From: Gammaproteobacteria bacterium
Lineage (GTDB): Bacteria; Pseudomonadota; Gammaproteobacteria; SZUA-229
Direction of reading: 5' to 3'
Assembly (NCBI GenBank): GCA_029881795.1
Contig: JAOULX010000012.1
Location: 1-64,000, forward strand
Length of the DNA: 64,000 nt
Shown piece by piece: positions 1 through 64,000 of this stretch. The position numbers were made by a program, and so were the translations under genes. A model generated the notes under the pieces. That model saw only the letters and a list, made by a program, of their open reading frames with translations, ran no database searches and had not been told where the DNA came from. Position 1 is the stretch's first letter; each line of letters starts with the position of its first letter.

Positions 1-666
1 TAACACCTCATTACTATAGTGATATACACCGATACCATCTTCTTCAGCATCAAGTCTATTGCGCTGTATTATTGACAGAATAGCTTCAGCTAAATCACGC
101 GCATATGTTGGCGAGCCAATCTGATCATAAACTACGCTCAAGCTATTCTTAGTTTCACCAAGTCTCAACATTGTTTTAACAAAGTTACTACCATATTCCG
201 AATAAACCCAACTTGTTCGAATTATCAACCCATTAGGGTTAATTTCTTGCACTGCAAGCTCACCGGCTAACTTTGTCTTCCCATATATGTTTTCCGGATT
301 AGGCACATCGGTTTCTATGTATGGCCTGTAAGATTTGCCGTCAAACACATAATCTGTACTAATGTGAACAAAACTAGTGTTTGTCACTTTACATATTTCT
401 GCAAGGCGCTTAACCGCAAAGTGATTAATTTGTTCTGCTAAAGCTGATTCTTCCTCAGCTTTATCTACCGCTGTATATGCCGCACAATTAATAACCACGT
501 CATATTCTTTATCTTGAAAGTAGTCATCTATAAACTTAGTACGACTTAAATCCAACTCATCGCGTGTTACAAATGTAAACTCCAGCTCTACATAGTCCGG
601 AGCTGAATTTTGAATGGACCGACCTAACTGCCCATTTGCACCAGTGACAAGGACTCTTTTATTCAT
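1..666 (-). CDS. rfbD: dTDP-4-dehydrorhamnose reductase RmlD/RfbD, C-terminus cut by window edge
   Basis: This is the last enzyme of dTDP-L-rhamnose synthesis; it reduces dTDP-4-keto-rhamnose with NAD(P)H. Seen directly: the reading frame is open from the ATG at 664-666 to the left edge (222 codons). The N-terminus reads [17 protein letters not shown], a Rossmann GxxGxxG motif. Further on are an STDYVFDG segment and a YGKTK catalytic Tyr-xxx-Lys, all typical of extended SDR RmlD proteins. The start overlaps the rfbC stop by 8 bp (ATGAATAA), so the two are translationally coupled. It is the fourth and last visible gene of the rmlB-A-C-D operon. The gene is incomplete only because the window ends; there is no sign of decay. 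Confidence 0.93.
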   Translation of the reverse strand, partial: MNKRVLVTGANGQLGRSIQNSAPDYVELEFTFVTRDELDLSRTKFIDDYFQDKEYDVVINCAAYTAVDKAEEESALAEQINHFAVKRLAEICKVTNTSFVHISTDYVFDGKSYRPYIETDVPNPENIYGKTKLAGELAVQEINPNGLIIRTSWVYSEYGSNFVKTMLRLGETKNSLSVVYDQIGSPTYARDLAEAILSIIQRNRLDAEEDGIGVYHYSNEVL

Positions 667-1234
667 AATAATTTACATCATACTCAAAACACGAACTCAA
701 ACATACAAGAGATGATTGCTGTTTATCTTTTTCTGAAAGCTGTAACTCTTCATCAGGTAATTTCCAATCTATCCTTAGACTCTCATCATCAAAGGCTAGC
801 CCCCGGTCACTAATAGACGAATAATAATTATCGACTTTATATGAAAATATAGCGCTATCGCTTAACACAACAAAGCCATGGGCAAATCCTCGCGGCACAA
901 ACAGTTGTCGTTTATTCTCACCACTTAGAGCTACCGACACATGTTTACCATAGGTAGGGCTTCGCTTTCTAATATCCACAGCTATATCTAAAACTTCTCC
1001 ATCTACCACTCTTACTAATTTACTCTGAGCAAACGGGGGAAGCTGAAAATGCAAGCCTCGCAAAACACCTCGAGTTGACCTAGATTCATTATCCTGAATA
1101 AATCTGACTTTATAACCTATGGCTTCATCAAATAAATCCTGTCTAAACGTTTCCATAAAGTACCCCCTGTCGTCACCATGAACACTGGGCTCTATTACCA
1201 CTACTTCTGGAATCTTTTGTTTCACAAATTTCAT
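659..1234 (-). CDS. rfbC: dTDP-4-dehydrorhamnose 3,5-epimerase RmlC
   Basis: A cupin-fold epimerase that inverts C3 and C5 of dTDP-4-keto-6-deoxyglucose in rhamnose synthesis. The 191-aa length is normal. The family signatures are visible: [10 protein letters not shown] near the N-terminus, RGLHFQ with the catalytic His at residue 62, and PRGFAHGF with His119. The gene overlaps rfbA by 4 bp (ATGA) at its start and rfbD by 8 bp at its end, so it sits in a tightly coupled operon. The product supplies L-rhamnose for lipopolysaccharide or another surface glycan. Confidence 0.97.
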
Positions 1235-2118
1235 AAGTTAGAGCACTCATCGGCACGATTAATAAGGTACTGACCATATTGATTTTTCTTTAGGGGTTCA
1301 GCCAACTTTATTAAGGCTTCTTTTGATATATAACCTTTCTCGTAGGCAATTTCTTCAATACAGGCAACCTTCAATCCCTGTCTATTTTCGATCGTTTGAA
1401 TAAAATTAGATGCTTCTAACAGGCTTTCATGTGTGCCTGTATCTAACCAAGCATATCCTCGACCCATCAACTCGACCATTAGATTGCCTTGCTTCATGTA
1501 GTATTGATTAACCGTAGTGATTTCAAGCTCACCACGATCTGATGGCTTAATTGACTTGGCAATTTTAATGACGCTGTTTGGATAGAAATACAAACCCACT
1601 ACAGCATAATTACTTTTTGGCTGCTTTGGCTTTTCTACAAGACTCAATACATTACCTTGATTATCAAACTCAGCAACACCATAACGCTCAGGGTCTTTAA
1701 CATAATAGCCAAAGACAGTCGCTTTTTTAGCATCCCTTACATTAGAGATTGATTTTTTAAGTAACTCTATCAACCCATGCCCATGAAAGATGTTATCTCC
1801 AAGCACTAAACAGACGTCATCCTTACCAATAAACTCCTCACCTATGATAAACGCTTGCGCCAAACCATCCGGTGAAGGCTGCTCAGCATAAGATAATGTA
1901 ATGCCAAGATCTGTTCCAGATCCCAACAAGTTTTTGAATTGTGGTAAGTCATGTGGCGTAGAGATAATCAATATTTCAGTTATACCGGCCAGCATTAAAA
2001 CTGACAGGGGATAATACACCATAGGCTTATCATAGATTGGCATCAACTGTTTACTGACACCTTTTGTAATTGGGTACAGCCTTGTTCCTGAACCACCAGC
2101 GAGAATAATACCTTTCAT
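1231..2118 (-). CDS. rfbA: Glucose-1-phosphate thymidylyltransferase RmlA
   Basis: Makes dTDP-glucose from dTTP and glucose-1-phosphate, the entry step to dTDP-rhamnose. The 295-aa length matches the short homotetrameric RmlA class. Visible motifs are the nucleotidyltransferase loop [11 protein letters not shown] (residues 8-18), LGDNIFHG with the metal-binding Asp, and [18 protein letters not shown] in the sugar-binding region. The gene starts on the rfbB stop codon (TAATG, 1-bp overlap) and overlaps rfbC by 4 bp. Confidence 0.97.
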
Positions 2119-3200
2119 TATTGCTTTTCTCCGCCGCCTAAGCGTTCTCGTTGATAACTACCGTCTTGTACATGTCTACACCACTCACTATTGCCCAGAT
2201 ACCATTGAATAGTTTTCTCTATTCCGGTTTCAAAAGTCTCTTCCGGTATCCATCCAAGCTCTTTATCAATTTTGCTTGCATCGATAGCATAACGAACATC
2301 ATGGCCTGGTCTGTCAGCAACATAGGTAATTAAACCTTTAAACCCATCTTTTGCTCCATTCGCTCGAGAATATGGATTCTCTGGCACAAGCTTTTCTAAT
2401 AACTCACAGATTACATGAACAACTTCAAGATTCGTTTTTTCATTATGACCACCTATATTGTATGTCTGCCCTACTTTGCCTTTTTCTAAAACCAAACGTA
2501 ATGCTCTGGCATGGTCATCAACATGTAACCAATCACGTATTTGTTGACCCGTCCCATAAATAGGTAAGGACTTACCCTCAAGAGCATTTAAAGTAACAAG
2601 CGGAATTAACTTTTCTGGAAACTGGTAGCCACCATAATTATTTGAACAATTCGTAATTACAATAGGCAAACCATAAGTTCTATGCCACGCTCTTACCAAA
2701 TGATCAGAGGAGGCCTTACTAGCCGAATAGGGCGAACTAGGATCATAGCTAGTTTCTTCAGTAAAGAAGCCTGTCTCATCTAAATCACCATATACCTCAT
2801 CTGTTGAAACATGATGAAAACGAAACCTTGCTTTTTTCTCACCCTCTAATCGATTCCAATAATTTCTGGCAACTTCAAGTAAATTACAGGTACCTACAAT
2901 ATTTGTTTGGATAAAATCAGCTGGACCATCTATTGAACGATCAACATGTGATTCGGCAGCCAGGTGCATCACTACATCTGGACAATGCGATTCAAAAACT
3001 TTCTCAATTACCTGTAGATCACATATATCAGCGTGCTCAAAACAATAACGCTTACTGCTTACCACACTCTCTAGCGACTCTAAGTTACCAGCATAAGTTA
3101 ATGCATCCAGATTAATAACAGTATGCTCTGTATTATTTATATACTGTCTAATGACCGCTGAACCTATAAATCCAGCTCCTCCTGTAATTAACACTTTCAA
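2118..3200 (-). CDS. rfbB: dTDP-glucose 4,6-dehydratase RmlB
   Basis: An NAD-dependent SDR enzyme that converts dTDP-glucose to dTDP-4-keto-6-deoxyglucose. The 360-aa length is standard. The sequence shows GGAGFIG at residues 7-13, STDEVYG with the catalytic Thr133-Asp134-Glu135 triad, and the PYSASK Tyr158-xxx-Lys162 pair. It is the first gene of the rml operon on the minus strand, with about 117 bp separating it from the O-antigen ligase gene upstream. All catalytic residues are intact. Confidence 0.97.
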
Positions 3201-3317
3201 AACACACCTACCTTAAAATAATACCGCGTATACTCTAATCCATTGTAACAGGTTAAACATATCAAATTCCAATTTGATAATAAACAAGCCCAAACACTAA
3301 ACCAGAAAACCATATAC

Positions 3318-5390
3318 TTAATTATCTACCCTAATCATCTTAATAAACAGGTTTCTATCTAAACCCAATCTTTTATTCGAAAAATCATTAGCAAAAATAA
3401 AATTAATGTAGACTTGCATATCTTCATCAAGATCCAGAACTATGCTATTCGACTCAAAGCCCTCACCTACACTTAAGCTTTTATTAACCAGAACCTCTTC
3501 ACCTCGATCATCAGATTTAACTACCTGAACCGAAAGTATTGAACACTTATCAAACACGCAGGTTGACTCTGTACCCACATGCACACTCAGGCGTCCTTTT
3601 TTTACCTGAAACGTTGGACTTGTCACCACCCCATTCCAATACATTGATATTTTATTCTTTGAGATAGGGTAACCAGTTTTAGAAATAAACGACATTAAAT
3701 CAATATTTTTAAGATCCATTATGCAGTTCTCATTAATACGCTTCAGCACATAAAGAACCCTATCATCGTCACCATACAAAAATATGCCAAGTTTGTTTCG
3801 TTGATAAACTTTAACAATATTTTTCTCAGAATATAACTCAGTGTTTTTATTTCCATCATCCACAAAGTACAAGCTTTCTCTATTGTAGCAACTCATTAAT
3901 TTAGATGGTGCTCTATACGCAAGCAACTTACCCCCCATGCTTCGCTTAACATCTCGGATAGACTCAAAAACAACATCATTGTTATATTCGCCATGCTTTA
4001 GGTCATAAGCCAGCTTTTCGTATGGCGAAAACTTTAAATACTCGAGAGATCTATTACTATATTGAACCAACACAATGGCAATTGCAGATGCTAAAATAAA
4101 TCCAAGCCCTCCTTTAATACTCTTATTTATAAGATCAACCTTAGCCAAGGGATTGATTTCAAAATATTTAATTTCCACCAAAAAAACAACCATTAAAATT
4201 AGATAAAGGTTTACAAAGAACTTCCTAGCCAGCCACGCCTCACTTAAACCAAAAACCATAAAAGAAAACAACACAACAAACAAAATCAATGACTGGCCCA
4301 TTCCTTTTGAGAACATATTCAAATATAACAATGGAATCAGAAAAACAGCTACCAACAGCGTAACCAACCCAAGCAAACCTGTCGTTACCAATGCGTCGAA
4401 ATATATACTATGTGCATGTGTCGCATTCAGAAACACTTCTTCTAGTCCACCGTCATTTCTAACCATGCGTTTAATTTCTGAAAAAAAATCACCAAGACCA
4501 GTTCCAAAAAACGGACTATCACTCCATATAGCAAGACTCATCTTCCATACTGAAACCCTCCAAGAAAACGATCCCGACTCTACTCCTTCATTAGATATAT
4601 AGGTAGGCAGTCTGGCAAATTCTTCAGTAAACTCTCTAAAAATATAATCATTAAAGAACATGAGATAGACAAGCACAACAAAAAAGGAAATCGCAGAATA
4701 AACATATTTTTTATCAGCCTTAAACCCTTTAAATACATATATAATTAGCAGTAAAGGCACCAGCAGCCATGCCCCACGCGTTCCAGACAAGAATGATGCA
4801 TACAACGCACACAACACCGCGAAAAACGAAAAACAATACTCTTTTTTTACCTTGTCATTGAAATAACTATACAACACAGTCATCACAGCAAATAGTATTG
4901 AAACATCACCAAATATAATTTTATGGTATGCCCCTATTGCATTTGTATAACTTAATACTTCAACCTGATACCAACCCTGGATAACCATAATCACAGACGC
5001 TGCCATTACACCAGTCATAAAAACTCGCGCGAGGCTCAGACGATTTTTAAGGACATAGAGATAGATAAATATCGATAAAGGAAACCCCCCTAGCCGCTCG
5101 AGTTTTTTCAAACCTTCCACTGTATTTTCTGTATTAACCATTGAAAGTGCGCCAACCAAAAACAGCACAAGAAAGCCTATAAAAATATATTTATCATTAT
5201 CGAGCAATTTCAAATCTCTAAAACGAAATGAAACAACAGCTATCACCAGCAGGGTAAACATAATTAAATCACCAGCACCTTTAACTGTGGCGGCGGTGAT
5301 TGGAAACAGGAAGACGAGTAGAACGACGAAATTGTTTAAGGTTAGCGATGACCTGATATCATCTAAACTATATTTATTATTAAATGTCAT
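3318..5390 (-). CDS. O-antigen ligase/polymerase family membrane protein with an extra C-terminal domain
   Basis: A polytopic inner-membrane protein of 690 aa. Roughly residues 15-430 are a run of hydrophobic segments with a large periplasmic loop. Within this lie SGTRGAW and, further on, TGLGDFFSEIK and NATHAHSIYFDALVTTGLLGL, which are the Wzy_C/O-antigen-ligase hallmark with a conserved His. Such proteins join or polymerise undecaprenyl-linked glycan, which fits the rhamnose operon downstream. WaaL and Wzy proteins are usually about 400-450 aa. Here about 230 further residues follow the last membrane segment; the final 30 carry FANDFSNKRLGLDRNLFI, resembling calcium-dependent carbohydrate-binding modules. 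A heptad repeat element begins 9 bp upstream of the ATG. Ligase versus polymerase cannot be decided. Confidence 0.8.
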   Translation of the reverse strand: MTFNNKYSLDDIRSSLTLNNFVVLLVFLFPITAATVKGAGDLIMFTLLVIAVVSFRFRDLKLLDNDKYIFIGFLVLFLVGALSMVNTENTVEGLKKLERLGGFPLSIFIYLYVLKNRLSLARVFMTGVMAASVIMVIQGWYQVEVLSYTNAIGAYHKIIFGDVSILFAVMTVLYSYFNDKVKKEYCFSFFAVLCALYASFLSGTRGAWLLVPLLLIIYVFKGFKADKKYVYSAISFFVVLVYLMFFNDYIFREFTEEFARLPTYISNEGVESGSFSWRVSVWKMSLAIWSDSPFFGTGLGDFFSEIKRMVRNDGGLEEVFLNATHAHSIYFDALVTTGLLGLVTLLVAVFLIPLLYLNMFSKGMGQSLILFVVLFSFMVFGLSEAWLARKFFVNLYLILMVVFLVEIKYFEINPLAKVDLINKSIKGGLGFILASAIAIVLVQYSNRSLEYLKFSPYEKLAYDLKHGEYNNDVVFESIRDVKRSMGGKLLAYRAPSKLMSCYNRESLYFVDDGNKNTELYSEKNIVKVYQRNKLGIFLYGDDDRVLYVLKRINENCIMDLKNIDLMSFISKTGYPISKNKISMYWNGVVTSPTFQVKKGRLSVHVGTESTCVFDKCSILSVQVVKSDDRGEEVLVNKSLSVGEGFESNSIVLDLDEDMQVYINFIFANDFSNKRLGLDRNLFIKMIRVDN

Positions 5391-5398
5391 TAATTTTT

Positions 5399-5526
5399 AG
5401 TGGGCAGTTGGCAGTATAAAAGCATAAGGGTTATAAGTCGTAAGTCGTAAGTCGTAAGTCGTAAGTCGTAAAAATTATATACAGATTTTCGATTTTCCGT
5501 GTTTGGTTGGCAGTAAAATATAAGCA
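5399..5526. repeat. AGT-heptad repeat element A
   Basis: The whole 128-bp spacer between the ligase start and the hepT stop is repeat-like. It holds AGTGGGC and AGTTGGC side by side (5399-5412). Then come five tandem copies of AGTCGTA, equally readable as TAAGTCG (5434-5468). A third part has TTGGCAGTAAAATATAAG at 5509-5526. The motif TTGGCAGTATAAAA recurs on the other side of the MntA-HepT module, in the same orientation. Confidence 0.85.
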
Positions 5527-5880
5527 TTAAGTAATGACTTTTTCTAACTCAAGTAGGAGCTCTGGAATATCATCATTAATAATATTCCATAAAATATCGT
5601 TATCCAGTCCTAAGTAACCATGTATCAACTGATTTCTCGTTGCAATAATCATACGCCAAGGAATATTTGAGTACTCTTGACGTATACTCTCAGGGATATG
5701 TGTAGCCGCCTCACCAATCAACTCAAGATTCCGAACTGTAGCATCATAATTTAAGCCCGTTGATTCAAATTCTGATTGATTTAGATCTTCTTTATATAGC
5801 AAAACGTTATTTGCAAAGTTGACCATGTCTTGTAAGTAAAATACCCATTCTCGTTCAGACATATATTGCTTCTCTCTCAA
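5527..5880 (-). CDS. hepT: HepT-like HEPN ribonuclease toxin
   Basis: HEPN-domain (DUF86/HepT) toxin of a type VII toxin-antitoxin pair; family members cleave RNA, including tRNA ends. The 117-aa product carries the diagnostic R-x4-H-x-Y motif as R82-N-Q-L-I-H87-G-Y89. In characterised pairs the motif tyrosine is the residue AMPylated by MntA to silence the toxin, so the regulatory target appears present. The gene lies directly downstream of mntA and overlaps it. An internal ATG (codon 7) would shorten the overlap from 26 to 8 bp and is a plausible alternative start. Heptad elements flank the pair on both sides. Confidence 0.88.
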   Translation of the reverse strand: MREKQYMSEREWVFYLQDMVNFANNVLLYKEDLNQSEFESTGLNYDATVRNLELIGEAATHIPESIRQEYSNIPWRMIIATRNQLIHGYLGLDNDILWNIINDDIPELLLELEKVIT

Positions 5881-6145
5881 TATATGGTCGCAACTCCTTT
5901 CTAATTGCTTTTTCAGTGACCAAATCTACCGTTACCCCTAGCTCATCTTCTAGCAAGAACTGTACACCAAAGTATATTTTTGACGTTGCAGGGCCATTAA
6001 ATGCCACGACTATATCAATATCACTTTCTTGCTTCGCTTCATTACGTACGGTTGAGCCAAATAAGGCCAACCGAGTCACTCCAAAGCGACGAATGAGCTC
6101 AGGTTTTAACTGTGTTAGTATTTTTATTGCTTTATTTTTGTTCAT
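5855..6145 (-). CDS. mntA: MntA-like minimal nucleotidyltransferase antitoxin
   Basis: Minimal nucleotidyltransferase that neutralises HepT by adenylylating its active-site tyrosine. The 96-aa protein has the exact GS-x10-D-x-D signature: G30-S31 then D42-I-D44 (LFGST...SDIDIVV). It is the first gene of the two-gene operon and its end overlaps hepT. Family knowledge supports cytoplasmic TA function; activity here is inferred from the intact motifs in both partners. Confidence 0.88.
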   Translation of the reverse strand: MNKNKAIKILTQLKPELIRRFGVTRLALFGSTVRNEAKQESDIDIVVAFNGPATSKIYFGVQFLLEDELGVTVDLVTEKAIRKELRPYIEREAIYV

Positions 6146-6155
6146 GATTTTTAAT

Positions 6156-6280
6156 ATCAGTGACAGTCGTAAGTCGATAAAACATAGTCTTAAGTCGCAT
6201 TATATCAGTTGGCAGTTGGCAGTTGGCAGTATAAAAATATAGGTCATAAGTGGTCAGTGGTCAGTGTCAGTGTCATAAGA
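6156..6280. repeat. AGT-heptad repeat element B
   Basis: Spacer upstream of mntA. It contains scattered AGTCGTA and AAGTCG words (6165-6197), three tandem AGTTGGC heptads (6207-6227) running into AGTATAAAAATATAGG, then two AGTGGTC heptads (6249-6262) and two AGTGTC hexads (6263-6274). The TTGGCAGTATAAAA core is shared with element A in direct orientation, so the MntA-HepT module is bracketed by copies of one sequence. Confidence 0.85.
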
Positions 6281-6355
6281 TAAAATCACAAACATTTCTT
6301 AGCAAGTCGGATATTAAATTTAAATCTAAGCTAATTAACTTTGTAAGTTTTTATA

Positions 6356-6654
6356 TTATGTTCGTTTTTTCCAAGTTTTAGGATTACGACGAGCATGAAG
6401 CACCGCAAGTACTGAAATACTACTCTCTTTGCTTATGAAAAACAGCCCAAATGGGAATCGGTGAATGAATACTCGACGAACTTCTTTGTAAACAACGGAA
6501 TATATAGTTGATTACGCGCTACCCGAGATAACGCCTCCTCAATACAAAGCAGGAAACTTTCACCTAAGCCCTTTCTTTGAGACTCATACCATTGATAAGC
6601 ATCCTTTATATCTGATTCAGCCTCAGGGCGAATCACCACCCGCTTAACATTCAT
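6356..6654 (-). pseudogene. RelE/ParE-type toxin gene with a frameshift
   Basis: The open frame from 6654 encodes 73 aa beginning MNVKRVVIRPEAESDIKDAYQWYES, a typical RelE/ParE-superfamily toxin N-terminus. It runs out of homology after NQLYIP. The neighbouring frame continues as VVYKEVRRVFIHRFPFGLFFIS and ends HARRNPKTWKKRT with a stop at 6356-6358, the expected toxin C-terminus. The break therefore lies near 6495-6505 and needs a single inserted or deleted base. Read through, the protein would be about 99 aa, normal for the family. The paired antitoxin is intact and overlaps by 4 bp. A sequencing error is the alternative explanation. Confidence 0.82.
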
Positions 6655-6851
6655 AAATTGGAGATTCGATGTCTAACACTCTCCCATGAATCTCCCGTAT
6701 CAGGATCAGCTGAATAATGAGCTAGTCGATCATCAATTACCTTTTTTTGCTCCTGAGTTAAAGCAAACAGCTGTTTATCCGATGCAACACTATCCCACAG
6801 CTCTTCCGCTAATAAAATTCTTTCTGATGGTGTAAGCTCTTGTAAGTTCAT
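6651..6851 (-). CDS. Addiction-module antitoxin, unstable antitoxin family
   Basis: A 66-aa protein, MNLQELTPSERILLAEELWDS..., matching the small acidic antitoxins of the PF09720 type that pair with RelE/ParE-like toxins. The LTPSERILLAEELWDS core and the C-terminal WESVRHRI stretch are characteristic. It precedes and overlaps the toxin gene by 4 bp (ATGA), the standard antitoxin-first order. No DNA-binding domain is obvious in the short sequence, so autoregulation is uncertain. Confidence 0.82.
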   Translation of the reverse strand: MNLQELTPSERILLAEELWDSVASDKQLFALTQEQKKVIDDRLAHYSADPDTGDSWESVRHRISNL

Positions 6852-7094
6852 ACATATTCCTCACTTTTCATACAGTACCAGGCAGTCTATCCTAGAGCAG
6901 GATTCTTTAAAGTCTTTAATATGTCGTAAAGTATGAAAATCGCTCAAGTCATATTAAATCAGTCGCTATCAAGACAAGTCTTCAGCCCTATGCTTAGTCG
7001 AAATTAAAAGCCACATAATTAGTCGCAGTCTATCACATCAGCACTGTAAAATGCTGTGACTTAACACATGCTTTTATACGTTATTACTATTAAT

Positions 7095-7170
7095 TGGTGG
7101 AGCTAGGCGGGATCGAACCGCCGACCTCTACACTGCCAGTGTAGCGCTCTCCCAGCTGAGCTATAGCCCC
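7095..7170 (-). tRNA. tRNA-Ala (anticodon GGC)
   Basis: The reverse complement folds as a full 76-nt cloverleaf. The acceptor stem is GGGGCTA/TAGCTCC and includes the G3-U70 wobble that is the alanine identity element. The D arm is GCTC/GAGC. The anticodon stem CTACA/TGTAG encloses the loop CTGGCAG with anticodon GGC. The T arm is GGCGG-TTCGATC-CCGCC, and the CCA end is encoded. Confidence 0.97.
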
Positions 7171-7274
7171 AATATAGAAGGGACGTGTAATTTATGTGAT
7201 TGGTTCCATCCTGTCAAGCATGAACCCGGCGCATAAATTAGCTTTTAGACAAAAAAGCGCAGCCTTATTTAAAG

Positions 7275-7655
7275 CGCTTCATTAGTCCAGATAACATTGA
7301 TGCTATTTCCTTAGCCTCTTTTATCATGCCTTCGCTTACTTTTTGATCAATATAGCCAATCTCAGCTCCAATCAAAAGCTGTGTATGTAACTCAGCGCAG
7401 GAGCCTCTGGCTATGTTAAGGAAGTTTCGTTTTTCTTTATCTGTTGTTCTGCCACAACCCTCTGCTATATTTGAGGGTATTGATAAGCTTGAACGTGTTA
7501 TTTTGACAGAAAACTACTCCTGCGTTTTCTGCATTTCCACCATCCATGGTAGTCATCCTTAAACCCGTAATCCCTTAAGCTTGAAAAAGATTTATACACA
7601 TTAATCGATAATGTTGTCGAACGATGCCAGATATCCAGATTCTCATACTTCATAC
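7275..7655 (-). pseudogene. Four-helix-bundle (S23/IVS-type) protein gene, interrupted
   Basis: Reading the minus strand, one frame gives MKYENLDIWHRSTTL...LRDYGFKD and then a foreign tail with an early stop. A second frame resumes with ITRSSLSIPSNIAEGCGRTT...ARGSCAELHTQLLIGAEIGYID and ends LMKRFK with a stop. Joined, the parts give a protein of about 113 aa of the four-helix-bundle family (TIGR02436 type, also found encoded in 23S rRNA intervening sequences). The two halves are separated by about 50 bp of palindromic sequence at 7505-7554. The gene cannot make the intact protein as it stands. Function in the family is poorly known. Confidence 0.8.
7505..7554. repeat. Palindromic insertion of about 50 bp
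   Basis: The segment splitting the four-helix-bundle gene has two hairpins. CAGAAAAC (7507-7514) pairs perfectly with GTTTTCTG (7524-7531). CCACCAT (7537-7543) pairs with ATGGTAG (7546-7552) with one wobble. Its removal restores the protein frame to within a codon. It looks like a small mobile or repetitive palindromic element. No second copy was noticed in this window. Confidence 0.6.
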
Positions 7656-7710
7656 CCACCTCCCTGTAGTGAGTTGATCTCGCTAAAAGCTTAAAACTAT
7701 GAACTAGCCA

Positions 7711-9105
7711 CTATTTGTTAATGTATTCCATCAACGCAACCATTCTTGCCAAGGTTTTTTCTTTGCCAAGCATTTCTAGGGTCTGGTCGATGCCAGGTGA
7801 GGTGGTACAGCCGGTGACGGCGATGCGAATCGGTTGTGCGACTTTGGCAAAGCCGACTTCTTTTTCGTCTACCACGGCCTGCACGACCTGCTGTATCGCC
7901 TCGGCTTGCCAGCTTTCAAGAGCGCTCAGTTGGCTGATGATGCTTTGCAGGATTTCCGGGGTTTGTTCTTTGATATGCTTTTTGACCGATTTGGCATCAT
8001 ATTCGGTGATTTCCTGGTAGAAGAAGCGGCAGTTTTGCACCATCTCAACCAGTGTTTTGCTGCGCTCTCTGAGCAGTAATACCACATCAGTCAGGGCTGG
8101 TCCGGTTTCGATGTTAATGCCGTGTTCAAGCATATAGAACGCCAGCTGCGCGGCGACATAGGTTGGGTCAAGTGCCATCAGGTATTGCTGATTAATCCAT
8201 TGCAGTTTTTCGATGCTGAAATTTGAGGATGATTTATTGATGCCATCGAGATCAAACTTTTCGATCATTTCTTCCAGCGTGAATATTTCCTGATCGCCAT
8301 GCGACCAACCCAAACGCACCAGATAGTTAATCACCGCTTCCGGCAGATAGCCTTCCTCGTGATATTGCATCACGCTGACCGCGCCATGGCGTTTCGAGAG
8401 TTTCTTGCCATCCGGGCCGTTAATCATCGGGATATGGGCATATTCCGGGATTTCCGCTTTTAAGGCTTTGAGGATATTGATCTGTCTTGGCGTATTATTG
8501 AGGTGATCATCACCACGCACCACATGGGTGATTTCCATGTCCCAGTCATCCACCACCACGGTTAAGTTATAGGTCGGGTCGCCGCCGGTACGGGCGATGA
8601 TCAGGTCATCCAGTTCTCTATTGTTAATCACCACTTTACCGCGTACATGGTCATTGATCACTACATCGCCATCCAGCGGGTTACGAAAACGCACCACGGT
8701 ATCGTCCGCCGCAGCCAGGGCTTTATCTCGACAACAGCCATCGTATTTCGGTTTTTGTTTGTTTGCCATCTGCTGTTCGCGCATTTCATCCAGCCGCTCT
8801 CTGGAGCAATTGCAGTGATAGGCATCTCCCTGCTCCAGTAATTGCTGAATCACTTCTTTATATCGATCAAATCGCTGGGTTTGATAATACGGACCTTCAT
8901 CATGCTCCAGATGCAACCATTCCATGCCATCGACTATGGCTTCTTCGGCTTCACGGGTTGAACGCTCGCGATCGGTGTCCTCAATGCGTAACACAAAAGT
9001 CCCTTGATGTTTTTGCGCCCAGAGCCATGAGAACAGCGCCGTACGGGCACCCCCTATATGCAGATAACCGGTTGGGCTGGGGGCGAAGCGGGTTTTTACT
9101 TTCAT
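7711..9105 (-). CDS. gltX: Glutamyl-tRNA synthetase
   Basis: Class I aminoacyl-tRNA synthetase charging tRNA-Glu, 464 aa (E. coli 471). The ATP-binding HIGH signature appears as HIGG at residues 16-19 within [14 protein letters not shown], and the KMSKS equivalent as KLSKR at 235-239. Cys98, Cys100, Cys124 and Cys125 form a probable zinc site in the acceptor-binding insertion, as in E. coli GluRS. The gene lies downstream of a divergent ccdAB module and upstream of tRNA-Ala on the same strand. It appears monocistronic. Whether it also charges tRNA-Gln cannot be judged from sequence alone. Confidence 0.97.
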
Positions 9106-9185
9106 GAATACAAGACCTGAATGTGTTTGGAAATTCGGCGAATTATAGCAAAAGCGTTTGTGACGGGTTTGATTTTATGGCTTTG

Positions 9186-9291
9186 AGTCTAAAGACAGGC
9201 AGTGGGCAGAAAAGTCTGATTCCTGAAAAATCTTTGTCAATGGCTATTTTTTAGTCTTTTGACTTTTACCGCAAACCGCACACTGAAAACT
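9186..9291. repeat. Heptad repeat element C
   Basis: Left side: AGTCTAA (9186-9192) and AGTGGGC (9201-9207). Right side: the period-7 series ACCGCAA, ACCGCAC, ACTGAAA, ACT (9268-9291). The middle, with TTTTTAGTCTTTTGACTTTTAC, is closely similar to the middle of element E (11190-11230). It lies between gltX and ccdA, which are divergent. Confidence 0.8.
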
Positions 9292-9325
9292 AGCAATTTC
9301 ATCCCTTCTTGCTCATTACAGCCTG

Positions 9326-9349
9326 TGCGCATACAATATGCGCATACAA
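9326..9349. promoter_or_regulatory. Probable ccdAB operator
   Basis: GCGCATA (9327-9333), a CAA spacer and TATGCGC (9337-9343) form a perfect inverted repeat. The word TGCGCATACAA also occurs twice directly (9326-9336 and 9339-9349). It sits immediately 5' of the ATG at 9351. CcdA-CcdB complexes repress their own promoters at such palindromes, so a role as operator is inferred from position and symmetry. Confidence 0.55.
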
Positions 9350-9350
9350 C

Positions 9351-9608
9351 ATGAGCGATATTACTATGGCATCATTCGATCTACTGGCGTCTAAAAAAGC
9401 CACAAATCTTTCTGTGAACAGTGATTTACTGTCAAAAGCGCGTGAAGCGAACATTAATCTTTCTGCTACTTTTGAAAAAGCGCTTGTCGATCAGCTCAGG
9501 ATCAGGCAAAGAGAGCTGTGGCTTGAAGTCAATGCTGAGGCTATTCAGTCCTATAATAAATCTGTCGAGGACGAGTCTGTTTTTAGTGACGATGTCAGGC
9601 AGTTTTAA
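9351..9608 (+). CDS. ccdA: CcdA-type antitoxin
   Basis: An 85-aa type II antitoxin of the CcdA family. The N-terminal part, KKATNLSVNSDLLSKAREANINLSATFEKAL, is the ribbon-helix-helix DNA-binding domain. The C-terminal part (residues 45-85) is the charged toxin-binding tail. The start was placed at ATG 9351; a second in-frame ATG at 9366 is also possible. There is no clear ribosome-binding site because the palindromic operator abuts the start. The stop overlaps the ccdB start (TAATG). Confidence 0.85.
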   Translation: MSDITMASFDLLASKKATNLSVNSDLLSKAREANINLSATFEKALVDQLRIRQRELWLEVNAEAIQSYNKSVEDESVFSDDVRQF

Positions 9609-9925
9609 TGAGCCAGTTTACTGTTTATACCAATACAAACCCTAAAACCCGAAAGAAATTCCCCTATCTGCTCGATATACAATCCGAGCTACTTGATCAA
9701 ATAGCAACAACTGTCGTCATTCCGCTTACCCCCTATGCAATCGCTAGCGATCAAACCATTACTAAGCTTTGCCCGGTGGTGGACATTCAAGAAAAAAAGT
9801 ATGTCGCATTGACTCAACAACTGGCGGGTATCAACAGAAACCTGTTAGGCCCGGAGGTCGTGAACATTTCAGATTACAGAACTGAATTTATCGCTGCTAT
9901 CGACCTTATTATCTCCGGGATTTAA
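9608..9925 (+). CDS. ccdB: CcdB-type gyrase-targeting toxin
   Basis: A 105-aa toxin similar throughout to CcdB (VYTNTNPKTRKKFPYLLDIQSELLD... and VIPLTPYAIASDQ). F-plasmid CcdB poisons DNA gyrase through its last three residues, Trp-Gly-Ile. Here the C-terminus is Ser-Gly-Ile, so the tryptophan is replaced. Gly-Ile is kept, and chromosomal CcdB relatives are known to tolerate changes at this position, so toxicity is plausible but not assured. Translationally coupled to ccdA. Heptad elements C and D flank the pair. Confidence 0.85.
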   Translation: MSQFTVYTNTNPKTRKKFPYLLDIQSELLDQIATTVVIPLTPYAIASDQTITKLCPVVDIQEKKYVALTQQLAGINRNLLGPEVVNISDYRTEFIAAIDLIISGI

Positions 9926-9934
9926 ATAAAAGAC

Positions 9935-10033
9935 AGTCAAAAGTCGGGGGTCATAAGTCTTAAGTTGAATCTTTAGTGTTTAATCTTTAGTCTTTAGACC
10001 TGACATACGACTGAAGACTGACGACTTTTGACT
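9935..10033. repeat. Heptad repeat element D, reaching into queG
   Basis: Left half: AGTCAAA, AGTCGGG, GGTCATA, AGTCTTA, AGTTGAA in register (9935-9969), then AGTGTTT, AATCTTT, AGTCTTT. Right half: ACTGAAG, ACTGACG, ACTTTTG, ACT (10010-10033). Both arms have a strict 7-bp period and opposite polarity. The right arm includes the TTG that is the only sensible queG start. Confidence 0.8.
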
Positions 10034-11092
10034 TATCTGCCTGAACAACTGATCGAATTAAATCGCCAAATCCAGCAGTTTTCTGAAGAGCTTGGTTTTC
10101 AACAGCTCGGTATCTCCGACCTTGATCTGCAGCAGCATGAACAACACCTCAACGATTGGCTGGCCGCCGGCTTTCACGGTGAAATGGATTATATGGCACG
10201 CCACGGTTCAAAACGCAGTCACCCCGAACAACTGGTTGCCGGCACGGTTCGTGTGATCTCGGTGCGGATGGATTATCTGCCACCTGAACTGACACCACCA
10301 CAGGATATACTGCGAGCTAAAAACAAAGCCTATATTTCACGCTATGCACTGGGCCGCGATTATCACAAATTAATTCGTAAACGCCTGCAGCAACTGGCTG
10401 ATAAAATTCGAGATTCGATCGGTGAATTCGGTTACCGGGTGTTTACCGATAGCGCACCGGTGCTGGAAAAAGCCCTGGCCGAAAAAGCCGATTTAGGCTG
10501 GATGGGCAAACACACCAATTTAATCAACCGCAAGGCTGGCTCGTGGTTTTTTCTCGGTGAAATTTTCACCGACCTGCCGTTACCGATTAGCAATACCTCA
10601 TCAGAGAACCATTGCGGCAAATGCACAGCCTGTCTTGATGTCTGCCCGACACAGGCCATTGTCGCCCCTTATAAAGTCGATGCTAAGCGCTGTATCTCCT
10701 ATCTGACGATTGAGCTTCACGGCAGCATTCCCGTTGAGTTTCGCGCCGACATCGGCAACCGAATCTATGGCTGCGATGATTGCCAGCTGGTGTGCCCTTG
10801 GAACCGCTTTGCCAGAAACACTCGCGAGCAGGACTTTTTTAGCCGGCACCATCTCGACAGCGCCGACTTACTGGATTTGTTTAACTGGGATGAAGCCACC
10901 TTTTTAAAGAAAACCGAAGGCTCAGCGATTCGGCGTATCGGCCACCAACGCTGGTTAAGAAACATCGCTATAGCTTTAGGCAACACACCGCATTCAGAGG
11001 CCGTGATCAACGCTTTACAGACAAAGAAGCCCACCGTGTCAGAGATGGTGGCTGAACACATTGAGTGGGCAATGCAGCAGCAGCGGCTGTAG
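10028..11092 (+). CDS. queG: Epoxyqueuosine reductase QueG
   Basis: Cobalamin- and FeS-dependent enzyme that completes queuosine in tRNA by reducing epoxyqueuosine. The 354-aa protein shows TDSAPVLEK with the probable catalytic Asp141. It has two ferredoxin-like clusters: C196-xx-C-xx-C-xxx-C206 (CGKCTACLDVCP) and C249-xx-C252-xxx-C256 (CDDCQLVCPWN). C-terminal HEAT-like helices follow. The start is a TTG at 10028; an in-frame TGA at 10019 rules out an upstream start. That TTG lies inside heptad element D, so the natural 5' end may have been replaced. The stop codon merges into the AGTGGGC array. Confidence 0.93.
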   Translation: MTYLPEQLIELNRQIQQFSEELGFQQLGISDLDLQQHEQHLNDWLAAGFHGEMDYMARHGSKRSHPEQLVAGTVRVISVRMDYLPPELTPPQDILRAKNKAYISRYALGRDYHKLIRKRLQQLADKIRDSIGEFGYRVFTDSAPVLEKALAEKADLGWMGKHTNLINRKAGSWFFLGEIFTDLPLPISNTSSENHCGKCTACLDVCPTQAIVAPYKVDAKRCISYLTIELHGSIPVEFRADIGNRIYGCDDCQLVCPWNRFARNTREQDFFSRHHLDSADLLDLFNWDEATFLKKTEGSAIRRIGHQRWLRNIAIALGNTPHSEAVINALQTKKPTVSEMVAEHIEWAMQQQRL

Positions 11093-11295
11093 TGGGCAGT
11101 GGGCAGTGGGCAGTGGGGAGTGGGCAGTGGGCAGTGGGCAGTGGGCAGTGGGCAGTGGGCAGTGGGCAGAAATCTTTAAATTTTGTAAATCCATTGTCAA
11201 CGGCATATTTAAGTCTTTTGTCTTTTACTGCACACTGTACACTGACAACTGCAAACTTTCCTGTATCACTGCACACTGACAACTACACACTACAA
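11091..11295. repeat. Heptad repeat element E, tandem AGTGGGC array with inverted ACT arrays
   Basis: Eleven tandem 7-mers run from 11091 to 11167: ten AGTGGGC and one AGTGGGG (11112-11118). After a spacer of about 60 bp come ACTGCAC, ACTGTAC, ACTGACA, ACTGCAA, ACT (11227-11257). A second series follows: ACTGCAC, ACTGACA, ACTACAC, ACTACAA (11268-11295). It fills the space between the convergent queG and pgi genes. Both conceptual translations through the array are simple repeats and not credible genes. Confidence 0.9.
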
Positions 11296-11300
11296 GCTCG

Positions 11301-13016
11301 TTATTTCTTATCATAGTCTCTTCGCTCATAGTGCCGAAAATAAATGTCTTTCCGATGATTAATTAACGCATTAGTTGACGAATCGTAGCATTCGGTTTGA
11401 TCACGATGCGATAGTTCGCCCTGTATGTCACCCGCTAGTTCTTTACCGTATTCAACCCCCATCTGATCAAATGAGTTAATGTTCCAGATGATGCCCTGTA
11501 CGAAGACTTTATGTTCATAAAGCGCGAGGATGGACCCCAGGGTTTTAGGGGTTAGCTTTTCAAATAAAATGGTGTTGCTGGGTTTGTTGCCATCAAAGAC
11601 TTTATGCGCAAATAAGTCATTGATTTCATCATCTGCCAGGCCAGCCTCACGCAGCTGCTCAAGCGCTTCGCCAGTGGTTTTACCGTGCATCAGGGCGCGG
11701 GTCTGGGCAAAACAGTTGGCAACCAGCACCCGATGATGGTTGCCCATCGGATTTTGGCTGATACAAGGCACCAGAAAGTCAGCCGGCACTGGCTTGGTGC
11801 CCTGATGCAATAACTGGAAAAAGGCGTGCTGGCCGTTGGTGCCCGGCTCACCCCAGATAATCGGCCCAGTCAGGTAATCGACCCGTTCACCATCACGGTC
11901 AATGGTTTTACCGTTACTTTCCATATCCAGTTGTTGCAGGTATGCTGGCAAGCGTCTGAGATATTGACTGTATGGCATCACCGCATGGCTCTGAGCATCG
12001 AAAAAGTTGTTATACCAGATCCCCAGCAGAGCCATAATCACCGGCATATTTTCTGCCAGTGGCGCGGTTTTAAAATGCTGATCCATCACATGAGCGCCTT
12101 CCAGCAGCTCCTCAAAATGATCCATACCCAGATATAACGCTATCGGCAAACCAATCGCCGACCAAAGTGAGTAGCGGCCACCGACCCAGTCCCATATTTC
12201 ATAGATATTATCCGCAGCAATACCAAACTCTTCTGCCGCCTCGGTATTGTTGGTGACGGATACAAAGTGTTTTGCAATGGCCTTTTCGTTGCCAACCAGG
12301 CTCAAAAACCAGGCTTTAGCACTTTCGGCATTGAGCATGGTTTCCTGTGTGGTAAATGATTTTGATGAAATTACAAACAGGGTTGATTCTGGCTCAACAT
12401 TTTTTAAAGTTTCTAGCAGGTGCGTTGCGTCAGCATTGGAAACAAAATGGGCGTTCAGGCCACGTTGGGCGTAAGGCTTCATCGACTCACAGACTACCAG
12501 CGGGCCCAAATCCGAGCCGCCGATACCAATATTTATAATCGATTTAATGCGTTCGCCGTTATAGCCTCTGAACTCGCCGCTGCGCACCGCATCAGAAAAG
12601 CTGCGCATTTTCTGCAATACCCGTCGCACTTGTGGCATCACATCAATACCGTCAACGCGCATCACGGTCTCACTGCGATTTCTCAAGGCCACGTGCATAA
12701 CCGCGCGGTCTTCAGTCAGGTTAACGTGATCACCGGAAAACATTTTGTCACGCCAGGCTTCGACACCGGCTTGCTGCGCCAGCTCAAGCAGTAAACGATG
12801 CGTCTCATCGGTCATACGATTTTTGGAATAATCGAGCAAAATATCGCCAAGGCTGACATGAAAGCGCTCAAAACGCTGCGGGTCTGCTGCAAACAAATCG
12901 CGCATATGCAGTGACTGAACCTGCTGAAAATGGGCTTGCAGCTGTTGCCAGGCCTGCGATTCGGTAATCGATGGTTTAGCGGAAGAGGCCTTGGTATCGT
13001 TAGTATTTGCCGTCAT
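11301..13016 (-). CDS. pgi: Glucose-6-phosphate isomerase
   Basis: Interconverts glucose-6-phosphate and fructose-6-phosphate in the cytoplasm; 571 aa, slightly longer than E. coli Pgi (549). Family signatures are present: NIGIGGSDLGP in the sugar-phosphate site, the GGRYSLWSAIGLPIAL block, GTNGQHAFFQLLHQG, and near the end INSFDQMGVEYGKELA. The N-terminus has a short extra Ser/Thr-rich stretch. The gene is divergent from ppc across 347 bp and convergent with queG, with element E in between. Confidence 0.97.
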   Translation of the reverse strand: MTANTNDTKASSAKPSITESQAWQQLQAHFQQVQSLHMRDLFAADPQRFERFHVSLGDILLDYSKNRMTDETHRLLLELAQQAGVEAWRDKMFSGDHVNLTEDRAVMHVALRNRSETVMRVDGIDVMPQVRRVLQKMRSFSDAVRSGEFRGYNGERIKSIINIGIGGSDLGPLVVCESMKPYAQRGLNAHFVSNADATHLLETLKNVEPESTLFVISSKSFTTQETMLNAESAKAWFLSLVGNEKAIAKHFVSVTNNTEAAEEFGIAADNIYEIWDWVGGRYSLWSAIGLPIALYLGMDHFEELLEGAHVMDQHFKTAPLAENMPVIMALLGIWYNNFFDAQSHAVMPYSQYLRRLPAYLQQLDMESNGKTIDRDGERVDYLTGPIIWGEPGTNGQHAFFQLLHQGTKPVPADFLVPCISQNPMGNHHRVLVANCFAQTRALMHGKTTGEALEQLREAGLADDEINDLFAHKVFDGNKPSNTILFEKLTPKTLGSILALYEHKVFVQGIIWNINSFDQMGVEYGKELAGDIQGELSHRDQTECYDSSTNALINHRKDIYFRHYERRDYDKK

Positions 13017-13363
13017 AATCTATCCCTTATTATTATATGCTTATAATATTATGTTGGATAATCTCATAAAACCTGCGCTCAGCTCAAACCGCTTGCCTTA
13101 CTGAGCCCAAATTCACAAAGCACACCGTTACCCACACTATAACACCGGCAAAATATAACTCCACAAATTCAATCACTTACAAGTACATTAAGCGATCTAA
13201 TTCAATTAAAATTATGATTATTAATCAAACACACAAGCGCCTGCTTTCATTTCCACGTATAATAGCGGGCTAATTTTGCCTGAACAACGGGCTTAACTCA
13301 CAGCGACTGACTTTTGCTTTTTATCAGGAGTCGGCTGAAAGATAACTAGAGAACAGACACGGT
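13017..13363. other. Intergenic region between divergent pgi and ppc
   Basis: This AT-rich spacer must hold the promoters of both genes. No open frame, tRNA or clear inverted repeat was found. A purine-rich AAGGGATAG lies just upstream of the pgi ATG on the minus strand and could act as its ribosome-binding site. A TATAAT word at 13032-13037 (minus) is too close to that ATG to be a convincing -10 element. Confidence 0.5.
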
Positions 13364-16168
13364 ATGAGTGCGATACAACCCCCCATTAATGATAAAGCTT
13401 TGCGTTCACGCGTTAAATTATTCGGTACTTTACTGGGTGATGTGTTGCGGAAACTGGCCGGACAAGATATCTACGATGCGGTAGAGAAACTGCGCACCGG
13501 TTATATCAGTCTGAGTAAAGTTGAAAATCCGCGCAAGCGCCAGCAACTAATGGCATTTATCCAGTCACTGGATGCCGATACACTGGTACAGGTTGTGCGT
13601 GCCTTTAGTACCTATTTCAGCTTGGTCAACATTGCCGAAGAGGCTTTTCAGCATCAGGAGCGTCGCAACAAAGTACGCAGTGATGAAACCCTATGGCACG
13701 GCTCTTTTGATACCACGTTCATCCAGTTCAAAAAGCAAAATTTATCGGTGCAGCAGATACAAAGCCTGTTAGATCAGATCACCTATATCCCGGTTTTCAC
13801 CGCTCACCCGACCGAATCCAAACGCCGTACCATCATGCTGGCACTGCGCCGCATTTTCACCACCAATGAAAAACTCAATGAAAACCGGCTCAATAAAGTC
13901 CAGAAAGACAATATTGCCTATGAACTGGAAACCCTGATCCAGTCTTTATGGCGCACCGATGAAGTACGCTCGATCAAACCTCAGGTTAAAGATGAGATTG
14001 AAAACGGTCTGTTTTATTTCCGCGAATGTCTGTTTGATGCGATACCGGAAGTCTACCGTAATCTTGAAAAGAATTTAAAAAAGCATTTCCCGGAACATCA
14101 GTTCAGGATACCCAATATTCTGAAATTTGGCTCATGGATTGGTGGTGACCGTGACGGCAATCCCTTCGTAAAACCGGAAACCACTGAAATGGCGCTGCGA
14201 CTGCAGGCTAAAACCGTGTTTATTCAGTATGCCACCAAGCTACAAATTCTGTTCAAGCAGCTGACCCATTCCAGCCTGTTATGCAACACCTCGGAGGCTT
14301 TTAATGAAAGCCTGAAAGACGATGAAGCGATCCGTTTTAACGTTTTTGCAGAACGCGCCGAAGTCTACCAAAACTCACCTTATCGCCGCAAAATTGCTTA
14401 CATGCAATACCGTATTAACCAGAATATCATCAATATCAAATCACATATCAGTGGTAATTATGAGAAAGACACCTCGGATGCTTATACCTCTGAAGCGGAT
14501 TTTCTGGACGACTTGCGCGTCATCTATGATTCATTAGTGGCCGATGGCGACGAGCGAATTGCTCAGGGTGAACTGAAAAGCTTAATTCGCCTGGTTGAAA
14601 CCTTTGGCTTTTATCTACTAAAGCTGGATATTCGTCAGGAATCAACCCGTCATACAGAGGCTGTTGCCGATATCTTCAGTCAGATTAAAAACGCACCGGA
14701 TTATCTCGCATTAAGCGAAGAACAACGGTTGCAGACGCTGGCCGATTATATCGACAATCCGCCCGCGTTTGAGCTCGATAAAGATAAACTCGATACCTTA
14801 AATATTGAAACCATCAATGTTTTTGAAACCATGTCAAAAATGCAGGCCGAGATCAGTGACAACGCCTTTGGTGCTTATGTAATTTCAATGACCCACGCCG
14901 CCAGTCATATTATGGAAGTGATGTGGCTGGCCAGTCTCTGCGGGCTGGCTGGTAAAGATAAAAACAACCAGTGGTTCAGTCATCTCATTATCTCGCCGTT
15001 ATTTGAGACCATCGAAGATCTTGAGCACATCGAAATCGTGCTTAAAAAATTGCTCGATAATTCGGTTTATACCGGCTTGCTAAAAGCCTCGGGTAACCTG
15101 CAGGAAGTCATGCTCGGTTATTCCGATTCCTGTAAAGATGGCGGCATCATGGCCTCATCATGGAACTTATACGAAGCCCAGCAAAAAGTCATACGCCTGA
15201 CCGCCGAGAAAAGCGTTGAATGCCGTTTATTCCATGGCCGTGGCGGCACCATTGGTCGCGGCGGCGGCCCTACCCACGATGCGATTGTGGCCCAGCCAGA
15301 AGGCACTGTTCACGGCCAGATTAAGTTTACCGAACAAGGTGAAGTGTTATCCAATAAATACAGTAACACTGAAACCGCTATTTATGAACTGACCATGGGT
15401 ATCACCGGCCTGATACTGGCCAGTCGCTGTCTGGTGACGGATTATCGCAAGCCTAAAGATGAGCATATTCAGATTATGCAGCAACTAACGGCGCAGGGTG
15501 AACACGCATACCGTGATTTTACCGACACGGACAATGGTTTTCTGGATTACTTTTACGAAGCCACACCGGTTTATGAAATTGCGATGCTCAATATCGGCTC
15601 GCGTCCGTCGCACCGTAAAAAAGCTGATCGTTCCAAATCATCAGTCCGCGCCATTGCCTGGGTCTTTGGCTGGGCACAGTCTCGCCAGACCATGCCGGCC
15701 TGGTTTGGTATTGGCTCGGCCTTGGAGTCTTACATCCTCAAAGACAGCAGTCACATCGACAAGCTACAGGATATGTATGATAACTGGCCGTACTTCCGCT
15801 CGCTGATCAGTAACACGCAAATGGCGCTGACAAAGTCAGACATGATTATTGCCGAACAATATGCCCAGCTGTGTGTTAACCCGAAAACCGGTAAACACAT
15901 TTTTGCGTTAATGAAAGCAGAGCATGACCGCACTGTAGACAGTATCTTAAACGTCAGTCAGTCACACAGCCTGTTAGAACATAACCCAACGCTGGCCTTA
16001 TCACTCAGACGTCGCGACCCTTATCTGGATCCGTTAAACCATATTCAGGTCACACTGATCCGACGCTACCGTGATGAAAGCCTGCCCGAAGATGAACGTG
16101 AGCAATGGCTAAGCCCGCTACTGCGTTCGATCAACGCGATTGCAGCAGGTATGCGCAATACCGGCTAG
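13364..16168 (+). CDS. ppc: Phosphoenolpyruvate carboxylase
   Basis: Carboxylates PEP to oxaloacetate, replenishing the TCA cycle. The 934-aa length matches bacterial class I PEPC. The catalytic histidine motif TAHPTESKRRT (His148) is present. So are GSWIGGDRDGNPFV, the LGYSDSCKDGGIMASSW block, and the mobile loop GRGGTIGRGGGPTHDAI. The C-terminus ends MRNTG, the conserved inhibitor-site tail. It is monocistronic, and a heptad-derived hairpin lies just after its stop. In methylotrophs PEPC can serve assimilation, but nothing in this window shows methylotrophy. Confidence 0.97.
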   Translation: MSAIQPPINDKALRSRVKLFGTLLGDVLRKLAGQDIYDAVEKLRTGYISLSKVENPRKRQQLMAFIQSLDADTLVQVVRAFSTYFSLVNIAEEAFQHQERRNKVRSDETLWHGSFDTTFIQFKKQNLSVQQIQSLLDQITYIPVFTAHPTESKRRTIMLALRRIFTTNEKLNENRLNKVQKDNIAYELETLIQSLWRTDEVRSIKPQVKDEIENGLFYFRECLFDAIPEVYRNLEKNLKKHFPEHQFRIPNILKFGSWIGGDRDGNPFVKPETTEMALRLQAKTVFIQYATKLQILFKQLTHSSLLCNTSEAFNESLKDDEAIRFNVFAERAEVYQNSPYRRKIAYMQYRINQNIINIKSHISGNYEKDTSDAYTSEADFLDDLRVIYDSLVADGDERIAQGELKSLIRLVETFGFYLLKLDIRQESTRHTEAVADIFSQIKNAPDYLALSEEQRLQTLADYIDNPPAFELDKDKLDTLNIETINVFETMSKMQAEISDNAFGAYVISMTHAASHIMEVMWLASLCGLAGKDKNNQWFSHLIISPLFETIEDLEHIEIVLKKLLDNSVYTGLLKASGNLQEVMLGYSDSCKDGGIMASSWNLYEAQQKVIRLTAEKSVECRLFHGRGGTIGRGGGPTHDAIVAQPEGTVHGQIKFTEQGEVLSNKYSNTETAIYELTMGITGLILASRCLVTDYRKPKDEHIQIMQQLTAQGEHAYRDFTDTDNGFLDYFYEATPVYEIAMLNIGSRPSHRKKADRSKSSVRAIAWVFGWAQSRQTMPAWFGIGSALESYILKDSSHIDKLQDMYDNWPYFRSLISNTQMALTKSDMIIAEQYAQLCVNPKTGKHIFALMKAEHDRTVDSILNVSQSHSLLEHNPTLALSLRRRDPYLDPLNHIQVTLIRRYRDESLPEDEREQWLSPLLRSINAIAAGMRNTG

Positions 16169-16174
16169 AAAAAC

Positions 16175-16202
16175 AAGTCGTAAGTCTTATGACTTACGAC
16201 TT
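16175..16202. terminator. Hairpin between convergent ppc and apbE, built from inverted heptads (element F)
   Basis: AAGTCGTAAGTC (16175-16186), loop TTAT, and GACTTACGACTT (16191-16202) make a perfect 12-bp stem. The arms are the same AGTCGTA word found in tandem at 5434-5468, here as an inverted pair. On the minus strand the stem is followed by TTGTTTTT, so it can terminate apbE. On the plus strand no T-run follows. The apbE stop codon overlaps the stem edge. Confidence 0.7.
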
Positions 16203-17070
16203 ATTCAACCATCCAAAACCTTACTTCCTGTTCTTCAAGAAAATAGCGCGCCTGTTTTCCCTGCAACAATGCAAAGGTGGCCAGCATGCCGGCTTCAATA
16301 CAGGTGCCGGACAGCACCGAGACCGAGCGTGGAGCCCGCTCAACCGGCCAGCCTGTTTTTGGGTTAAGGATATGACTGTAACGAACCGAGTCTTTCAGTA
16401 AAAACCGCCTGGCATCACCACTGGTGGCAAAGGCGCCTCGGCTTAAAGCCACCCCACCCAGAGTTTTCTCGCCAGTTCGGGCCGGGTCATCCAACCCCAC
16501 TGTCCACGGCACCGCATTTAAACGGGGCCCGGTCGCCACTAGGTCGCCACCGAAGTTAACCAGCACATTAACCTGACTGGCTCGCTGCTTGAGTAATTTC
16601 GCCACCTGATCAACCGCATACTCTTTGCCAATGCCACCCAGATCAATCTGCATACCCGGTTGCAGGGTCAACAACGGTCGGTCCCACTGTAACTTGCTCC
16701 AGCCAACCCGTTTCAATACCTTGTTAACCGCGGCAGCACTCGGGATATGATCGCTGCCATCGAATTGCCAAACTTCGCGCAACACACCCGAGGTAATATC
16801 AAACAAGCCTTCACTGAGCTGATAACACTGAGCCGAAAAATCCAGCAAGTCTGCGGTTTCATTATCAACACGAATAGTTTCTGTGCCGGCATGATTGATC
16901 CGGTGAACGATATTATTCTGACGATAGCGACTGAATTTTTGTTCAATGCGTGAAGCTTCGGATTCGGCCAGCGCGGCCAGCTCTCTGGCCAGAGTTTCAT
17001 CCTCGCAGGCAATCAGGCATTCGCAGGGACTGGCCATGGCCTGAAAGCGGGCGCGCCAGTAATCATCCAC
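16201..17070 (-). CDS. apbE: FAD:protein FMN transferase ApbE
   Basis: ApbE attaches FMN covalently to a Thr/Ser of exported redox proteins. The 289-aa protein shows the family features: QIDLGGIGKEYAVD, VNFGGDLVATG, and ALSRGAFATSGDARR followed by SHILNPKTGWPV. No signal peptide is visible, unlike the periplasmic lipoprotein forms. The chosen start is GTG at 17068-17070; the upstream frame is closed after a few codons. It is the last gene of a four-gene operon with a thioredoxin, a DUF4266 lipoprotein and a DUF3570 outer-membrane protein. That association suggests a dedicated substrate in the cluster. Confidence 0.9.
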   Translation of the reverse strand: MDDYWRARFQAMASPCECLIACEDETLARELAALAESEASRIEQKFSRYRQNNIVHRINHAGTETIRVDNETADLLDFSAQCYQLSEGLFDITSGVLREVWQFDGSDHIPSAAAVNKVLKRVGWSKLQWDRPLLTLQPGMQIDLGGIGKEYAVDQVAKLLKQRASQVNVLVNFGGDLVATGPRLNAVPWTVGLDDPARTGEKTLGGVALSRGAFATSGDARRFLLKDSVRYSHILNPKTGWPVERAPRSVSVLSGTCIEAGMLATFALLQGKQARYFLEEQEVRFWMVE

Positions 17071-17099
17071 TTTTTCAAATGAATCGATAACCGCGGCCT

Positions 17100-18353
17100 T
17101 TATTCGAATAGTTTTTTATAACTGAGCTGAAACACCAGCGCGTTGTTGACATCAAACAGCGAGTTTTCGTATTCCCATCTGATTTGTTCTACACGCATTC
17201 TTAACTTGCCGGTACCGCTGAATTTCTTGCTGATATTAAAGCCGACTGTGGTGCCGCTAAACTGGTCAAGCCGGTAATCGGCACTGCCAAATTCCGGAAA
17301 GCCGGTAGGACCAAAGACTTCCTGCTCCAGAGAAAAGTAATAAAAATTCGCCGCCGTTTGTTGATAAAGACGCAAATGAGGCTCAATAAAAAAATTATTT
17401 TCGTAACTGATTTTGAGACGAAAATCTAAGGTATTAGAAACAATATCCCAGTCATCCCAGTAATAACGATAAGACATGTGTAAGACATTATCATGCCGGG
17501 TTTTATGCGCGATTGCAGTATAAACACTGCTGCGCTGTCTTGATGATGGCCGGCTTTCGTAATAGGTATCTTTTTCATCAAAACCAGCCGACGGGTCATT
17601 CGCATCCAGTAGCTGGGTCCGGCTGATCAGTTTATAGGGATCGGTTAAATAGCCTTCATTAAGGCCGGTGGAAAAATTCACCTGTCCCAGAGTCCGCCGG
17701 TTAAATACCCGAGTCACGCCGAAAATAGTATCCAGCGTCACGCGCGTGCCGTTTTCGAGTGTCTCGCCTGCCCCGTATAACGCAAACGGCTCCGGCGTGC
17801 CACCGGTTGATCGGCGAACATCATCAAAAGCCATGGCCACACCAGCCGAATAAGTCACAATACGGCTGCTAGTGTCCTGTGCATAATTGCTGTTGATACC
17901 AAACGAGGTGTAATCTTTTTCTACTGAGATACTGCTGCCGTAGTTGATACGGTAGAGCCTTTTTTTAGTATGCTCCCAGTCTACACCGACACCCAAACGG
18001 GTATCGCTGAAATCGGCCACCGCAGTGCTGCCGGTTGAGGCACTAAAACCACCCGCTCCCGAAGGCGTGGTAATGGTGGTGAAACTGCCGGCACCTTCAA
18101 GCGCTCCACTGGGTGTTGAGCCACTCATGGTATCAAACACCAGATCAACTTTAACCCGGTCGGCCTCACTGATGTTGGTTATCAGGGTGCCGATCAGTTT
18201 GTTAACGGTAATCCGTTGTTCTTCTTCGTAATGCAAAAAAGAACCATCCACCGCCCAGTCTTCTGCTTCCGATGCCAGCACGCTCTGCGGGTTATGGCTG
18301 AGCAAACTACAGGCTGCGAAAGCTAATTTCTTTTTTACTGATTTCATCGTCAA
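17100..18353 (-). CDS. DUF3570 outer-membrane beta-barrel protein
   Basis: A 417-aa protein with an N-terminal export signal (about residues 1-28, ending VLASEA). The remainder has alternating aromatic-hydrophobic strands, typical of a beta-barrel: RLYRINYGSSIS, VLHMSYRYYWDDWDI, FFIEPHLRLYQQT, and a C-terminal VFQLSYKKLF beta-signal followed by one Glu. A Gly/Ser/Thr-rich stretch (about residues 73-110) could be a surface loop. Members of this family are recurrently found beside DUF4266, TlpA-like and ApbE genes; no reaction is established. Its start overlaps the DUF4266 stop by 4 bp. Confidence 0.82.
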   Translation of the reverse strand: MTMKSVKKKLAFAACSLLSHNPQSVLASEAEDWAVDGSFLHYEEEQRITVNKLIGTLITNISEADRVKVDLVFDTMSGSTPSGALEGAGSFTTITTPSGAGGFSASTGSTAVADFSDTRLGVGVDWEHTKKRLYRINYGSSISVEKDYTSFGINSNYAQDTSSRIVTYSAGVAMAFDDVRRSTGGTPEPFALYGAGETLENGTRVTLDTIFGVTRVFNRRTLGQVNFSTGLNEGYLTDPYKLISRTQLLDANDPSAGFDEKDTYYESRPSSRQRSSVYTAIAHKTRHDNVLHMSYRYYWDDWDIVSNTLDFRLKISYENNFFIEPHLRLYQQTAANFYYFSLEQEVFGPTGFPEFGSADYRLDQFSGTTVGFNISKKFSGTGKLRMRVEQIRWEYENSLFDVNNALVFQLSYKKLFE

Positions 18354-18619
18354 TTACAGCCACATCCGCCGCCACCAACACCTTTACCGCCGGTAGCCGC
18401 TTCTTTACTGAAATAAATATGATCGTCTGCAAACGTCATCAGACCGTCATCAATCAGCTGCATGTCTTCTTTCGCCAGCTCTCCACGCTGCCAGGGTTTC
18501 ACTTTTTCATAATTAAACAGTGAATCCTTTACCGTATTCGATACATCTTTCATGGTCGAACAACCGCTGCAAACCAGCAGTCCCAATAACAGGCTGAGAG
18601 GTTTTAACTTTTTATACAT
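18350..18619 (-). CDS. DUF4266 small lipoprotein with Gly-Cys tail
   Basis: An 89-aa lipoprotein with signal peptide and lipobox LVCSGC, giving lipidated Cys20. The conserved core VKPWQRGELAKEDM (residues 40-53) defines DUF4266. The C-terminus is unusual: SKEAATGGKG (71-80) then VGGGGCGCN with Cys86 and Cys88. It overlaps both neighbours (TAATG with the thioredoxin gene, ATGA with DUF3570), so they should be made together. The Ala-Ala-Thr76-Gly segment loosely resembles ApbE acceptor sites, and the two cysteines could be handled by the adjacent thioredoxin. Both ideas are inference. Confidence 0.85.
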   Translation of the reverse strand: MYKKLKPLSLLLGLLVCSGCSTMKDVSNTVKDSLFNYEKVKPWQRGELAKEDMQLIDDGLMTFADDHIYFSKEAATGGKGVGGGGCGCN

Positions 18620-19119
18620 TAGTTTGCCAGCAGCGAACTGATTTTGTGCTCCATCTCAGCGCTCTGAGATTTTTTAAAACCGCGGTGCTTGTAAACCAGC
18701 TTGCCATCGCGATCGATCAGATATGAAGTCGGCATCACTTCAACCTGATATTTTCCAGGGGTTTCACCATCCGGGTCATAGGCGATGGTGAAATCAGCCG
18801 GTACCTGACTGAGGAAGGCTTTAGCGGCTTCACGGTTATCATCAAGATTAACCCCGATCACGACCAGACCTTTGGCTTTATATTTATTCTGCATCGCATT
18901 CATCCACGGGAATGACTTTCTGCAGGGCACGCACCAGGAAGCCCAAAAATCGAGATAGATCACTTTGCCACGGTATTTGTTCAGGCTTATCTGGCCATTA
19001 TCGCCTTTTAAAGAAAAGGCAGGAGCATCGACAGCGGCAGCCTGGCTTGAGCTTATGAAAAAGCAAGAAAGAAAAACAACAGACAGTGAGAGAACAAATG
19101 CTTTGAATGAGAATACCAC
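18619..19119 (-). CDS. TlpA-like periplasmic thioredoxin
   Basis: An exported thiol-disulfide oxidoreductase of 166 aa. The start was set at GTG 19117-19119 because AGGAG lies 8 bases upstream and the protein then begins directly with a signal peptide (VFSFKAFVLSLSVVFLSCFFISSSQAAA). A longer frame to 19221 has no such support. The thioredoxin fold carries WASWCVPCRKSFPW with a CVPC active site, VIGVNLDDNREAA, and a cis-Pro in VMPTSYLID. First gene of the operon leading to ApbE. A likely job is keeping the cysteines of DUF4266 or the barrel in the right redox state. Confidence 0.88.
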   Translation of the reverse strand: MVFSFKAFVLSLSVVFLSCFFISSSQAAAVDAPAFSLKGDNGQISLNKYRGKVIYLDFWASWCVPCRKSFPWMNAMQNKYKAKGLVVIGVNLDDNREAAKAFLSQVPADFTIAYDPDGETPGKYQVEVMPTSYLIDRDGKLVYKHRGFKKSQSAEMEHKISSLLAN

Positions 19120-19276
19120 TTCTAAAACTCCTGAAATTGTATGGATTATCCATAGCTTAAAATAAATAGCGCTATAGCGGTAGTATTTAACTAATAAAAC
19201 AGCTTTTAGCACGCTATCCACCGATAGTCGGCTGACAGCGTGAAAAACAACGCGGGCTCATCGCCAGCAAACCTTG

Positions 19277-20179
19277 TTATGCCTTATTTTTATTATTGCT
19301 GACGCCATTGGGAACGTGCCCGGTGAGCACAAATTCACTGGCGACATCACAATGTCCCTGCTGATCATCAACAAATAAATCCGCACCATAAGCCGCCAGA
19401 AACTCACCTTTGGGACGACCGCCTAAAAACAATGCTTCATCTATTCGGATGTCCCACGCCCGCAAGGTTTTGATCACTCTTTCATGGGTCGGTGCACAGC
19501 GCGCTGTGACCAGAGCAGTACGTATCGGAGATGTTTTCGCCGGATAATAACTTTGAATATTATGTAGCGCTGCCAGAAAGTCTTTAAACGGGCCGCCGGG
19601 TAAAGGTTTTTCAGCTGCGGCTTTTTCAGTCGCCTCGAATTCAGCCAGCCCACTTTTCTGATAGACCTGTTCAGCTTCATCTGAAAACAGCACCGCATCA
19701 CCATCAAAGGCAATGCGTACCAGAGCATCATCACAGTCCTTGGCTTTTGACGGCAGTATGGTCGCCGCCGCAAGACCGGAGTCTAAAGCCGCCCGCACAT
19801 CCTCCGGGTCGGCCGATAAAAACAGATGAGCACCAAATGGCCGTACATAACGGTACGGCATATTACCGCCAGAAAAAGCGGCACGAACAATATTCAAACC
19901 ATAATGTTCGATGGAATTAAAAACCCGCAAACCGGTATCGGCGCTATTGCGCGATAGTAAAATCACTTCAACCTGGAATTTATCTGCTGCAGCCTCGTTT
20001 AATTTCAATAACTTTTGCACCAGCGGAAAAGCCACACCTTTCCCCAGTACTTCAGACTCATGCTCAATCTGATACTGACAATACGCATCAACACCATCAC
20101 GTTCAAAAATATCGTGCGCCGCCTGCAGATCAAACAATGCTCTGGATGAAATCGCAATAACGAGTTTTTTATTGCTCAC
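19277..20179 (-). CDS. Cytosolic 5'-nucleotidase-like protein (PF06189 family)
   Basis: A 300-aa soluble protein with the family pattern: KKLVIAISSRALFDLQAAHDIFE at the N-terminus, VILLSRNSADTGLRVFNSIEHYGL, FLSADPEDVRAAL, and FLGGRPKGEFLAAYGADLFVDDQ near the end. The last segment supplies the acidic residues of a HAD-like active site. Members dephosphorylate nucleoside monophosphates. It sits just downstream of the DTW-domain gene on the same strand (14-bp gap), so co-transcription is likely. Substrate preference cannot be read from sequence. Confidence 0.85.
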   Translation of the reverse strand: MSNKKLVIAISSRALFDLQAAHDIFERDGVDAYCQYQIEHESEVLGKGVAFPLVQKLLKLNEAAADKFQVEVILLSRNSADTGLRVFNSIEHYGLNIVRAAFSGGNMPYRYVRPFGAHLFLSADPEDVRAALDSGLAAATILPSKAKDCDDALVRIAFDGDAVLFSDEAEQVYQKSGLAEFEATEKAAAEKPLPGGPFKDFLAALHNIQSYYPAKTSPIRTALVTARCAPTHERVIKTLRAWDIRIDEALFLGGRPKGEFLAAYGADLFVDDQQGHCDVASEFVLTGHVPNGVSNNKNKA

Positions 20180-20193
20180 AAAAACCTCTTTTT

Positions 20194-20814
20194 TTAGTTA
20201 TCCGTATAATTTTTTTGATACGTTTTTTGACCCATTTTATCAATTTGAAAGTCTATCATCGATGCAAACAAATCCAGCAGCGGCTGATATTTATCGGCTG
20301 CCTGATCAAATACCGACAAGCTACAGGCTATCGCTTCTATGGTCGATAAATAACCGGCTGCAGGGACTTTTCGAATACGGTAATTTGACTGCAGCTCGGG
20401 CCCTAGCTTTAAACACGTCAGACCCTGCAGATTAGTCGACAGCGACCATATTTTTCTGGCTTTACGCCAGCTTGCATCAATCACTATCAGCTGTTTTATC
20501 TTTTTTTGTGCCGGCATCGCGTTGTAATAATCCGTCAGTATCAGCGCATCTGCTGCCGGGTAAAGTACAGCGGTTTGGTCTGCCGCCGACATTATCAGAC
20601 TGTTCAGCGCCGCATTGTCGCTGAAGTCTTCGCCCTGCCAGCACTGGTAATTTTTTAAACACAGTTTAGCGATAATCGCCGAGCCTTTATTGATGCGGCT
20701 TTCATCGGGGTGTTGTAATACAATAACCGGCAGAGGATTATCGATCTGAATAACCTTATGACAAAAACAGGCCGCTTCAACACGCTGACACCGATAACAA
20801 AATGAACGACTCAT
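20194..20814 (-). CDS. DTW-domain tRNA-uridine aminocarboxypropyltransferase-like protein
   Basis: A 206-aa DTW/YfiP family protein; characterised members (TapT) place acp3U on tRNA using SAM. The N-terminus has the cysteine cluster CYRCQRVEAACFCHK. The core holds LQHPDESRINKGSA, LILTDYYN, and DASWRKARK, where the eponymous D-T-W reads D-A-S-W with Ser. The C-terminal LSTIEAIA helix is conserved. Its 5' end overlaps the divergent GNAT gene by 13 bp. With TmcA nearby, two tRNA modifiers lie within 3 kb. Confidence 0.88.
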   Translation of the reverse strand: MSRSFCYRCQRVEAACFCHKVIQIDNPLPVIVLQHPDESRINKGSAIIAKLCLKNYQCWQGEDFSDNAALNSLIMSAADQTAVLYPAADALILTDYYNAMPAQKKIKQLIVIDASWRKARKIWSLSTNLQGLTCLKLGPELQSNYRIRKVPAAGYLSTIEAIACSLSVFDQAADKYQPLLDLFASMIDFQIDKMGQKTYQKNYTDN

Positions 20815-21296
20815 TGACCCCTATCACTGTATCCACCGCAGAGACCGCTATCTTACCACTGGTGAAACGTTTTTTTCAGTCTCAGGGAATGCGCTCTCAG
20901 GCGGCAAAAACCGACGTGGTTATCATTGCCAGAAAGCAGCAGCAATCATCGTCACCTATTATCGCTGCGTTGCGGCTTTGCCCACTCCAGCACAGCTGGA
21001 TATTGCGCAGCATGAGCGTTGCAAAAACACATCAGAGACAAGGCATTGGTCAGCAGATGCTGCTGCAAATCAGACCTCAGTTGGCAGCAAAAAAATGCTA
21101 CTGCTTTGCCTACCCTCACTTGCAGGTGTTTTATCAGCGCGCAGGTTTTCTGCTGATCGAGCAAGACTCAGCCACTGACGACATTAGACAGCTCTATCAG
21201 CAATACCGCCAGGCTGGCAAAGCTCTTGTGCTGCTGCAATTTAACCCAGCACTCACGGATTCAGTTGCTGCCAGTACCAGAGAACCGCTTCCTTAA
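20802..21296 (+). CDS. GNAT-family N-acetyltransferase
   Basis: A 164-aa predicted acyltransferase. The acetyl-CoA motif A appears as ILRSMSVAKTHQRQGIGQQML (Q/R-xx-G-x-G/A type), followed by CYCFAYPHLQVFYQRAGFLLI, typical of the fold's second half. It is squeezed between two minus-strand genes. It overlaps the DTW gene at its start (13 bp) and tmcA at its end (44 bp, tail to tail). Despite the overlaps the protein looks genuine and complete. Substrate unknown. Confidence 0.8.
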   Translation: MNDSLTPITVSTAETAILPLVKRFFQSQGMRSQAAKTDVVIIARKQQQSSSPIIAALRLCPLQHSWILRSMSVAKTHQRQGIGQQMLLQIRPQLAAKKCYCFAYPHLQVFYQRAGFLLIEQDSATDDIRQLYQQYRQAGKALVLLQFNPALTDSVAASTREPLP

Positions 21297-23304
21297 ACAA
21301 GTCTTGTGTCTGTTGTTTACCGGCCAGTCCCATTGTTTTTGTGGTGTCCTGCCAGCTCTGATGACGCAGCGCGATTTGCTCTATCACCGTTAAATAAGCC
21401 GTTTTATCCTGACACTGTTTTATCGCGTCACGGTTCAGCGTTAACCACTTATTAACGCCTCCAATACACAGTTCATAGGCTCTGGAGTAATCAATAAACG
21501 ATTCTATATCCTGCCATTCCAGCGGGCTTAATTGATCTGCCGCGAGACTGCTCTGACTCTCATAGCCAGCGTCGACATCACTTAGCAGGGTTTTGCGCAG
21601 TAACGGCAGATGCACTGCAAATCGCTGTCTGGCCTGAGCCACAATGTCAGCGCCCAGTGGCGTTAAGGCCTGCACCAGGACAGCAGCTCTTTCACCACTG
21701 CTCTTTTCGTGTTTAAGACCAATTCTGACCAGCTCAAAACCATTGGCCTGCCAGAATCGGGCTAGTTGATCGGTCAGCCCAAAACTGCTACCGAGCACAT
21801 CAACCCGGCGATTTTTAAGCGTGGCAGACAGGTATTGCACTAACTGGCTGCCGATTCCCATCGACTGATAATCTGGCTGTACCACCACCCGCATAATGCG
21901 ATGCGAGCGCGCAGATGCAGCGCTTTCAACGCCACAATGGTAGGTTAATGTCTGCGCCAGCAAATGGCCTTTGATCCGGCGCCGGCCCTGATAAATGGCA
22001 GACGACAGTGACGCCTCAAAAGCGCCTTCATCACAGCTTAACAACACAGCGACCACGCGGTTGTCGTATTGCGCCACAGTGATGGTCAGCTCATCATCCA
22101 ATAAGCGCTGCAAGTCGGAAGGCCGGGTTCGATAATGCGCCAGTACCAGCAATGCAAACACCTGGCTCAATAGCGCTTCATTGTCCGCTAACTGCTGCTG
22201 ATCTGGCTGACAGATCGTGAGCTTGCTCAGATCCATCGCCTGCGCTAATGACGGCAGTTCGGCATCGAGACACAATAACTTAAACAGCCAGGCTTCGAGC
22301 CGGTCATTGGCTGCCCAACGCACCGGGGTTTTCATTTCAATTTTTTTCCAGTGTCTTTGCTGCCGCTGCAACTGCGCCATAAACCGTACCGAAAAGCCGC
22401 GGCCGGTGCCCTCATAACCATGCACGGTGGAGACAAACACGGTTTTAGCATAACGCTCAAGTATGCCCTGCAATAGTGGCAAAGGAATTGCCGCAGCCTC
22501 ATCAATTAATACAATATCGGCCGCTTCATTGTTTTGTAATATCTCATCGGGCGCCATAAATCTAAGCATTGATTGTCGATGGCGCAAACATGCCTGCTTT
22601 ATTTTGCCGGCACCAAGCAGTCTTTGGGCATGTATAAAGGCCACTTCACAGGCTTTAAAACGCGGTGCGGTGATTAGAATAGTGATTTTTGTCTGCGCTA
22701 ACAGTGCTGCGGCGGCCATCCCCAGCGAACTGGATTTACCCCGGCCCCGATCAGAAACGATCACCAGTGTCTGTTGCAGCGCAGATGCACTGAGCCGATT
22801 AATGGCTTCAATCACTTCAGTCTGATCAGCTGTAGGCCGCATTTCAGCAGCTGTTTGCACAAGCAACGGAGCACTGACCAGATTCTGAAGCGCCTGCGTA
22901 TTGGCACAATCGATATAACCGGCAAATGAATGGTTATCCAGGTAGTGTATGAAACGCTGTGCAAACAATGATGCATAGACAGTCTGCCATTGCGAGCGTG
23001 GCGGCATACAAAAAATCAAACCACCGCTGCCGGGAACAATACCCGCGAGCGCAGCCAGCGCATCCACCGCTAGCTCATCAAACAGGTCGATAATAACGAA
23101 TCTTTTTTCCTGACCCAGTAAACCTGTTGCCTGTTTAAACGTCACAATATCAGACGTTTCAAACATTTCTGCGCTATTTGTCACCAATAAAGCATTGTTG
23201 ACAGCAATATCGGTTATTTTTTTGATTGCCTGAGCAAACTGCTGGCGTTGACCTATAATTACAGTTAGAAATCGGGAGGAATTAGATGTGTCGTCGACGA
23301 TCAA
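21253..23304 (-). CDS. tmcA: tRNA(Met) cytidine acetyltransferase TmcA
   Basis: Makes N4-acetylcytidine at the wobble base of elongator tRNA-Met, using acetyl-CoA and ATP/GTP hydrolysis by its helicase-like domain. The 683 aa match E. coli TmcA (671). Visible are the Walker A segment VVSDRGRGKSSSLG, Walker B IVLIDEAAAIPLP, VSTVHGYEGTGRGFSVRF, and the GNAT block RIMRVVVQPDYQSMGIGSQLV. The likely start is TTG at 23304, since an in-frame stop lies four codons upstream and no ATG is suitably placed. It is upstream of, but not in one operon with, the DTW gene. Confidence 0.95.
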   Translation of the reverse strand: MIVDDTSNSSRFLTVIIGQRQQFAQAIKKITDIAVNNALLVTNSAEMFETSDIVTFKQATGLLGQEKRFVIIDLFDELAVDALAALAGIVPGSGGLIFCMPPRSQWQTVYASLFAQRFIHYLDNHSFAGYIDCANTQALQNLVSAPLLVQTAAEMRPTADQTEVIEAINRLSASALQQTLVIVSDRGRGKSSSLGMAAAALLAQTKITILITAPRFKACEVAFIHAQRLLGAGKIKQACLRHRQSMLRFMAPDEILQNNEAADIVLIDEAAAIPLPLLQGILERYAKTVFVSTVHGYEGTGRGFSVRFMAQLQRQQRHWKKIEMKTPVRWAANDRLEAWLFKLLCLDAELPSLAQAMDLSKLTICQPDQQQLADNEALLSQVFALLVLAHYRTRPSDLQRLLDDELTITVAQYDNRVVAVLLSCDEGAFEASLSSAIYQGRRRIKGHLLAQTLTYHCGVESAASARSHRIMRVVVQPDYQSMGIGSQLVQYLSATLKNRRVDVLGSSFGLTDQLARFWQANGFELVRIGLKHEKSSGERAAVLVQALTPLGADIVAQARQRFAVHLPLLRKTLLSDVDAGYESQSSLAADQLSPLEWQDIESFIDYSRAYELCIGGVNKWLTLNRDAIKQCQDKTAYLTVIEQIALRHQSWQDTTKTMGLAGKQQTQDLFKEAVLWYWQQLNP

Positions 23305-23499
23305 AATATGGGCTATCCAAACGGCATTGAAAACTGAAGTATTAAGCGAGTCAGAACACCGCTATCATAACAAGTAATGATAAAAAGTAACGTGTAAGCG
23401 CCGCTTATTACCGATTATTAGTCGTCGCACAATAAAACCAGACAGCTATTAAATAACCCGAACAAATAACATTCAAGCCTGTTTAAGCCAAAGTAAACC

Positions 23500-24537
23500 A
23501 TGAAAATAAATTCTTTTCTTCTGTCCTCAGCCTGTATTAGCCTGAGCCTTATCAGCATGACACTGTTAAGCAGTTGTCGCTACGCTGCCCGATCCGATGC
23601 TGCAGCCAATCCTGCCACTATCTGCCTTAAAGCACCAATCCTTGGCAGTCAGAGCTTTTATGCAACCGGTTCTGCCAGTACGCTCGAACAAGCAAAACTC
23701 AATGCCAGACAGGATCTGGTACAGCAAATCAGCAGTGATGTTTCATCGCACATTGAAAACACCAAAACCGATGATAACGGCTCATTCCGTCAGCAATCGG
23801 TCAGCCGGGCAAGATCAGAATCAGTATCAATACCTGTTGACCAGCACAAAATCAGCCAGACGTGCCAGTCAGGCGACAGCTATTTTGTGGCAATAACTTT
23901 GCAGCACGCAGCACTTGTTGAGGTTAGCAGACTGCGTTTGCAACAGGAACTGAAGGCCGCCAAATCAATACTCAGATCACTGAAAAAAGCCAGTCTGTTT
24001 CGCCAATACAACAGTCATAAAACACTCAGTGAAAAGTACCGCCGGATAATCACCTATCGGCAGATTTTGCAACAATATGACAAGACAAGTGTTGACAGCA
24101 AAACACTTGAGGCGATTGTGGCACTCGAACAGTTTGTTTTAGAATCTGGCAAGCTGATTGTCGGTATTGATAAACGACACGAACAATCACCTTTGCATAA
24201 GATGCTGGAGATAGCACTTAATAAAGCCGGTTTTGATTACATACAAGGCCGTAAAAACACCGTTGCAACAATCACGATAAAAACAAAACAAAGCCAGCAT
24301 AAGAATGGGAACCGTCATATTGTTAAACTTAATGCTTCGCTTGATGTTAACCGAAGTGATACTCAGAAATTACTCTCACGCTATGAGCTTGGTCAGGTGA
24401 TTACCAGTTCAACGGTCTCTGTCAGTCTGGCCAGAGAAAATGCCGAGCGTAAACTTGCGGCCCGACTGAAACAGCATTTAAACACCTCAGCGCACAATAT
24501 TAGAAAAATATTAGGATTTGAATCGGATGAAAAATAA
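23500..24537 (+). CDS. LPP20-family lipoprotein
   Basis: A 345-aa exported lipoprotein: hydrophobic signal, then MTLLSSC with lipidated Cys26. Residues 50-120 (YATGSASTLEQAKLNARQDLVQQISSDVSS) match the LPP20 fold, seen in outer-membrane lipoproteins of many proteobacteria. A basic, helical middle (LRLQQELKAAKSILRSLKKASLF) follows, then a domain of mixed strands with TVATITIKTKQSQ. Function is unknown. The next gene begins within its last codons, so the two lipoproteins are co-translated. Confidence 0.8.
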   Translation: MKINSFLLSSACISLSLISMTLLSSCRYAARSDAAANPATICLKAPILGSQSFYATGSASTLEQAKLNARQDLVQQISSDVSSHIENTKTDDNGSFRQQSVSRARSESVSIPVDQHKISQTCQSGDSYFVAITLQHAALVEVSRLRLQQELKAAKSILRSLKKASLFRQYNSHKTLSEKYRRIITYRQILQQYDKTSVDSKTLEAIVALEQFVLESGKLIVGIDKRHEQSPLHKMLEIALNKAGFDYIQGRKNTVATITIKTKQSQHKNGNRHIVKLNASLDVNRSDTQKLLSRYELGQVITSSTVSVSLARENAERKLAARLKQHLNTSAHNIRKILGFESDEK

Positions 24538-25489
24538 TACTTACAACATAAAACTATCTCTACTATTAACGGTTCTACTGCTTAACCTCAGTGCCTGCTC
24601 GATGTTCAACAAACTTGATACGACAAAAATTGCTAACACGCTGGAAGACAGACCGTCTCATTTCAGCAGCATTACTGATAGCGAAGGCAGTGCCGGGCGT
24701 ACCGTAATCCGCTACAAAACTCCGGCCCGCCCTGATATAAAAACAAAAACCAGCCTGCTGAAACGTTTGCAGCAGGGCTTCAATCGTGAAATTGGAAAAA
24801 AACGCAAGGTGGTTGATCGCAAACTGAGCAAATCGGTGGGCAATGAAATAGAGCTGGCGGAAATCTATGGCAAACAATCCGGCAGACAGGATGCTGACTA
24901 TATTATGATGATTGCTCTCGATGATTATCATGAGAACCAATCATCAGTCGATGAAAAATCTCCTTTCGATAATAAAAAATACAGCAACTGTTATTTCGAT
25001 AGCCGCTATCAGGGTTGGATTCGGGTACTTTCGCTGCCATCACTTGAGCGAGTAGCACAGTGGGAAATTGATGATAGCAACTCGGGCTCGTATAAACAAA
25101 GCAACTCTAAACGCTGTCGACAAGACTTCAACAGTCACCTGCAGCGTGCTCACACAAAAATGATTAATGAAACCATTTGCAACAGTGAAAAAGAATACCT
25201 TAACGCGCTGGCACCGAGCGGTCATTTGTTATCAATTAAACGCCGCAAAGACAGCGTCATCCTCGAAACCAGTCTAGGTAGCCGCCACAAAGCGAAAAAA
25301 GGCGACAAAATCTATTTTTATCACGAATTAAATTCTGAGCACTATGCCGAAGGCAGCATCATCTCAATTTCCTCTGAACGATCTCAAGTAAAACTGGAAA
25401 CGATGGACAGTAAAGAAACCCTGTACCGTTTTGACTGGGTCCGTCCACACTATTCCGGCATCATGGATATGATGAAATGTATCTTTTAA
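24527..25489 (+). CDS. Uncharacterised lipoprotein
   Basis: About 320 aa with a signal peptide and lipobox LNLSAC. The ATG at 24527 was preferred over a TTG nine bases upstream. I do not recognise the family. The mature protein is basic (KKRKVVDRKLSKSV) early on, contains SGRQDADYIMMIALDD and a Tyr/Asp-rich middle with two extra Cys, and ends with a beta-rich segment (KAKKGDKIYFYHELNSEHYAEGSIISIS). That segment has the look of a FlgT- or LPP20-partner SH3-like domain. Coupled to the LPP20 gene by an 11-bp overlap, suggesting a joint envelope role. Confidence 0.65.
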   Translation: MKNNTYNIKLSLLLTVLLLNLSACSMFNKLDTTKIANTLEDRPSHFSSITDSEGSAGRTVIRYKTPARPDIKTKTSLLKRLQQGFNREIGKKRKVVDRKLSKSVGNEIELAEIYGKQSGRQDADYIMMIALDDYHENQSSVDEKSPFDNKKYSNCYFDSRYQGWIRVLSLPSLERVAQWEIDDSNSGSYKQSNSKRCRQDFNSHLQRAHTKMINETICNSEKEYLNALAPSGHLLSIKRRKDSVILETSLGSRHKAKKGDKIYFYHELNSEHYAEGSIISISSERSQVKLETMDSKETLYRFDWVRPHYSGIMDMMKCIF

Positions 25490-25565
25490 CAGCCAAACAT
25501 TTACAATACAGGATTGAAACGGTGCGACTGAAAGATAACGGCTAGCACTAACTCTTTCACCAACA

Positions 25566-25583
25566 CAGCCTGGCTTCAGGCTG
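25566..25583 (+). promoter_or_regulatory. Small hairpin before the thioredoxin fusion gene
   Basis: CAGCCTG, loop GCTT, CAGGCTG: a perfect 7-bp stem ending 6 bases before the ATG at 25590. There is no T-run, so it is not a terminator. No other ribosome-binding site is visible for the following gene, so the hairpin could limit its translation. That is inference from position only. Confidence 0.35.
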
Positions 25584-25589
25584 TTACAG

Positions 25590-26858
25590 ATGTCATCTAT
25601 GCGAATAATCAGCACGCTTTTACTCTTACTTTTTCTCTGTCATAACAGTTTAGCTGCTGAGCAGGGCTCTATTAGCCTAAGCTCTGGCAATGACATCAAC
25701 TATAGCCGCTACGCAGCTGAAGGTAGTGATCTGATACTCTGGTTTTATTCAGAAGCCGGGCCTCAGAGTCATGATATTCTTCTAGCCCAAGCTATTGCCA
25801 AAGCAGGCACTGAAATATGGCTGATAGACCTCTTTGCCAGTTACTTCTTACCGGTTGCCCTCAGCAGCATGGACAATATTCCAGCTGCCGACATCAGTGA
25901 ATTAATCCGGCTTGCGCAAGCTAAAAGCGGTAAAACCATTTATGCCGTCGGTACCGGTCGCGCCGCCATTCCGTTACTACGCGGCACGCAGCAGCTTCAG
26001 CGTTTGGATTCTGCTGATCAGTCGCTGGGCGGACTGATTTTAATCAGCCCGAAGTTTTATGTCAGCACACCGGAGCCTGGGCAACAGGGCAAACTCATGC
26101 CGGTGGTTAGCAACAGCAATGCCTTGATATTTGTCATTCAGCCTAAAGAATCACCCTGGTTCTGGAAACTTGATCATACCCTGCCAGCCTTGCAGCAAGG
26201 TGGCAGTGATGTTTTTTTACAACTTATTAATGATGTACGCGATCGTTTTTATTTCAGACCAGATGCCGATGCTTATGAGGATAGCGTCAGCAAACAGTTG
26301 CCGATGATGCTCAGACAAGCTATCTCTGGATTAAAAAATTTCCCTAAAAAAAGCCGAACGCCCGGCCAGCAATCAGCCGAAACATTCAGTGCCGACAATA
26401 TACGAAAAGTAAAAAAACTGCGGCCTCATAAAGCCAACCCGATTCCACCGGCATTAGCATTGGCTGACATGAACAGTCAGCAGGTAGATCTAGAAGATTA
26501 TAAAAACAGCGTGGTACTGGTGAATTTCTGGGCCAGCTGGTGCCCGCCCTGCGTACATGAAATGCCCTCGATGCAACGACTTCAGGATCATTTTACAAAT
26601 GATAAATTTATTATCCTCGGTGTCAATATGGCGGAAAAGAAACCTGTTATCGAAGAATTTTTAAAAACCAAAGTCAGTGTCAGCTTTCCCGTTCTTCTGG
26701 ATACTGACGGCGCAGCTTTAAAACGCTGGCAGGTTTTCGCCTTTCCTAGCAGCTACCTTATCGACAAAAAAGGGCGTATTCGTTACTCACTGTTTGGCAG
26801 CATCGAATGGGATAACAGCGATACTCTTTCAGTAATCAGACAGCTGGTCAATGAATAA
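25590..26858 (+). CDS. Exported fusion: alpha/beta-hydrolase-like domain plus TlpA-like thioredoxin
   Basis: A 422-aa protein with signal peptide (ends SLAAEQ). Residues about 25-245 resemble an alpha/beta-hydrolase fold (DLILWFYSEAGPQSHDILLAQAIAKAG, IYAVGTGRAAIPLLRG, LGGLILISPKFYV), but a classic G-x-S-x-G nucleophile is not seen, so it may not be catalytic. A linker rich in Lys/Pro leads to a thioredoxin domain (about 280-422) with VLVNFWASWCPPCVHEMPSM, a CPPC active site, and AFPSSYLID with the cis-Pro. The combination suggests thiol-redox work on a bound periplasmic partner. It is the third gene in a row encoding envelope proteins. Confidence 0.75.
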   Translation: MSSMRIISTLLLLLFLCHNSLAAEQGSISLSSGNDINYSRYAAEGSDLILWFYSEAGPQSHDILLAQAIAKAGTEIWLIDLFASYFLPVALSSMDNIPAADISELIRLAQAKSGKTIYAVGTGRAAIPLLRGTQQLQRLDSADQSLGGLILISPKFYVSTPEPGQQGKLMPVVSNSNALIFVIQPKESPWFWKLDHTLPALQQGGSDVFLQLINDVRDRFYFRPDADAYEDSVSKQLPMMLRQAISGLKNFPKKSRTPGQQSAETFSADNIRKVKKLRPHKANPIPPALALADMNSQQVDLEDYKNSVVLVNFWASWCPPCVHEMPSMQRLQDHFTNDKFIILGVNMAEKKPVIEEFLKTKVSVSFPVLLDTDGAALKRWQVFAFPSSYLIDKKGRIRYSLFGSIEWDNSDTLSVIRQLVNE

Positions 26859-26903
26859 ACTATTTAAAAAACTATTGACATGTCATATTTTAAATCAGAC
26901 ACT

Positions 26904-27072
26904 GGCTACATGAACCTAACTTTCAGCAAACCTCTAGTCTCTGTATCCATTAGCCGCTGGCTTGTGGCGATGATGCGTAGCTGTGCGCTGACAGGAAAGT
27001 TCATGTAACTGATTAATATATAAAACCAAATTCCTGAAGGCCGCAGACTGCAAAATCTGCGGCCTTTTTTTT
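26904..27072 (+). ncRNA. Candidate structured small RNA
   Basis: A TTGACA at 26875-26880, with 17-bp spacing to a weak GACACT, could start a transcript near 26905. TACATGAAC (26907-26915) is complementary to GTTCATGTA (26999-27007), closing a domain of about 100 nt. Inside is GCCGC/GTGGC (26953-26957 with 26964-26968). A strong intrinsic terminator ends it at 27072. No open reading frame is evident. It could be an sRNA or a leader that controls the EamA gene at 27146. It matches no riboswitch I recognise. Confidence 0.4.
27038..27072 (+). terminator. Strong intrinsic terminator
   Basis: AGGCCGCAGA (27038-27047), loop CTGCAAAA, TCTGCGGCCT (27056-27065), then eight T in total. The stem is a perfect 10 bp, GC-rich. 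It separates the thioredoxin fusion gene and the candidate RNA from the EamA gene. Confidence 0.9.
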
Positions 27073-27145
27073 GCTTTTTTTATTAATCGAAATTACCAGA
27101 CAGACGCTTAAATAATTACAAGCGTCTCAACCAAAAGGAAACGGA

Positions 27146-28027
27146 ATGTCATTACCACTGGCTTATCTTGCTGTTGTTGTTATCTGGTCGACCACTCCAC
27201 TGGCTGTTAAATGGAGCGCCGTCAACGCCGGATTTATTTTTTCATTACTCAGCCGCATGTCGATTGCAGCGCTGCTTTGTCTGCTGCTTACTGTCGTGAT
27301 GCGATCAGCATGGGTCTGGCACAAACGTGCAATCGCAATGTATCTGCTCGGTGGTTTTAATATTTTTTTCAGTATGATTCTCATTTATTGGGGCGCTCAA
27401 ACGATTTCTTCGGGTCTGATTGCTTTAATTTTTGGCTTGATGCCATTAGTAACTGGCATATTTGCAGCGCTTATTTTAAAAGAGAAATCATTAACACCAC
27501 AAAAGTTATCCGGCATTGCGATTGCTTTCAGTGGACTCATGTTAATTTTCTACTCGAAAAATACCGAGAGTAATGCCTACATGCTGGCTATTGCTTCGGT
27601 ACTTGTGGCCGTAACCTGGCACAGTTTTGGCACCGTTGTCTTTAAACGATACGCCTCTGATTTGCCTGTTATGTCACTGACCACCGGTGGAATTATTGTG
27701 AGTGCCATATTCCTGGCAGCATTCTGGCTATACACCGATGCTCATATCCCAGTCAATATATCCGTTATTGGCTGGGGCTCAATTATGTATCTGAGCGTTA
27801 TTGGTTCGGTGCTGGGTTTTAGCTTGTACTTTTATATTTTAAAAAATATAGAAGCCAGCAAGATCGCTCTGATTCCACTGGTTACTCCAGTCGCGGCTTT
27901 AATTTTGGGTCAGTATCTGAATGGTGAGCTGCCGGACAGCCGGATTTGGGGTGGTGCATTTCTGATTATCGGCGGGCTGAGTTTCTATCAACTGGGAGGT
28001 TATTTAAGAAAATTACTGAAAAAATAA
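27146..28027 (+). CDS. EamA-family (DMT superfamily) transporter
   Basis: A 293-aa inner-membrane protein with about ten hydrophobic segments in two homologous halves, the EamA duplication. The N-terminal half includes YLAVVVIWSTTPLAVKW and SSGLIALIFGLMPLVTGIFAALIL; the second half ends with IPLVTPVAALILGQYLNGELP. AAAGGAAACGGA precedes the ATG as ribosome-binding site. DMT carriers export metabolites or amino acids; the substrate is unknown. The gene stands alone between two intrinsic terminators. Confidence 0.87.
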   Translation: MSLPLAYLAVVVIWSTTPLAVKWSAVNAGFIFSLLSRMSIAALLCLLLTVVMRSAWVWHKRAIAMYLLGGFNIFFSMILIYWGAQTISSGLIALIFGLMPLVTGIFAALILKEKSLTPQKLSGIAIAFSGLMLIFYSKNTESNAYMLAIASVLVAVTWHSFGTVVFKRYASDLPVMSLTTGGIIVSAIFLAAFWLYTDAHIPVNISVIGWGSIMYLSVIGSVLGFSLYFYILKNIEASKIALIPLVTPVAALILGQYLNGELPDSRIWGGAFLIIGGLSFYQLGGYLRKLLKK

Positions 28028-28036
28028 TCTCTTTAG

Positions 28037-28073
28037 AAAATCACATTACCGCTGTTGGTAATGTGATTTTTTT
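28037..28073. terminator. Bidirectional terminator between convergent genes
   Basis: AAAATCACATTACC and GGTAATGTGATTTT flank a GCTGTT loop, with T-tracts on both strands. It lies between the EamA gene (plus) and the TauE/SafE gene (minus). Confidence 0.85.
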
Positions 28074-28096
28074 AACGAACGATGACACCTTCTTTA

Positions 28097-28882
28097 CTAA
28101 GACAGCAACATGCGAATGCCCAGTATCAGCAAAAACCCGGCAAAAATTCTTTTTAAAATGACCGGTGAAATACGGTGAGCAATCCAGGCCCCGGCAGGAG
28201 CTGACAATGTACTGGCAACGATGATACTTAAAAAAGCCGGCAGATTGACAAAACCGATACTCATAACCGGACGCTCAGCCACTGCCCAACCGCTAATCAT
28301 AAAACCGATTGTACCTGACACCGCGATCGGGAAACCAACCGCTGCAGATGTAGCGATGGCATTGCGAATACTCATATTACACCAGGTTAAAAACGGTACT
28401 GACAGCGAACCGCCGCCGATACCCATTACTGATGCAATCATTCCGATAACCGAGCTTGCCGATAACATGCCCGCTGTTTCCGGCAATCCACGATGTGGTT
28501 TTGAGGTGTTACCCAGTATCATTTGCGCTGCAATCACAAACATAAAAATCGAAAAAATTAATTTCAGATCTTCACCCGCGATCAATTTTGCAATTGCCGC
28601 GCCCAGCAAACCACCAAAAAACACACCGACACTCATCACCCGCACCACGGACCACTCTATACCACCGTGTTTTTGATGCGCTCTGATCGACGACAGCGAG
28701 GTAACCACAATGGTTGCCAGTGAGGTGCCAATAGCCACGTGCATCAGCACATCGATACTAACGCCCTGTGTGTTAAACACCATTGCCAGAACCGGCACGA
28801 TGATAATGCCACCACCAATTCCCAGCAGTCCTGCAAACATACCTGCTACAGCACCACTGGCTAACAGAATTATTATATCCAC
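28097..28882 (-). CDS. TauE/SafE-family permease
   Basis: A 261-aa membrane protein with about eight hydrophobic segments. The duplicated family motif appears as AGLLGIGGGIIIVPVL near the N-terminus and ASVMGIGGGSLSVPFLTW in the second half. Members export sulfite or organosulfonates, but many have unknown substrates. It begins 22 bp after the DctM stop on the same strand, so it is probably the last gene of the TRAP operon. That linkage is known from sulfonate degraders, which is worth weighing when the TRAP substrate is assigned. Confidence 0.85.
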   Translation of the reverse strand: MDIIILLASGAVAGMFAGLLGIGGGIIIVPVLAMVFNTQGVSIDVLMHVAIGTSLATIVVTSLSSIRAHQKHGGIEWSVVRVMSVGVFFGGLLGAAIAKLIAGEDLKLIFSIFMFVIAAQMILGNTSKPHRGLPETAGMLSASSVIGMIASVMGIGGGSLSVPFLTWCNMSIRNAIATSAAVGFPIAVSGTIGFMISGWAVAERPVMSIGFVNLPAFLSIIVASTLSAPAGAWIAHRISPVILKRIFAGFLLILGIRMLLS

Positions 28883-28903
28883 TGACTGCTTTACCTTTTG
28901 TGT

Positions 28904-30223
28904 TTAATACTGAGCTGCGCCCATCATGTAATCAGGTAACCAGGTAGCAAGACCTGGGAACAGAATCAGTAAAATAATAGCCAGAATCATACACAGCATG
29001 AACGGTAATGCGCCCCATAAAATTGTCGGCAGTTTTACATTCGGTGCAATATTATTAATCACATAAAGATTCAGACCAACCGGCGGCGTTATCAGACCAA
29101 TTTCCATATTGATGGTTAGCATCACACCAAACCAGATCGGATCAAAACCGATACCTTCAATAATCGGCACCAGTGTTGGTGCGGTCATAATAATCACAGC
29201 AACCGGTGGTAAAAACAAACCGGCAACCAGCAGGAATATATTAACGGAGAATAACAGTAGCCACGGGTTAACATCCAGTGCAGCAATCCACTGTGCCAAC
29301 GATTGCGTGACATACAGGCTCGACATCATATAGCTGAATAGAGCAGCGGTACCAATAATCATCATGATCATTACCGATTCGCGCATCGCACTGCGTAATA
29401 TCTCCCAGTTCTCCCGCATGTTCCACATTTTATAAATGAAGATAACCAGCGCCACACAAACAAAGGCGCCGACTCCGGCCGCCTCAGAAGGCGTTGCTAC
29501 ACCACCATAAAGCGCGTATAAAATGAGAACGATGATGACTAAAAACGGTACAACCTTGGGCAGAATTTCAAACTTTTCTTTCCAGGAGTAACCTTTATCA
29601 CCAATCTTGAAATGGAAACCATTGCGCTTGGCATAATATAACGACCAAGCCATAAACAAACCGGTTAACATCAAACCAGGAATAATGCCCGCCATGAAGA
29701 GACGACCGATCGATGTTTCGGTTGATATACCGTAAACAATCATGGTGATACTGGGCGGAATTAAAATACCCAACGTACCACCGGCTGCAATCGCACCGGT
29801 AGCCAGACTGTCGGGGTAACCGCGCTTTTGCATTTCTGGAATACCCATTTTCCCGATTGCCGCACAGGTCGCCGGTGATGAACCACTGAGCGCAGCAAAG
29901 ATAGAACAGGCTCCTAAATTTGAAATAATCAAACCGCCAGGCACTCTGTAAAACCAGCGCTCAAGCGCTTCATATAAATCGCCACCAGCGCGCGATGATG
30001 CTATCGCTGCACCCATCAATATAAACATCGGAATCGACAGCAGTGCAAATTCATTGAGCCCGCCAAACAGAGTATCGGCGATAACACCAACACTGCCCGG
30101 ACCCTGAAATAAAACCAGAAAACCAACCGCCACAATACCTAAGGAAAAAGCAACCGGGACACCGCATAACAAAATAACGATTAAAGAAAACGCAATTAAC
30201 AAACCTATAATGAGTGGACTCAT
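28904..30223 (-). CDS. dctM: TRAP transporter large permease DctM
   Basis: The 439-aa, twelve-helix ion-coupled subunit of a tripartite ATP-independent periplasmic transporter. Typical segments are FVLSLGIVAVGF-like first helices, LLSIPMFILMGAAIASS, AAGGTLGILIPPSITMIVYGI, and LTINMEIGLITPPVGLNLYVI near the end. It follows dctQ with a 3-bp gap. It uses a sodium or proton gradient to move the solute delivered by DctP. Confidence 0.95.
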   Translation of the reverse strand: MSPLIIGLLIAFSLIVILLCGVPVAFSLGIVAVGFLVLFQGPGSVGVIADTLFGGLNEFALLSIPMFILMGAAIASSRAGGDLYEALERWFYRVPGGLIISNLGACSIFAALSGSSPATCAAIGKMGIPEMQKRGYPDSLATGAIAAGGTLGILIPPSITMIVYGISTETSIGRLFMAGIIPGLMLTGLFMAWSLYYAKRNGFHFKIGDKGYSWKEKFEILPKVVPFLVIIVLILYALYGGVATPSEAAGVGAFVCVALVIFIYKMWNMRENWEILRSAMRESVMIMMIIGTAALFSYMMSSLYVTQSLAQWIAALDVNPWLLLFSVNIFLLVAGLFLPPVAVIIMTAPTLVPIIEGIGFDPIWFGVMLTINMEIGLITPPVGLNLYVINNIAPNVKLPTILWGALPFMLCMILAIILLILFPGLATWLPDYMMGAAQY

Positions 30224-30226
30224 TTT

Positions 30227-30751
30227 CTATAACTCCATCGCTTCATCATTCGAGATACCAAACGGCATTTCTTCACCGCGCAATAAACTCAGAATATCCG
30301 CGACATATTGTAAAGATAAAATCAAAAAACCCAGAGGTAAGGATGCATAAGGAATCCACAAACGCACTTCCCAGATAGAATCCGAGACCCAGCCAGCTTC
30401 CCAGGCTTCATACCAGAATTCATAGCCCATCACTGTCAGTAAAAGGCAAAAAGCCAGTGATAAAAATGACGCAAATAATGCCAGTCGCAGACGCCACTGA
30501 TGACGAATATATAATGGAATTAAATCGACGTTGACATGTCCACGCGTTAATAAAACGTAGGGACTGCCTATAAACGTAGCTGATACTAATAAATACGTAA
30601 CAAATTCAGTTTGCCAGATTGATGAAGACTCAAGCACGTAGCGTACCCAGACCATCTGACACACGACCAGCACTGATATCAGTATCATAAGTGCCGCGAT
30701 AATACCGCACAGCTTTGATATGTTTGTTACAAACTGAATGTAATTTTTCAT
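30227..30751 (-). CDS. dctQ: TRAP transporter small permease DctQ
   Basis: A 174-aa four-helix membrane subunit that scaffolds DctM. It has the family elements: an N-terminal helix IIAALMILISVLVVCQMVWVRYVL, WQTEFVTYLLVSATFIGSPYVL, GHVNVDLIPLY (conserved His-Val-x-Val-Asp), and W-rich loops ending RLWIPYASLPLGF. It lies between dctP and dctM, with an attenuator-like hairpin separating it from dctP. Confidence 0.92.
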   Translation of the reverse strand: MKNYIQFVTNISKLCGIIAALMILISVLVVCQMVWVRYVLESSSIWQTEFVTYLLVSATFIGSPYVLLTRGHVNVDLIPLYIRHQWRLRLALFASFLSLAFCLLLTVMGYEFWYEAWEAGWVSDSIWEVRLWIPYASLPLGFLILSLQYVADILSLLRGEEMPFGISNDEAMEL

Positions 30752-30767
30752 TTTTTATTTACCATAA

Positions 30768-30800
30768 ATAAAAACGAGCACTATAGTTTATAGTGCTCGT
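30768..30800 (-). terminator. Attenuator-like terminator between dctP and dctQ
   Basis: On the minus strand ACGAGCACTATA pairs with TATAGTGCTCGT around an AAC loop (plus positions 30774-30800), and the 3' arm is followed by TTTTTATTT. Placed inside the TRAP operon it should give more binding protein than permease, a common stoichiometry control. Confidence 0.75.
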
Positions 30801-30840
30801 TTAGCAGATTTGACAGATTTAAACCTGTTAAAACTGATTT

Positions 30841-31845
30841 TTACTCAACCGATAATGCCATATCCAGCAGTTCACGACCGCCTTCTACTTTTTCTGCAAA
30901 ATCTTTATACGAAGTTTTGTCAGCTATTGCACGCCACATTGCGGCCTGCTCTGCTGTCATTGTTACTACTTTAACACCGGCTGCCTTATAGGTTTCAACT
31001 AATTTCTCATCGGCTTTTTTAGCACCTTCAGACGCAAATATTTCAGCTTTCTTAGCTGATGCCAGCATCACTTCCTGCTGTTCTTTTGTCAGGCTGTTAA
31101 AGGTTTTCTTGGAAATCAGAATCGGCTCATACATCACCCACAGCGCATTATCGCCAGGAGCTGTCAGGCAAGTAACCTGCTCATAAATACGGTATGAAAC
31201 CAGACTCGCTGAACTGGTATTTGCACCGTCGAGAACACCGGTTTGTAAACCTGTGTAAATTTCTGAACTAGGCATCTTGGTAATAGACGCACCGGCACCA
31301 GCTAACATCTGGTTAAACGCTTTACCTGCTGCACGGAAAGCCTGACCTTTTACATCATCCGGCTCAAGAATACAGTTCTTCTTAGATACGAAACCACCGG
31401 CTAACCAGGTGTCCGCCAGTACCATAACACCGGCCTCATCCATAATAGCTTTGATCCGGTTCATAAACTCAGATTTGTTTAAACGCAGTGCATGATCGTG
31501 GTTTTTAACCAAACCAGGCATCAGCGTCAGGTTTAATTCAGGGTGACGTCCGCCGGCATAAGCTAAAGGAAAGGCAGTCATATCCAGTTTGCCTTTGGTC
31601 ATAGCAGCCCACTGCTCTTTAGGCTTGTAGAGTGACTTACCAGGGTAAACTTTAATTTTCAGACCGGTGTTTGAGTTGTTCACATCACGCGCAATCATCT
31701 GTACCATTTCGTCACGGATGTCACCTTTACCGCCTGGCCATTGGTGAGATGCGGTTAATTCACGATCTGCTGTTGGCGAACAGGATGCTGCTACAAAAGC
31801 TGCCGCCAGTATGACTGATAGTCGTTGCGTTTTACCTAATTTCAT
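30841..31845 (-). CDS. dctP: TRAP substrate-binding protein DctP
   Basis: A 334-aa periplasmic solute-binding protein, here anchored as a lipoprotein (AAAFVAASC lipobox, Cys22). The DctP fold shows LTASHQWPGGKGDIRDEMVQMIA, GKLDMTAFPLAYAGGRHPEL, and the ligand-binding stretch PDDVKGQAFRAAGKAFNQMLAGAGA with the conserved carboxylate-clamping Arg, then SEIYTGLQTGVLDGANTS. Carboxylates are the usual ligands. First gene of dctPQM-tauE; the MatB-like gene opposite points to malonate or a similar acid. Confidence 0.92.
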   Translation of the reverse strand: MKLGKTQRLSVILAAAFVAASCSPTADRELTASHQWPGGKGDIRDEMVQMIARDVNNSNTGLKIKVYPGKSLYKPKEQWAAMTKGKLDMTAFPLAYAGGRHPELNLTLMPGLVKNHDHALRLNKSEFMNRIKAIMDEAGVMVLADTWLAGGFVSKKNCILEPDDVKGQAFRAAGKAFNQMLAGAGASITKMPSSEIYTGLQTGVLDGANTSSASLVSYRIYEQVTCLTAPGDNALWVMYEPILISKKTFNSLTKEQQEVMLASAKKAEIFASEGAKKADEKLVETYKAAGVKVVTMTAEQAAMWRAIADKTSYKDFAEKVEGGRELLDMALSVE

Positions 31846-31900
31846 ATAATTTTCCTCTTAATTTTTTATTTGTGTATGTAACTTAAACTACGGTCTTTTC

Positions 31901-32560
31901 TTACTCTTCAGCGCGCTGCTTGTTCACCAGCGACTGCCATTGCTGCTTCAGATGATTTTGCATACACTGGTCAGCCATATTTGCATCTGCTTGAGTAAAT
32001 GCCTGCATAATTTGACGGTGCTCTCCCAGCGAGGCTTCTAAGCGCCCCGGTATGGTCAGCTGCATGTGTCGCGCCAGCCGCAATATTTTCCGCAAATCAC
32101 CGATAATTCGCTGCAGCCACTTATTCGCCGACAAGTCCTGAATCGCCTGATGAAAAACAAAATTCTGCTCATAATACGCATCAATATTGCCTTCTAAGAC
32201 GTAGGCTTCTAACTTTTCATGCATGCAGTTCAGTTGTTTCAAATCGTCCTCTGTACAATTTTCAACCGCCTCACGCGCGCACAAGCCTTCCAAAACAGCC
32301 ATAACCGGGAATAACTCATTCAGCTCCTCAATATCCATATTGCGGACAAAGCTGCCTTTGCGCGGGATTAATACAATTAATCCTTCGCTATCGAGCACTT
32401 TAAGCGCTTCCCGAAGTGGCGTCCTGCTAATCCCGAAGCGCTCACACATTGCCATTTCATCAATCGCATCACCCGGTTGAAGCTGATGCTGATAAATCTG
32501 GTCGCGCAGTTTATCGGCGACCTGCATATATAAAGCCTGACTTTGAATACGCTCTGTCAT
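31901..32560 (-). CDS. GntR-family regulator, FadR/FCD subgroup
   Basis: A 219-aa transcription factor. The N-terminal winged helix (residues 8-75) contains CERFGISRTPLREALKVLDSEGLI, the standard GntR recognition region. The C-terminal FCD domain has the metal-binding His pattern (FHQAI, EHRQIMQA). FCD ligands are usually small carboxylic acids. It is divergent from the acyl-CoA synthetase gene and precedes the TRAP operon, so it probably controls both. In Rhizobium the equivalent gene is matR. Confidence 0.9.
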   Translation of the reverse strand: MTERIQSQALYMQVADKLRDQIYQHQLQPGDAIDEMAMCERFGISRTPLREALKVLDSEGLIVLIPRKGSFVRNMDIEELNELFPVMAVLEGLCAREAVENCTEDDLKQLNCMHEKLEAYVLEGNIDAYYEQNFVFHQAIQDLSANKWLQRIIGDLRKILRLARHMQLTIPGRLEASLGEHRQIMQAFTQADANMADQCMQNHLKQQWQSLVNKQRAEE

Positions 32561-32593
32561 TTATGTCAATTATCCCGTGACTATTCTAAATGA

Positions 32594-32617
32594 TATAATT
32601 TATAATTCATAATTATA
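32594..32617. promoter_or_regulatory. AT-rich inverted repeat in the divergent GntR/synthetase promoter
   Basis: TATAATT (32594-32600) and AATTATA (32611-32617) form an inverted repeat within a run of three ATAATT words. It is the only clear symmetry in the 113-bp divergent spacer, so it is a candidate operator for the GntR protein or a promoter. It does not match the usual GTnnnAC FadR-type core. Confidence 0.35.
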
Positions 32618-32673
32618 GATTTCGGGGTAATCTAATCAGTACCCTATTTACTTGTCAAGCAAAGATACTTTCA

Positions 32674-34188
32674 ATGAAAAATAATATATATAGCGTATTC
32701 GAAGCCCATTTCCCTGTAAACCCCGACGCCATCTTCATTGAAACTCCTGACGGCTCAAGCTATAGCTACGGTCATCTGGCCGAAGAAACTGCCCGACTGG
32801 CAAGTTTTATGACAAAGGCAGGCATTAAAAAAGGCGATCGGGTCGCGGTTCAGGTAGAGAAATCACCCGAAGTCATTTTCTTATATCTGGCCTGTTTGCG
32901 TGCAGGCTTTGTTTATTTACCCCTCAATACCGCCTATACCGAAACCGAGTTGAGCTATTTTCTCGACAATGCCAGACCCTCTGCCGTGGTATGCCGACCC
33001 TCGAGCGAGGCTTTCTTTAACTCAAAGAAAAATGACGATTTAATCGAAGTCTTCACGTTAGAGGCCGACGGTAACCGCGGCAGTCTGGTTGACAACAGTC
33101 GCGCAACTGCTGCTGAATTTGAAACCGTTGATTCAGCGCCCGATGATCTGGCAGTCATTTTATACACCTCTGGCACCACCGGCCGACCTAAAGGCGCGAT
33201 GATCACTCATAACAACCTCGCCGCAAACGGACTGGCACTGCAACAGGCATGGCAGTGGAAGCAGCAGGATGTACTGTTACACGCGCTACCGATCTTTCAT
33301 ATTCACGGTTTATTTGTGGCCTGCCACAATGTATTACTGGGCGGCAGTAAAATGCTGTTTGTCGAAAAGTTCGATACCCGTACCATCCTGCAACTGCTGC
33401 CTAAATCAACCGTGATGATGGGCGTACCTACTTTTTATACGCGCTTGCTGGATGATGACAACTTCAATCAGAAAGTCTGTGATAATGTGCGTTTATTTAT
33501 TTCCGGTTCAGCACCTTTATTAGAGCAAACCTTTACAGAGTTTAAACAGCGCAGTGGTCACACCATACTGGAACGCTACGGCATGACCGAAACCGGCATG
33601 AACACATCTAACCCGGTCGATGCTGAGCGCCTGCCCGGTACGGTTGGTTTTGCGCTACCGGGTGTTTCGACCCGTATTGTCGATGAAAACAACCAGCCAC
33701 TTGAACAAGGCGTCGGCGCGTTACAGGTCAAAGGCGACAACGTTTTTAAAGGCTACTGGGGCATGCCCGAAAAAACCGCTGAAGAATTTACTGACGACGG
33801 TTATTTCATGACCGGTGATATGGCAGAGTTTAATCCGCAGGGTTATATCAGCATTGTTGGCCGCAATAAGGACATGATTATAACCGGTGGTTATAACGTC
33901 TACCCTAAAGAAGTTGAACTACTGCTTGATGAAGTCAGCGGTGTTAAAGAATCTGCCGTAATCGGTCTGCCGCATAAAGACTTCGGTGAAGCGGTTACCG
34001 CTGTTATTGTTGTCGAGCCTGGCCAGTCAATTGCAAACGACAGCGATATTATTGCTGAACTGAAAAAGCAACTGGCCAGTTATAAAGTACCTAAGAAATT
34101 AATGATAGTGGATCAACTGGAACGAAACACCATGGGTAAAGTGCAAAAAAACCTTCTGCGGGAAAAATATAACACACTCTATAACTGA
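32674..34188 (+). CDS. matB: Malonyl-CoA synthetase (MatB)-like acyl-CoA ligase
   Basis: ANL-superfamily enzyme of 504 aa activating an acid to its CoA thioester with ATP. Visible motifs are the P-loop YTSGTTGRPKG (164-174), ERYGMTETGMNTSNP, where the MNTSNP extension is typical of MatB proteins, YFMTGDMAEF, and the C-terminal NTMGKVQK with the catalytic lysine. MatB makes malonyl-CoA from malonate. No malonyl-CoA decarboxylase gene is seen nearby, so the product may feed fatty-acid synthesis directly. A related sulfo-acid ligase is a less likely alternative, raised by the TauE-like gene in the TRAP operon. Confidence 0.82.
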   Translation: MKNNIYSVFEAHFPVNPDAIFIETPDGSSYSYGHLAEETARLASFMTKAGIKKGDRVAVQVEKSPEVIFLYLACLRAGFVYLPLNTAYTETELSYFLDNARPSAVVCRPSSEAFFNSKKNDDLIEVFTLEADGNRGSLVDNSRATAAEFETVDSAPDDLAVILYTSGTTGRPKGAMITHNNLAANGLALQQAWQWKQQDVLLHALPIFHIHGLFVACHNVLLGGSKMLFVEKFDTRTILQLLPKSTVMMGVPTFYTRLLDDDNFNQKVCDNVRLFISGSAPLLEQTFTEFKQRSGHTILERYGMTETGMNTSNPVDAERLPGTVGFALPGVSTRIVDENNQPLEQGVGALQVKGDNVFKGYWGMPEKTAEEFTDDGYFMTGDMAEFNPQGYISIVGRNKDMIITGGYNVYPKEVELLLDEVSGVKESAVIGLPHKDFGEAVTAVIVVEPGQSIANDSDIIAELKKQLASYKVPKKLMIVDQLERNTMGKVQKNLLREKYNTLYN

Positions 34189-34198
34189 AACACTTAGC

Positions 34199-34227
34199 GC
34201 TTATTACAGCACATCTCTGTAATAAGC
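34199..34227 (+). terminator. Hairpin after matB
   Basis: GCTTATTACAG (34199-34209) and CTGTAATAAGC (34217-34227) form an 11-bp perfect stem with a short loop between the convergent matB and mog genes. A T-tract is weak, so termination efficiency is doubtful. Confidence 0.5.
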
Positions 34228-34230
34228 TAT

Positions 34231-34761
34231 TTAGGATTTTGGCCTGAAGGCTTTAATCACACTCTCATTAGTTTCCAGAAATGGCCCACCAATCAGATCA
34301 ATGCAGTACGGCACGGCTGGAAAAACTGCATCAAGACATTCACGGATTGATTTTGGTTTCCCAGGCAAATTAATGATCAAGCTTCGCTGCCGTATACCGG
34401 CTGTTTGTCTCGATAGAATAGCGGTTGCTACGTATTGTAAACTCACCTGACGCATCAGCTCGCCAAAGCCTGGCAGCATTTTATCACAAACGTTTTCAGT
34501 CGCCTCTGGCACCAGATCTCTTGGAGCCGGGCCGGTTCCGCCGGTTGTCACAATTAAACAACAACCTTCAGTATCTGACATTTGCTTGAGGTTTGTTTCA
34601 ACGTTTTCCTGATCGTCTGAGATCACCCGATAAACAGGCTGCCATTTTGTCGACAGGTAATCATTCAGAGTATCAATAATGGCGGGGCCGGATATATCTT
34701 CATAGATACCAGCACTGGCTCTGTCGGACGCTGTTAATACACCAATTTTTATCACAGACAT
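34231..34761 (-). CDS. mog: Molybdopterin adenylyltransferase Mog/MoaB-type
   Basis: A 176-aa enzyme that activates molybdopterin by adenylylation before molybdenum insertion. The MoCF domain motifs are TTGGTGPAPRDLVPEAT and LPGKPKSIRECLDAVFPAVPYCIDLI, with the N-terminal IGVLTASDRASAGIYED. The sequence fits Mog rather than MoaB by length and by the GTGPAPRD loop. It supports molybdoenzymes such as the oxidoreductase encoded at the right end of the window. Apparently monocistronic. Confidence 0.9.
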   Translation of the reverse strand: MSVIKIGVLTASDRASAGIYEDISGPAIIDTLNDYLSTKWQPVYRVISDDQENVETNLKQMSDTEGCCLIVTTGGTGPAPRDLVPEATENVCDKMLPGFGELMRQVSLQYVATAILSRQTAGIRQRSLIINLPGKPKSIRECLDAVFPAVPYCIDLIGGPFLETNESVIKAFRPKS

Positions 34762-34895
34762 AAGGTACTCAACTTTAAAAAAGACAACAATTTATATGGT
34801 GAAACAGTTTATATGAACGGATGCGATACTTACTTTATGGCAAATCAACTTTACTTAAATCATTTCCAAGTATAGCCCAGCAAACATTTCTCTCA

Positions 34896-35498
34896 TCAGT
34901 CTTCCACCGGTAAATCAAATAGCGATTCAACTTTGGTAAAGTTACCAGCCATACGTCCCAGAGGGTCCAGTGATTTTAAATCAATGCGGCCCTCACTGAT
35001 CAGATCATCCTCAATATGAAAGCGCTGCATTTGTCCAATCACCAGATAATCACTGCCCAGTTTTAGCAGCTGTTCAAGCGTGCATTCCATACTGATTTTT
35101 GCTTCAGCCACACGCGGCGTTTTCAGTGTTTCAGATGATGCTGGCGTGACACCGGCGCGAGTAAATTCACAAACTTCAGGCGCGTGATTGAACGCGGTTT
35201 CATGCATCGCATTAGCCAGTGAGACCGAAACCATATTGATCACAAACTGCTGCGTTTCTCTGATATTAGTCAGGGTATCCTTAGCATAGTCTTCGCCACC
35301 TGTACGCGGACCAATAGAAATTGCCAGCATTGGTGGTTCTCGCGATGCCACTGTAAAAAAACTGAAAGGAGCAAGATTAAGTACTCCATCTTTGCTAACA
35401 GTTGAAACCCAGGCAATCGGCCGCGGCACGACCGATCCCGCAAGTAATTTATAAACCGAATGCGTATCGATTTCGGACGGATCTATAATCATATACAC
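34896..35498 (-). CDS. Flavin reductase-like FMN-binding protein
   Basis: A 200-aa protein of the flavin-reductase-like split-barrel family. Residues about 20-60 (SVVPRPIAWVSTVSKDGVLNLAPFSFFTVASREPPMLAISIG) are the FMN-binding signature. Next are DTLTNIRETQQFVINMV, with NAMHETAFNHAPEVCEFTRAG in the second half. Such proteins are NAD(P)H:flavin reductases or components of monooxygenases. No partner oxygenase is adjacent, so the role is open. Confidence 0.85.
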   Translation of the reverse strand: MYMIIDPSEIDTHSVYKLLAGSVVPRPIAWVSTVSKDGVLNLAPFSFFTVASREPPMLAISIGPRTGGEDYAKDTLTNIRETQQFVINMVSVSLANAMHETAFNHAPEVCEFTRAGVTPASSETLKTPRVAEAKISMECTLEQLLKLGSDYLVIGQMQRFHIEDDLISEGRIDLKSLDPLGRMAGNFTKVESLFDLPVED

Positions 35499-35613
35499 CT
35501 GATGAAGATTGTTGTTAAAGTTTAAAAGACTGGCTTGTGCACTGTATCTGAGCTGCAGATTTTTGACAATCAGAGATAAAAACTTTCAGCTAACTATCAG
35601 TATCCGTCAGGCT

Positions 35614-36810
35614 TCAGCTGCAGACCTTATTTCTCCCCATTTTTTTAGCTTTATAAAGCGCCTTATCAGCAGCTTTAATTACATCATGCGGTACTACCAG
35701 TTTTTCCGTGCGATTTGCAACCCCGATACTGATTGTAACTTGCACAATTTTATCACTGGATTTTCTGGCTTTACGCTGACGACGATCTTTATTACGTAAT
35801 CTAAAGTCCGACTCACCAACACAGATTCTGACAAAATCCAGATTTTCTTTTACTTCGTTACTGCTTTTTCCAGGATACACAATCGTAAATTCCTCGCCAC
35901 CATAACGAAACGCCTTACCACCGGAAACAGCCTGCCTGACCCTTGACGCCACCATTTTTAATACCTGATCACCGACGTCATGGCCATAAGTGTCATTGAA
36001 CTTTTTAAAATGATCGATATCCAGCATAGCAATTGAATAATTACCCCCAAGTTTGAGCAACTCCTCCTCCAGTGCCCGCCGTCCGGGCAGCCCGGTAAGC
36101 TGATCAATATAAGCCATGCTCCAGGTTTCCTGGATAACAGCTATCACCAGCATCAGCATTGCCGCGCTTGCAAAGACTGCCATAGCTGTATAGCGGGATT
36201 TAAAATAAAGCATCGCAATAGCTGCCAATAACGCAATCAATATTGCGCTATTTTGTGCGGTAGCCTGAACAAACCAGCGGCCGTTAAGAATCAGCAGCGC
36301 CAGTATCATCATTAATAATGCAAGCTGTGAAAACACCGAGTGTTTTAAAAATGCAAGATCTAAAAAATTCCAGCCGAGCAGCGGCCGTAAAAGCTCAGGG
36401 AAATATTTGGCCATGATCATGCAAATTAACAGCGGTAAAAATAACAAAGCGAAGCGGCTTCCACCCCACCAGGTCAGCATACCGCGCTCTTTTAACAACG
36501 AGATTATCATCATATTGAGCGGCAATAACACGGTTAAAGCCAGCCAGACAATTTTTGCTTCAACAATAGCCGCCAGTGGTAAATACCACTGCATCACCGC
36601 ATAGATGATCACCACCGCCAGTGTGCTAAAAAACAGCAGACTACGGTTAAATTTAAAACAGAGACTGAGTGTAATAACCGCGATAATAACTGGCAGAAGC
36701 TGAATCAAGGGTAACTGAGCTACTGCTAAGGCCTCAGCTTTTGGATACAGAAAAATCGCCAATCCTAACAGGACCAGAGGCAAAACAAGCGTGGATAGAT
36801 TACGTAACAC
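35614..36810 (-). CDS. Membrane-bound diguanylate cyclase
   Basis: 398 aa. The first 230 or so residues form about eight hydrophobic helices. The GGDEF domain follows, with MLDIDHFKKFNDTYGHDVGDQVLK (metal and GTP binding) and RYGGEEF as the active site, so it should make c-di-GMP. The allosteric I-site RxxD expected before the motif is absent (SGGKAFRYGGEEF), so product inhibition may be missing. It sits alone, 230 bp downstream of the kinase operon on the same strand. Confidence 0.9.
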   Translation of the reverse strand: MLRNLSTLVLPLVLLGLAIFLYPKAEALAVAQLPLIQLLPVIIAVITLSLCFKFNRSLLFFSTLAVVIIYAVMQWYLPLAAIVEAKIVWLALTVLLPLNMMIISLLKERGMLTWWGGSRFALLFLPLLICMIMAKYFPELLRPLLGWNFLDLAFLKHSVFSQLALLMMILALLILNGRWFVQATAQNSAILIALLAAIAMLYFKSRYTAMAVFASAAMLMLVIAVIQETWSMAYIDQLTGLPGRRALEEELLKLGGNYSIAMLDIDHFKKFNDTYGHDVGDQVLKMVASRVRQAVSGGKAFRYGGEEFTIVYPGKSSNEVKENLDFVRICVGESDFRLRNKDRRQRKARKSSDKIVQVTISIGVANRTEKLVVPHDVIKAADKALYKAKKMGRNKVCS

Positions 36811-37043
36811 AATAAAGCCCGGGAAATTTATGAAACAGCATCATATTACTATAATAGGGCCAAAGACAAATTTTAATCACAGAGAAATAACAGGCACACA
36901 GTTTATAATGATGCATCAGGCAATCATTTACTGGCAGAAATAACTAGCTAATGCATAGCCATCAACAGTCTTCATACAAAATTAATAGTGATATAGCGTA
37001 GCTTAATTTTTAAAGATGATACTAATAAATATTGGGTAAATAT

Positions 37044-38621
37044 CTAATCGGCCAGATCAAGTTCAATCCAGAACTCCGAGCCTACACCATACTCACTGAT
37101 CAGGCCTATTTCACCGTTCATTAACTCAATCAGTTTTTTGCTGATAACCAGACCAATACCCGCCCCTTCAATGGCAGGGTCGACATTAAGACGTTCAAAC
37201 GGTTTAAACACCTTATTTAACTGATCAGCACGTAAACCAACACCAGTGTCCTTGACGGAAATTTTAATCCGCTGATCTCGCAAATCCGCATCGATAATAA
37301 TACTGCCACCTGGTTTATTGTATTTGATAGCGTTTGAAAATATATTGAGCATGACCTGCTTTAAACGCAACGCATCGGCTTTAACAAATAGCGAAGCGAA
37401 ACTAAAATTATTATTGACAGAAATAGTCTTATATTCCGCTGTCTGGGCTATCATTCCTAGACAGTCATTTAAAACTTTACTAATATCAAGCCGCGTCATT
37501 TCAACATCTAATTTACCTGCCTCGATTCTCGCCAGATCAAGCATTTCATTAATCAGTTCCATCAAATGATGACCAGCCTTGGATATCTCATCAACACTTA
37601 CAACAATATCATCAGATAATTCTTCAGCACTCAGCTGTATCAGCTGCGAAAAACCAAGAATAGCATTCATCGGTGTGCGAAGCTCATGACTCATTCTGGA
37701 GAGGAATTCGGATTTTGCCTTACTGGCATGCTCAGCAATCAATTTTGCAGATATCAGGTCCTTGGTTCTTTCTTTTACTTTCAGCTCCAGGCTGTCATTG
37801 AGTTTTATGATTTCAAGCTCAGCATTTTTTCGGTCTGTAATATCTCTGCACTCCACGACAATTAAATCTGTAGCGCCGTCAGCATCAGGAATCGGCTTGA
37901 CTGACATATCAAAAATCATCGCGCTGTTATTGGCATCGGATATTTTAAGTTCCTGTCGCGTAAAGCCTCCTTGCTTTGCGGTATCAAGCATACTTTTGAC
38001 AGTGTTTTTTAATTCAACATCTTGTTCCCACCAGGCCGCTTCAACCAACTCAACACCAACAACATCAGAAAGCAAAAGAGACTTAAAATCAAGCGCCTGC
38101 TTATTAGCCTCCAACAGCACACCGTTTTTATCGGCCAGCAACAACCACTGAAAAGTCTGCTGAAAAACTGCCCTGAAGCGCTTATCGCTCGCATTTTTTT
38201 CTCGCAACCAGTGCTGATGCTCAGACGCACGCGAGACAGCTGAGAATATATTCTCTGTCTTTATCGGTTTATGCAGATAATCATTCGCGCCTTTTTTAAC
38301 CGCGTCAACCGCATAATCTGCCTCACGAAATGCCGTCATCATAATACAATAAATATTTTTTACGTCACTTTTAAGCCAGTCCAGCAAATCCAGACCACTA
38401 TCCTGCCCAAGCTTTATGTCAAGTAAGGCCACATCTGGCCTGAATTCCTGCGCCACGAGCTTAGCACTATTAACAGAATGTGCCGTTTTTATCTCGTAAT
38501 TTTCATCCTGCATTTCAAGTATTGCAGCCAGTGATTCCGCAATATCTTCATCATCATCAACTATCAAAACTTTTAGTGCTTCATTCTCTGGTAAAAGATA
38601 TGCTTTAGTTAAACTATTCAT
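37044..38621 (-). CDS. Receiver-PAS-histidine kinase
   Basis: A 525-aa soluble kinase. The N-terminal receiver domain (residues 15-130) has VDDDEDIAES and RPDVALLDIKLG with phospho-accepting Asp68. A PAS domain covers about 150-265. HisKA holds SRMSHELRTPMNAILGFSQL with His312, and the HATPase domain ends with GAGIGLVISKKLIELM and WIELDL. An input receiver lets it be driven by another kinase, most likely the membrane kinase encoded just upstream (61-bp gap). The operon also holds an HTH-receiver protein that could take the phosphate. Confidence 0.92.
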   Translation of the reverse strand: MNSLTKAYLLPENEALKVLIVDDDEDIAESLAAILEMQDENYEIKTAHSVNSAKLVAQEFRPDVALLDIKLGQDSGLDLLDWLKSDVKNIYCIMMTAFREADYAVDAVKKGANDYLHKPIKTENIFSAVSRASEHQHWLREKNASDKRFRAVFQQTFQWLLLADKNGVLLEANKQALDFKSLLLSDVVGVELVEAAWWEQDVELKNTVKSMLDTAKQGGFTRQELKISDANNSAMIFDMSVKPIPDADGATDLIVVECRDITDRKNAELEIIKLNDSLELKVKERTKDLISAKLIAEHASKAKSEFLSRMSHELRTPMNAILGFSQLIQLSAEELSDDIVVSVDEISKAGHHLMELINEMLDLARIEAGKLDVEMTRLDISKVLNDCLGMIAQTAEYKTISVNNNFSFASLFVKADALRLKQVMLNIFSNAIKYNKPGGSIIIDADLRDQRIKISVKDTGVGLRADQLNKVFKPFERLNVDPAIEGAGIGLVISKKLIELMNGEIGLISEYGVGSEFWIELDLAD

Positions 38622-38682
38622 AATTGTTCACCAGCTGGTAATTGCCAAAACAAGCCATCGTATTGACTTTTTGAAAAAACAA

Positions 38683-41013
38683 TCATTTCATATCACCTGT
38701 ATGTGGCAGCCACAAAGTCAGTACCGTTCCCCTGCCTTCTTTAGATTCTATGTCTATTCCACCATGATGCTGCTCCATAATTCTTTTTATGGTTGGCATA
38801 CCAAGACCAACACCAAAGCCTTTAGTTGAGAACAATGGTTCGAATATTTTTGCCTTAACCTCATCACTCATACCTGAGCCATTATCAGAAAACACCAAAT
38901 CAACCCGATTCTCTGACACAGCCGTTTTGATTGATAACAGTGAGTTTAGCTTTGCACGATTTCCATCGCTCTCATCCAGCATAGCCTGACAGGCGTTATC
39001 GAACACATTGATCACCGCCCTTCTAAAGACTTCAGTATCCATCATCACACTAATACCCTTTAAACAATATTGTGTCTCGATAGAAATTCCATCAATAATA
39101 GTTTGTTCATTGATTACCGAACTCAGCCAATCGTCAATTTCTACCGCTCTCAGCATCAGCTTATCGAGCCGTGTAAAGTCAAGCAGCTCATCGATAATAC
39201 GGTCACAGCGTTCAATATTCCTGCCTATTCGCGAGATAGCCTGCTGTAATTTTTCATCTTCAGGATCACTGAGTTTTTTCACGACATAGATCGACGGTGC
39301 CATTGCACCGAGCGGATTGCGTAATTCATGTGACACTGTTGCAGTAAGTTGTCCCAGTGTTGCCAGACGCTCATTTCTTATCAGCTCATCCTGTGCCTGT
39401 TCAAGTTCTTGAGTTCGTATCTTAACCTGCTCCTCAAGGTTATCTCTGTACTGTTTTATATCTTCCAGCGCTTTATTTTTTTCAGTTATATCGATACCCG
39501 TTGAAACAACGTATTCGACATCACCATTCTCATCGAACAACAGACTGTTTGCCCATTCTATAAGATACTCGACGCCGGTTTTGTCAACCCAGTAATTAGT
39601 ATAGAAAACGACTTCTTTGACCGGGTTATCCAGCAATGATTTAAAGGCATCTTGATAGATACGTGGCGCATCCTGCCTAGGCAACACGGTATCCCATGGA
39701 AATTTGTTTTTTATCTCATCAAAAGAATAACCACTTAATATTTCACAGGCATTATTGAAACGAACTATTTTTCCTTCTCTGTCAAGCACCAAGACAAGAG
39801 CACCAGCAGAATCCAGTACGGCATTGATAAAATTTCTTTCATCGGTCAGTGCCTGTTCGATTATTTTACGCTCTGTTACATCAAGCACCGTACCAATCAT
39901 GCGCAAAGGATTGCCGTTATCATCACGATAAACCTTACCCTGCTCTTGCACATCTCGTATCACACCGTCAGGATGAGCCACTCTGTGTTCAACAAAATAG
40001 GATTTATGTTCATTTTCAACAGCCTCGTTAACCGCATCAACAACCATTCTCTGATCCTCCGGATGCACACTATTCAAAAAAGCCTCATAGGTTGCTCCAA
40101 ATTCCTGTGGTTTCAGACCAAAAATCCTGTAAATCTCATCAGACCAGGCCAGACCGCCGCTCGTTATATCCCAGTCCCAGCTTCCTATATGGGCAATTTC
40201 CTGTGCTTTTGCGAAGGTTTCTTCACTGCGAAAAACCGTTCCCAGTAGCTCATCGACCTGTACAGCCATCGACTCTATATCACGTGACAGCAGACTCAAT
40301 TCATTTCGCCCCACAACGGGTATATGAACACGATAATGTCCTTGTGAAATCTTTTCTGTTTGCTCGCGAATCAGTGAAATACGCCTAAATACGAGTACAT
40401 TGATTAACACAGCCAGTATAATGACACTGACAATCTGGATACTGATAACACGGATTACCACACCATAAGCCTCATTAACTGACCGACTCAAATCATGAGC
40501 TACGATTAAGGTTCCTGTTTTACTCAGACTGACATCACTGGACTGATGAAACGCCGCCACAGGATATACCGCAAGAACTACGTCTTTATTAGCTGACGTC
40601 CAGACATTACCTTCAGCTCTCTCGGACGAAGACAAGACATCATCCTTCAGGTGGCTATTATCATCATTGACCAAACCGAGCGACAAAGCCGATAGGTTTT
40701 TTCCAATATGCGACAGCTTAGTAGAAGCAAAAATATTCTGATTCTGATCAGTTAACAAAGCGTAGCGTATATTTGAATTAACTCCCAACTCAGAGATTTT
40801 TACCTTAACCTGATCAAAATGACTATTACGCATTAGAAACTCAATAGAATTCTGGAGATTAACGCTTATATTTTTAAGATCCTGATGAACACTGCGCTCT
40901 ATATCATTTCTTTCAACATTAAATATATAAGTGATCAGGTACAACACCTGAATAGCAAGCAATAGACTTAACACCGCCAGAATCTGATACTTTATAGAAG
41001 ATAAAAGTTTCAT
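38683..41013 (-). CDS. Membrane PAS sensor histidine kinase
   Basis: About 776 aa. The ATG at 41013 was chosen because AAGG lies 7 bases upstream; a TTG five codons earlier would overlap the binding-protein stop. A transmembrane helix near residues 10-30, a periplasmic domain of about 150 residues and a second helix are followed by a HAMP region. Two PAS domains come next (IGSWDWDITSGGLAWSDEIYRIFGL; FNNACEILSGYSFDEIK). HisKA has ATVSHELRNPLGAM with His562. The HATPase domain carries FSDNGSGMSD and GVGLGMPTIKRIMEQHHG. Next to an orphan binding lipoprotein, it probably senses that protein's ligand. Confidence 0.92.
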   Translation of the reverse strand: MKLLSSIKYQILAVLSLLLAIQVLYLITYIFNVERNDIERSVHQDLKNISVNLQNSIEFLMRNSHFDQVKVKISELGVNSNIRYALLTDQNQNIFASTKLSHIGKNLSALSLGLVNDDNSHLKDDVLSSSERAEGNVWTSANKDVVLAVYPVAAFHQSSDVSLSKTGTLIVAHDLSRSVNEAYGVVIRVISIQIVSVIILAVLINVLVFRRISLIREQTEKISQGHYRVHIPVVGRNELSLLSRDIESMAVQVDELLGTVFRSEETFAKAQEIAHIGSWDWDITSGGLAWSDEIYRIFGLKPQEFGATYEAFLNSVHPEDQRMVVDAVNEAVENEHKSYFVEHRVAHPDGVIRDVQEQGKVYRDDNGNPLRMIGTVLDVTERKIIEQALTDERNFINAVLDSAGALVLVLDREGKIVRFNNACEILSGYSFDEIKNKFPWDTVLPRQDAPRIYQDAFKSLLDNPVKEVVFYTNYWVDKTGVEYLIEWANSLLFDENGDVEYVVSTGIDITEKNKALEDIKQYRDNLEEQVKIRTQELEQAQDELIRNERLATLGQLTATVSHELRNPLGAMAPSIYVVKKLSDPEDEKLQQAISRIGRNIERCDRIIDELLDFTRLDKLMLRAVEIDDWLSSVINEQTIIDGISIETQYCLKGISVMMDTEVFRRAVINVFDNACQAMLDESDGNRAKLNSLLSIKTAVSENRVDLVFSDNGSGMSDEVKAKIFEPLFSTKGFGVGLGMPTIKRIMEQHHGGIDIESKEGRGTVLTLWLPHTGDMK

Positions 41014-41024
41014 TTCATTACCTT

Positions 41025-42002
41025 TCAATTACGCAGAAAACTGCTGTCATACATATCAAACACACTAATATCATTTTTCAACAGTTTATTTTTTTTCATT
41101 TGGCTTGAAACACGCACTGCTATACTCGTAATTGCTGGAACACTCTCATCGTTTTCAAAGAATCTTAAATTTTCAGCTCTTTGTGGAAAAACAACCCCCT
41201 CAAAAGCCTTAACAATTCTTTGCTCTGACAACTTGAGCCTTTGATTCATTATCCTCAGGGAATCAATCTCGTTGTCCTTATAATAAGCAAGCGATTTAAA
41301 CCAGGCGTCCACCAAGTTATTTAAGTGGCCTTTATTTTTAGAAATAAGATCCTTTCTGATAATCAAAACATCAATAATTTCATTGGGTACCTCTTTGCTG
41401 CTAAAGACCTTAACAAAACCATTTTCCAACAATCTTGATTTAGCTGGCTCAAAAGTAACTACCGCATCGACCTGTTTATTAACTAAGGCTGACTCAGTTT
41501 CATTAACATTCATCGCCACCAGCCCGACATCTCCGCTTGTCATGCTGTTGATATCAAGCGCACGACTCAGCAAATAAGCACCAACCGCAGTGTTTTCATA
41601 ACCAATCTTTTTAGATTTCAATTCATCGAAACTTTTGTATTGTTTATTCGCTATTATCGCATCGCCACCATTTGATGAATCAAGAACCAAAAACACCACC
41701 GGATCAAACCCCTCCTCGGCCAGAATCAGCACCTCGTCCATCGTCAGCGCTGCCATATCGATTGTTTTATTTCTGTATGCATTCATTACCTGCGTCGCAG
41801 ACAGCAGCTCAACCAGCTTTATTTCTTGATCATTAATATATTTTTTCTCACGCGCCAGATACAAAGGCTCGTAACCGACCCAGACTGTTGTTCCCAGTTT
41901 TAACGGTGCTGTTCGTTGCTCAGTACATGATGACAGATTTATTAAAATAAAAATCACTGCCACTAGAGCTATACCACTATTTCTGTTTAGCATCCTAAGC
42001 AT
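41025..42002 (-). CDS. NitT/TauT-type periplasmic binding lipoprotein without transporter
   Basis: A 325-aa lipoprotein (LSSC lipobox, Cys26) of the NMT1/THI5/SsuA-like binding fold: LKLGTTVWVGYEPLYLAREKKYI, QVMNAYRNKTIDMAALTMDEVL, SKKIGYENTAVGAYLLSRAL, VDAVVTFEPAKSRLLENGF. Such proteins usually feed an ABC importer, but no ABC permease or ATPase gene is near. The gene overlaps the upstream HTH-receiver gene by 8 bp and is followed immediately by a membrane kinase. A sensory role is therefore inferred. Confidence 0.85.
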   Translation of the reverse strand: MLRMLNRNSGIALVAVIFILINLSSCTEQRTAPLKLGTTVWVGYEPLYLAREKKYINDQEIKLVELLSATQVMNAYRNKTIDMAALTMDEVLILAEEGFDPVVFLVLDSSNGGDAIIANKQYKSFDELKSKKIGYENTAVGAYLLSRALDINSMTSGDVGLVAMNVNETESALVNKQVDAVVTFEPAKSRLLENGFVKVFSSKEVPNEIIDVLIIRKDLISKNKGHLNNLVDAWFKSLAYYKDNEIDSLRIMNQRLKLSEQRIVKAFEGVVFPQRAENLRFFENDESVPAITSIAVRVSSQMKKNKLLKNDISVFDMYDSSFLRN

Positions 42003-42585
42003 ACTGTTTCTCTCTAATTTGCTGTTTCAGTATTTCTTCAAGCTTATTAATATCGAGCGGCTTATTAAACAATGCCACATCAGATTCCTGCAGCAACTGT
42101 ACCCTGTTATTATTCTTATCCATTGCCGTCACCACGATTAATTTATCAGGGTTTAAATCTTTATCTTTATTGATTGCGTTGATCATTTCAAAACCATCCA
42201 TATTAGGCATCATCAAGTCCGTCATAATCACATCAGGATGGTATTTACCTGCTTTGATTAGTCCTTCAAATCCATTATCCGCCGTCATTAATTTGATCGG
42301 AAAATCCATCATAGCGATCGAAAGGCAATAAGCATCTCTCACCTCTGCATCGTCTTCAACTATCAGCATTAGCAGCTCTTTTTTGTTAGTTCCACCTGAT
42401 CTATTTGCTTTCCTCTGCTCTATGATTTGTTTAACCGATTGTTCAGGGATACGGCGGTGCCCCCCCGCTGTCTTCCAGGCCACTAGCGTCCCATTCTCCA
42501 CCCACAGCTGAACCGTTCTTAACGAAACACCTAATAACACGGCTGCCGCTCGTGTCGAAAGAAATTTTTCATGATCAGATTTCAT
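41995..42585 (-). CDS. Excisionase-like HTH plus receiver domain regulator
   Basis: A 196-aa protein with an unusual order. A MerR/excisionase-type helix-turn-helix comes first (residues 8-55: LSTRAAAVLLGVSLRTVQLWVENGTLVAWKTAGGHRRIP). The receiver domain (70-190) follows, with LMLIVEDDAEVRD and HPDVIMTDLMMPNMDG, and a Lys in LFNKPLD. Classic response regulators put the receiver first. It leads an operon with a binding lipoprotein and two kinases and is the evident output. The target promoters are unknown. Confidence 0.87.
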   Translation of the reverse strand: MKSDHEKFLSTRAAAVLLGVSLRTVQLWVENGTLVAWKTAGGHRRIPEQSVKQIIEQRKANRSGGTNKKELLMLIVEDDAEVRDAYCLSIAMMDFPIKLMTADNGFEGLIKAGKYHPDVIMTDLMMPNMDGFEMINAINKDKDLNPDKLIVVTAMDKNNNRVQLLQESDVALFNKPLDINKLEEILKQQIREKQYA

Positions 42586-42706
42586 AGCGCTCTTAATTGA
42601 CTGAATTCACACAAGCAAATTATCACTTATATTAGTTTTATCATTTTTATCACTTTTTACAGGTTTTAACTGTCAATCATTTGTAAATTCACAAATACAA
42701 TCGCCT

Positions 42707-42745
42707 GAAACGCAAAACGCTCCATAAAGGAGCGTTTTGCGTTTC
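42707..42745 (-). terminator. Long perfect hairpin after the GGDEF-EAL gene
   Basis: GAAACGCAAAACGCTCC (42707-42723), loop ATAAA, and GGAGCGTTTTGCGTTTC (42729-42745): a 17-bp perfect stem. It lies 25 bp past the end of the minus-strand GGDEF-EAL gene and before the HTH-receiver operon promoter, as expected for an intrinsic terminator. The T-rich part is inside the stem (GTTTTGCGTTTC). Confidence 0.75.
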
Positions 42746-42770
42746 GATCTTTTGACATATAGGTATCGAT

Positions 42771-44837
42771 TCAAGTGATACAGGGCTCGGGCATTGACAC
42801 ACCATAGCCTTGTGCGAAATCAACACCGATCTCATTCAGTTTTTTAAGAATATCATCATTTTCAACAAACTCGGCAATGGTAAGAATGCCCATGACATGA
42901 CCAATCTGATTAATCGCACTCACCATACTGTAACTGACCGGATCGCAAACAATGTCTTTTACCAGCATGCCGTCTATTTTTAAAAAATCCACATCGAGAT
43001 TTTTTAAATATGCAAAAGATGACACACCACTGCCGAAATCATCCAGCGCAAATAAAAAGCCTCTGGCTTTTAATTGTTTGATCAGTTTTCTCGTCGCCAC
43101 CAGATTAGCGATTGCTATGGTTTCTGTAATTTCAAAACAAATATGCTGACAACGGATGCCATAGTGATCGGCTTCTGTCAGAATATATTCCAGCAAATTA
43201 TCATCATTAAGAGAAGCTCCGGAAAGATTGATATTAAACAGCACCTGATCACGACTGGCTTCACTGATAGAAGGCAGCATGATGTCATTTAACGAACTAA
43301 AGCATTGTCGTATGACCCAGCGATCTATTTCCGGCATTAAGTTATAACGCTCCGCTGCCGGCAAAAATGAACCAGGGGCAAGAATAGCACCATCTTCATC
43401 AAGCATACGAATCAGCATTTCTTTATGACAAAAGCCGGGATTACTGATAGAACGCATCTCCTGAGAATATAAATGGAAGCGACCTTCTTTTAGCGCCTGC
43501 GTAATAATGCCGACCTGGTGCATTTGTCCATGACGTTTGCTCATTTCTGCATCGTCTGCACCGTAAACATGAACCCTATTTCTTCCATGATCTTTAGCCG
43601 CATAGCAGGCAATATCGGCATAGGTCAGAATTTCACTGGCACTTTCAGATAGCTCGGTAATCGCAGAAACACCAATACTGACACCTATTTCAAATACCTT
43701 TTCTTCCCATGCAAAACGAAACTTTTTTATGATCTCACGTAAATTATTCGCGACAACTTTGGCTTTATCAATACTGGTCTGATCCAGCAGCAAGCCAAAC
43801 TCGTCTCCTCCCAGCCGAGCCAGCGTATCACTGCCCCGTATGCTGTCTTCTAGCAGCACAGCAAGTTGCCGTAACAATTCATCACCTGCTATATGGCCAC
43901 AAGTGTCATTAACCAGCTTAAACTGATCAAGATCCAAATAAAGCAGTGCATGCTGGTTTTTGTGTTCTCTCGCATCCTCATGCAACAGCGATAACACGCG
44001 GTCGAATTCGCGACGATTAACCAGCCCTGTCAATGCATCGTGGCTGGCCTGCCATGAAAGCCGTTTGGATAACTCTCTGGTTTTGGTGACATCATGAAAC
44101 ACCATGACCACACCAATTATTTTTCCATTCAGAAATATCGGTGCAGCCGAATCTTCGATTGATATTTTATTACCCTGCTTTGAGATCAGCACGGTATGAT
44201 TAGCAAGCCCTACGATGCGGCCTTCTTGAAGACACCTTTCAACCGGGTTGATAACCGCTTCACCGCTAAATTCATTAACAATATGGAAGACTTCGGTGAG
44301 TTTTTTGCCCTGTACTTCATCGTTCATCCAGCCGGTGAGTTTTTCTGCAATCGGGTTCAGGTAATCAACACGGCCCTCGGCGTCTGTTGTGATCACCGCA
44401 TCACCGATTGAGTGCAGCGTGACCTCGGCTCGCTCTTTGGCTTCGGCCAGCGCCTGTTCATTCTCTTTCTGCTGTGTAATATTCTGTGCCAGCGATGTAA
44501 CACCAATAACCTCGCCAGCCGTATTGATCAATGGTGTGTTATACCATTCGCAGTGAATCAGACTGCCATCTTTTGTTCTATTGACATTGGTACTTCGCTG
44601 ACCACCCTGTTTTTCAAGCAATGCCTGCCATACCTCGGCAACAAAGGGTCGCGCAGCTTCAGGCAATATAATGTCTGCGGCCGCCTGATGAATCGCTTCA
44701 TCATAACTGTAACCAAATATCCGCTCTGCAGAAGGGTTCCAGTCAATGACTCTAAATTCCAGATCCCATTCAATGACAGCAAGCGGTGTTTGTTGGACAT
44801 GTAAAGCAAGACGTTGTTGCAGTGTAGTATCAATCAT
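42771..44837 (-). CDS. PAS-GGDEF-EAL c-di-GMP turnover protein
   Basis: About 688 aa from ATG 44837 (a TTG at 44846 with AGAAGG four bases upstream is also possible; a longer frame extends to 44981). Two PAS domains precede the catalytic parts. GGDEF: DLDQFKLVNDTCGHIAGDELL and LARLGGDEFGLLL, with an intact I-site RGSD, so it may be feedback-inhibited. EAL: KEMLIRM in place of the EAL motif, LDDFGSGVSSFAYL, DFLKIDG and FAQGYGVSMP, consistent with an active phosphodiesterase. No transmembrane segment is seen; it probably answers a cytoplasmic cue. Confidence 0.93.
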   Translation of the reverse strand: MIDTTLQQRLALHVQQTPLAVIEWDLEFRVIDWNPSAERIFGYSYDEAIHQAAADIILPEAARPFVAEVWQALLEKQGGQRSTNVNRTKDGSLIHCEWYNTPLINTAGEVIGVTSLAQNITQQKENEQALAEAKERAEVTLHSIGDAVITTDAEGRVDYLNPIAEKLTGWMNDEVQGKKLTEVFHIVNEFSGEAVINPVERCLQEGRIVGLANHTVLISKQGNKISIEDSAAPIFLNGKIIGVVMVFHDVTKTRELSKRLSWQASHDALTGLVNRREFDRVLSLLHEDAREHKNQHALLYLDLDQFKLVNDTCGHIAGDELLRQLAVLLEDSIRGSDTLARLGGDEFGLLLDQTSIDKAKVVANNLREIIKKFRFAWEEKVFEIGVSIGVSAITELSESASEILTYADIACYAAKDHGRNRVHVYGADDAEMSKRHGQMHQVGIITQALKEGRFHLYSQEMRSISNPGFCHKEMLIRMLDEDGAILAPGSFLPAAERYNLMPEIDRWVIRQCFSSLNDIMLPSISEASRDQVLFNINLSGASLNDDNLLEYILTEADHYGIRCQHICFEITETIAIANLVATRKLIKQLKARGFLFALDDFGSGVSSFAYLKNLDVDFLKIDGMLVKDIVCDPVSYSMVSAINQIGHVMGILTIAEFVENDDILKKLNEIGVDFAQGYGVSMPEPCIT

Positions 44838-45095
44838 ATAATCCAAGGAGCCTTCTTTCTTTTTTATAACACTATAGACTATCAGGTTAATTTTGGCATT
44901 CAAACCCCGAATCAAACAGTCGAAGTTATCGTCAGGTACAGCACCTTTGCAATATGGTGGTCTATAATAGACGGTTAACAAGCTGTATTATTAGTCAAAA
45001 ATTGACTGATCAGTTTTTTGAGTTATCTTACAAATAACATCATCGATAACAAACATACCGATGCTGTGTAGCGCTTTAAGCGGGTAACTAAATCT

Positions 45096-46298
45096 ATGAA
45101 TATAGCCCTAAACCACCGTATGTATTGTTGCTGTCTGTTAATGCTGATTCAACCGGCTGCATCAGCAACTGACTTTAATGGCTATCTAAGATCCGGTGTC
45201 GGTTCAAATGATAGCGGTGGCGATCAGGTCTGTTTCAAGCTGCCTGCAGCCCCGGCAAAATACCGGCTCGGTAATGAATGTGAAACCTATGGTGAGCTCA
45301 GCCTTTCTCACAAGCTGGTGCAAAATTCTGATGGCAGTTATTTTAAACTAACCACAACCCTAGCATTCGCGGTCGCCGCTGATCAGGACTGGGAAACCTA
45401 TACCCCGTCCTGGCGTCAGGTTTATATTGAAAGTGGCTCACTGTTTAGCTCACAAAGCTGGAAAACAGCACGCTTCTGGGCTGGAAAAAAGTTCTATCGC
45501 CGACATGACGCACATATCAATGATTTCTTTTTCTGGGACAACAGCGGTCCTGGCGCAGGTGTCGAAGACATCAGTCTTAAGCATTCCCGGCTGGCATACG
45601 CCTGGCGTCGCAATACCAGCAGCGATGATCGTGCCATCACCCAGCATGATCTGCGCTGGTATCAGCTGAACAGTAACCCTAATGGTCAGCTAACTCTCGG
45701 ACTCAACCTGATCCAGCCTGATCAAAGTCAGCCTGGGCTCATAACCCACCAGGGTCAACAGCTGCATATCCTGCACCAGCAAACGCAACTGTTCGGCGCC
45801 ACAAATACGCTGGCGCTGCAATATGGCATAGGCGCTGGTGCCAGCCTTGATAACACGGTTGATGACACAATCGACGACAGTCAACAAACAGTGCGACTGG
45901 TAGAACAGCTTTTATTCAACAGTGACCAGCACTGGCGCACCATGCTGGTATATATTCACGAGCACAAACAACATATTCAACGCTGGCAATCGGTAGGGAT
46001 ACGCCCAATCTATTATTTTTCAGAGCATTTCAGCTTGGCGCTGGAGCTTGGCCATGACAACATTCGACCGGATAACGGACCGGAGCAGCAGCTAAGTAAA
46101 ATAACGATTGCGCCCCAGTTATCGGCTACCAGAGGTTTCTGGGCTCGCCCGGTATTAAGAGCCTTTATCAGCTATGCCGACTGGAACAATGCCGCACAAC
46201 AATCTGCAGTCGCTGGTGATACAATAAGCAGCACAGGCGTATTTGGCAGCAGTACACAAGGCATGACTATTGGTTTTCAGGCAGAGGCCTGGTGGTGA
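45096..46298 (+). CDS. LamB-type maltoporin/carbohydrate porin
   Basis: A 400-aa outer-membrane porin with signal peptide (ends QPAASA). The mature start FNGYLRSGVGSNDSGGDQVCFKLP and KYRLGNECETYGEL match LamB closely. WAGKKFYRRHDAHINDFFFWDNSGPGAGVED is a strong family block. It ends in ...GMTIGFQAEAWW, with aromatic terminus as expected for barrel insertion. It allows diffusion of maltodextrin-like sugars. No sugar ABC operon is adjacent; instead the next two genes encode a binding-protein-like product and a hybrid kinase. Confidence 0.92.
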   Translation: MNIALNHRMYCCCLLMLIQPAASATDFNGYLRSGVGSNDSGGDQVCFKLPAAPAKYRLGNECETYGELSLSHKLVQNSDGSYFKLTTTLAFAVAADQDWETYTPSWRQVYIESGSLFSSQSWKTARFWAGKKFYRRHDAHINDFFFWDNSGPGAGVEDISLKHSRLAYAWRRNTSSDDRAITQHDLRWYQLNSNPNGQLTLGLNLIQPDQSQPGLITHQGQQLHILHQQTQLFGATNTLALQYGIGAGASLDNTVDDTIDDSQQTVRLVEQLLFNSDQHWRTMLVYIHEHKQHIQRWQSVGIRPIYYFSEHFSLALELGHDNIRPDNGPEQQLSKITIAPQLSATRGFWARPVLRAFISYADWNNAAQQSAVAGDTISSTGVFGSSTQGMTIGFQAEAWW

Positions 46299-46319
46299 TC
46301 AGCAAGGTTTCTACTATCA

Positions 46320-47210
46320 ATGAATAATCAAATATTACTTCACAGAGTTCTGCTCTTTTTTATAGCACTCGTCAGTTATACCGCTGAAGCCAAGAGCTCA
46401 GACATCATTGTCTGGAACCGACTCTCTGACAACCCGGTGTCATACCGGATTCTTCAACTGGCGCTGGATAAAACCGTTGATAGCTACGGCCCTTACAACC
46501 TAAAACCGTCAATCGAAATGGAACAGGGGCGGGTACATACAGAACTGAAACGGAATCTGCGGGTACATATCGCCAGTTTCGCACCCAGCCAGAAAAGAGA
46601 AGACGAACTACTTCCGATCCGTATTCCGGTAACCCGGGGTCTGCTTGGACTTCGTGTCTGCCTGATTCACGAAGACAATCAGCAGCGCTTTACAGGCATA
46701 GACAATGCTCAACAATGGATAGAGAAAGCTATCACAATCGGTCAGGGGCAGGACTGGCCGGATACTGCTATTTTAGAAGCCAATCAGTTTAACGTGGTCA
46801 AATCTGCCAAATACCTGCCTTTATTCGATATGCTGGCAAAAAAACGCTTTGACTGTTTTTCCCGCAGTGTATCCGAAGTGATACCGGAACTGAACAAATA
46901 TACAGACAAGGGAATTATTCTGGAGCAAAACTATCTTCTGGCATACCGATTACCCACATTCTTTTTTCTCAGCAGAAGGAATCAAAAACTCGCAGAGCGA
47001 ATTTCACTGGGTCTGACTTTAGCTAACAAGGATGGTAGTTTCAATAAAACCATCACAAATGCTTATCGCGATCAATTTAACAAAATAAATATCAGAAACA
47101 GAAAAATAATCTATCTTGACAACCCCTTTCTTAGTATAGAAACTCGTCGAACACTGAAGGACGAATCTCTCTGGTTCAATCCATTGATGACCGAGCAACC
47201 TGCATTATGA
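46320..47210 (+). CDS. Periplasmic binding-protein-like sensor partner
   Basis: A 296-aa exported protein (signal peptide ends YTAEAKS). Its layout resembles family-3 solute-binding proteins: SIEMEQGRVHTELKRNLRVHIASFAPSQ, LPIRIPVTRGLLGLRVCLIHEDNQ, FDMLAKKRFDCFSRSVSEVIPEL. No transporter genes accompany it. It overlaps the hybrid kinase gene by 4 bp (ATGA), so it most likely presents a ligand to that kinase. Ligand unknown. Confidence 0.72.
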   Translation: MNNQILLHRVLLFFIALVSYTAEAKSSDIIVWNRLSDNPVSYRILQLALDKTVDSYGPYNLKPSIEMEQGRVHTELKRNLRVHIASFAPSQKREDELLPIRIPVTRGLLGLRVCLIHEDNQQRFTGIDNAQQWIEKAITIGQGQDWPDTAILEANQFNVVKSAKYLPLFDMLAKKRFDCFSRSVSEVIPELNKYTDKGIILEQNYLLAYRLPTFFFLSRRNQKLAERISLGLTLANKDGSFNKTITNAYRDQFNKINIRNRKIIYLDNPFLSIETRRTLKDESLWFNPLMTEQPAL

Positions 47211-49477
47211 GAGATAAACTCAGCCTGTTTAGGTCGATACTGGGACAGCGAATTTTAAAACACTCCTTACTTTATGGTGTTTTAGTTGTCTTTATAGTCA
47301 CCACTGCCCAGCTCTATCTTGAATACCAGCGCAACATCAATCAGATACATTCACGCATTGATCAGATTCATGCCACAAATATACGAAGCCTTTCAGAAAG
47401 CCTGTGGAATCTCGACCACAGACAATTACAGGTTCAACTAAAAAGCATCATACAAATACCGGACATTAGAAAAATTTCAATAATATCGAATGATCTCGAG
47501 ACCATTAGTGCCGGAGAAGATTCAATAGATAATAAAATATTTCGTGAGTTTCGACTCTATCGTAATACCGGGTCGGAAATCATTGATCTGGGAAAACTTA
47601 TTATTACAGCCGATGATAAAGAAGTTTTTCAGCGCATCTTAGACAATGGCTGGCTGATATTAGCCGGCAGCCTTTTCATTGTCACCTTCGTGATTATACT
47701 TATGCTGTATATTATGAGTGTTTTTGTGACCAGGCCGCTGATAGAACTATCGGCATTTTTTAAAAACACCGACAGCAGTCAACTCAAACAGACTATCAAC
47801 ATTCATCGCTATAACGTAAGCAGCACTGACAGTGAAGATGAAATCGATGTACTTGTCAAAGCCGTTAATGAAATGATGACCGAAATAAACAATACACATG
47901 ATAATCTGGAAAACCTAGTCAGAGAACGTACCAATGATTTAGCAATAGAAAGAAATCTGTTTATTGCCGGAAATGTCGTTGTCTTTAAATGGGCCAATCG
48001 AAATGGCTGGCCGGTTGAATATGTATCACCAAATGTTTCAGAAGTTTTCGGTTACACAGCTGATGATTTTCTTAGCAACCGGGTAAAATATATCGACCTT
48101 ATTCCACAGAATGACATCAATCGTGTCAGCCGCGAAGTACAGACTGCCACAGAAAATCACCTTAAGCACTTTACTCATGAGCCATACCAGATAATTCGAA
48201 AAGATGGGGATGCTATCTGGCTCGATGACTACAGCACCATTATCCGTGACCACGAGAACAACATTACTCATTTTCTTGGTTATGTTGTCGATATTACACC
48301 GCGTAAAATCGCAGAACTACATATTGTTCAGGCCAAGAATGAAGCTGAAAAAGCCAATCTTGCAAAATCTGAATTTCTCTCCAGTATGAGCCATGAGCTG
48401 CGTACCCCTTTAAATGCTATTCTGGGTTTTTCACAGCTGATCGAAATTAAAACAACAGATAAGAAAACGCTTGATAATGCCCATGAGATCATTAAAGCTG
48501 GCCAGCATCTGCTTACTCTAATCAGCGAAATTCTTGACCTTTCGAAAATTGAATCCGGCAAGCTTGACCTGTCACTAGAGAGCACACCACTTGATATCAT
48601 ACTTAATGACTGCTTTACACTTATTCTTCCCGTGGCTGATAAGAACAATATAAAAATAATAGATAACATTACACCATCCAGCCATTATATTCATGTTGAT
48701 TACACTCGCTTTAAACAGGTACTGATAAACCTGTTATCCAATGCAATAAAATACAATAAGCCTGATGGCAGCGTTACACTGAGCTGTTCAATACCTTCAC
48801 CACAGCGCTTGCGAGTATCCGTACGCGACACCGGTAGCGGTCTTAGCCCGCAACAACAACAGGAAGTATTCATCCCTTTTGAACGTATCGGTGCAGAGAA
48901 TACAAGTATTGAAGGCACAGGTATTGGCCTGGTGATTACAAAGCGACTGGTTGAATTAATGCAAGGAAATATTGGCGTAGAAAGCCAGCAAGGTATCGGT
49001 AGTAATTTCTGGGTTGAAGTCAGGCTTACTGACGCACCTGATACGCAGTTAACAGACATCGTACTGCCAGATAGCCCGACCACGCAATCAGTCGCTTCCT
49101 TCAGCGCTCCAAAAACAATTCTATATATTGAAGATAGCCCTGTGAATCAGATATTGATTGAACAGATTATTTTAACCAATACACCACACAAAATCCTTAT
49201 TGCAGATGATGCTTATCAGGGACTTGATATCGCAACCTCAGAAATACCTGATATCATTCTTCTCGATATCAACTTACCAGGCATGGATGGTTTCGAGGCA
49301 TTATCATTACTCAAAAAAAATCCGCTGACCAGCTCAATCCCGGTTCTTGCTATCAGCGCTAATGCGATGAAGCATGATATCGAGAAAGGCAATCGCGCTG
49401 GCTTTAACGACTATCTAACAAAGCCAGTAGATATTAACCAGCTTCTAGGTACGGTCAACAAGTGGCTGTCAATATAA
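47207..49477 (+). CDS. Membrane hybrid sensor histidine kinase
   Basis: 756 aa. Transmembrane helices near residues 20-40 and 148-172 frame a periplasmic sensor. A HAMP-like segment and a PAS domain (about 255-365, VSPNVSEVFGYTADDFL and DVIT-like end) follow. HisKA: SSMSHELRTPLNAILGFSQL with His396. The HATPase domain shows RDTGSGLSPQQ and GTGIGLVITKRLVELM. A C-terminal receiver holds IPDIILLDINLPGMDG with Asp687. It lacks an output domain, so phosphate must pass to a regulator encoded elsewhere. Coupled to the binding-protein gene. Confidence 0.93.
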   Translation: MRDKLSLFRSILGQRILKHSLLYGVLVVFIVTTAQLYLEYQRNINQIHSRIDQIHATNIRSLSESLWNLDHRQLQVQLKSIIQIPDIRKISIISNDLETISAGEDSIDNKIFREFRLYRNTGSEIIDLGKLIITADDKEVFQRILDNGWLILAGSLFIVTFVIILMLYIMSVFVTRPLIELSAFFKNTDSSQLKQTINIHRYNVSSTDSEDEIDVLVKAVNEMMTEINNTHDNLENLVRERTNDLAIERNLFIAGNVVVFKWANRNGWPVEYVSPNVSEVFGYTADDFLSNRVKYIDLIPQNDINRVSREVQTATENHLKHFTHEPYQIIRKDGDAIWLDDYSTIIRDHENNITHFLGYVVDITPRKIAELHIVQAKNEAEKANLAKSEFLSSMSHELRTPLNAILGFSQLIEIKTTDKKTLDNAHEIIKAGQHLLTLISEILDLSKIESGKLDLSLESTPLDIILNDCFTLILPVADKNNIKIIDNITPSSHYIHVDYTRFKQVLINLLSNAIKYNKPDGSVTLSCSIPSPQRLRVSVRDTGSGLSPQQQQEVFIPFERIGAENTSIEGTGIGLVITKRLVELMQGNIGVESQQGIGSNFWVEVRLTDAPDTQLTDIVLPDSPTTQSVASFSAPKTILYIEDSPVNQILIEQIILTNTPHKILIADDAYQGLDIATSEIPDIILLDINLPGMDGFEALSLLKKNPLTSSIPVLAISANAMKHDIEKGNRAGFNDYLTKPVDINQLLGTVNKWLSI

Positions 49478-49521
49478 CAGCATCATATACCGCGTATTAA
49501 GCCTACCTAATTAGCTACAAA

Positions 49522-50487
49522 TTATAACCAGTCTGCCAGCATCACACCTAGCCCTATGCGCTCACGTTTCACATTATAATCTATCAGTGTCTCACCATAG
49601 CCATTAAAATATTGCAGATACAGTCGCAAATCGCTTTTGTGCAGAAAAGTGAAAACCTGCTGCAAAGGCCGAGACCAGCTGAACTGAAAATTAATTTTAT
49701 TATTGTTCAGCTCACTGTCTCTAATCAGAAATGAATAGTTACTGTGATCACCCGAATAGAAATATTTAAGCTCTGCATTACCTACGTACTTTTCAATATT
49801 CTCGTTATCATCGCCGACAAAATCACCTGGCAAAGCTTTTTTATCTTCCGGCCACCTGCTCCAGGCTTTAAATGTGACATAATGTTTATTTTTTTCAAAA
49901 ACAAAATCGATATAGCTTTTATTCCAGCTTCTAGAAGTCGGCGGAACACTTCCATTAGACTGATGATCAACCGGGGCATAATTTATCATACGCAAGGCCC
50001 AGCTACCCGCTGATTTTCTTTTAAATAGCTGCGTCACCATCAGTTCAGGTTCAAAGTTAGTATCTCTAAACGGTGCTGAACGGTCAAAATTAGTCATCTG
50101 CCAGACCGAAATCTGGCTATATGCAAAATAGGTAATACACTGCGTACCATCAATCCACAGACATCTGGCTGGTTTCTCATAACTTGACAAGGGGATTTTA
50201 AAACTTATCTGAAATTTTGTTTCAAAATTCTGATATTCCTCTATACCGCCACTTAAACCATCAACATAAGAGCCAATAAAATAATTCGGTTTGTACGGGA
50301 TTAAAACAAAAGGCAGATTACTGATATTTGTTTCTATACAGAAGCGACTATCAAGCGCACCATTTGCATCCTGACACTGATCAAGACTACTTTCGCTGGC
50401 TATCAGCGGATAACAAACTATGGCACAACTGAAAAATACCAAACTCAATAATAGTGATTTAACAGACTGAGAGCAGTAACAATCCAT
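49522..50487 (-). CDS. pldA: Outer-membrane phospholipase A
   Basis: A 321-aa OMPLA. The catalytic triad is intact and spaced exactly as in E. coli: His175, Ser177 and Asn189 in DHQSNGSVPPTSRSWNK. Barrel strands follow (FSWSRPLQQVFTFLHKSDLRLYLQYFNGYGETLIDYN is the conserved region). The protein hydrolyses phospholipids flipped to the outer leaflet, using calcium and dimerisation. AAGGAGATGTTGCT gives a strong ribosome-binding site. An N-terminal extension carries four extra Cys. Monocistronic. Confidence 0.92.
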   Translation of the reverse strand: MDCYCSQSVKSLLLSLVFFSCAIVCYPLIASESSLDQCQDANGALDSRFCIETNISNLPFVLIPYKPNYFIGSYVDGLSGGIEEYQNFETKFQISFKIPLSSYEKPARCLWIDGTQCITYFAYSQISVWQMTNFDRSAPFRDTNFEPELMVTQLFKRKSAGSWALRMINYAPVDHQSNGSVPPTSRSWNKSYIDFVFEKNKHYVTFKAWSRWPEDKKALPGDFVGDDNENIEKYVGNAELKYFYSGDHSNYSFLIRDSELNNNKINFQFSWSRPLQQVFTFLHKSDLRLYLQYFNGYGETLIDYNVKRERIGLGVMLADWL

Positions 50488-50844
50488 AGCAACATCTCCT
50501 TTTTATCTCACAAAAACATTTTAAATACATAAAGGCCATGACGTGATAAATCTAAAGCACAGTTATCACAATACGTCTTCAATCCTCTGAAGAGTCGTCA
50601 TCACATATTACAACTTTAGATTAAGATTATATAGCGACTTATGAAAGGGAATATGAATAAAGCTAATGTAATTCACTGATAACTATAGCAAGCTTAAAAC
50701 TAATCGCGGTTTTATATAGATCACAAGGAAAAACACTAAAAACTATTGTGAATGAGCATCGCCACTTTCTTTTTCTGTCAGCACATAAGATTTTGTGATG
50801 CTTTTATTCGGGATTCAGAGCAGATCCCGATATCTGAGGTGTTA
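50488..50844. other. Intergenic region with no gene seen
   Basis: It holds the promoter of pldA and the 3' end of the RDD gene. A small hairpin TCTTCA/TGAAGA (50576-50593) is present. The open frame on the plus strand from about 50752 lies mostly antisense to the RDD gene and is not credible. Confidence 0.45.
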
Positions 50845-51303
50845 TTATTGATTAAGGTCTTTGAATACTATCTGCTTGGCAGCTTTTTGTTTAATAACGA
50901 CTGTGCCTGCAAGCTTGTCATGCCAGCCCTGCTTACGCTTATCAAAGCCGATCCAGATAATTCCCAGAAACAGTGGCAACATAGACAGATAATACCCCAG
51001 ATAACGACCGACAAACTGCCGTGCTGATGGTTTTTCACCAGTTTGTGCATCCACAATACTCAGCTTCAATAGCATCTTTCCCGGTGTCGCAGACTTATAT
51101 ACCCAGAAACCAATTACAGCAATCGCCGGTAACAGATAATTTAAAATGAAATCCCATGCACCTTCGACAAAAGACTCACCCACCCAGTAACCACTACCGT
51201 ATATGGCAGTAAGAGCCGGTACAAGAATAAGTAAGATCAGCACACTGTCAATTATCGCAGCAAAGGTTCTGATCCAGAAACCAGCATATCCATTTTCAGT
51301 CAT
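50845..51303 (-). CDS. RDD-family membrane protein
   Basis: A 152-aa protein with three hydrophobic helices: AGFWIRTFAAIIDSVLILLILVPAL (with the Arg-Asp pair typical of RDD), YLLPAIAVIGFWVYKS, and LGYYLSMLPLFLGIIWIGF. It ends with the DKRKQGWHDKLAGTVVIK signature. RDD proteins are small, often with unknown transport or stress roles. It lies downstream of the c-di-GMP riboswitch candidate and the 33-codon ORF on the same strand, so it may be under c-di-GMP control. Confidence 0.85.
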   Translation of the reverse strand: MTENGYAGFWIRTFAAIIDSVLILLILVPALTAIYGSGYWVGESFVEGAWDFILNYLLPAIAVIGFWVYKSATPGKMLLKLSIVDAQTGEKPSARQFVGRYLGYYLSMLPLFLGIIWIGFDKRKQGWHDKLAGTVVIKQKAAKQIVFKDLNQ

Positions 51304-51421
51304 ATATTTTTATCCAAAGTATTGCTACTGATTACAGCCATGATATTTCCAGCGTATTGCTTTGTTACCAGCAGATTAAGCCGCACAGTTAACAGCAGCG
51401 TGCTTATTGTTAACAGACTAG

Positions 51422-51523
51422 TTAACCAGTGACTAGTTGCACACTAAACACAAGCAAAAAATAAAGCACAAAAATAATAACGGTATTTGAAATTTTTGAA
51501 TGTGGACGTCTGTAATCGCGCAT
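51422..51523 (-). CDS. Small membrane peptide of 33 aa
   Basis: ATG (51521-51523) to TAA (51422-51424), reading MRDYRRPHSKISNTVII and continuing FVLYFLLVFSVQLVTG. A basic N-terminus precedes one strong transmembrane helix, so it would insert with a cytoplasmic N-terminus. GACGGGG lies a few bases upstream as a weak ribosome-binding site. It sits between the riboswitch candidate and the RDD gene on the same strand. Too short to be assigned to a family; it could also be chance. Confidence 0.45.
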   Translation of the reverse strand: MRDYRRPHSKISNTVIIFVLYFLLVFSVQLVTG

Positions 51524-51599
51524 GATAACCCCGTCATAGTAGCTGTAAAAATATACCAGACAAAGCCGTCATCAAGAGAAAATGACAATGCTTGCTTCT

Positions 51600-51679
51600 G
51601 GCGGTTCCGCTATCTTGGTAATAAACCAAGACCGGTGACTTTGCGACCTCACCCTCACAGATGAGTTAGCCTTTTTCAG
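51600..51679 (-). promoter_or_regulatory. c-di-GMP-I (GEMM) riboswitch candidate
   Basis: On the minus strand the sequence contains AGGCTAACTC. A P2 hairpin CTCATC/GGTGAG follows, then GTCGCAAAGTCACCGGTCT (GEMM consensus GACGCAAAGCC-CCGG). The P3 hairpin is TCTTGG-TTTATTA-CCAAGA, with TAGCGG after it and a final pairing segment. Order and spacing match the class I c-di-GMP aptamer. Downstream are the 33-codon ORF and the RDD gene. A possible -35/-10 (TTGATA, TACAAC) lies 5' of it. Confidence 0.72.
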
Positions 51680-51801
51680 TATTATTAACTAGTTGTAATG
51701 CAAACAGCGCTGAATATCAATTTATAAAAAACAAGCGTTGCATTTTTCATGACGAACTGTCACAACGGTCAGACAGTGGACATCTCTATATTAGTTATTT
51801 A

Positions 51802-52527
51802 TCACTTTGTTAATTTCGAATTTTCTACAATCAATGGATAGACATAACCATAATTAAAGTCTTTATCCAGCGCCAGAGTACCCTTCAGTGTAACCACCTC
51901 ATCAAGTTGTGCTGTTTCATCTGTGGTCGCCGTCAGGTCCTGATGCGTACTGCTATCACGGATATGAATCCAATTTTTTCCCATCACCTTAGCAGTAAAT
52001 TTTGTGACCTGACCACGTACCAGTACAGATTTTCCCTCGAGACTTTTCTTATTTATATATATATCAGAAATTGTATAGCCACCTTCTACCTTCTCAATAC
52101 CTTCAGCCGGAGGCTTATATTGATTATTTTTTATTTTCGCATGCGGTAATAGATGTGCAGGATCATCAGAATTTTCTGTGACCTTGTCCGTAATAAAACG
52201 GGCAACGAAATACACAACTTTAAAGTCCCGATTCAGCGACTTGCTATAGTGATTATTCATAGGCATCTCAGTGGTGATCGCAATCATATCGCCAATATTA
52301 ACCGTTGTCTTAGGCGCCGCAGCCCAGACATTGAGCTCACCGTTTTCTATCCTGACATAAGTATAACCTGCAGCATCCATTGTCTCTGTGACTTTTCCGT
52401 ACATCTTTTCGGCATTTGAAGAGGACGGTTTTAGCTGATTATTTTGCTCAGCAAAAGACATCTTAACAACACTGAATCCTGTCATTAGAGTAATTACTAT
52501 TGTTAGTACATTGATACGTTGAAGCAT
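51802..52527 (-). CDS. Exported tandem OB-fold protein, NrfJ-like
   Basis: A 241-aa protein from ATG 52527, chosen because AGGAGA lies nine bases upstream; a longer frame to 52551 is less supported. Signal peptide, then an OB-fold-like repeat: MYGKVTETMDAAGYTYVRIENGELNVWAA and later GKSVLVRGQVTKFTAKVMGKNWIHIRDSS. The pattern matches the small NrfJ-like proteins linked to cytochrome genes, here doubled. No cytochrome is next to it. Function not established. Confidence 0.7.
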   Translation of the reverse strand: MLQRINVLTIVITLMTGFSVVKMSFAEQNNQLKPSSSNAEKMYGKVTETMDAAGYTYVRIENGELNVWAAAPKTTVNIGDMIAITTEMPMNNHYSKSLNRDFKVVYFVARFITDKVTENSDDPAHLLPHAKIKNNQYKPPAEGIEKVEGGYTISDIYINKKSLEGKSVLVRGQVTKFTAKVMGKNWIHIRDSSTHQDLTATTDETAQLDEVVTLKGTLALDKDFNYGYVYPLIVENSKLTK

Positions 52528-52638
52528 TTCTGACTTTCTCCTAATACACAATTGAAGCGCAGCTTGACATTTACTGCGACTAAAAATATTTTATTATTAT
52601 CTGTCTGACAACCACAAAACAATGCCATTGAGCAGAAC

Positions 52639-54999
52639 TCAATCATCGCGGCGCTTAATCTCACTATGTCCAGCAACCTGACCTGTTTTAATATGAACAT
52701 CTCTTTGTGGAAACGGAATTTCAATATGATGCTCTCTGAATGCAGCATCAATCGCAAAATTAATATCACTTAGCGCCTGAAACTTTCGATCAATATTATA
52801 AATAAACACGCGTAGCTCAAATAATAAAGCGCTGTCACCAAAGGCCATAAATAACACCACCGGCTCAGGTGAATCAGCATCTCTTACGACATACGGATTA
52901 TTCCTGGCAATTTCCAGCAATAGTTTATTCACCAATGCAGTATCACTGCCATACGCCACACCAATTGGTATACGGATTCGCCCCCTGACATTCTTCAACA
53001 TCCAGTTGGTGACCTGTCCTGATATCAGCTCAGAGTTAGGGACAATCACATCAGCCCTATCAAAGGTTTCGATTTGTGTTGAACGGATACTGATTTGTTT
53101 TACAAAACCCTCTGTCTGACCAACGATAATCCAGTCGCCTTTTTTTATCGGCCGTTCAAATAACAGAATCAATCCAGACACAAAATTATTCACTATATTT
53201 TGTAAGCCAAAACCAATGCCGACGGAAAGCGCACCGGCAATAATAGCAAGATTACCGAACTCAACCCCTGCTATCGATAAAGAAATAATAAGTGCCAGCG
53301 CAACACCAATATAGCCACTGATGGTTGCCGTGGCTTCACGCGCTCCTCTTTCGATACCGGTTCTGGATAACCAGCTGTGTTCTAGTCTCGTGCGTACCCA
53401 GCTGCTGAATGCCAGCAGTAAAGTCAAAGCCACAATTGCAAGCAGAATTCGTGCCGGGATAATCTGCAGTGAACCAACAGTGAAGCCTTCCAGAACGATC
53501 AGTTTTATTTGTTCAAAGCCCGCTTCAGAAAGCCCCCACAATCGCAACAAAGCAACCAGTAACAATGACCAAAGCGCTGTCATCACAAGCAGCTTTGTCC
53601 ATAATATCTCCGGTAATTTCTTACGCGATTTTACGCCCAGTGATTCCCTGACTTTTCTTTGCCATTTGCTGCCGCCTTTTTCCAGGCCTTCGAATAATTC
53701 GCTGGTTAAGCGTAAAACAAGTAGCATAAACCCTGTTGATAACAGACTACCGGAAATCGCCAGTACAATATAATTGATAAGATTTCTATAACCCAGTAAT
53801 TCCAAAATCAGCACAGAAAGCAGCACGAAAGTTAGACCAAACCGGGTCATAATCATGTTTTCAAAACGAGGAATCTGACCCAGTATCCATATTGCCCAGA
53901 TAATATTCAGAACAAACACTATCGCGAAAATCTCACGCGATAACAGATAGACCGTTTCCGGCAGACTCAGAACAGACAAGGTAGCAAATAGCATATAGCC
54001 GATAAACAACAGCAATAAAAATACTTTTAAGCGGCGCGATAAAGCCAGAGAAGCCGCTTCAGGAATAACATGAAAAGGTTCAGCAGGCTGTCTTGGTGCC
54101 AGAAAAATCTCAACCGCAGCCACCAGACCCAAATAAATCGGCAGGCCGAAAAACACCACGCTGATAAATGGCAGCGGCGAGACCTTTGCTGTGACAATAT
54201 AAAAGAATGCCGCAGCAGAAAAACTAAACAGAAAATGCGGCATATAGTGCGCCAGCACAGACAACAAAGAACAGGTAATATGTTTTAATAAGCTATCAGG
54301 CGTATTTTTCCTCTTAATTCGTCTTATCAGTTTACGCCGCAGTGAACGCCCAATAAACACCGCCACAGACAGCAACACAGTCAAACCTGCAATCAGTGGT
54401 ATCGTCATTAATTCAATACCACTGTTACTGGTTAAAAATGAGCTGACAGATTTAAAAAACACGCCCGGCTTATTCAAATTCTCCTGTAACAGAGTTTTTA
54501 TATCCGCACCTTGAGCCAGCAATCTGGCAGCCAGTAATTCCTGCTGAGTCGCAGACAGGCGCTGCATAATTTCATCGCTTCGTAATATAAATACACGACA
54601 ACTGGCCAGATACTTTTCTGTCGATGCAATATCATTATTTAATTCGCTGCGTTTTTTCTTTACCTCAGAGGTCTCATTTTTTGTTTTTTCACCGAGCGTC
54701 GACAGATCCGATTTCAACTGCTCTAATCGCTTGCTTTGCGTTTCTACACAATCCGTGGATTCTGATTTAAGCGGAGAGACAGATTTAATCGCATCGGGTA
54801 AATTTTCCTCATTTAAACGGTTACGATTCAGGTTATATTCTATTTTGTCCAGTATCTTTGAATACTCCCTAGAGTTGTCAATACTGGAGCCGGATTCCGC
54901 AAGAGCAGTTAACGCAAAAGCTGCAGATAGCAGCGACATCACTATTGCAATTGCTGTTTTGCTAAATATTCGAGACTGACGTGAGTCTGAAAGCGACAT
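52639..54999 (-). CDS. Large MscS-family mechanosensitive channel
   Basis: A 786-aa inner-membrane channel. Signal-like N-terminus, a periplasmic region with coiled coil (residues about 75-150, KLEQLKSDL and LNNDIASTEKYL-type heptads), then about ten transmembrane helices. The C-terminal MscS domain includes ALSVGIGFGLQNIVNNFVSGLILLFERPIKKGDWI and the beta-domain VPNSELISGQVTNW. It resembles MscK/MscM-type proteins, releasing solutes on hypo-osmotic shock or modulating envelope stress. Intact. Confidence 0.9.
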   Translation of the reverse strand: MSLSDSRQSRIFSKTAIAIVMSLLSAAFALTALAESGSSIDNSREYSKILDKIEYNLNRNRLNEENLPDAIKSVSPLKSESTDCVETQSKRLEQLKSDLSTLGEKTKNETSEVKKKRSELNNDIASTEKYLASCRVFILRSDEIMQRLSATQQELLAARLLAQGADIKTLLQENLNKPGVFFKSVSSFLTSNSGIELMTIPLIAGLTVLLSVAVFIGRSLRRKLIRRIKRKNTPDSLLKHITCSLLSVLAHYMPHFLFSFSAAAFFYIVTAKVSPLPFISVVFFGLPIYLGLVAAVEIFLAPRQPAEPFHVIPEAASLALSRRLKVFLLLLFIGYMLFATLSVLSLPETVYLLSREIFAIVFVLNIIWAIWILGQIPRFENMIMTRFGLTFVLLSVLILELLGYRNLINYIVLAISGSLLSTGFMLLVLRLTSELFEGLEKGGSKWQRKVRESLGVKSRKKLPEILWTKLLVMTALWSLLLVALLRLWGLSEAGFEQIKLIVLEGFTVGSLQIIPARILLAIVALTLLLAFSSWVRTRLEHSWLSRTGIERGAREATATISGYIGVALALIISLSIAGVEFGNLAIIAGALSVGIGFGLQNIVNNFVSGLILLFERPIKKGDWIIVGQTEGFVKQISIRSTQIETFDRADVIVPNSELISGQVTNWMLKNVRGRIRIPIGVAYGSDTALVNKLLLEIARNNPYVVRDADSPEPVVLFMAFGDSALLFELRVFIYNIDRKFQALSDINFAIDAAFREHHIEIPFPQRDVHIKTGQVAGHSEIKRRDD

Positions 55000-55397
55000 G
55001 AAATATACCCTAAAGATGATTGTTAACAGTAATATAAACGATGGCTATCACCGAAACATACGCATTCACCAGCAGTTCGTCAATCATTTATCACAGCAGC
55101 ACTGATAGAGAACAAATCAGCTCTGCTAAATAGAAGAAACCTGCGAGGTGACTGCTGCCGTTATCGCGTATTTCATGATTAATACAGCCGGTTAGTTTAT
55201 ATATGGTCGTGACAGCTTTGTCGGCTGAAATAAGCAAACACAGCGATTCAGTCTATGACAGTTTAACAGCTAAAAGAGCAGCTCTTGCTCTCTACAATCA
55301 CACTATAGAGACGGCGCTATTAAGTCAGCAGCTGCCTTTGAATACCGATTATGAAGGTACCGGCAGGGATGCGTTCTATGCGCAGTGGCTTTCAGCT
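55000..55397. other. Intergenic region, no confident gene
   Basis: Between the 5' end of the channel gene and the 3' end of the outer-membrane protein gene. A plus-strand frame from 55203 would give 86 aa, but it overlaps the neighbouring gene, has no visible ribosome-binding site and no recognisable domain. No strong hairpin was noticed. Confidence 0.4.
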
Positions 55398-56324
55398 TCA
55401 AAAATCACTGGTATAAACAACATACACTTCGTACATACTTTCAGTATTCGTTACCACACCTGAAGAAAAGAAGGATGACAGAGAAATTCGTCCTTTGCTC
55501 AACTTAAACTCAATATCAAAGCCCATAAACGTTTCAAACGGTATAACATTTAAAAACAGATCACCATCAGGGCAACCATCAAAACAGTCCGCTCCGTACA
55601 ACTCATCCTGCCACTCGTTCACAGTCCAGTTACTAAAATCCAGACTGATGAACGCCGACGCCCCAGCAAACGGAATAAATTTAACCGAGTCGCCTAACGA
55701 AAAAACCGGCTGAATCGTTATCATCGGCCGATATAGCATACCAACAGAATTGCCATCAAAGTCCGAGATATAATTCGCTCCTATCGCCTCAATCCTCGTC
55801 CTGCCAGATAACTGGAACGCTGCCCACATTGAGGTAAATGAATAATCCAGATTAAACGATGAATATTCCGTCAGCCGTTCTGAGCTGGTATTACGAGTAC
55901 CAAGATAAAAACCACTACGCTGATAGTCTTTTAAAAAAGTCACACCATCACGAGTGAATGTAGTATTTGCATCTGTGCCTTCAATCGTTCCGAATATCCA
56001 AGCTTTTTCAATCGATTTGTTTTTTCGAAGCTTGCCTTCATGTACATAGACCAGTCCGTTTGACGAAAACTTATTTTCACCAATATCCCAGACTGCATCT
56101 TCATTAGTACCCAGTGTAAACTCCGGTGTCACTTCTGCCGGCAAGCGGACATTGAACAGCAAATAACCAAAGCCGGTATAATTTACGTCCTGATCACTGG
56201 TGTAAACATTAACAGGCGGCGTTGCCGGAACAATCCCACTACTGCTTGCAGAGTCTTTCGCAGACACTTGCAAAGCGGGCATAAACGCCATTAAAAACAA
56301 ATAAAAAACTATTCTCATATTCAT
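55398..56324 (-). CDS. Uncharacterised outer-membrane beta-barrel protein
   Basis: A 308-aa exported protein (signal peptide ends QVSAKDS). The family was not recognised. Alternating strands such as GFGYLLFNVRLPAEV, SGFYLGTRNTSS, YSSFNLDYSFTSMWAAFQLSG and KGRISLSSFFSSGV, with C-terminal ...YVVYTSDF ending in Phe, suggest a barrel in the outer membrane. A Cys pair (GADCFDGCPDGD) lies in a probable loop and may form a disulfide. GGGAGT precedes the ATG. It is downstream of the protease gene on the same strand. Confidence 0.6.
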   Translation of the reverse strand: MNMRIVFYLFLMAFMPALQVSAKDSASSSGIVPATPPVNVYTSDQDVNYTGFGYLLFNVRLPAEVTPEFTLGTNEDAVWDIGENKFSSNGLVYVHEGKLRKNKSIEKAWIFGTIEGTDANTTFTRDGVTFLKDYQRSGFYLGTRNTSSERLTEYSSFNLDYSFTSMWAAFQLSGRTRIEAIGANYISDFDGNSVGMLYRPMITIQPVFSLGDSVKFIPFAGASAFISLDFSNWTVNEWQDELYGADCFDGCPDGDLFLNVIPFETFMGFDIEFKLSKGRISLSSFFSSGVVTNTESMYEVYVVYTSDF

Positions 56325-56500
56325 AATACAACTCCCTTGCGTGGTCTAATCCAGATCGAAAAAATCAGCTAACTTTTAATTAAATATGTTTTTATAATTT
56401 ATCTGCAATAGATTTAACTTAAGCTTTCAGATCTGGCATAAGAACACCATATCGCCTGCTAACCGACAGAAAACCAGACTTCACTCAGTCACTGATACCG

Positions 56501-58489
56501 TTAATTACGTACCGTGGCATTGTAATAAACGGTTTGTGCAGAGCCGCCCACTGAATAACCACTTATTCTCAGCTTCCATATTCCAGCAGCCACGCCACCA
56601 CTGGCGCGTACCCGTTCAAACACACTGGAAATACTGAGCGAGCTGTCGTTGACAACACCCACCGGGGAAACGATTCTTAAATCAATATCATTGTGTTTTT
56701 CAGATAACTGCCACCACTTCTTGTTCTTTTCAGGCCACCAGATTGCAGCATCCAGATTATTGGCTGTAGCCCGGCTCACATTAATGGGTATCTCTATTGC
56801 CTCACCGTCTTCCACTGCCACCTTGCCCCACCATGAATAACCGTTAACCGGCATACGCACAGGTCCAGCTCCGCTGGTATTATTAAAAGGAAAGCTGATC
56901 TGACCCGAAACAATCAGTCGTGCATAGACATGACCGGGATCCGTCTGGCCGACTTTTCGCATCCAGTTTCTTGCCAGTGCAGCGATAGCACCGGCATAAG
57001 GCACCGCTCCTGAGGTGCCGCCAAAATTTCGATTCGCAGTATCCGATAATGGTGTACAAGGTGAACCAAATCCACAACCGGTTGATGCCGTTTCACTATT
57101 ATTCGGTGTCTGAATATCTGGCTTTATACGGTTATCATTTGCAGGACCACGACTTTGATTAGCGTACTGATTTGCCGTTTGGGTATCAAAAGCTCCTACC
57201 CCGATAACCCGATGAGCAATCGCTGGAACACTGACAGTTCCTGCCCCAGGCCCCTTATTGCCATTCGCTGCAATCACAGCAGAGCCGGTATCAAAAGCGG
57301 CATCGGCAGCTTTTGAGATACTTGAGTACTCATCACCACTGCCCTGCATTTCAGCGACAATGATCTTATCAAACCACAGCACAGCCTGTTCAAAAGCACG
57401 CAGGGTTGCTGCGGTATTCAGACCACCATTACAGTTGCCAGTTGCATCGGTACTATCTGGGTAGACTTTCCATGAATCAACCATAATACCGCTCACGCCG
57501 CGCTGTGCATTAGCCTGATTATTATTTCCTGAGATGATTGCAGCCGCTGAGGTACCGTGATTCCAGCAGCTATCGTCGGCGTTACCGCCACTACAATTAC
57601 TATTGCCTGAGGTACAGTCACGCCATAAAGCAATCCGCTCAGGCTTGCTTAATAATTCATGCGTGCGATGCACTCCAGAATCAAGCAAACCAATCCAGCC
57701 AGCTGTAAGGTCCTGATTAAAATAAGCATCTGACTGCAGAAGCGCCCGCGCATCATCCACGTCATCATTTGCATTGGCATTGGCCGGCGGATAATCGCTG
57801 CTTTGTACGGGCTCGATATAACTGATGCGTTTATTCGATAAGATCCGCTCGATTGATGCAATCGGTAATGAAATTCTCACAGCAGGTACCAGCCAGAACT
57901 CCTCAATGATCTTCGCTTTAAGCGTAGCCAGCTGCTGATGCAACTTCTCATTGTATTGTCTGCGCTTGTCTTTCAGCTCCCGTATAATTTCATTAGAGCG
58001 GTTAAGCGCGGTCAGGTTGCGTATATCGTTGCGAGATTTACTGATATCCGGTTCGGGAAAGCGGGGTATCGTCAGATATTCTTCGACACTGAGTATTACT
58101 TCAACCATCTCATCCGGTTTTTTAGCACCCATCCAGTTATTGATAAGCGGGTGTAATCGCGATGCGGCAAGCGGCTTTATATCACTATCATTTTGTTTGA
58201 AGATTTGTTTTTCTTTGAAGCGTTTCGGCGGACTGTTTAACTGAATTTTCAGCGGCTTTCCCTTAGCCCATTCCTCATAAAACACCTTGTCGAATTCATC
58301 CTCGACTTCACTTAAAACAGCTGATTCGAAATCGGGTAATTTCGCATCCATTTTAACTGCAGTGTTGGCATTTCGCTCACAGCAAACAAGGAAAAGCACA
58401 AAAACAGAGCCAGTCAGAAGTTTTAACACTGCAGACTGCTGAGACGACATTAAAGACTTAATGCCAGAAATAAAATATTGAAATACCAA
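56501..58489 (-). CDS. Subtilisin-like (S8) serine protease, envelope-anchored
   Basis: 662 aa (an internal ATG at codon 14 is a possible start). The N-terminus is hydrophobic and runs into VLFLVCCERN, which could be a lipobox, though it is not perfect. About 200 residues of propeptide-like sequence precede the catalytic domain. The triad is complete: Asp268 in LLDSGVH, His309 in NHGTSAA, Ser491 in GGTSGAVPYAGA, with oxyanion Asn408. A C-terminal beta domain (GIWKLRISGYSVGG) resembles proprotein-convertase P-domains. It should be an active secreted or surface protease. Substrate unknown. Confidence 0.87.
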   Translation of the reverse strand: MVFQYFISGIKSLMSSQQSAVLKLLTGSVFVLFLVCCERNANTAVKMDAKLPDFESAVLSEVEDEFDKVFYEEWAKGKPLKIQLNSPPKRFKEKQIFKQNDSDIKPLAASRLHPLINNWMGAKKPDEMVEVILSVEEYLTIPRFPEPDISKSRNDIRNLTALNRSNEIIRELKDKRRQYNEKLHQQLATLKAKIIEEFWLVPAVRISLPIASIERILSNKRISYIEPVQSSDYPPANANANDDVDDARALLQSDAYFNQDLTAGWIGLLDSGVHRTHELLSKPERIALWRDCTSGNSNCSGGNADDSCWNHGTSAAAIISGNNNQANAQRGVSGIMVDSWKVYPDSTDATGNCNGGLNTAATLRAFEQAVLWFDKIIVAEMQGSGDEYSSISKAADAAFDTGSAVIAANGNKGPGAGTVSVPAIAHRVIGVGAFDTQTANQYANQSRGPANDNRIKPDIQTPNNSETASTGCGFGSPCTPLSDTANRNFGGTSGAVPYAGAIAALARNWMRKVGQTDPGHVYARLIVSGQISFPFNNTSGAGPVRMPVNGYSWWGKVAVEDGEAIEIPINVSRATANNLDAAIWWPEKNKKWWQLSEKHNDIDLRIVSPVGVVNDSSLSISSVFERVRASGGVAAGIWKLRISGYSVGGSAQTVYYNATVRN

Positions 58490-58659
58490 AACTTAATCCT
58501 CCAATGATTAAAGTTATTTGTATACGGGCGCAGTCTGAACACATCCTTTGTGCCACTGTATTCTTAATTTCGACTGCTTTTTATTATTTGCAGATCAATC
58601 GCTCCACAGGCCTATTTTATAACAGATAGATCTCGCAGACAAAGCATCAGACCGTTAAT

Positions 58660-58872
58660 TTATTTTATATCAAGATCTGCCTGCGATAACTGTTCTGCCT
58701 TGCCCAGCTTAATAGCTTTCTGTAAAAAAAGTTTTTTAAAATATACCGTCTGCTGACTGGTGATATTAAAAGCCTGCCATTGATCACCCGCGTCAGCGAT
58801 AATTTCTATAGCCATTCCGGATATCATAAAGAGTTTCCCGGTCATCTGATCTGTACTGTTATTGACTGCCAT
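58660..58872 (-). CDS. Small hypothetical protein
   Basis: A 70-aa product, MAVNNSTDQMTGKLFMISGMAIEII... ending ADLDIK. No domain or membrane segment is recognised. The composition is soluble and amphipathic, with acidic and basic residues balanced. It lies 24 bp after the dehydrogenase gene on the same strand and is probably co-transcribed. It could be a real small protein. Confidence 0.45.
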   Translation of the reverse strand: MAVNNSTDQMTGKLFMISGMAIEIIADAGDQWQAFNITSQQTVYFKKLFLQKAIKLGKAEQLSQADLDIK

Positions 58873-58896
58873 ATTATTATTTCAATAATGCCAGCA

Positions 58897-59961
58897 TCAG
58901 CGATTGCTAATGGCATCTGCAATCGCCCTACCCACATCCTGAGTCGATGCATTGCCATTTATATCCGGTGTGCGGGGACCCGTTTCTAACACGGTTTCAA
59001 TAGCCTGCATGATCGCTGTTGCCGCTTCTGTTTCGCCCAAATGATCCAGCATCATTGACGCCGACCAGATCTGACCAATCGGGTTGGCAATATTTTTACC
59101 ATAAATATCAGGTGCAGAACCGTGTACCGGCTCAAACATCGATGGGAACTGTCTTTCAGGATTAATGTTGGCTGACGGCGCAATCGCAATCGTCCCGGTT
59201 GTTGCCGGTCCCAGATCTGACAAGATATCGCCAAACAGATTAGAGCCCACCACCACATCAAACCAGTCCGGGTGCTGCACAAAATGCGCGGTCAGAATAT
59301 CAATATGATACTGATCGGTTTTAATCTCAGGATATTGCTTTGCCATCTCAGCGACACGCTCATCCCAGAATGGCATGCTGTACATGATGCCATTCGATTT
59401 GGTAGCCGATGTCAGATGCTTTTTTTCTCGGCTCTGCGCCAGTTCATAGGCGTAGCGCAAAATACGGTCAACCCCCTTGCGGGTGAAGGTACTTTGCTGC
59501 ATTACCACCTCATCAGCAGTACCGGCAAACAATCGTCCGCCAATTTCTGAATATTCGCCTTCATTATTTTCTCTGACCACGTAATAATCAATATCACCGA
59601 CTTCACGACCTGCCAGTGGCGAGTCGATACCCGGCATCAGCCGTACCGGCCGCAAATTAACGTATTGCTGGAATTCACGGCGGATAGGGATTAATAAACC
59701 CCATAGCGAAACATGATCCGCCACGCCTGGAAAACCGACAGCCCCAAGAAACACCGCATCGTGATGTCTTATTTGATCAAGTCCGTCCTGCGGCATCATA
59801 CGCCCGTGTTTTGTGTAATATTCGCAACTCCAGTCAAACTCATCGTATTCAAAACTGATTCCAAAGCGGCTGCCAAGCGCTTCCAGTACACGGATACCTT
59901 CCGGCAAAACTTCCTTACCAATTCCATCACCGGGAATACAGGCCAAACGATAACTCGACAT
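58897..59961 (-). CDS. D-malate/tartrate dehydrogenase-like decarboxylating enzyme
   Basis: A 354-aa member of the isocitrate/isopropylmalate dehydrogenase family: IPGDGIGKEVLPEGIRVL, LRPVRLMPGIDSPLAG, YYVVRENNEGEYSEIGG, KSNGIMYSMPFWDERV, VVGSNLFGDILSDLG, FEPVHGSAPDIYGKNIANP. The DVDYYVVREN and TTG-AIAPSANINPE features fit the DmlA/TtuC group, which oxidises D-malate or tartrate with NAD. Residues for metal and NAD binding are intact. Exact substrate needs assay. Confidence 0.87.
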   Translation of the reverse strand: MSSYRLACIPGDGIGKEVLPEGIRVLEALGSRFGISFEYDEFDWSCEYYTKHGRMMPQDGLDQIRHHDAVFLGAVGFPGVADHVSLWGLLIPIRREFQQYVNLRPVRLMPGIDSPLAGREVGDIDYYVVRENNEGEYSEIGGRLFAGTADEVVMQQSTFTRKGVDRILRYAYELAQSREKKHLTSATKSNGIMYSMPFWDERVAEMAKQYPEIKTDQYHIDILTAHFVQHPDWFDVVVGSNLFGDILSDLGPATTGTIAIAPSANINPERQFPSMFEPVHGSAPDIYGKNIANPIGQIWSASMMLDHLGETEAATAIMQAIETVLETGPRTPDINGNASTQDVGRAIADAISNR

Positions 59962-60154
59962 AGAACAATCTCAATCAATTAATTAGGCACATATTCTGAC
60001 CGCTTCGCGCTGCCAACTCAAGACAAGCATCGATAAATCACCCGTCTGTTGAGACATACAGCGGATGTCTATCAAAAATCAGCACGCAAGATGTGTTTAT
60101 AAAAAGTAATCCGATATAAAATCCTCATCATGGTCTTATATAAAGAGTAGCGCT

Positions 60155-61045
60155 GTGTCCTGGTACAAAAACCCTTATCTACTGTTAAGCCTGACCGCCC
60201 TTTTCTGGTCAGGCAATTTTGTCCTCTCACGCGCCATTCATGCAGAGATAGCTCCGTTTACACTATCATTCTGGCGCTGGCTGATTGCGTTGTTACTGTT
60301 AACACCATTCGTCATCAAACCACTAAAACAGCAGTGGCCTCTGATCAGGCTGCAGTTATGGCGTGTAATCGGTCTGGCTATAACTGGTATCAGTGGTTTT
60401 AACAGCCTCGTTTATCTTGGCACGCAACACACCAGCGCAACCAATGCGCTGTTAATCAATGCCTTTATTCCGGTTTTAACGGTACTTCTCAGTGGATTTT
60501 TTTTAAAACTGCAGCTGTCACGCATTCAACTCGGCGGCATTGCTGTCTCGGTTTCAGGTGTGCTGATGATATTAAGCCGCGGCGACTGGCTTCTGTTTAC
60601 TGAGCTGAGTTTTAACCGTGGCGACTTATACATCTTTGTTGCCGCCATCTGCTGGGCTGTTTATACCCTTTTGATGAAAGATCTCGACGCCCGAATTAAC
60701 CGCATTGTCTTTCTGGCAGTCATTATCTTTATCGGCATCGCAGGTATCCTGCCTTTTTATCTGTGGGAATGGCTGCAATCACCGCCGCTGGTACTCAGTC
60801 GGCCGGTGATAGCCAGCTTTATCTACGTTGGTATATTTCCGTCTATCTTAGCGGTGTGGTTTTATAACTATGGCGTGGCGAAAATTGGCCCCGCCCGAGC
60901 CAGCTTATTCATCCACCTGATGCCGGTTTTTGGCACTCTGCTATCCAGCCTATTTTTGCAAGAAAGTTTTCATCTTTACCATCTGGCAGGCATCAGTGCG
61001 ATATTCAGCGGGCTTTATTTATCAGGCCGCAAAACAAAAGAATAA
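60155..61045 (+). CDS. EamA-family (DMT superfamily) transporter
   Basis: A 296-aa membrane protein with about ten helices in two repeats: ALFWSGNFVLSRAIHAEIAPFTLSFWRW at the N-terminus and IFPSILAVWFYNYGVAKIGPARASLFIHLMPVFGTLLSSLFLQE in the second half, the strongest EamA block. The start was taken at 60155, a GTG after a purine-poor leader. It is distinct from the transporter at 27146. Substrate unknown. Convergent with the molybdoenzyme operon. Confidence 0.87.
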   Translation: MSWYKNPYLLLSLTALFWSGNFVLSRAIHAEIAPFTLSFWRWLIALLLLTPFVIKPLKQQWPLIRLQLWRVIGLAITGISGFNSLVYLGTQHTSATNALLINAFIPVLTVLLSGFFLKLQLSRIQLGGIAVSVSGVLMILSRGDWLLFTELSFNRGDLYIFVAAICWAVYTLLMKDLDARINRIVFLAVIIFIGIAGILPFYLWEWLQSPPLVLSRPVIASFIYVGIFPSILAVWFYNYGVAKIGPARASLFIHLMPVFGTLLSSLFLQESFHLYHLAGISAIFSGLYLSGRKTKE

Positions 61046-61080
61046 GATAACTTTATTTTGCTCTGTAGTCGTACCAGTCA

Positions 61081-62946
61081 CTAATCAGGTAAAACGCCTA
61101 CCTGCTGCATCTTTGCCAGTCCGGTTTCTCTGGCATGTTGCTGAAAACCTTTGTTACGCCAGAAAAAAGCCCCCGGCATACTGGTTGGGACGACCAGCAC
61201 ATAAAACAAAGCACGACCTATCAGTGCACTGATGAAAATTGATGCCATCAGTAATAAAGCTGTCAGCACGGCATAGTTTTCAGTCAGCCCGGCAAACACA
61301 ATAATACTCAAGCCAACAGTATTAAGTGCTAACAGCAAGTTCCGTAAAACATAGGCGTTACCAAAGCGCGTGGTTTGCTCAAAATGAGACAGCGCCCCCT
61401 CGCCTTTATTTTTCTTTAAATCACGGGCATGCACAATTAATCCGGCAGCTTCTAACAGCAAGCCGCACAGAGCCACGATAGCTGCTTGATGAATTAATGC
61501 CGGCTCTATTTGCCGGCTTGCCAGACTGCTGACAAGAACAATACTGACTGCGCCCAATACCAGCGTCGTCGAGACAAAGCTGCTGGCTGTTTGCCAATGA
61601 TTCCAGTAGGGTCTTGTCGGAATCAAATACAATTTGATCATATAATACAAGCCGATCACAGCACCGCTTATAGCAAGCACTGCTGTCAGCATTGACAGTA
61701 CGCGCAACACTTTACTGTTGAGCACTTGCTGGATTGCCAGAATATTGTACTGCTCGAATACAGTAACCAAACCAAACCCGGCAAAGCCTATAAAGAACAG
61801 ACTGACACCGGCAATTTCCCGACTCAGCGGTGACAGCCGCCAGTTATTAAAACCTCGATAGAAACGCTGCGGTTTTCCCAGATGCAGATTCAGTTTGATC
61901 ATACCCAGCGAAAACAGCGCAAACAAACTGATAAAGATTTCTAAAAAAGCCTGATTAAAACCGCTACTAATCTTCTCAAGACCGAGCAACGGTGCCAGCA
62001 TATACAATAAAAATGCACCGATAACGGCCTGTGAACTTAATGTAAAAATGATATGCGCATTTTCATGCGACGACAGTAATTTTTTAAGATTCCAGTATTT
62101 AGCGCTATCTGCTTTACTGATATCAAGTTCAGCTTGATATTCACCAGACGAGCCTGAGCGTTGATATTTCACTGCCACAGAATCTGTTCGTCGCATTTCA
62201 TTTGGCAAACTTTTTGTCTGCTGGAAACGGATATTGGGATGCGTGATATCAGGTGACGGAAAACCGGGAATTTGTGTTTTTAATTGCTGACGATTTTCCG
62301 GTGTGGTTTCAGTCACCCCGAAATCCAGAGCACCGGCCAGACAGGCAGCAGCACAGGCCGGTTTTAATCCCTGTTCAAGACGATCCACGCACATATTACA
62401 TTTATGCACATGACCTTTTGTCATATCTAACTGTGGCGCGTTATAAGGGCAGACCCAGGTGCAATAGCCACAGCCGAAACAGATATCGGGATCCTGCAGC
62501 ACTGCACCGTACTCGGCAAACTTGGTATAAGCACGGGTCGGACAGCCTTTTAAACACACCGGGTCATCACAATGATTACAGGCCATTGATATATTTAAAC
62601 GGCTGTAACTGGGATAACTGCCGCCTTCCAGATAACCGACCGCACGATATGCAAGGTGTGCCGGTAAATCATTCTTTTCACTGCAGGCCGATTCACAGGC
62701 ATGACAGGAAATACAGTTATCAGCATTAAAATAAAAACCGTGTTGTTTATAACGATCTGCATAATCACTGACACTGCTATCACCGTTAATATGTAAACTT
62801 TTTCCTGCCAGCTGATTATTTTCATCAACCAACTGTATCTCTTTACCGTAACAATTTTTTTCCGGCACTATCGCATCCGCCAAAAATGCGTATGACTGCT
62901 CATCATCACGAAGAAAATATTTCTCAGGTTTTATTGTCTCTGACAT
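61081..62946 (-). CDS. Fused ferredoxin-type FeS subunit and DmsC-like membrane anchor
   Basis: 621 aa, joining two subunits that are normally separate. Residues about 75-235 form a DmsB/NrfC-type protein with four cysteine clusters: CISCHACESACS, CNHCDDPVCLKGCP, CFGCGYCTWVCP and CNMCVDRLEQGLKPACAAAC. The C-terminal 330 residues form a polytopic anchor of the DmsC type with eight or nine helices. It should carry electrons between a molybdoenzyme and the quinone pool. The operon partner is the catalytic subunit just upstream on the same strand. Confidence 0.88.
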   Translation of the reverse strand: MSETIKPEKYFLRDDEQSYAFLADAIVPEKNCYGKEIQLVDENNQLAGKSLHINGDSSVSDYADRYKQHGFYFNADNCISCHACESACSEKNDLPAHLAYRAVGYLEGGSYPSYSRLNISMACNHCDDPVCLKGCPTRAYTKFAEYGAVLQDPDICFGCGYCTWVCPYNAPQLDMTKGHVHKCNMCVDRLEQGLKPACAAACLAGALDFGVTETTPENRQQLKTQIPGFPSPDITHPNIRFQQTKSLPNEMRRTDSVAVKYQRSGSSGEYQAELDISKADSAKYWNLKKLLSSHENAHIIFTLSSQAVIGAFLLYMLAPLLGLEKISSGFNQAFLEIFISLFALFSLGMIKLNLHLGKPQRFYRGFNNWRLSPLSREIAGVSLFFIGFAGFGLVTVFEQYNILAIQQVLNSKVLRVLSMLTAVLAISGAVIGLYYMIKLYLIPTRPYWNHWQTASSFVSTTLVLGAVSIVLVSSLASRQIEPALIHQAAIVALCGLLLEAAGLIVHARDLKKNKGEGALSHFEQTTRFGNAYVLRNLLLALNTVGLSIIVFAGLTENYAVLTALLLMASIFISALIGRALFYVLVVPTSMPGAFFWRNKGFQQHARETGLAKMQQVGVLPD

Positions 62947-62963
62947 CTCTGCGGTTCTCTTAA

Positions 62964-64000
62964 TCAGTAAGTTCGTGATGTTGCGTTATTTTTCGCCGCA
63001 ACCGCCTGACTGGCTGCTGCCTCAATCTTAACCGCTGCCTGTTTAAATGCCGGCTGACGTGAATGTGGATCGAGTAAACCCAGTGATATGCGGTTAACGC
63101 ATTCATGAAAATGAAACGGAATAAACACAGAGTTAGGCGCAACACGATGGGTTAACTGCACCATAACAACAGCATCACCACGGCGAGATGTTAAACGCGC
63201 ATAACCGCCATGATGAATACCCAGCTCTCTGGCTGCATCCGGATTCATTTCCATATATGGCGTCGGACTGAATTTATTCAGGTTACCGAGCTTGCCGGTG
63301 CGAGTGCGGGTATGAAAATGCTCTACCACACGACCCGTGTTGAGCCAGAACGGATAGTCTTCATCCGGGCGCTCGTTATTGTCTACAAAAGGCAGCGCTA
63401 TCAGTCTGGCCTTAGCGTTTTCATGCTGAAACTTTCCGTCTGTGTACAAACGAGCTGTGCCGGTTTCATCTGCCTCGCTACAGGGCCACTGAATACCACG
63501 CTGCGCCTTTATTTTTTGATGACTCATGCCTGAATAATCCAGCATCCGGCCTTTTGATAAATGCCGTAATTCATCAAATACCGCAGATGCAGACTCCGGG
63601 AAGCGGATCTTTCTGCCCTGCTCAAAACGTTTTGCCAGCTGATTAAATATCCACAAATCAGCTTTCGAATTTTCATACGGCTTGACCACATTACTGATTA
63701 AATTTACCCGCCGCTCTGTATTGGTAAAACAGCCTTCTTTTTCTGCCCAGATTGCAGCTGGCAAATACACATGGCTGTACTCATTGGTTTCAACATCAGC
63801 GTAAGCATCCTGCACCACTAAAAAGTCCAGTTTCTCTAATGTTTTTCGAATGCGCGCAGTATTTGGCATCGACGTCATCGGGTTCGTTGCAATTAACCAC
63901 AAGCCCTTAATTTGACCGGTTTCAATAGCCGGAAAAATATCGGTCTGAAACAAACCTCGTTTTTTAGGAAAAAATTCTTCATCGATACCCCAGAAATCTG
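62964..64000 (-). CDS. Molybdopterin oxidoreductase catalytic subunit, N-terminus beyond window
   Basis: The frame is open from the right edge to the stop at 62964; the apparent internal start at 63953 is a TTG within a continuous frame (DFWGIDEEFFPKKRGLFQTD). The C-terminal part resembles the assimilatory nitrate reductase/formate dehydrogenase group: AYADVETNEYSHVYLPAAIWAEKEG, CFTNTERRVN, YPFWLNTGRVVEHFHTRTRTGK, and HECVNRISLG. It ends in an alanine-rich tail. With the FeS/DmsC-type fusion, a quinone-linked reductase or dehydrogenase is likely. The substrate cannot be named without the N-terminal half. Confidence 0.88.
   Translation of the reverse strand, partial: DFWGIDEEFFPKKRGLFQTDIFPAIETGQIKGLWLIATNPMTSMPNTARIRKTLEKLDFLVVQDAYADVETNEYSHVYLPAAIWAEKEGCFTNTERRVNLISNVVKPYENSKADLWIFNQLAKRFEQGRKIRFPESASAVFDELRHLSKGRMLDYSGMSHQKIKAQRGIQWPCSEADETGTARLYTDGKFQHENAKARLIALPFVDNNERPDEDYPFWLNTGRVVEHFHTRTRTGKLGNLNKFSPTPYMEMNPDAARELGIHHGGYARLTSRRGDAVVMVQLTHRVAPNSVFIPFHFHECVNRISLGLLDPHSRQPAFKQAAVKIEAAASQAVAAKNNATSRTY

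Follow-up and report, generated by a model that had tools for sequence, protein, structure and literature searches.

A c-di-GMP-I riboswitch and a conserved 33-residue membrane peptide as its probable first target in uncultured Gammaproteobacteria

We report here on a locus within a 64 kb stretch of gammaproteobacterial DNA (the window, i.e., the whole stretch analysed), in which a c-di-GMP-I riboswitch aptamer is followed on the minus strand by a hairpin that overlaps the aptamer and ends in a U-run, and then by a small reading frame for a one-helix membrane peptide of 33 residues. The peptide is conserved as a protein in a congener, at a syntenic locus that lacks the RDD-family gene lying next in the window. 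Considering all these findings jointly, we favour, with some reserve, the reading that the peptide is translated and constitutes the first target of an ON switch responding to c-di-GMP.

Results

The aptamer was recovered at positions 51681-51597 (minus strand) by an Rfam scan of the entire window, where it matched the full length of RF01051 (model positions 1-87) with 49.6 bits and E = 1.1e-6, the gathering score of this model being 35 bits; a tRNA was the sole other Rfam match in the 64 kb. An earlier interpretation made from the letters alone (hereafter the sequence-only reading) had recognised the GEMM core with the P2 and P3 hairpins in the right order on this strand, and had proposed a covariance score as the check; the sequence and the score both bear it out, and only the start has to be shifted two bases upstream, from 51679 as originally noted to 51681. 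The genome carries two further c-di-GMP-I elements, with 78.5 and 76.9 bits, for a total of three, and we attribute the lower score of the window aptamer to its GUGA P2 loop and to a P3 stem devoid of the usual tetraloop receptor letters. By every computational test run this RNA is a riboswitch, and we regard its identity as a c-di-GMP-I element as practically certain. Control by c-di-GMP is further favoured by the presence in the window of genes, at 35614-36810 and 42771-44981, for a GGDEF and a GGDEF-EAL protein, respectively, as the sequence-only reading had correctly pointed out when listing a diguanylate cyclase and a GGDEF-EAL protein.

The two aptamer stems were also assessed across five loci of the genus, where 93 of 93 cells of P2 and P3 are paired and 8 of the 19 pairs are altered on both sides (6 in P2, 2 in P3), a count equalled in none of 500 shuffles; four of five covariation measures were likewise reached by none of them, in a comparison from which kinship was not removed. 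These five loci have in common a subtype with a GYRA-type loop and a paired P3. A GUGA loop would dock to a CU:AG segment, and the window aptamer displays a GUGA loop together with a fully paired CU:AG segment in P3. Among the aptamers surveyed, 99 of 118 were classified in this respect and 19 skipped, the P2 loop not being called GNRA in 14 of the 99; a fully paired P3 segment occurred with 13 of 24 non-GAAA GNRA loops (12 of 22 GYRA loops) versus 0 of 61 GAAA loops (Fisher p 3.4e-9, uncorrected for kinship, with 5 of the 13 positives being loci of the window's own genus). This confinement of the paired P3 to non-GAAA GNRA loops indicates that the P2 loop and the P3 stem go together, and a GYRA subtype of class I, having such a loop without the usual receptor, is described in the available part of PMC11218506. 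Several other aptamers (L050, L060, L102 and L117, among others) deviate in P3 receptor or core letters and might be candidates for altered ligand specificity; rare variants of the c-di-GMP-I class sense c-AMP-GMP, according to the part of PMC7266159 consulted.

The first reading frame after the riboswitch, at 51422-51523 (minus strand), encodes the 33-residue peptide MRDYRRPHSKISNTVIIFVLYFLLVFSVQLVTG, with the basic start and the single helix that the sequence-only reading had ascribed to it. One helix is predicted over residues 8-32 (mean pLDDT 81, from two sequences), hydropathy reaches 2.82 over 17 residues, and the peptide is short, hydrophobic and one-helix, as type I toxins are. An ortholog of equal length, with 22 of 33 residues identical, is encoded by the congener G001 (uncultured Gammaproteobacteria MAG 8_1_Jan_SF_Bin54). 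The two frames differ at 30 of 99 coding bases, distributed 9/3/18 by codon position, and when such changes were placed at random, at least 22 residues were kept without a stop in 7 of 20,000 trials; the dN/dS of the pair (0.20/3.67) is saturated and was given no weight. An overlapping TTG frame of 51 residues in the window is shortened to 32 residues in G001. Judged by this codon pattern, the small gene is under selection at the protein level, and we consider its translation very likely. Conservation of the small frame behind the riboswitch in relatives had been suggested as a further check, and the one relative with a riboswitch at this locus does have the frame, conserved as a protein.

The peptide belongs to no family in the databases searched, its best Pfam match reaching 14.5 bits where the cut-off is 25 and NCBIfam and PADLOC giving no match; likewise, no relatives were found in the plasmids and phages searched. 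A scan of GTDB contigs returned the two G001 contigs only, and a sample of 369 genomes of the class yielded weak partial matches only. A wider peptide family was considered and rejected, since in 54 genomes of the family those of the matches beyond G001 (E 0.05 to 2.2) that were inspected, at L028, L029, L031 and L032, are stretches inside other frames or genes. By the family, class-sample and GTDB contig searches, the peptide is known from two genomes only, those of the window and G001.

At the orthologous locus of G001, where the riboswitch matches RF01051 with 51.2 bits, the upstream gene is followed by the riboswitch, the peptide and the PLA1-family gene, which is the arrangement of the window minus the RDD gene. 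The upstream gene (51802-52551, minus strand; no Pfam family above cut-off) is 53% identical and occupies the same place in G001, marking the locus as syntenic, and the PLA1 phospholipase A family protein (49522-50487, minus strand; PF02253, 221 bits) is 72% identical; the latter scores 151 bits with the NCBIfam phospholipase A equivalog, under the cut-off of 369. The G001 locus is split, the riboswitch and peptide lying at the end of one contig and the peptide again at the end of another; both contigs have an exact 127-base end in common and are titled scaffold_203_c1 and scaffold_203_c2.

In the window, the peptide is followed by a gene for an RDD-family membrane protein of 152 residues (50845-51303, minus strand; PF06271, 88.7 bits versus a cut-off of 24.1). 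The sequence-only reading had placed an RDD protein here, which is correct, but had not remarked on its lack of conservation: in G001, the 432-base gap between the peptide and PLA1 bears no tblastn trace of it, and matches to RDD at other places in the congeners have only 24-25% identity. The absence of this gene from the G001 locus leads us to reject the RDD protein as the main target and, as the peptide is kept there, leaves the peptide as the conserved first gene; from this comparison the RDD gene looks like a local extra of the window genome, and the tiny peptide, rather than the RDD protein, is probably the real target of the riboswitch. Two of the four genomes of the genus (G002 and G003) lack the peptide, the PLA1 gene and the upstream gene; G003 is 98% complete and G002 is 68% complete, so that the absence from G002 is weak. 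The PLA1-family gene is perhaps a distal member of the unit. Directly after the RDD stop, at 50808-50830, there is a perfect stem of seven pairs (TCGGGAT/ATCCCGA) without a T-run, which may end the transcript before PLA1.

A terminator-like hairpin, on which the sequence-only reading was silent, occupies 51602-51555 (minus strand) and is directly followed by the U-rich tail AUAUUUUU (51554-51547, minus strand). Its folding energy is -17.2 kcal/mol, with z -3.1 against 200 dinucleotide shuffles and z -3.0 against single-base shuffles, and its 5' arm GCCAGA (51602-51597) consists of the six bases with which the aptamer match ends and pairs with UCUGGU. A like hairpin in G001 has a modest energy of -10.8 kcal/mol (z -2.8 against single-base shuffles) and a tail of A plus nine U. 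Since the arm is part of both structures, the complete aptamer and the hairpin are, by folding, mutually exclusive, which suggests an ON switch acting by antitermination; we consider it fairly probable that c-di-GMP blocks termination in this manner and thus switches the peptide on. The GCCAGA/UCUGG pairing is also found at three other loci of the genus (L015, L020 and L022), where the arm sits before lipoprotein-like genes and lacks a clear U-run, and where control may differ from that of the window locus.

A simple terminator scan did not report the hairpin at the window locus. Similarly, a simple consensus scan found no promoter-like site 5' of the aptamer in the window; three such sites lie downstream of the aptamer on the same strand, and the four found in all compare with 3.5 expected by chance. 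G001 has a terminator-like site that separates the riboswitch from the upstream gene, by which the riboswitch transcript would be a unit of its own.

To place the locus among others of its kind, the reading frames downstream of c-di-GMP-I aptamers were surveyed, using 118 of 141 distinct aptamer matches, of which all but one have sequence downstream (117 loci); left out were L025, 14 matches of low score (at most 43.7 bits), 6 adjacent or tandem copies and 2 matches at contig ends, 23 in total. No Shine-Dalgarno sequence was required, as a survey with this requirement misses the peptide, whose frame is preceded by a weak one (GGGG). A small ATG membrane frame before the first frame of 100 residues was found at 6 of the 117 loci, versus 1.2 expected by chance: the window, its G001 ortholog, L018, L067, L124 and L001. 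We take the frame at L001 to be due to chance. At L124 and L067 the frames comprise 43 and 57 residues and lie 75 and 165 bases, respectively, behind the aptamer, and we presume both to be lipoprotein-like. At most of the surveyed gammaproteobacterial loci, the switch is followed first by a gene for a larger protein; in the genus, c-di-GMP-I aptamers also precede genes for lipoprotein-like proteins, a dCache-HAMP sensor, a repeat protein and a receiver-PilZ protein. The last of these, a likely c-di-GMP binder, is encoded at L019:515-1252 (minus strand), where a hydrophobic frame of 29 residues begins at the end of the aptamer.

The remaining case, L018:1266-1412 (minus strand), belongs to another genus of the family and encodes a one-helix peptide of 48 residues as the lone gene before a frame on the opposite strand. 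Here, letters of the aptamer P3 can pair with a GACTGGA immediately before a T-run. Homology of this peptide to the 33-residue one was considered and found unsupported: in the 54 family genomes its best match outside its own genome has E 0.0058, and three congeneric matches near E 0.01 to 0.03 lie inside frames of about 280 residues.

Three genomes, two from the window's family and one from another, encode a PagP-family protein (PF07017, 52-54 bits) in the first large frame after a c-di-GMP-I riboswitch (L006:824-1405, minus strand; L014:1689-2252, plus strand; L066:893-1429, minus strand). A literature search combining c-di-GMP, riboswitch and PagP returned nothing beyond a general review, as judged by its title.

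Discussion

Based on the structures described, we propose that without c-di-GMP the hairpin would form and transcription would end, and that in the presence of c-di-GMP the 3' strand would be kept in the aptamer, the hairpin would not form and the peptide would be produced. The peptide would reside in the inner membrane in an N-in/C-out orientation, as suggested by its basic N-terminus, one helix and short tail, and in the window genome the RDD gene additionally stands behind it. Other bacterial one-helix small proteins bind and modulate bigger envelope proteins; by likeness to these, the peptide might, at high c-di-GMP, bind a larger envelope protein and tune it, a role that we put forward tentatively.

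The direction and level of control assumed in this model could be otherwise, with the riboswitch being OFF or acting on the start of translation instead of on termination. Class I switches are generally OFF in Clostridioides difficile (PMC6200980, in the part consulted), the simple terminator scan missed the window hairpin, and that of G001 is modest; nonetheless, an arm made of the last six aptamer bases renders the two structures mutually exclusive, and U-rich tails are found in both orthologs, so that we regard this alternative as rather doubtful. Far less probable is that the small frame arose by chance. Its Shine-Dalgarno sequence is weak and chance would place a small ATG membrane frame at about 1.2 of the 117 loci, but the relative has a frame of equal length, with an excess of third-position changes and an amino-acid identity seldom reached under random placement.

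That the 33-codon frame is a mere leader (uORF), the true targets being PLA1 in the two species and, in the window, RDD as well, would agree with the downstream position of the PLA1 gene, in the same orientation, in each of the genomes, and with the three genomes in which GEMM-I directly precedes PagP, another outer-membrane lipid enzyme family. We find it unlikely, however, given that RDD is missing from the G001 locus, that PLA1 lies 432 bases past the peptide there, that the RDD stop in the window is followed by a seven-pair stem lacking a T-run, and that the frame is kept at the amino-acid level, helix included. The same conserved helix, along with the size of the peptide, would suit a growth-arresting membrane toxin, type I-like, under c-di-GMP control; indeed, in the C. 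difficile type I pairs CD0977.1-RCd11 and CD2889-RCd12, class I switches precede the antisense antitoxin RNAs of membrane-associated toxins (PMC7699646, in the part consulted). In those pairs, however, the switch acts on the antitoxin and not on the toxin, the peptide matched nothing in plasmids, phages, NCBIfam or PADLOC, and a consensus scan of the window detected no plus-strand promoter-like site over the frame. A toxin is, in our view, quite improbable. A like consensus scan of G001 gave two plus-strand promoter-like sites (237-283), which are directed away from the frame at 10-108. The peptide as a translated first target of an ON switch accords best with our own judgement, and the sequence-only reading of a riboswitch before a small membrane peptide as its target is supported, in a comparison of two genomes.

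If the peptide is indeed the target, c-di-GMP may reach a membrane protein via a microprotein, without a c-di-GMP-binding protein as intermediary. Furthermore, riboswitches can flag microproteins that gene finders may miss, codon conservation behind an RNA landmark being a usable filter for them. As a speculation that we would not expect to hold in full, c-di-GMP might directly turn on one-helix membrane microproteins across this family of uncultured Gammaproteobacteria, the peptides of 33 and 48 residues, which have no detectable relation, being first or sole targets of antiterminating switches, and the peptide of the window locus tuning outer-membrane lipid work, with PLA1 adjacent and PagP under a like switch in relatives.

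Comparison with known systems

The window aptamer falls within the ordinary variation of the c-di-GMP-I riboswitch, and it is the target that is unusual. The window element matches the full model of the class, with its core, P2 and P3, and has a GUGA loop without the usual receptor, as presented for the GYRA subtype in the available part of PMC11218506. Those gammaproteobacterial c-di-GMP-I switches that stand before larger proteins belong to the same aptamer class, but their first targets are much larger than the window peptide. For most of the GEMM regulon, function was unknown in a 2013 survey (PMC3766115, in the part consulted). Our literature search, for which most subscription papers were outside reach, found no description of a c-di-GMP riboswitch before a one-helix peptide in Gammaproteobacteria.

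The closest likenesses come from C. difficile, where small proteins of 58 residues without conserved domains are under class I c-di-GMP riboswitches (PMC11477304, in the part consulted). These are likewise short, domain-less and riboswitch-controlled, although they belong to another phylum and are longer, and the part of the source consulted does not describe them as membrane proteins. The sequence-only reading had held a tiny membrane peptide to be an unusual direct target of c-di-GMP: such targets are rare among the 117 loci, yet the 58-residue cases make the window peptide less unusual than was supposed. The C. difficile toxin-antitoxin pairs discussed above also combine a class I riboswitch with a small membrane-associated protein; there, going by the available part of the source, the switch stands before the antitoxin RNA, whereas in the window it stands before the peptide itself. 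A small protein behind a class I switch is a known kind of arrangement, and the conserved one-helix target of 33 residues, of which we found no previous description, is a variant of it.
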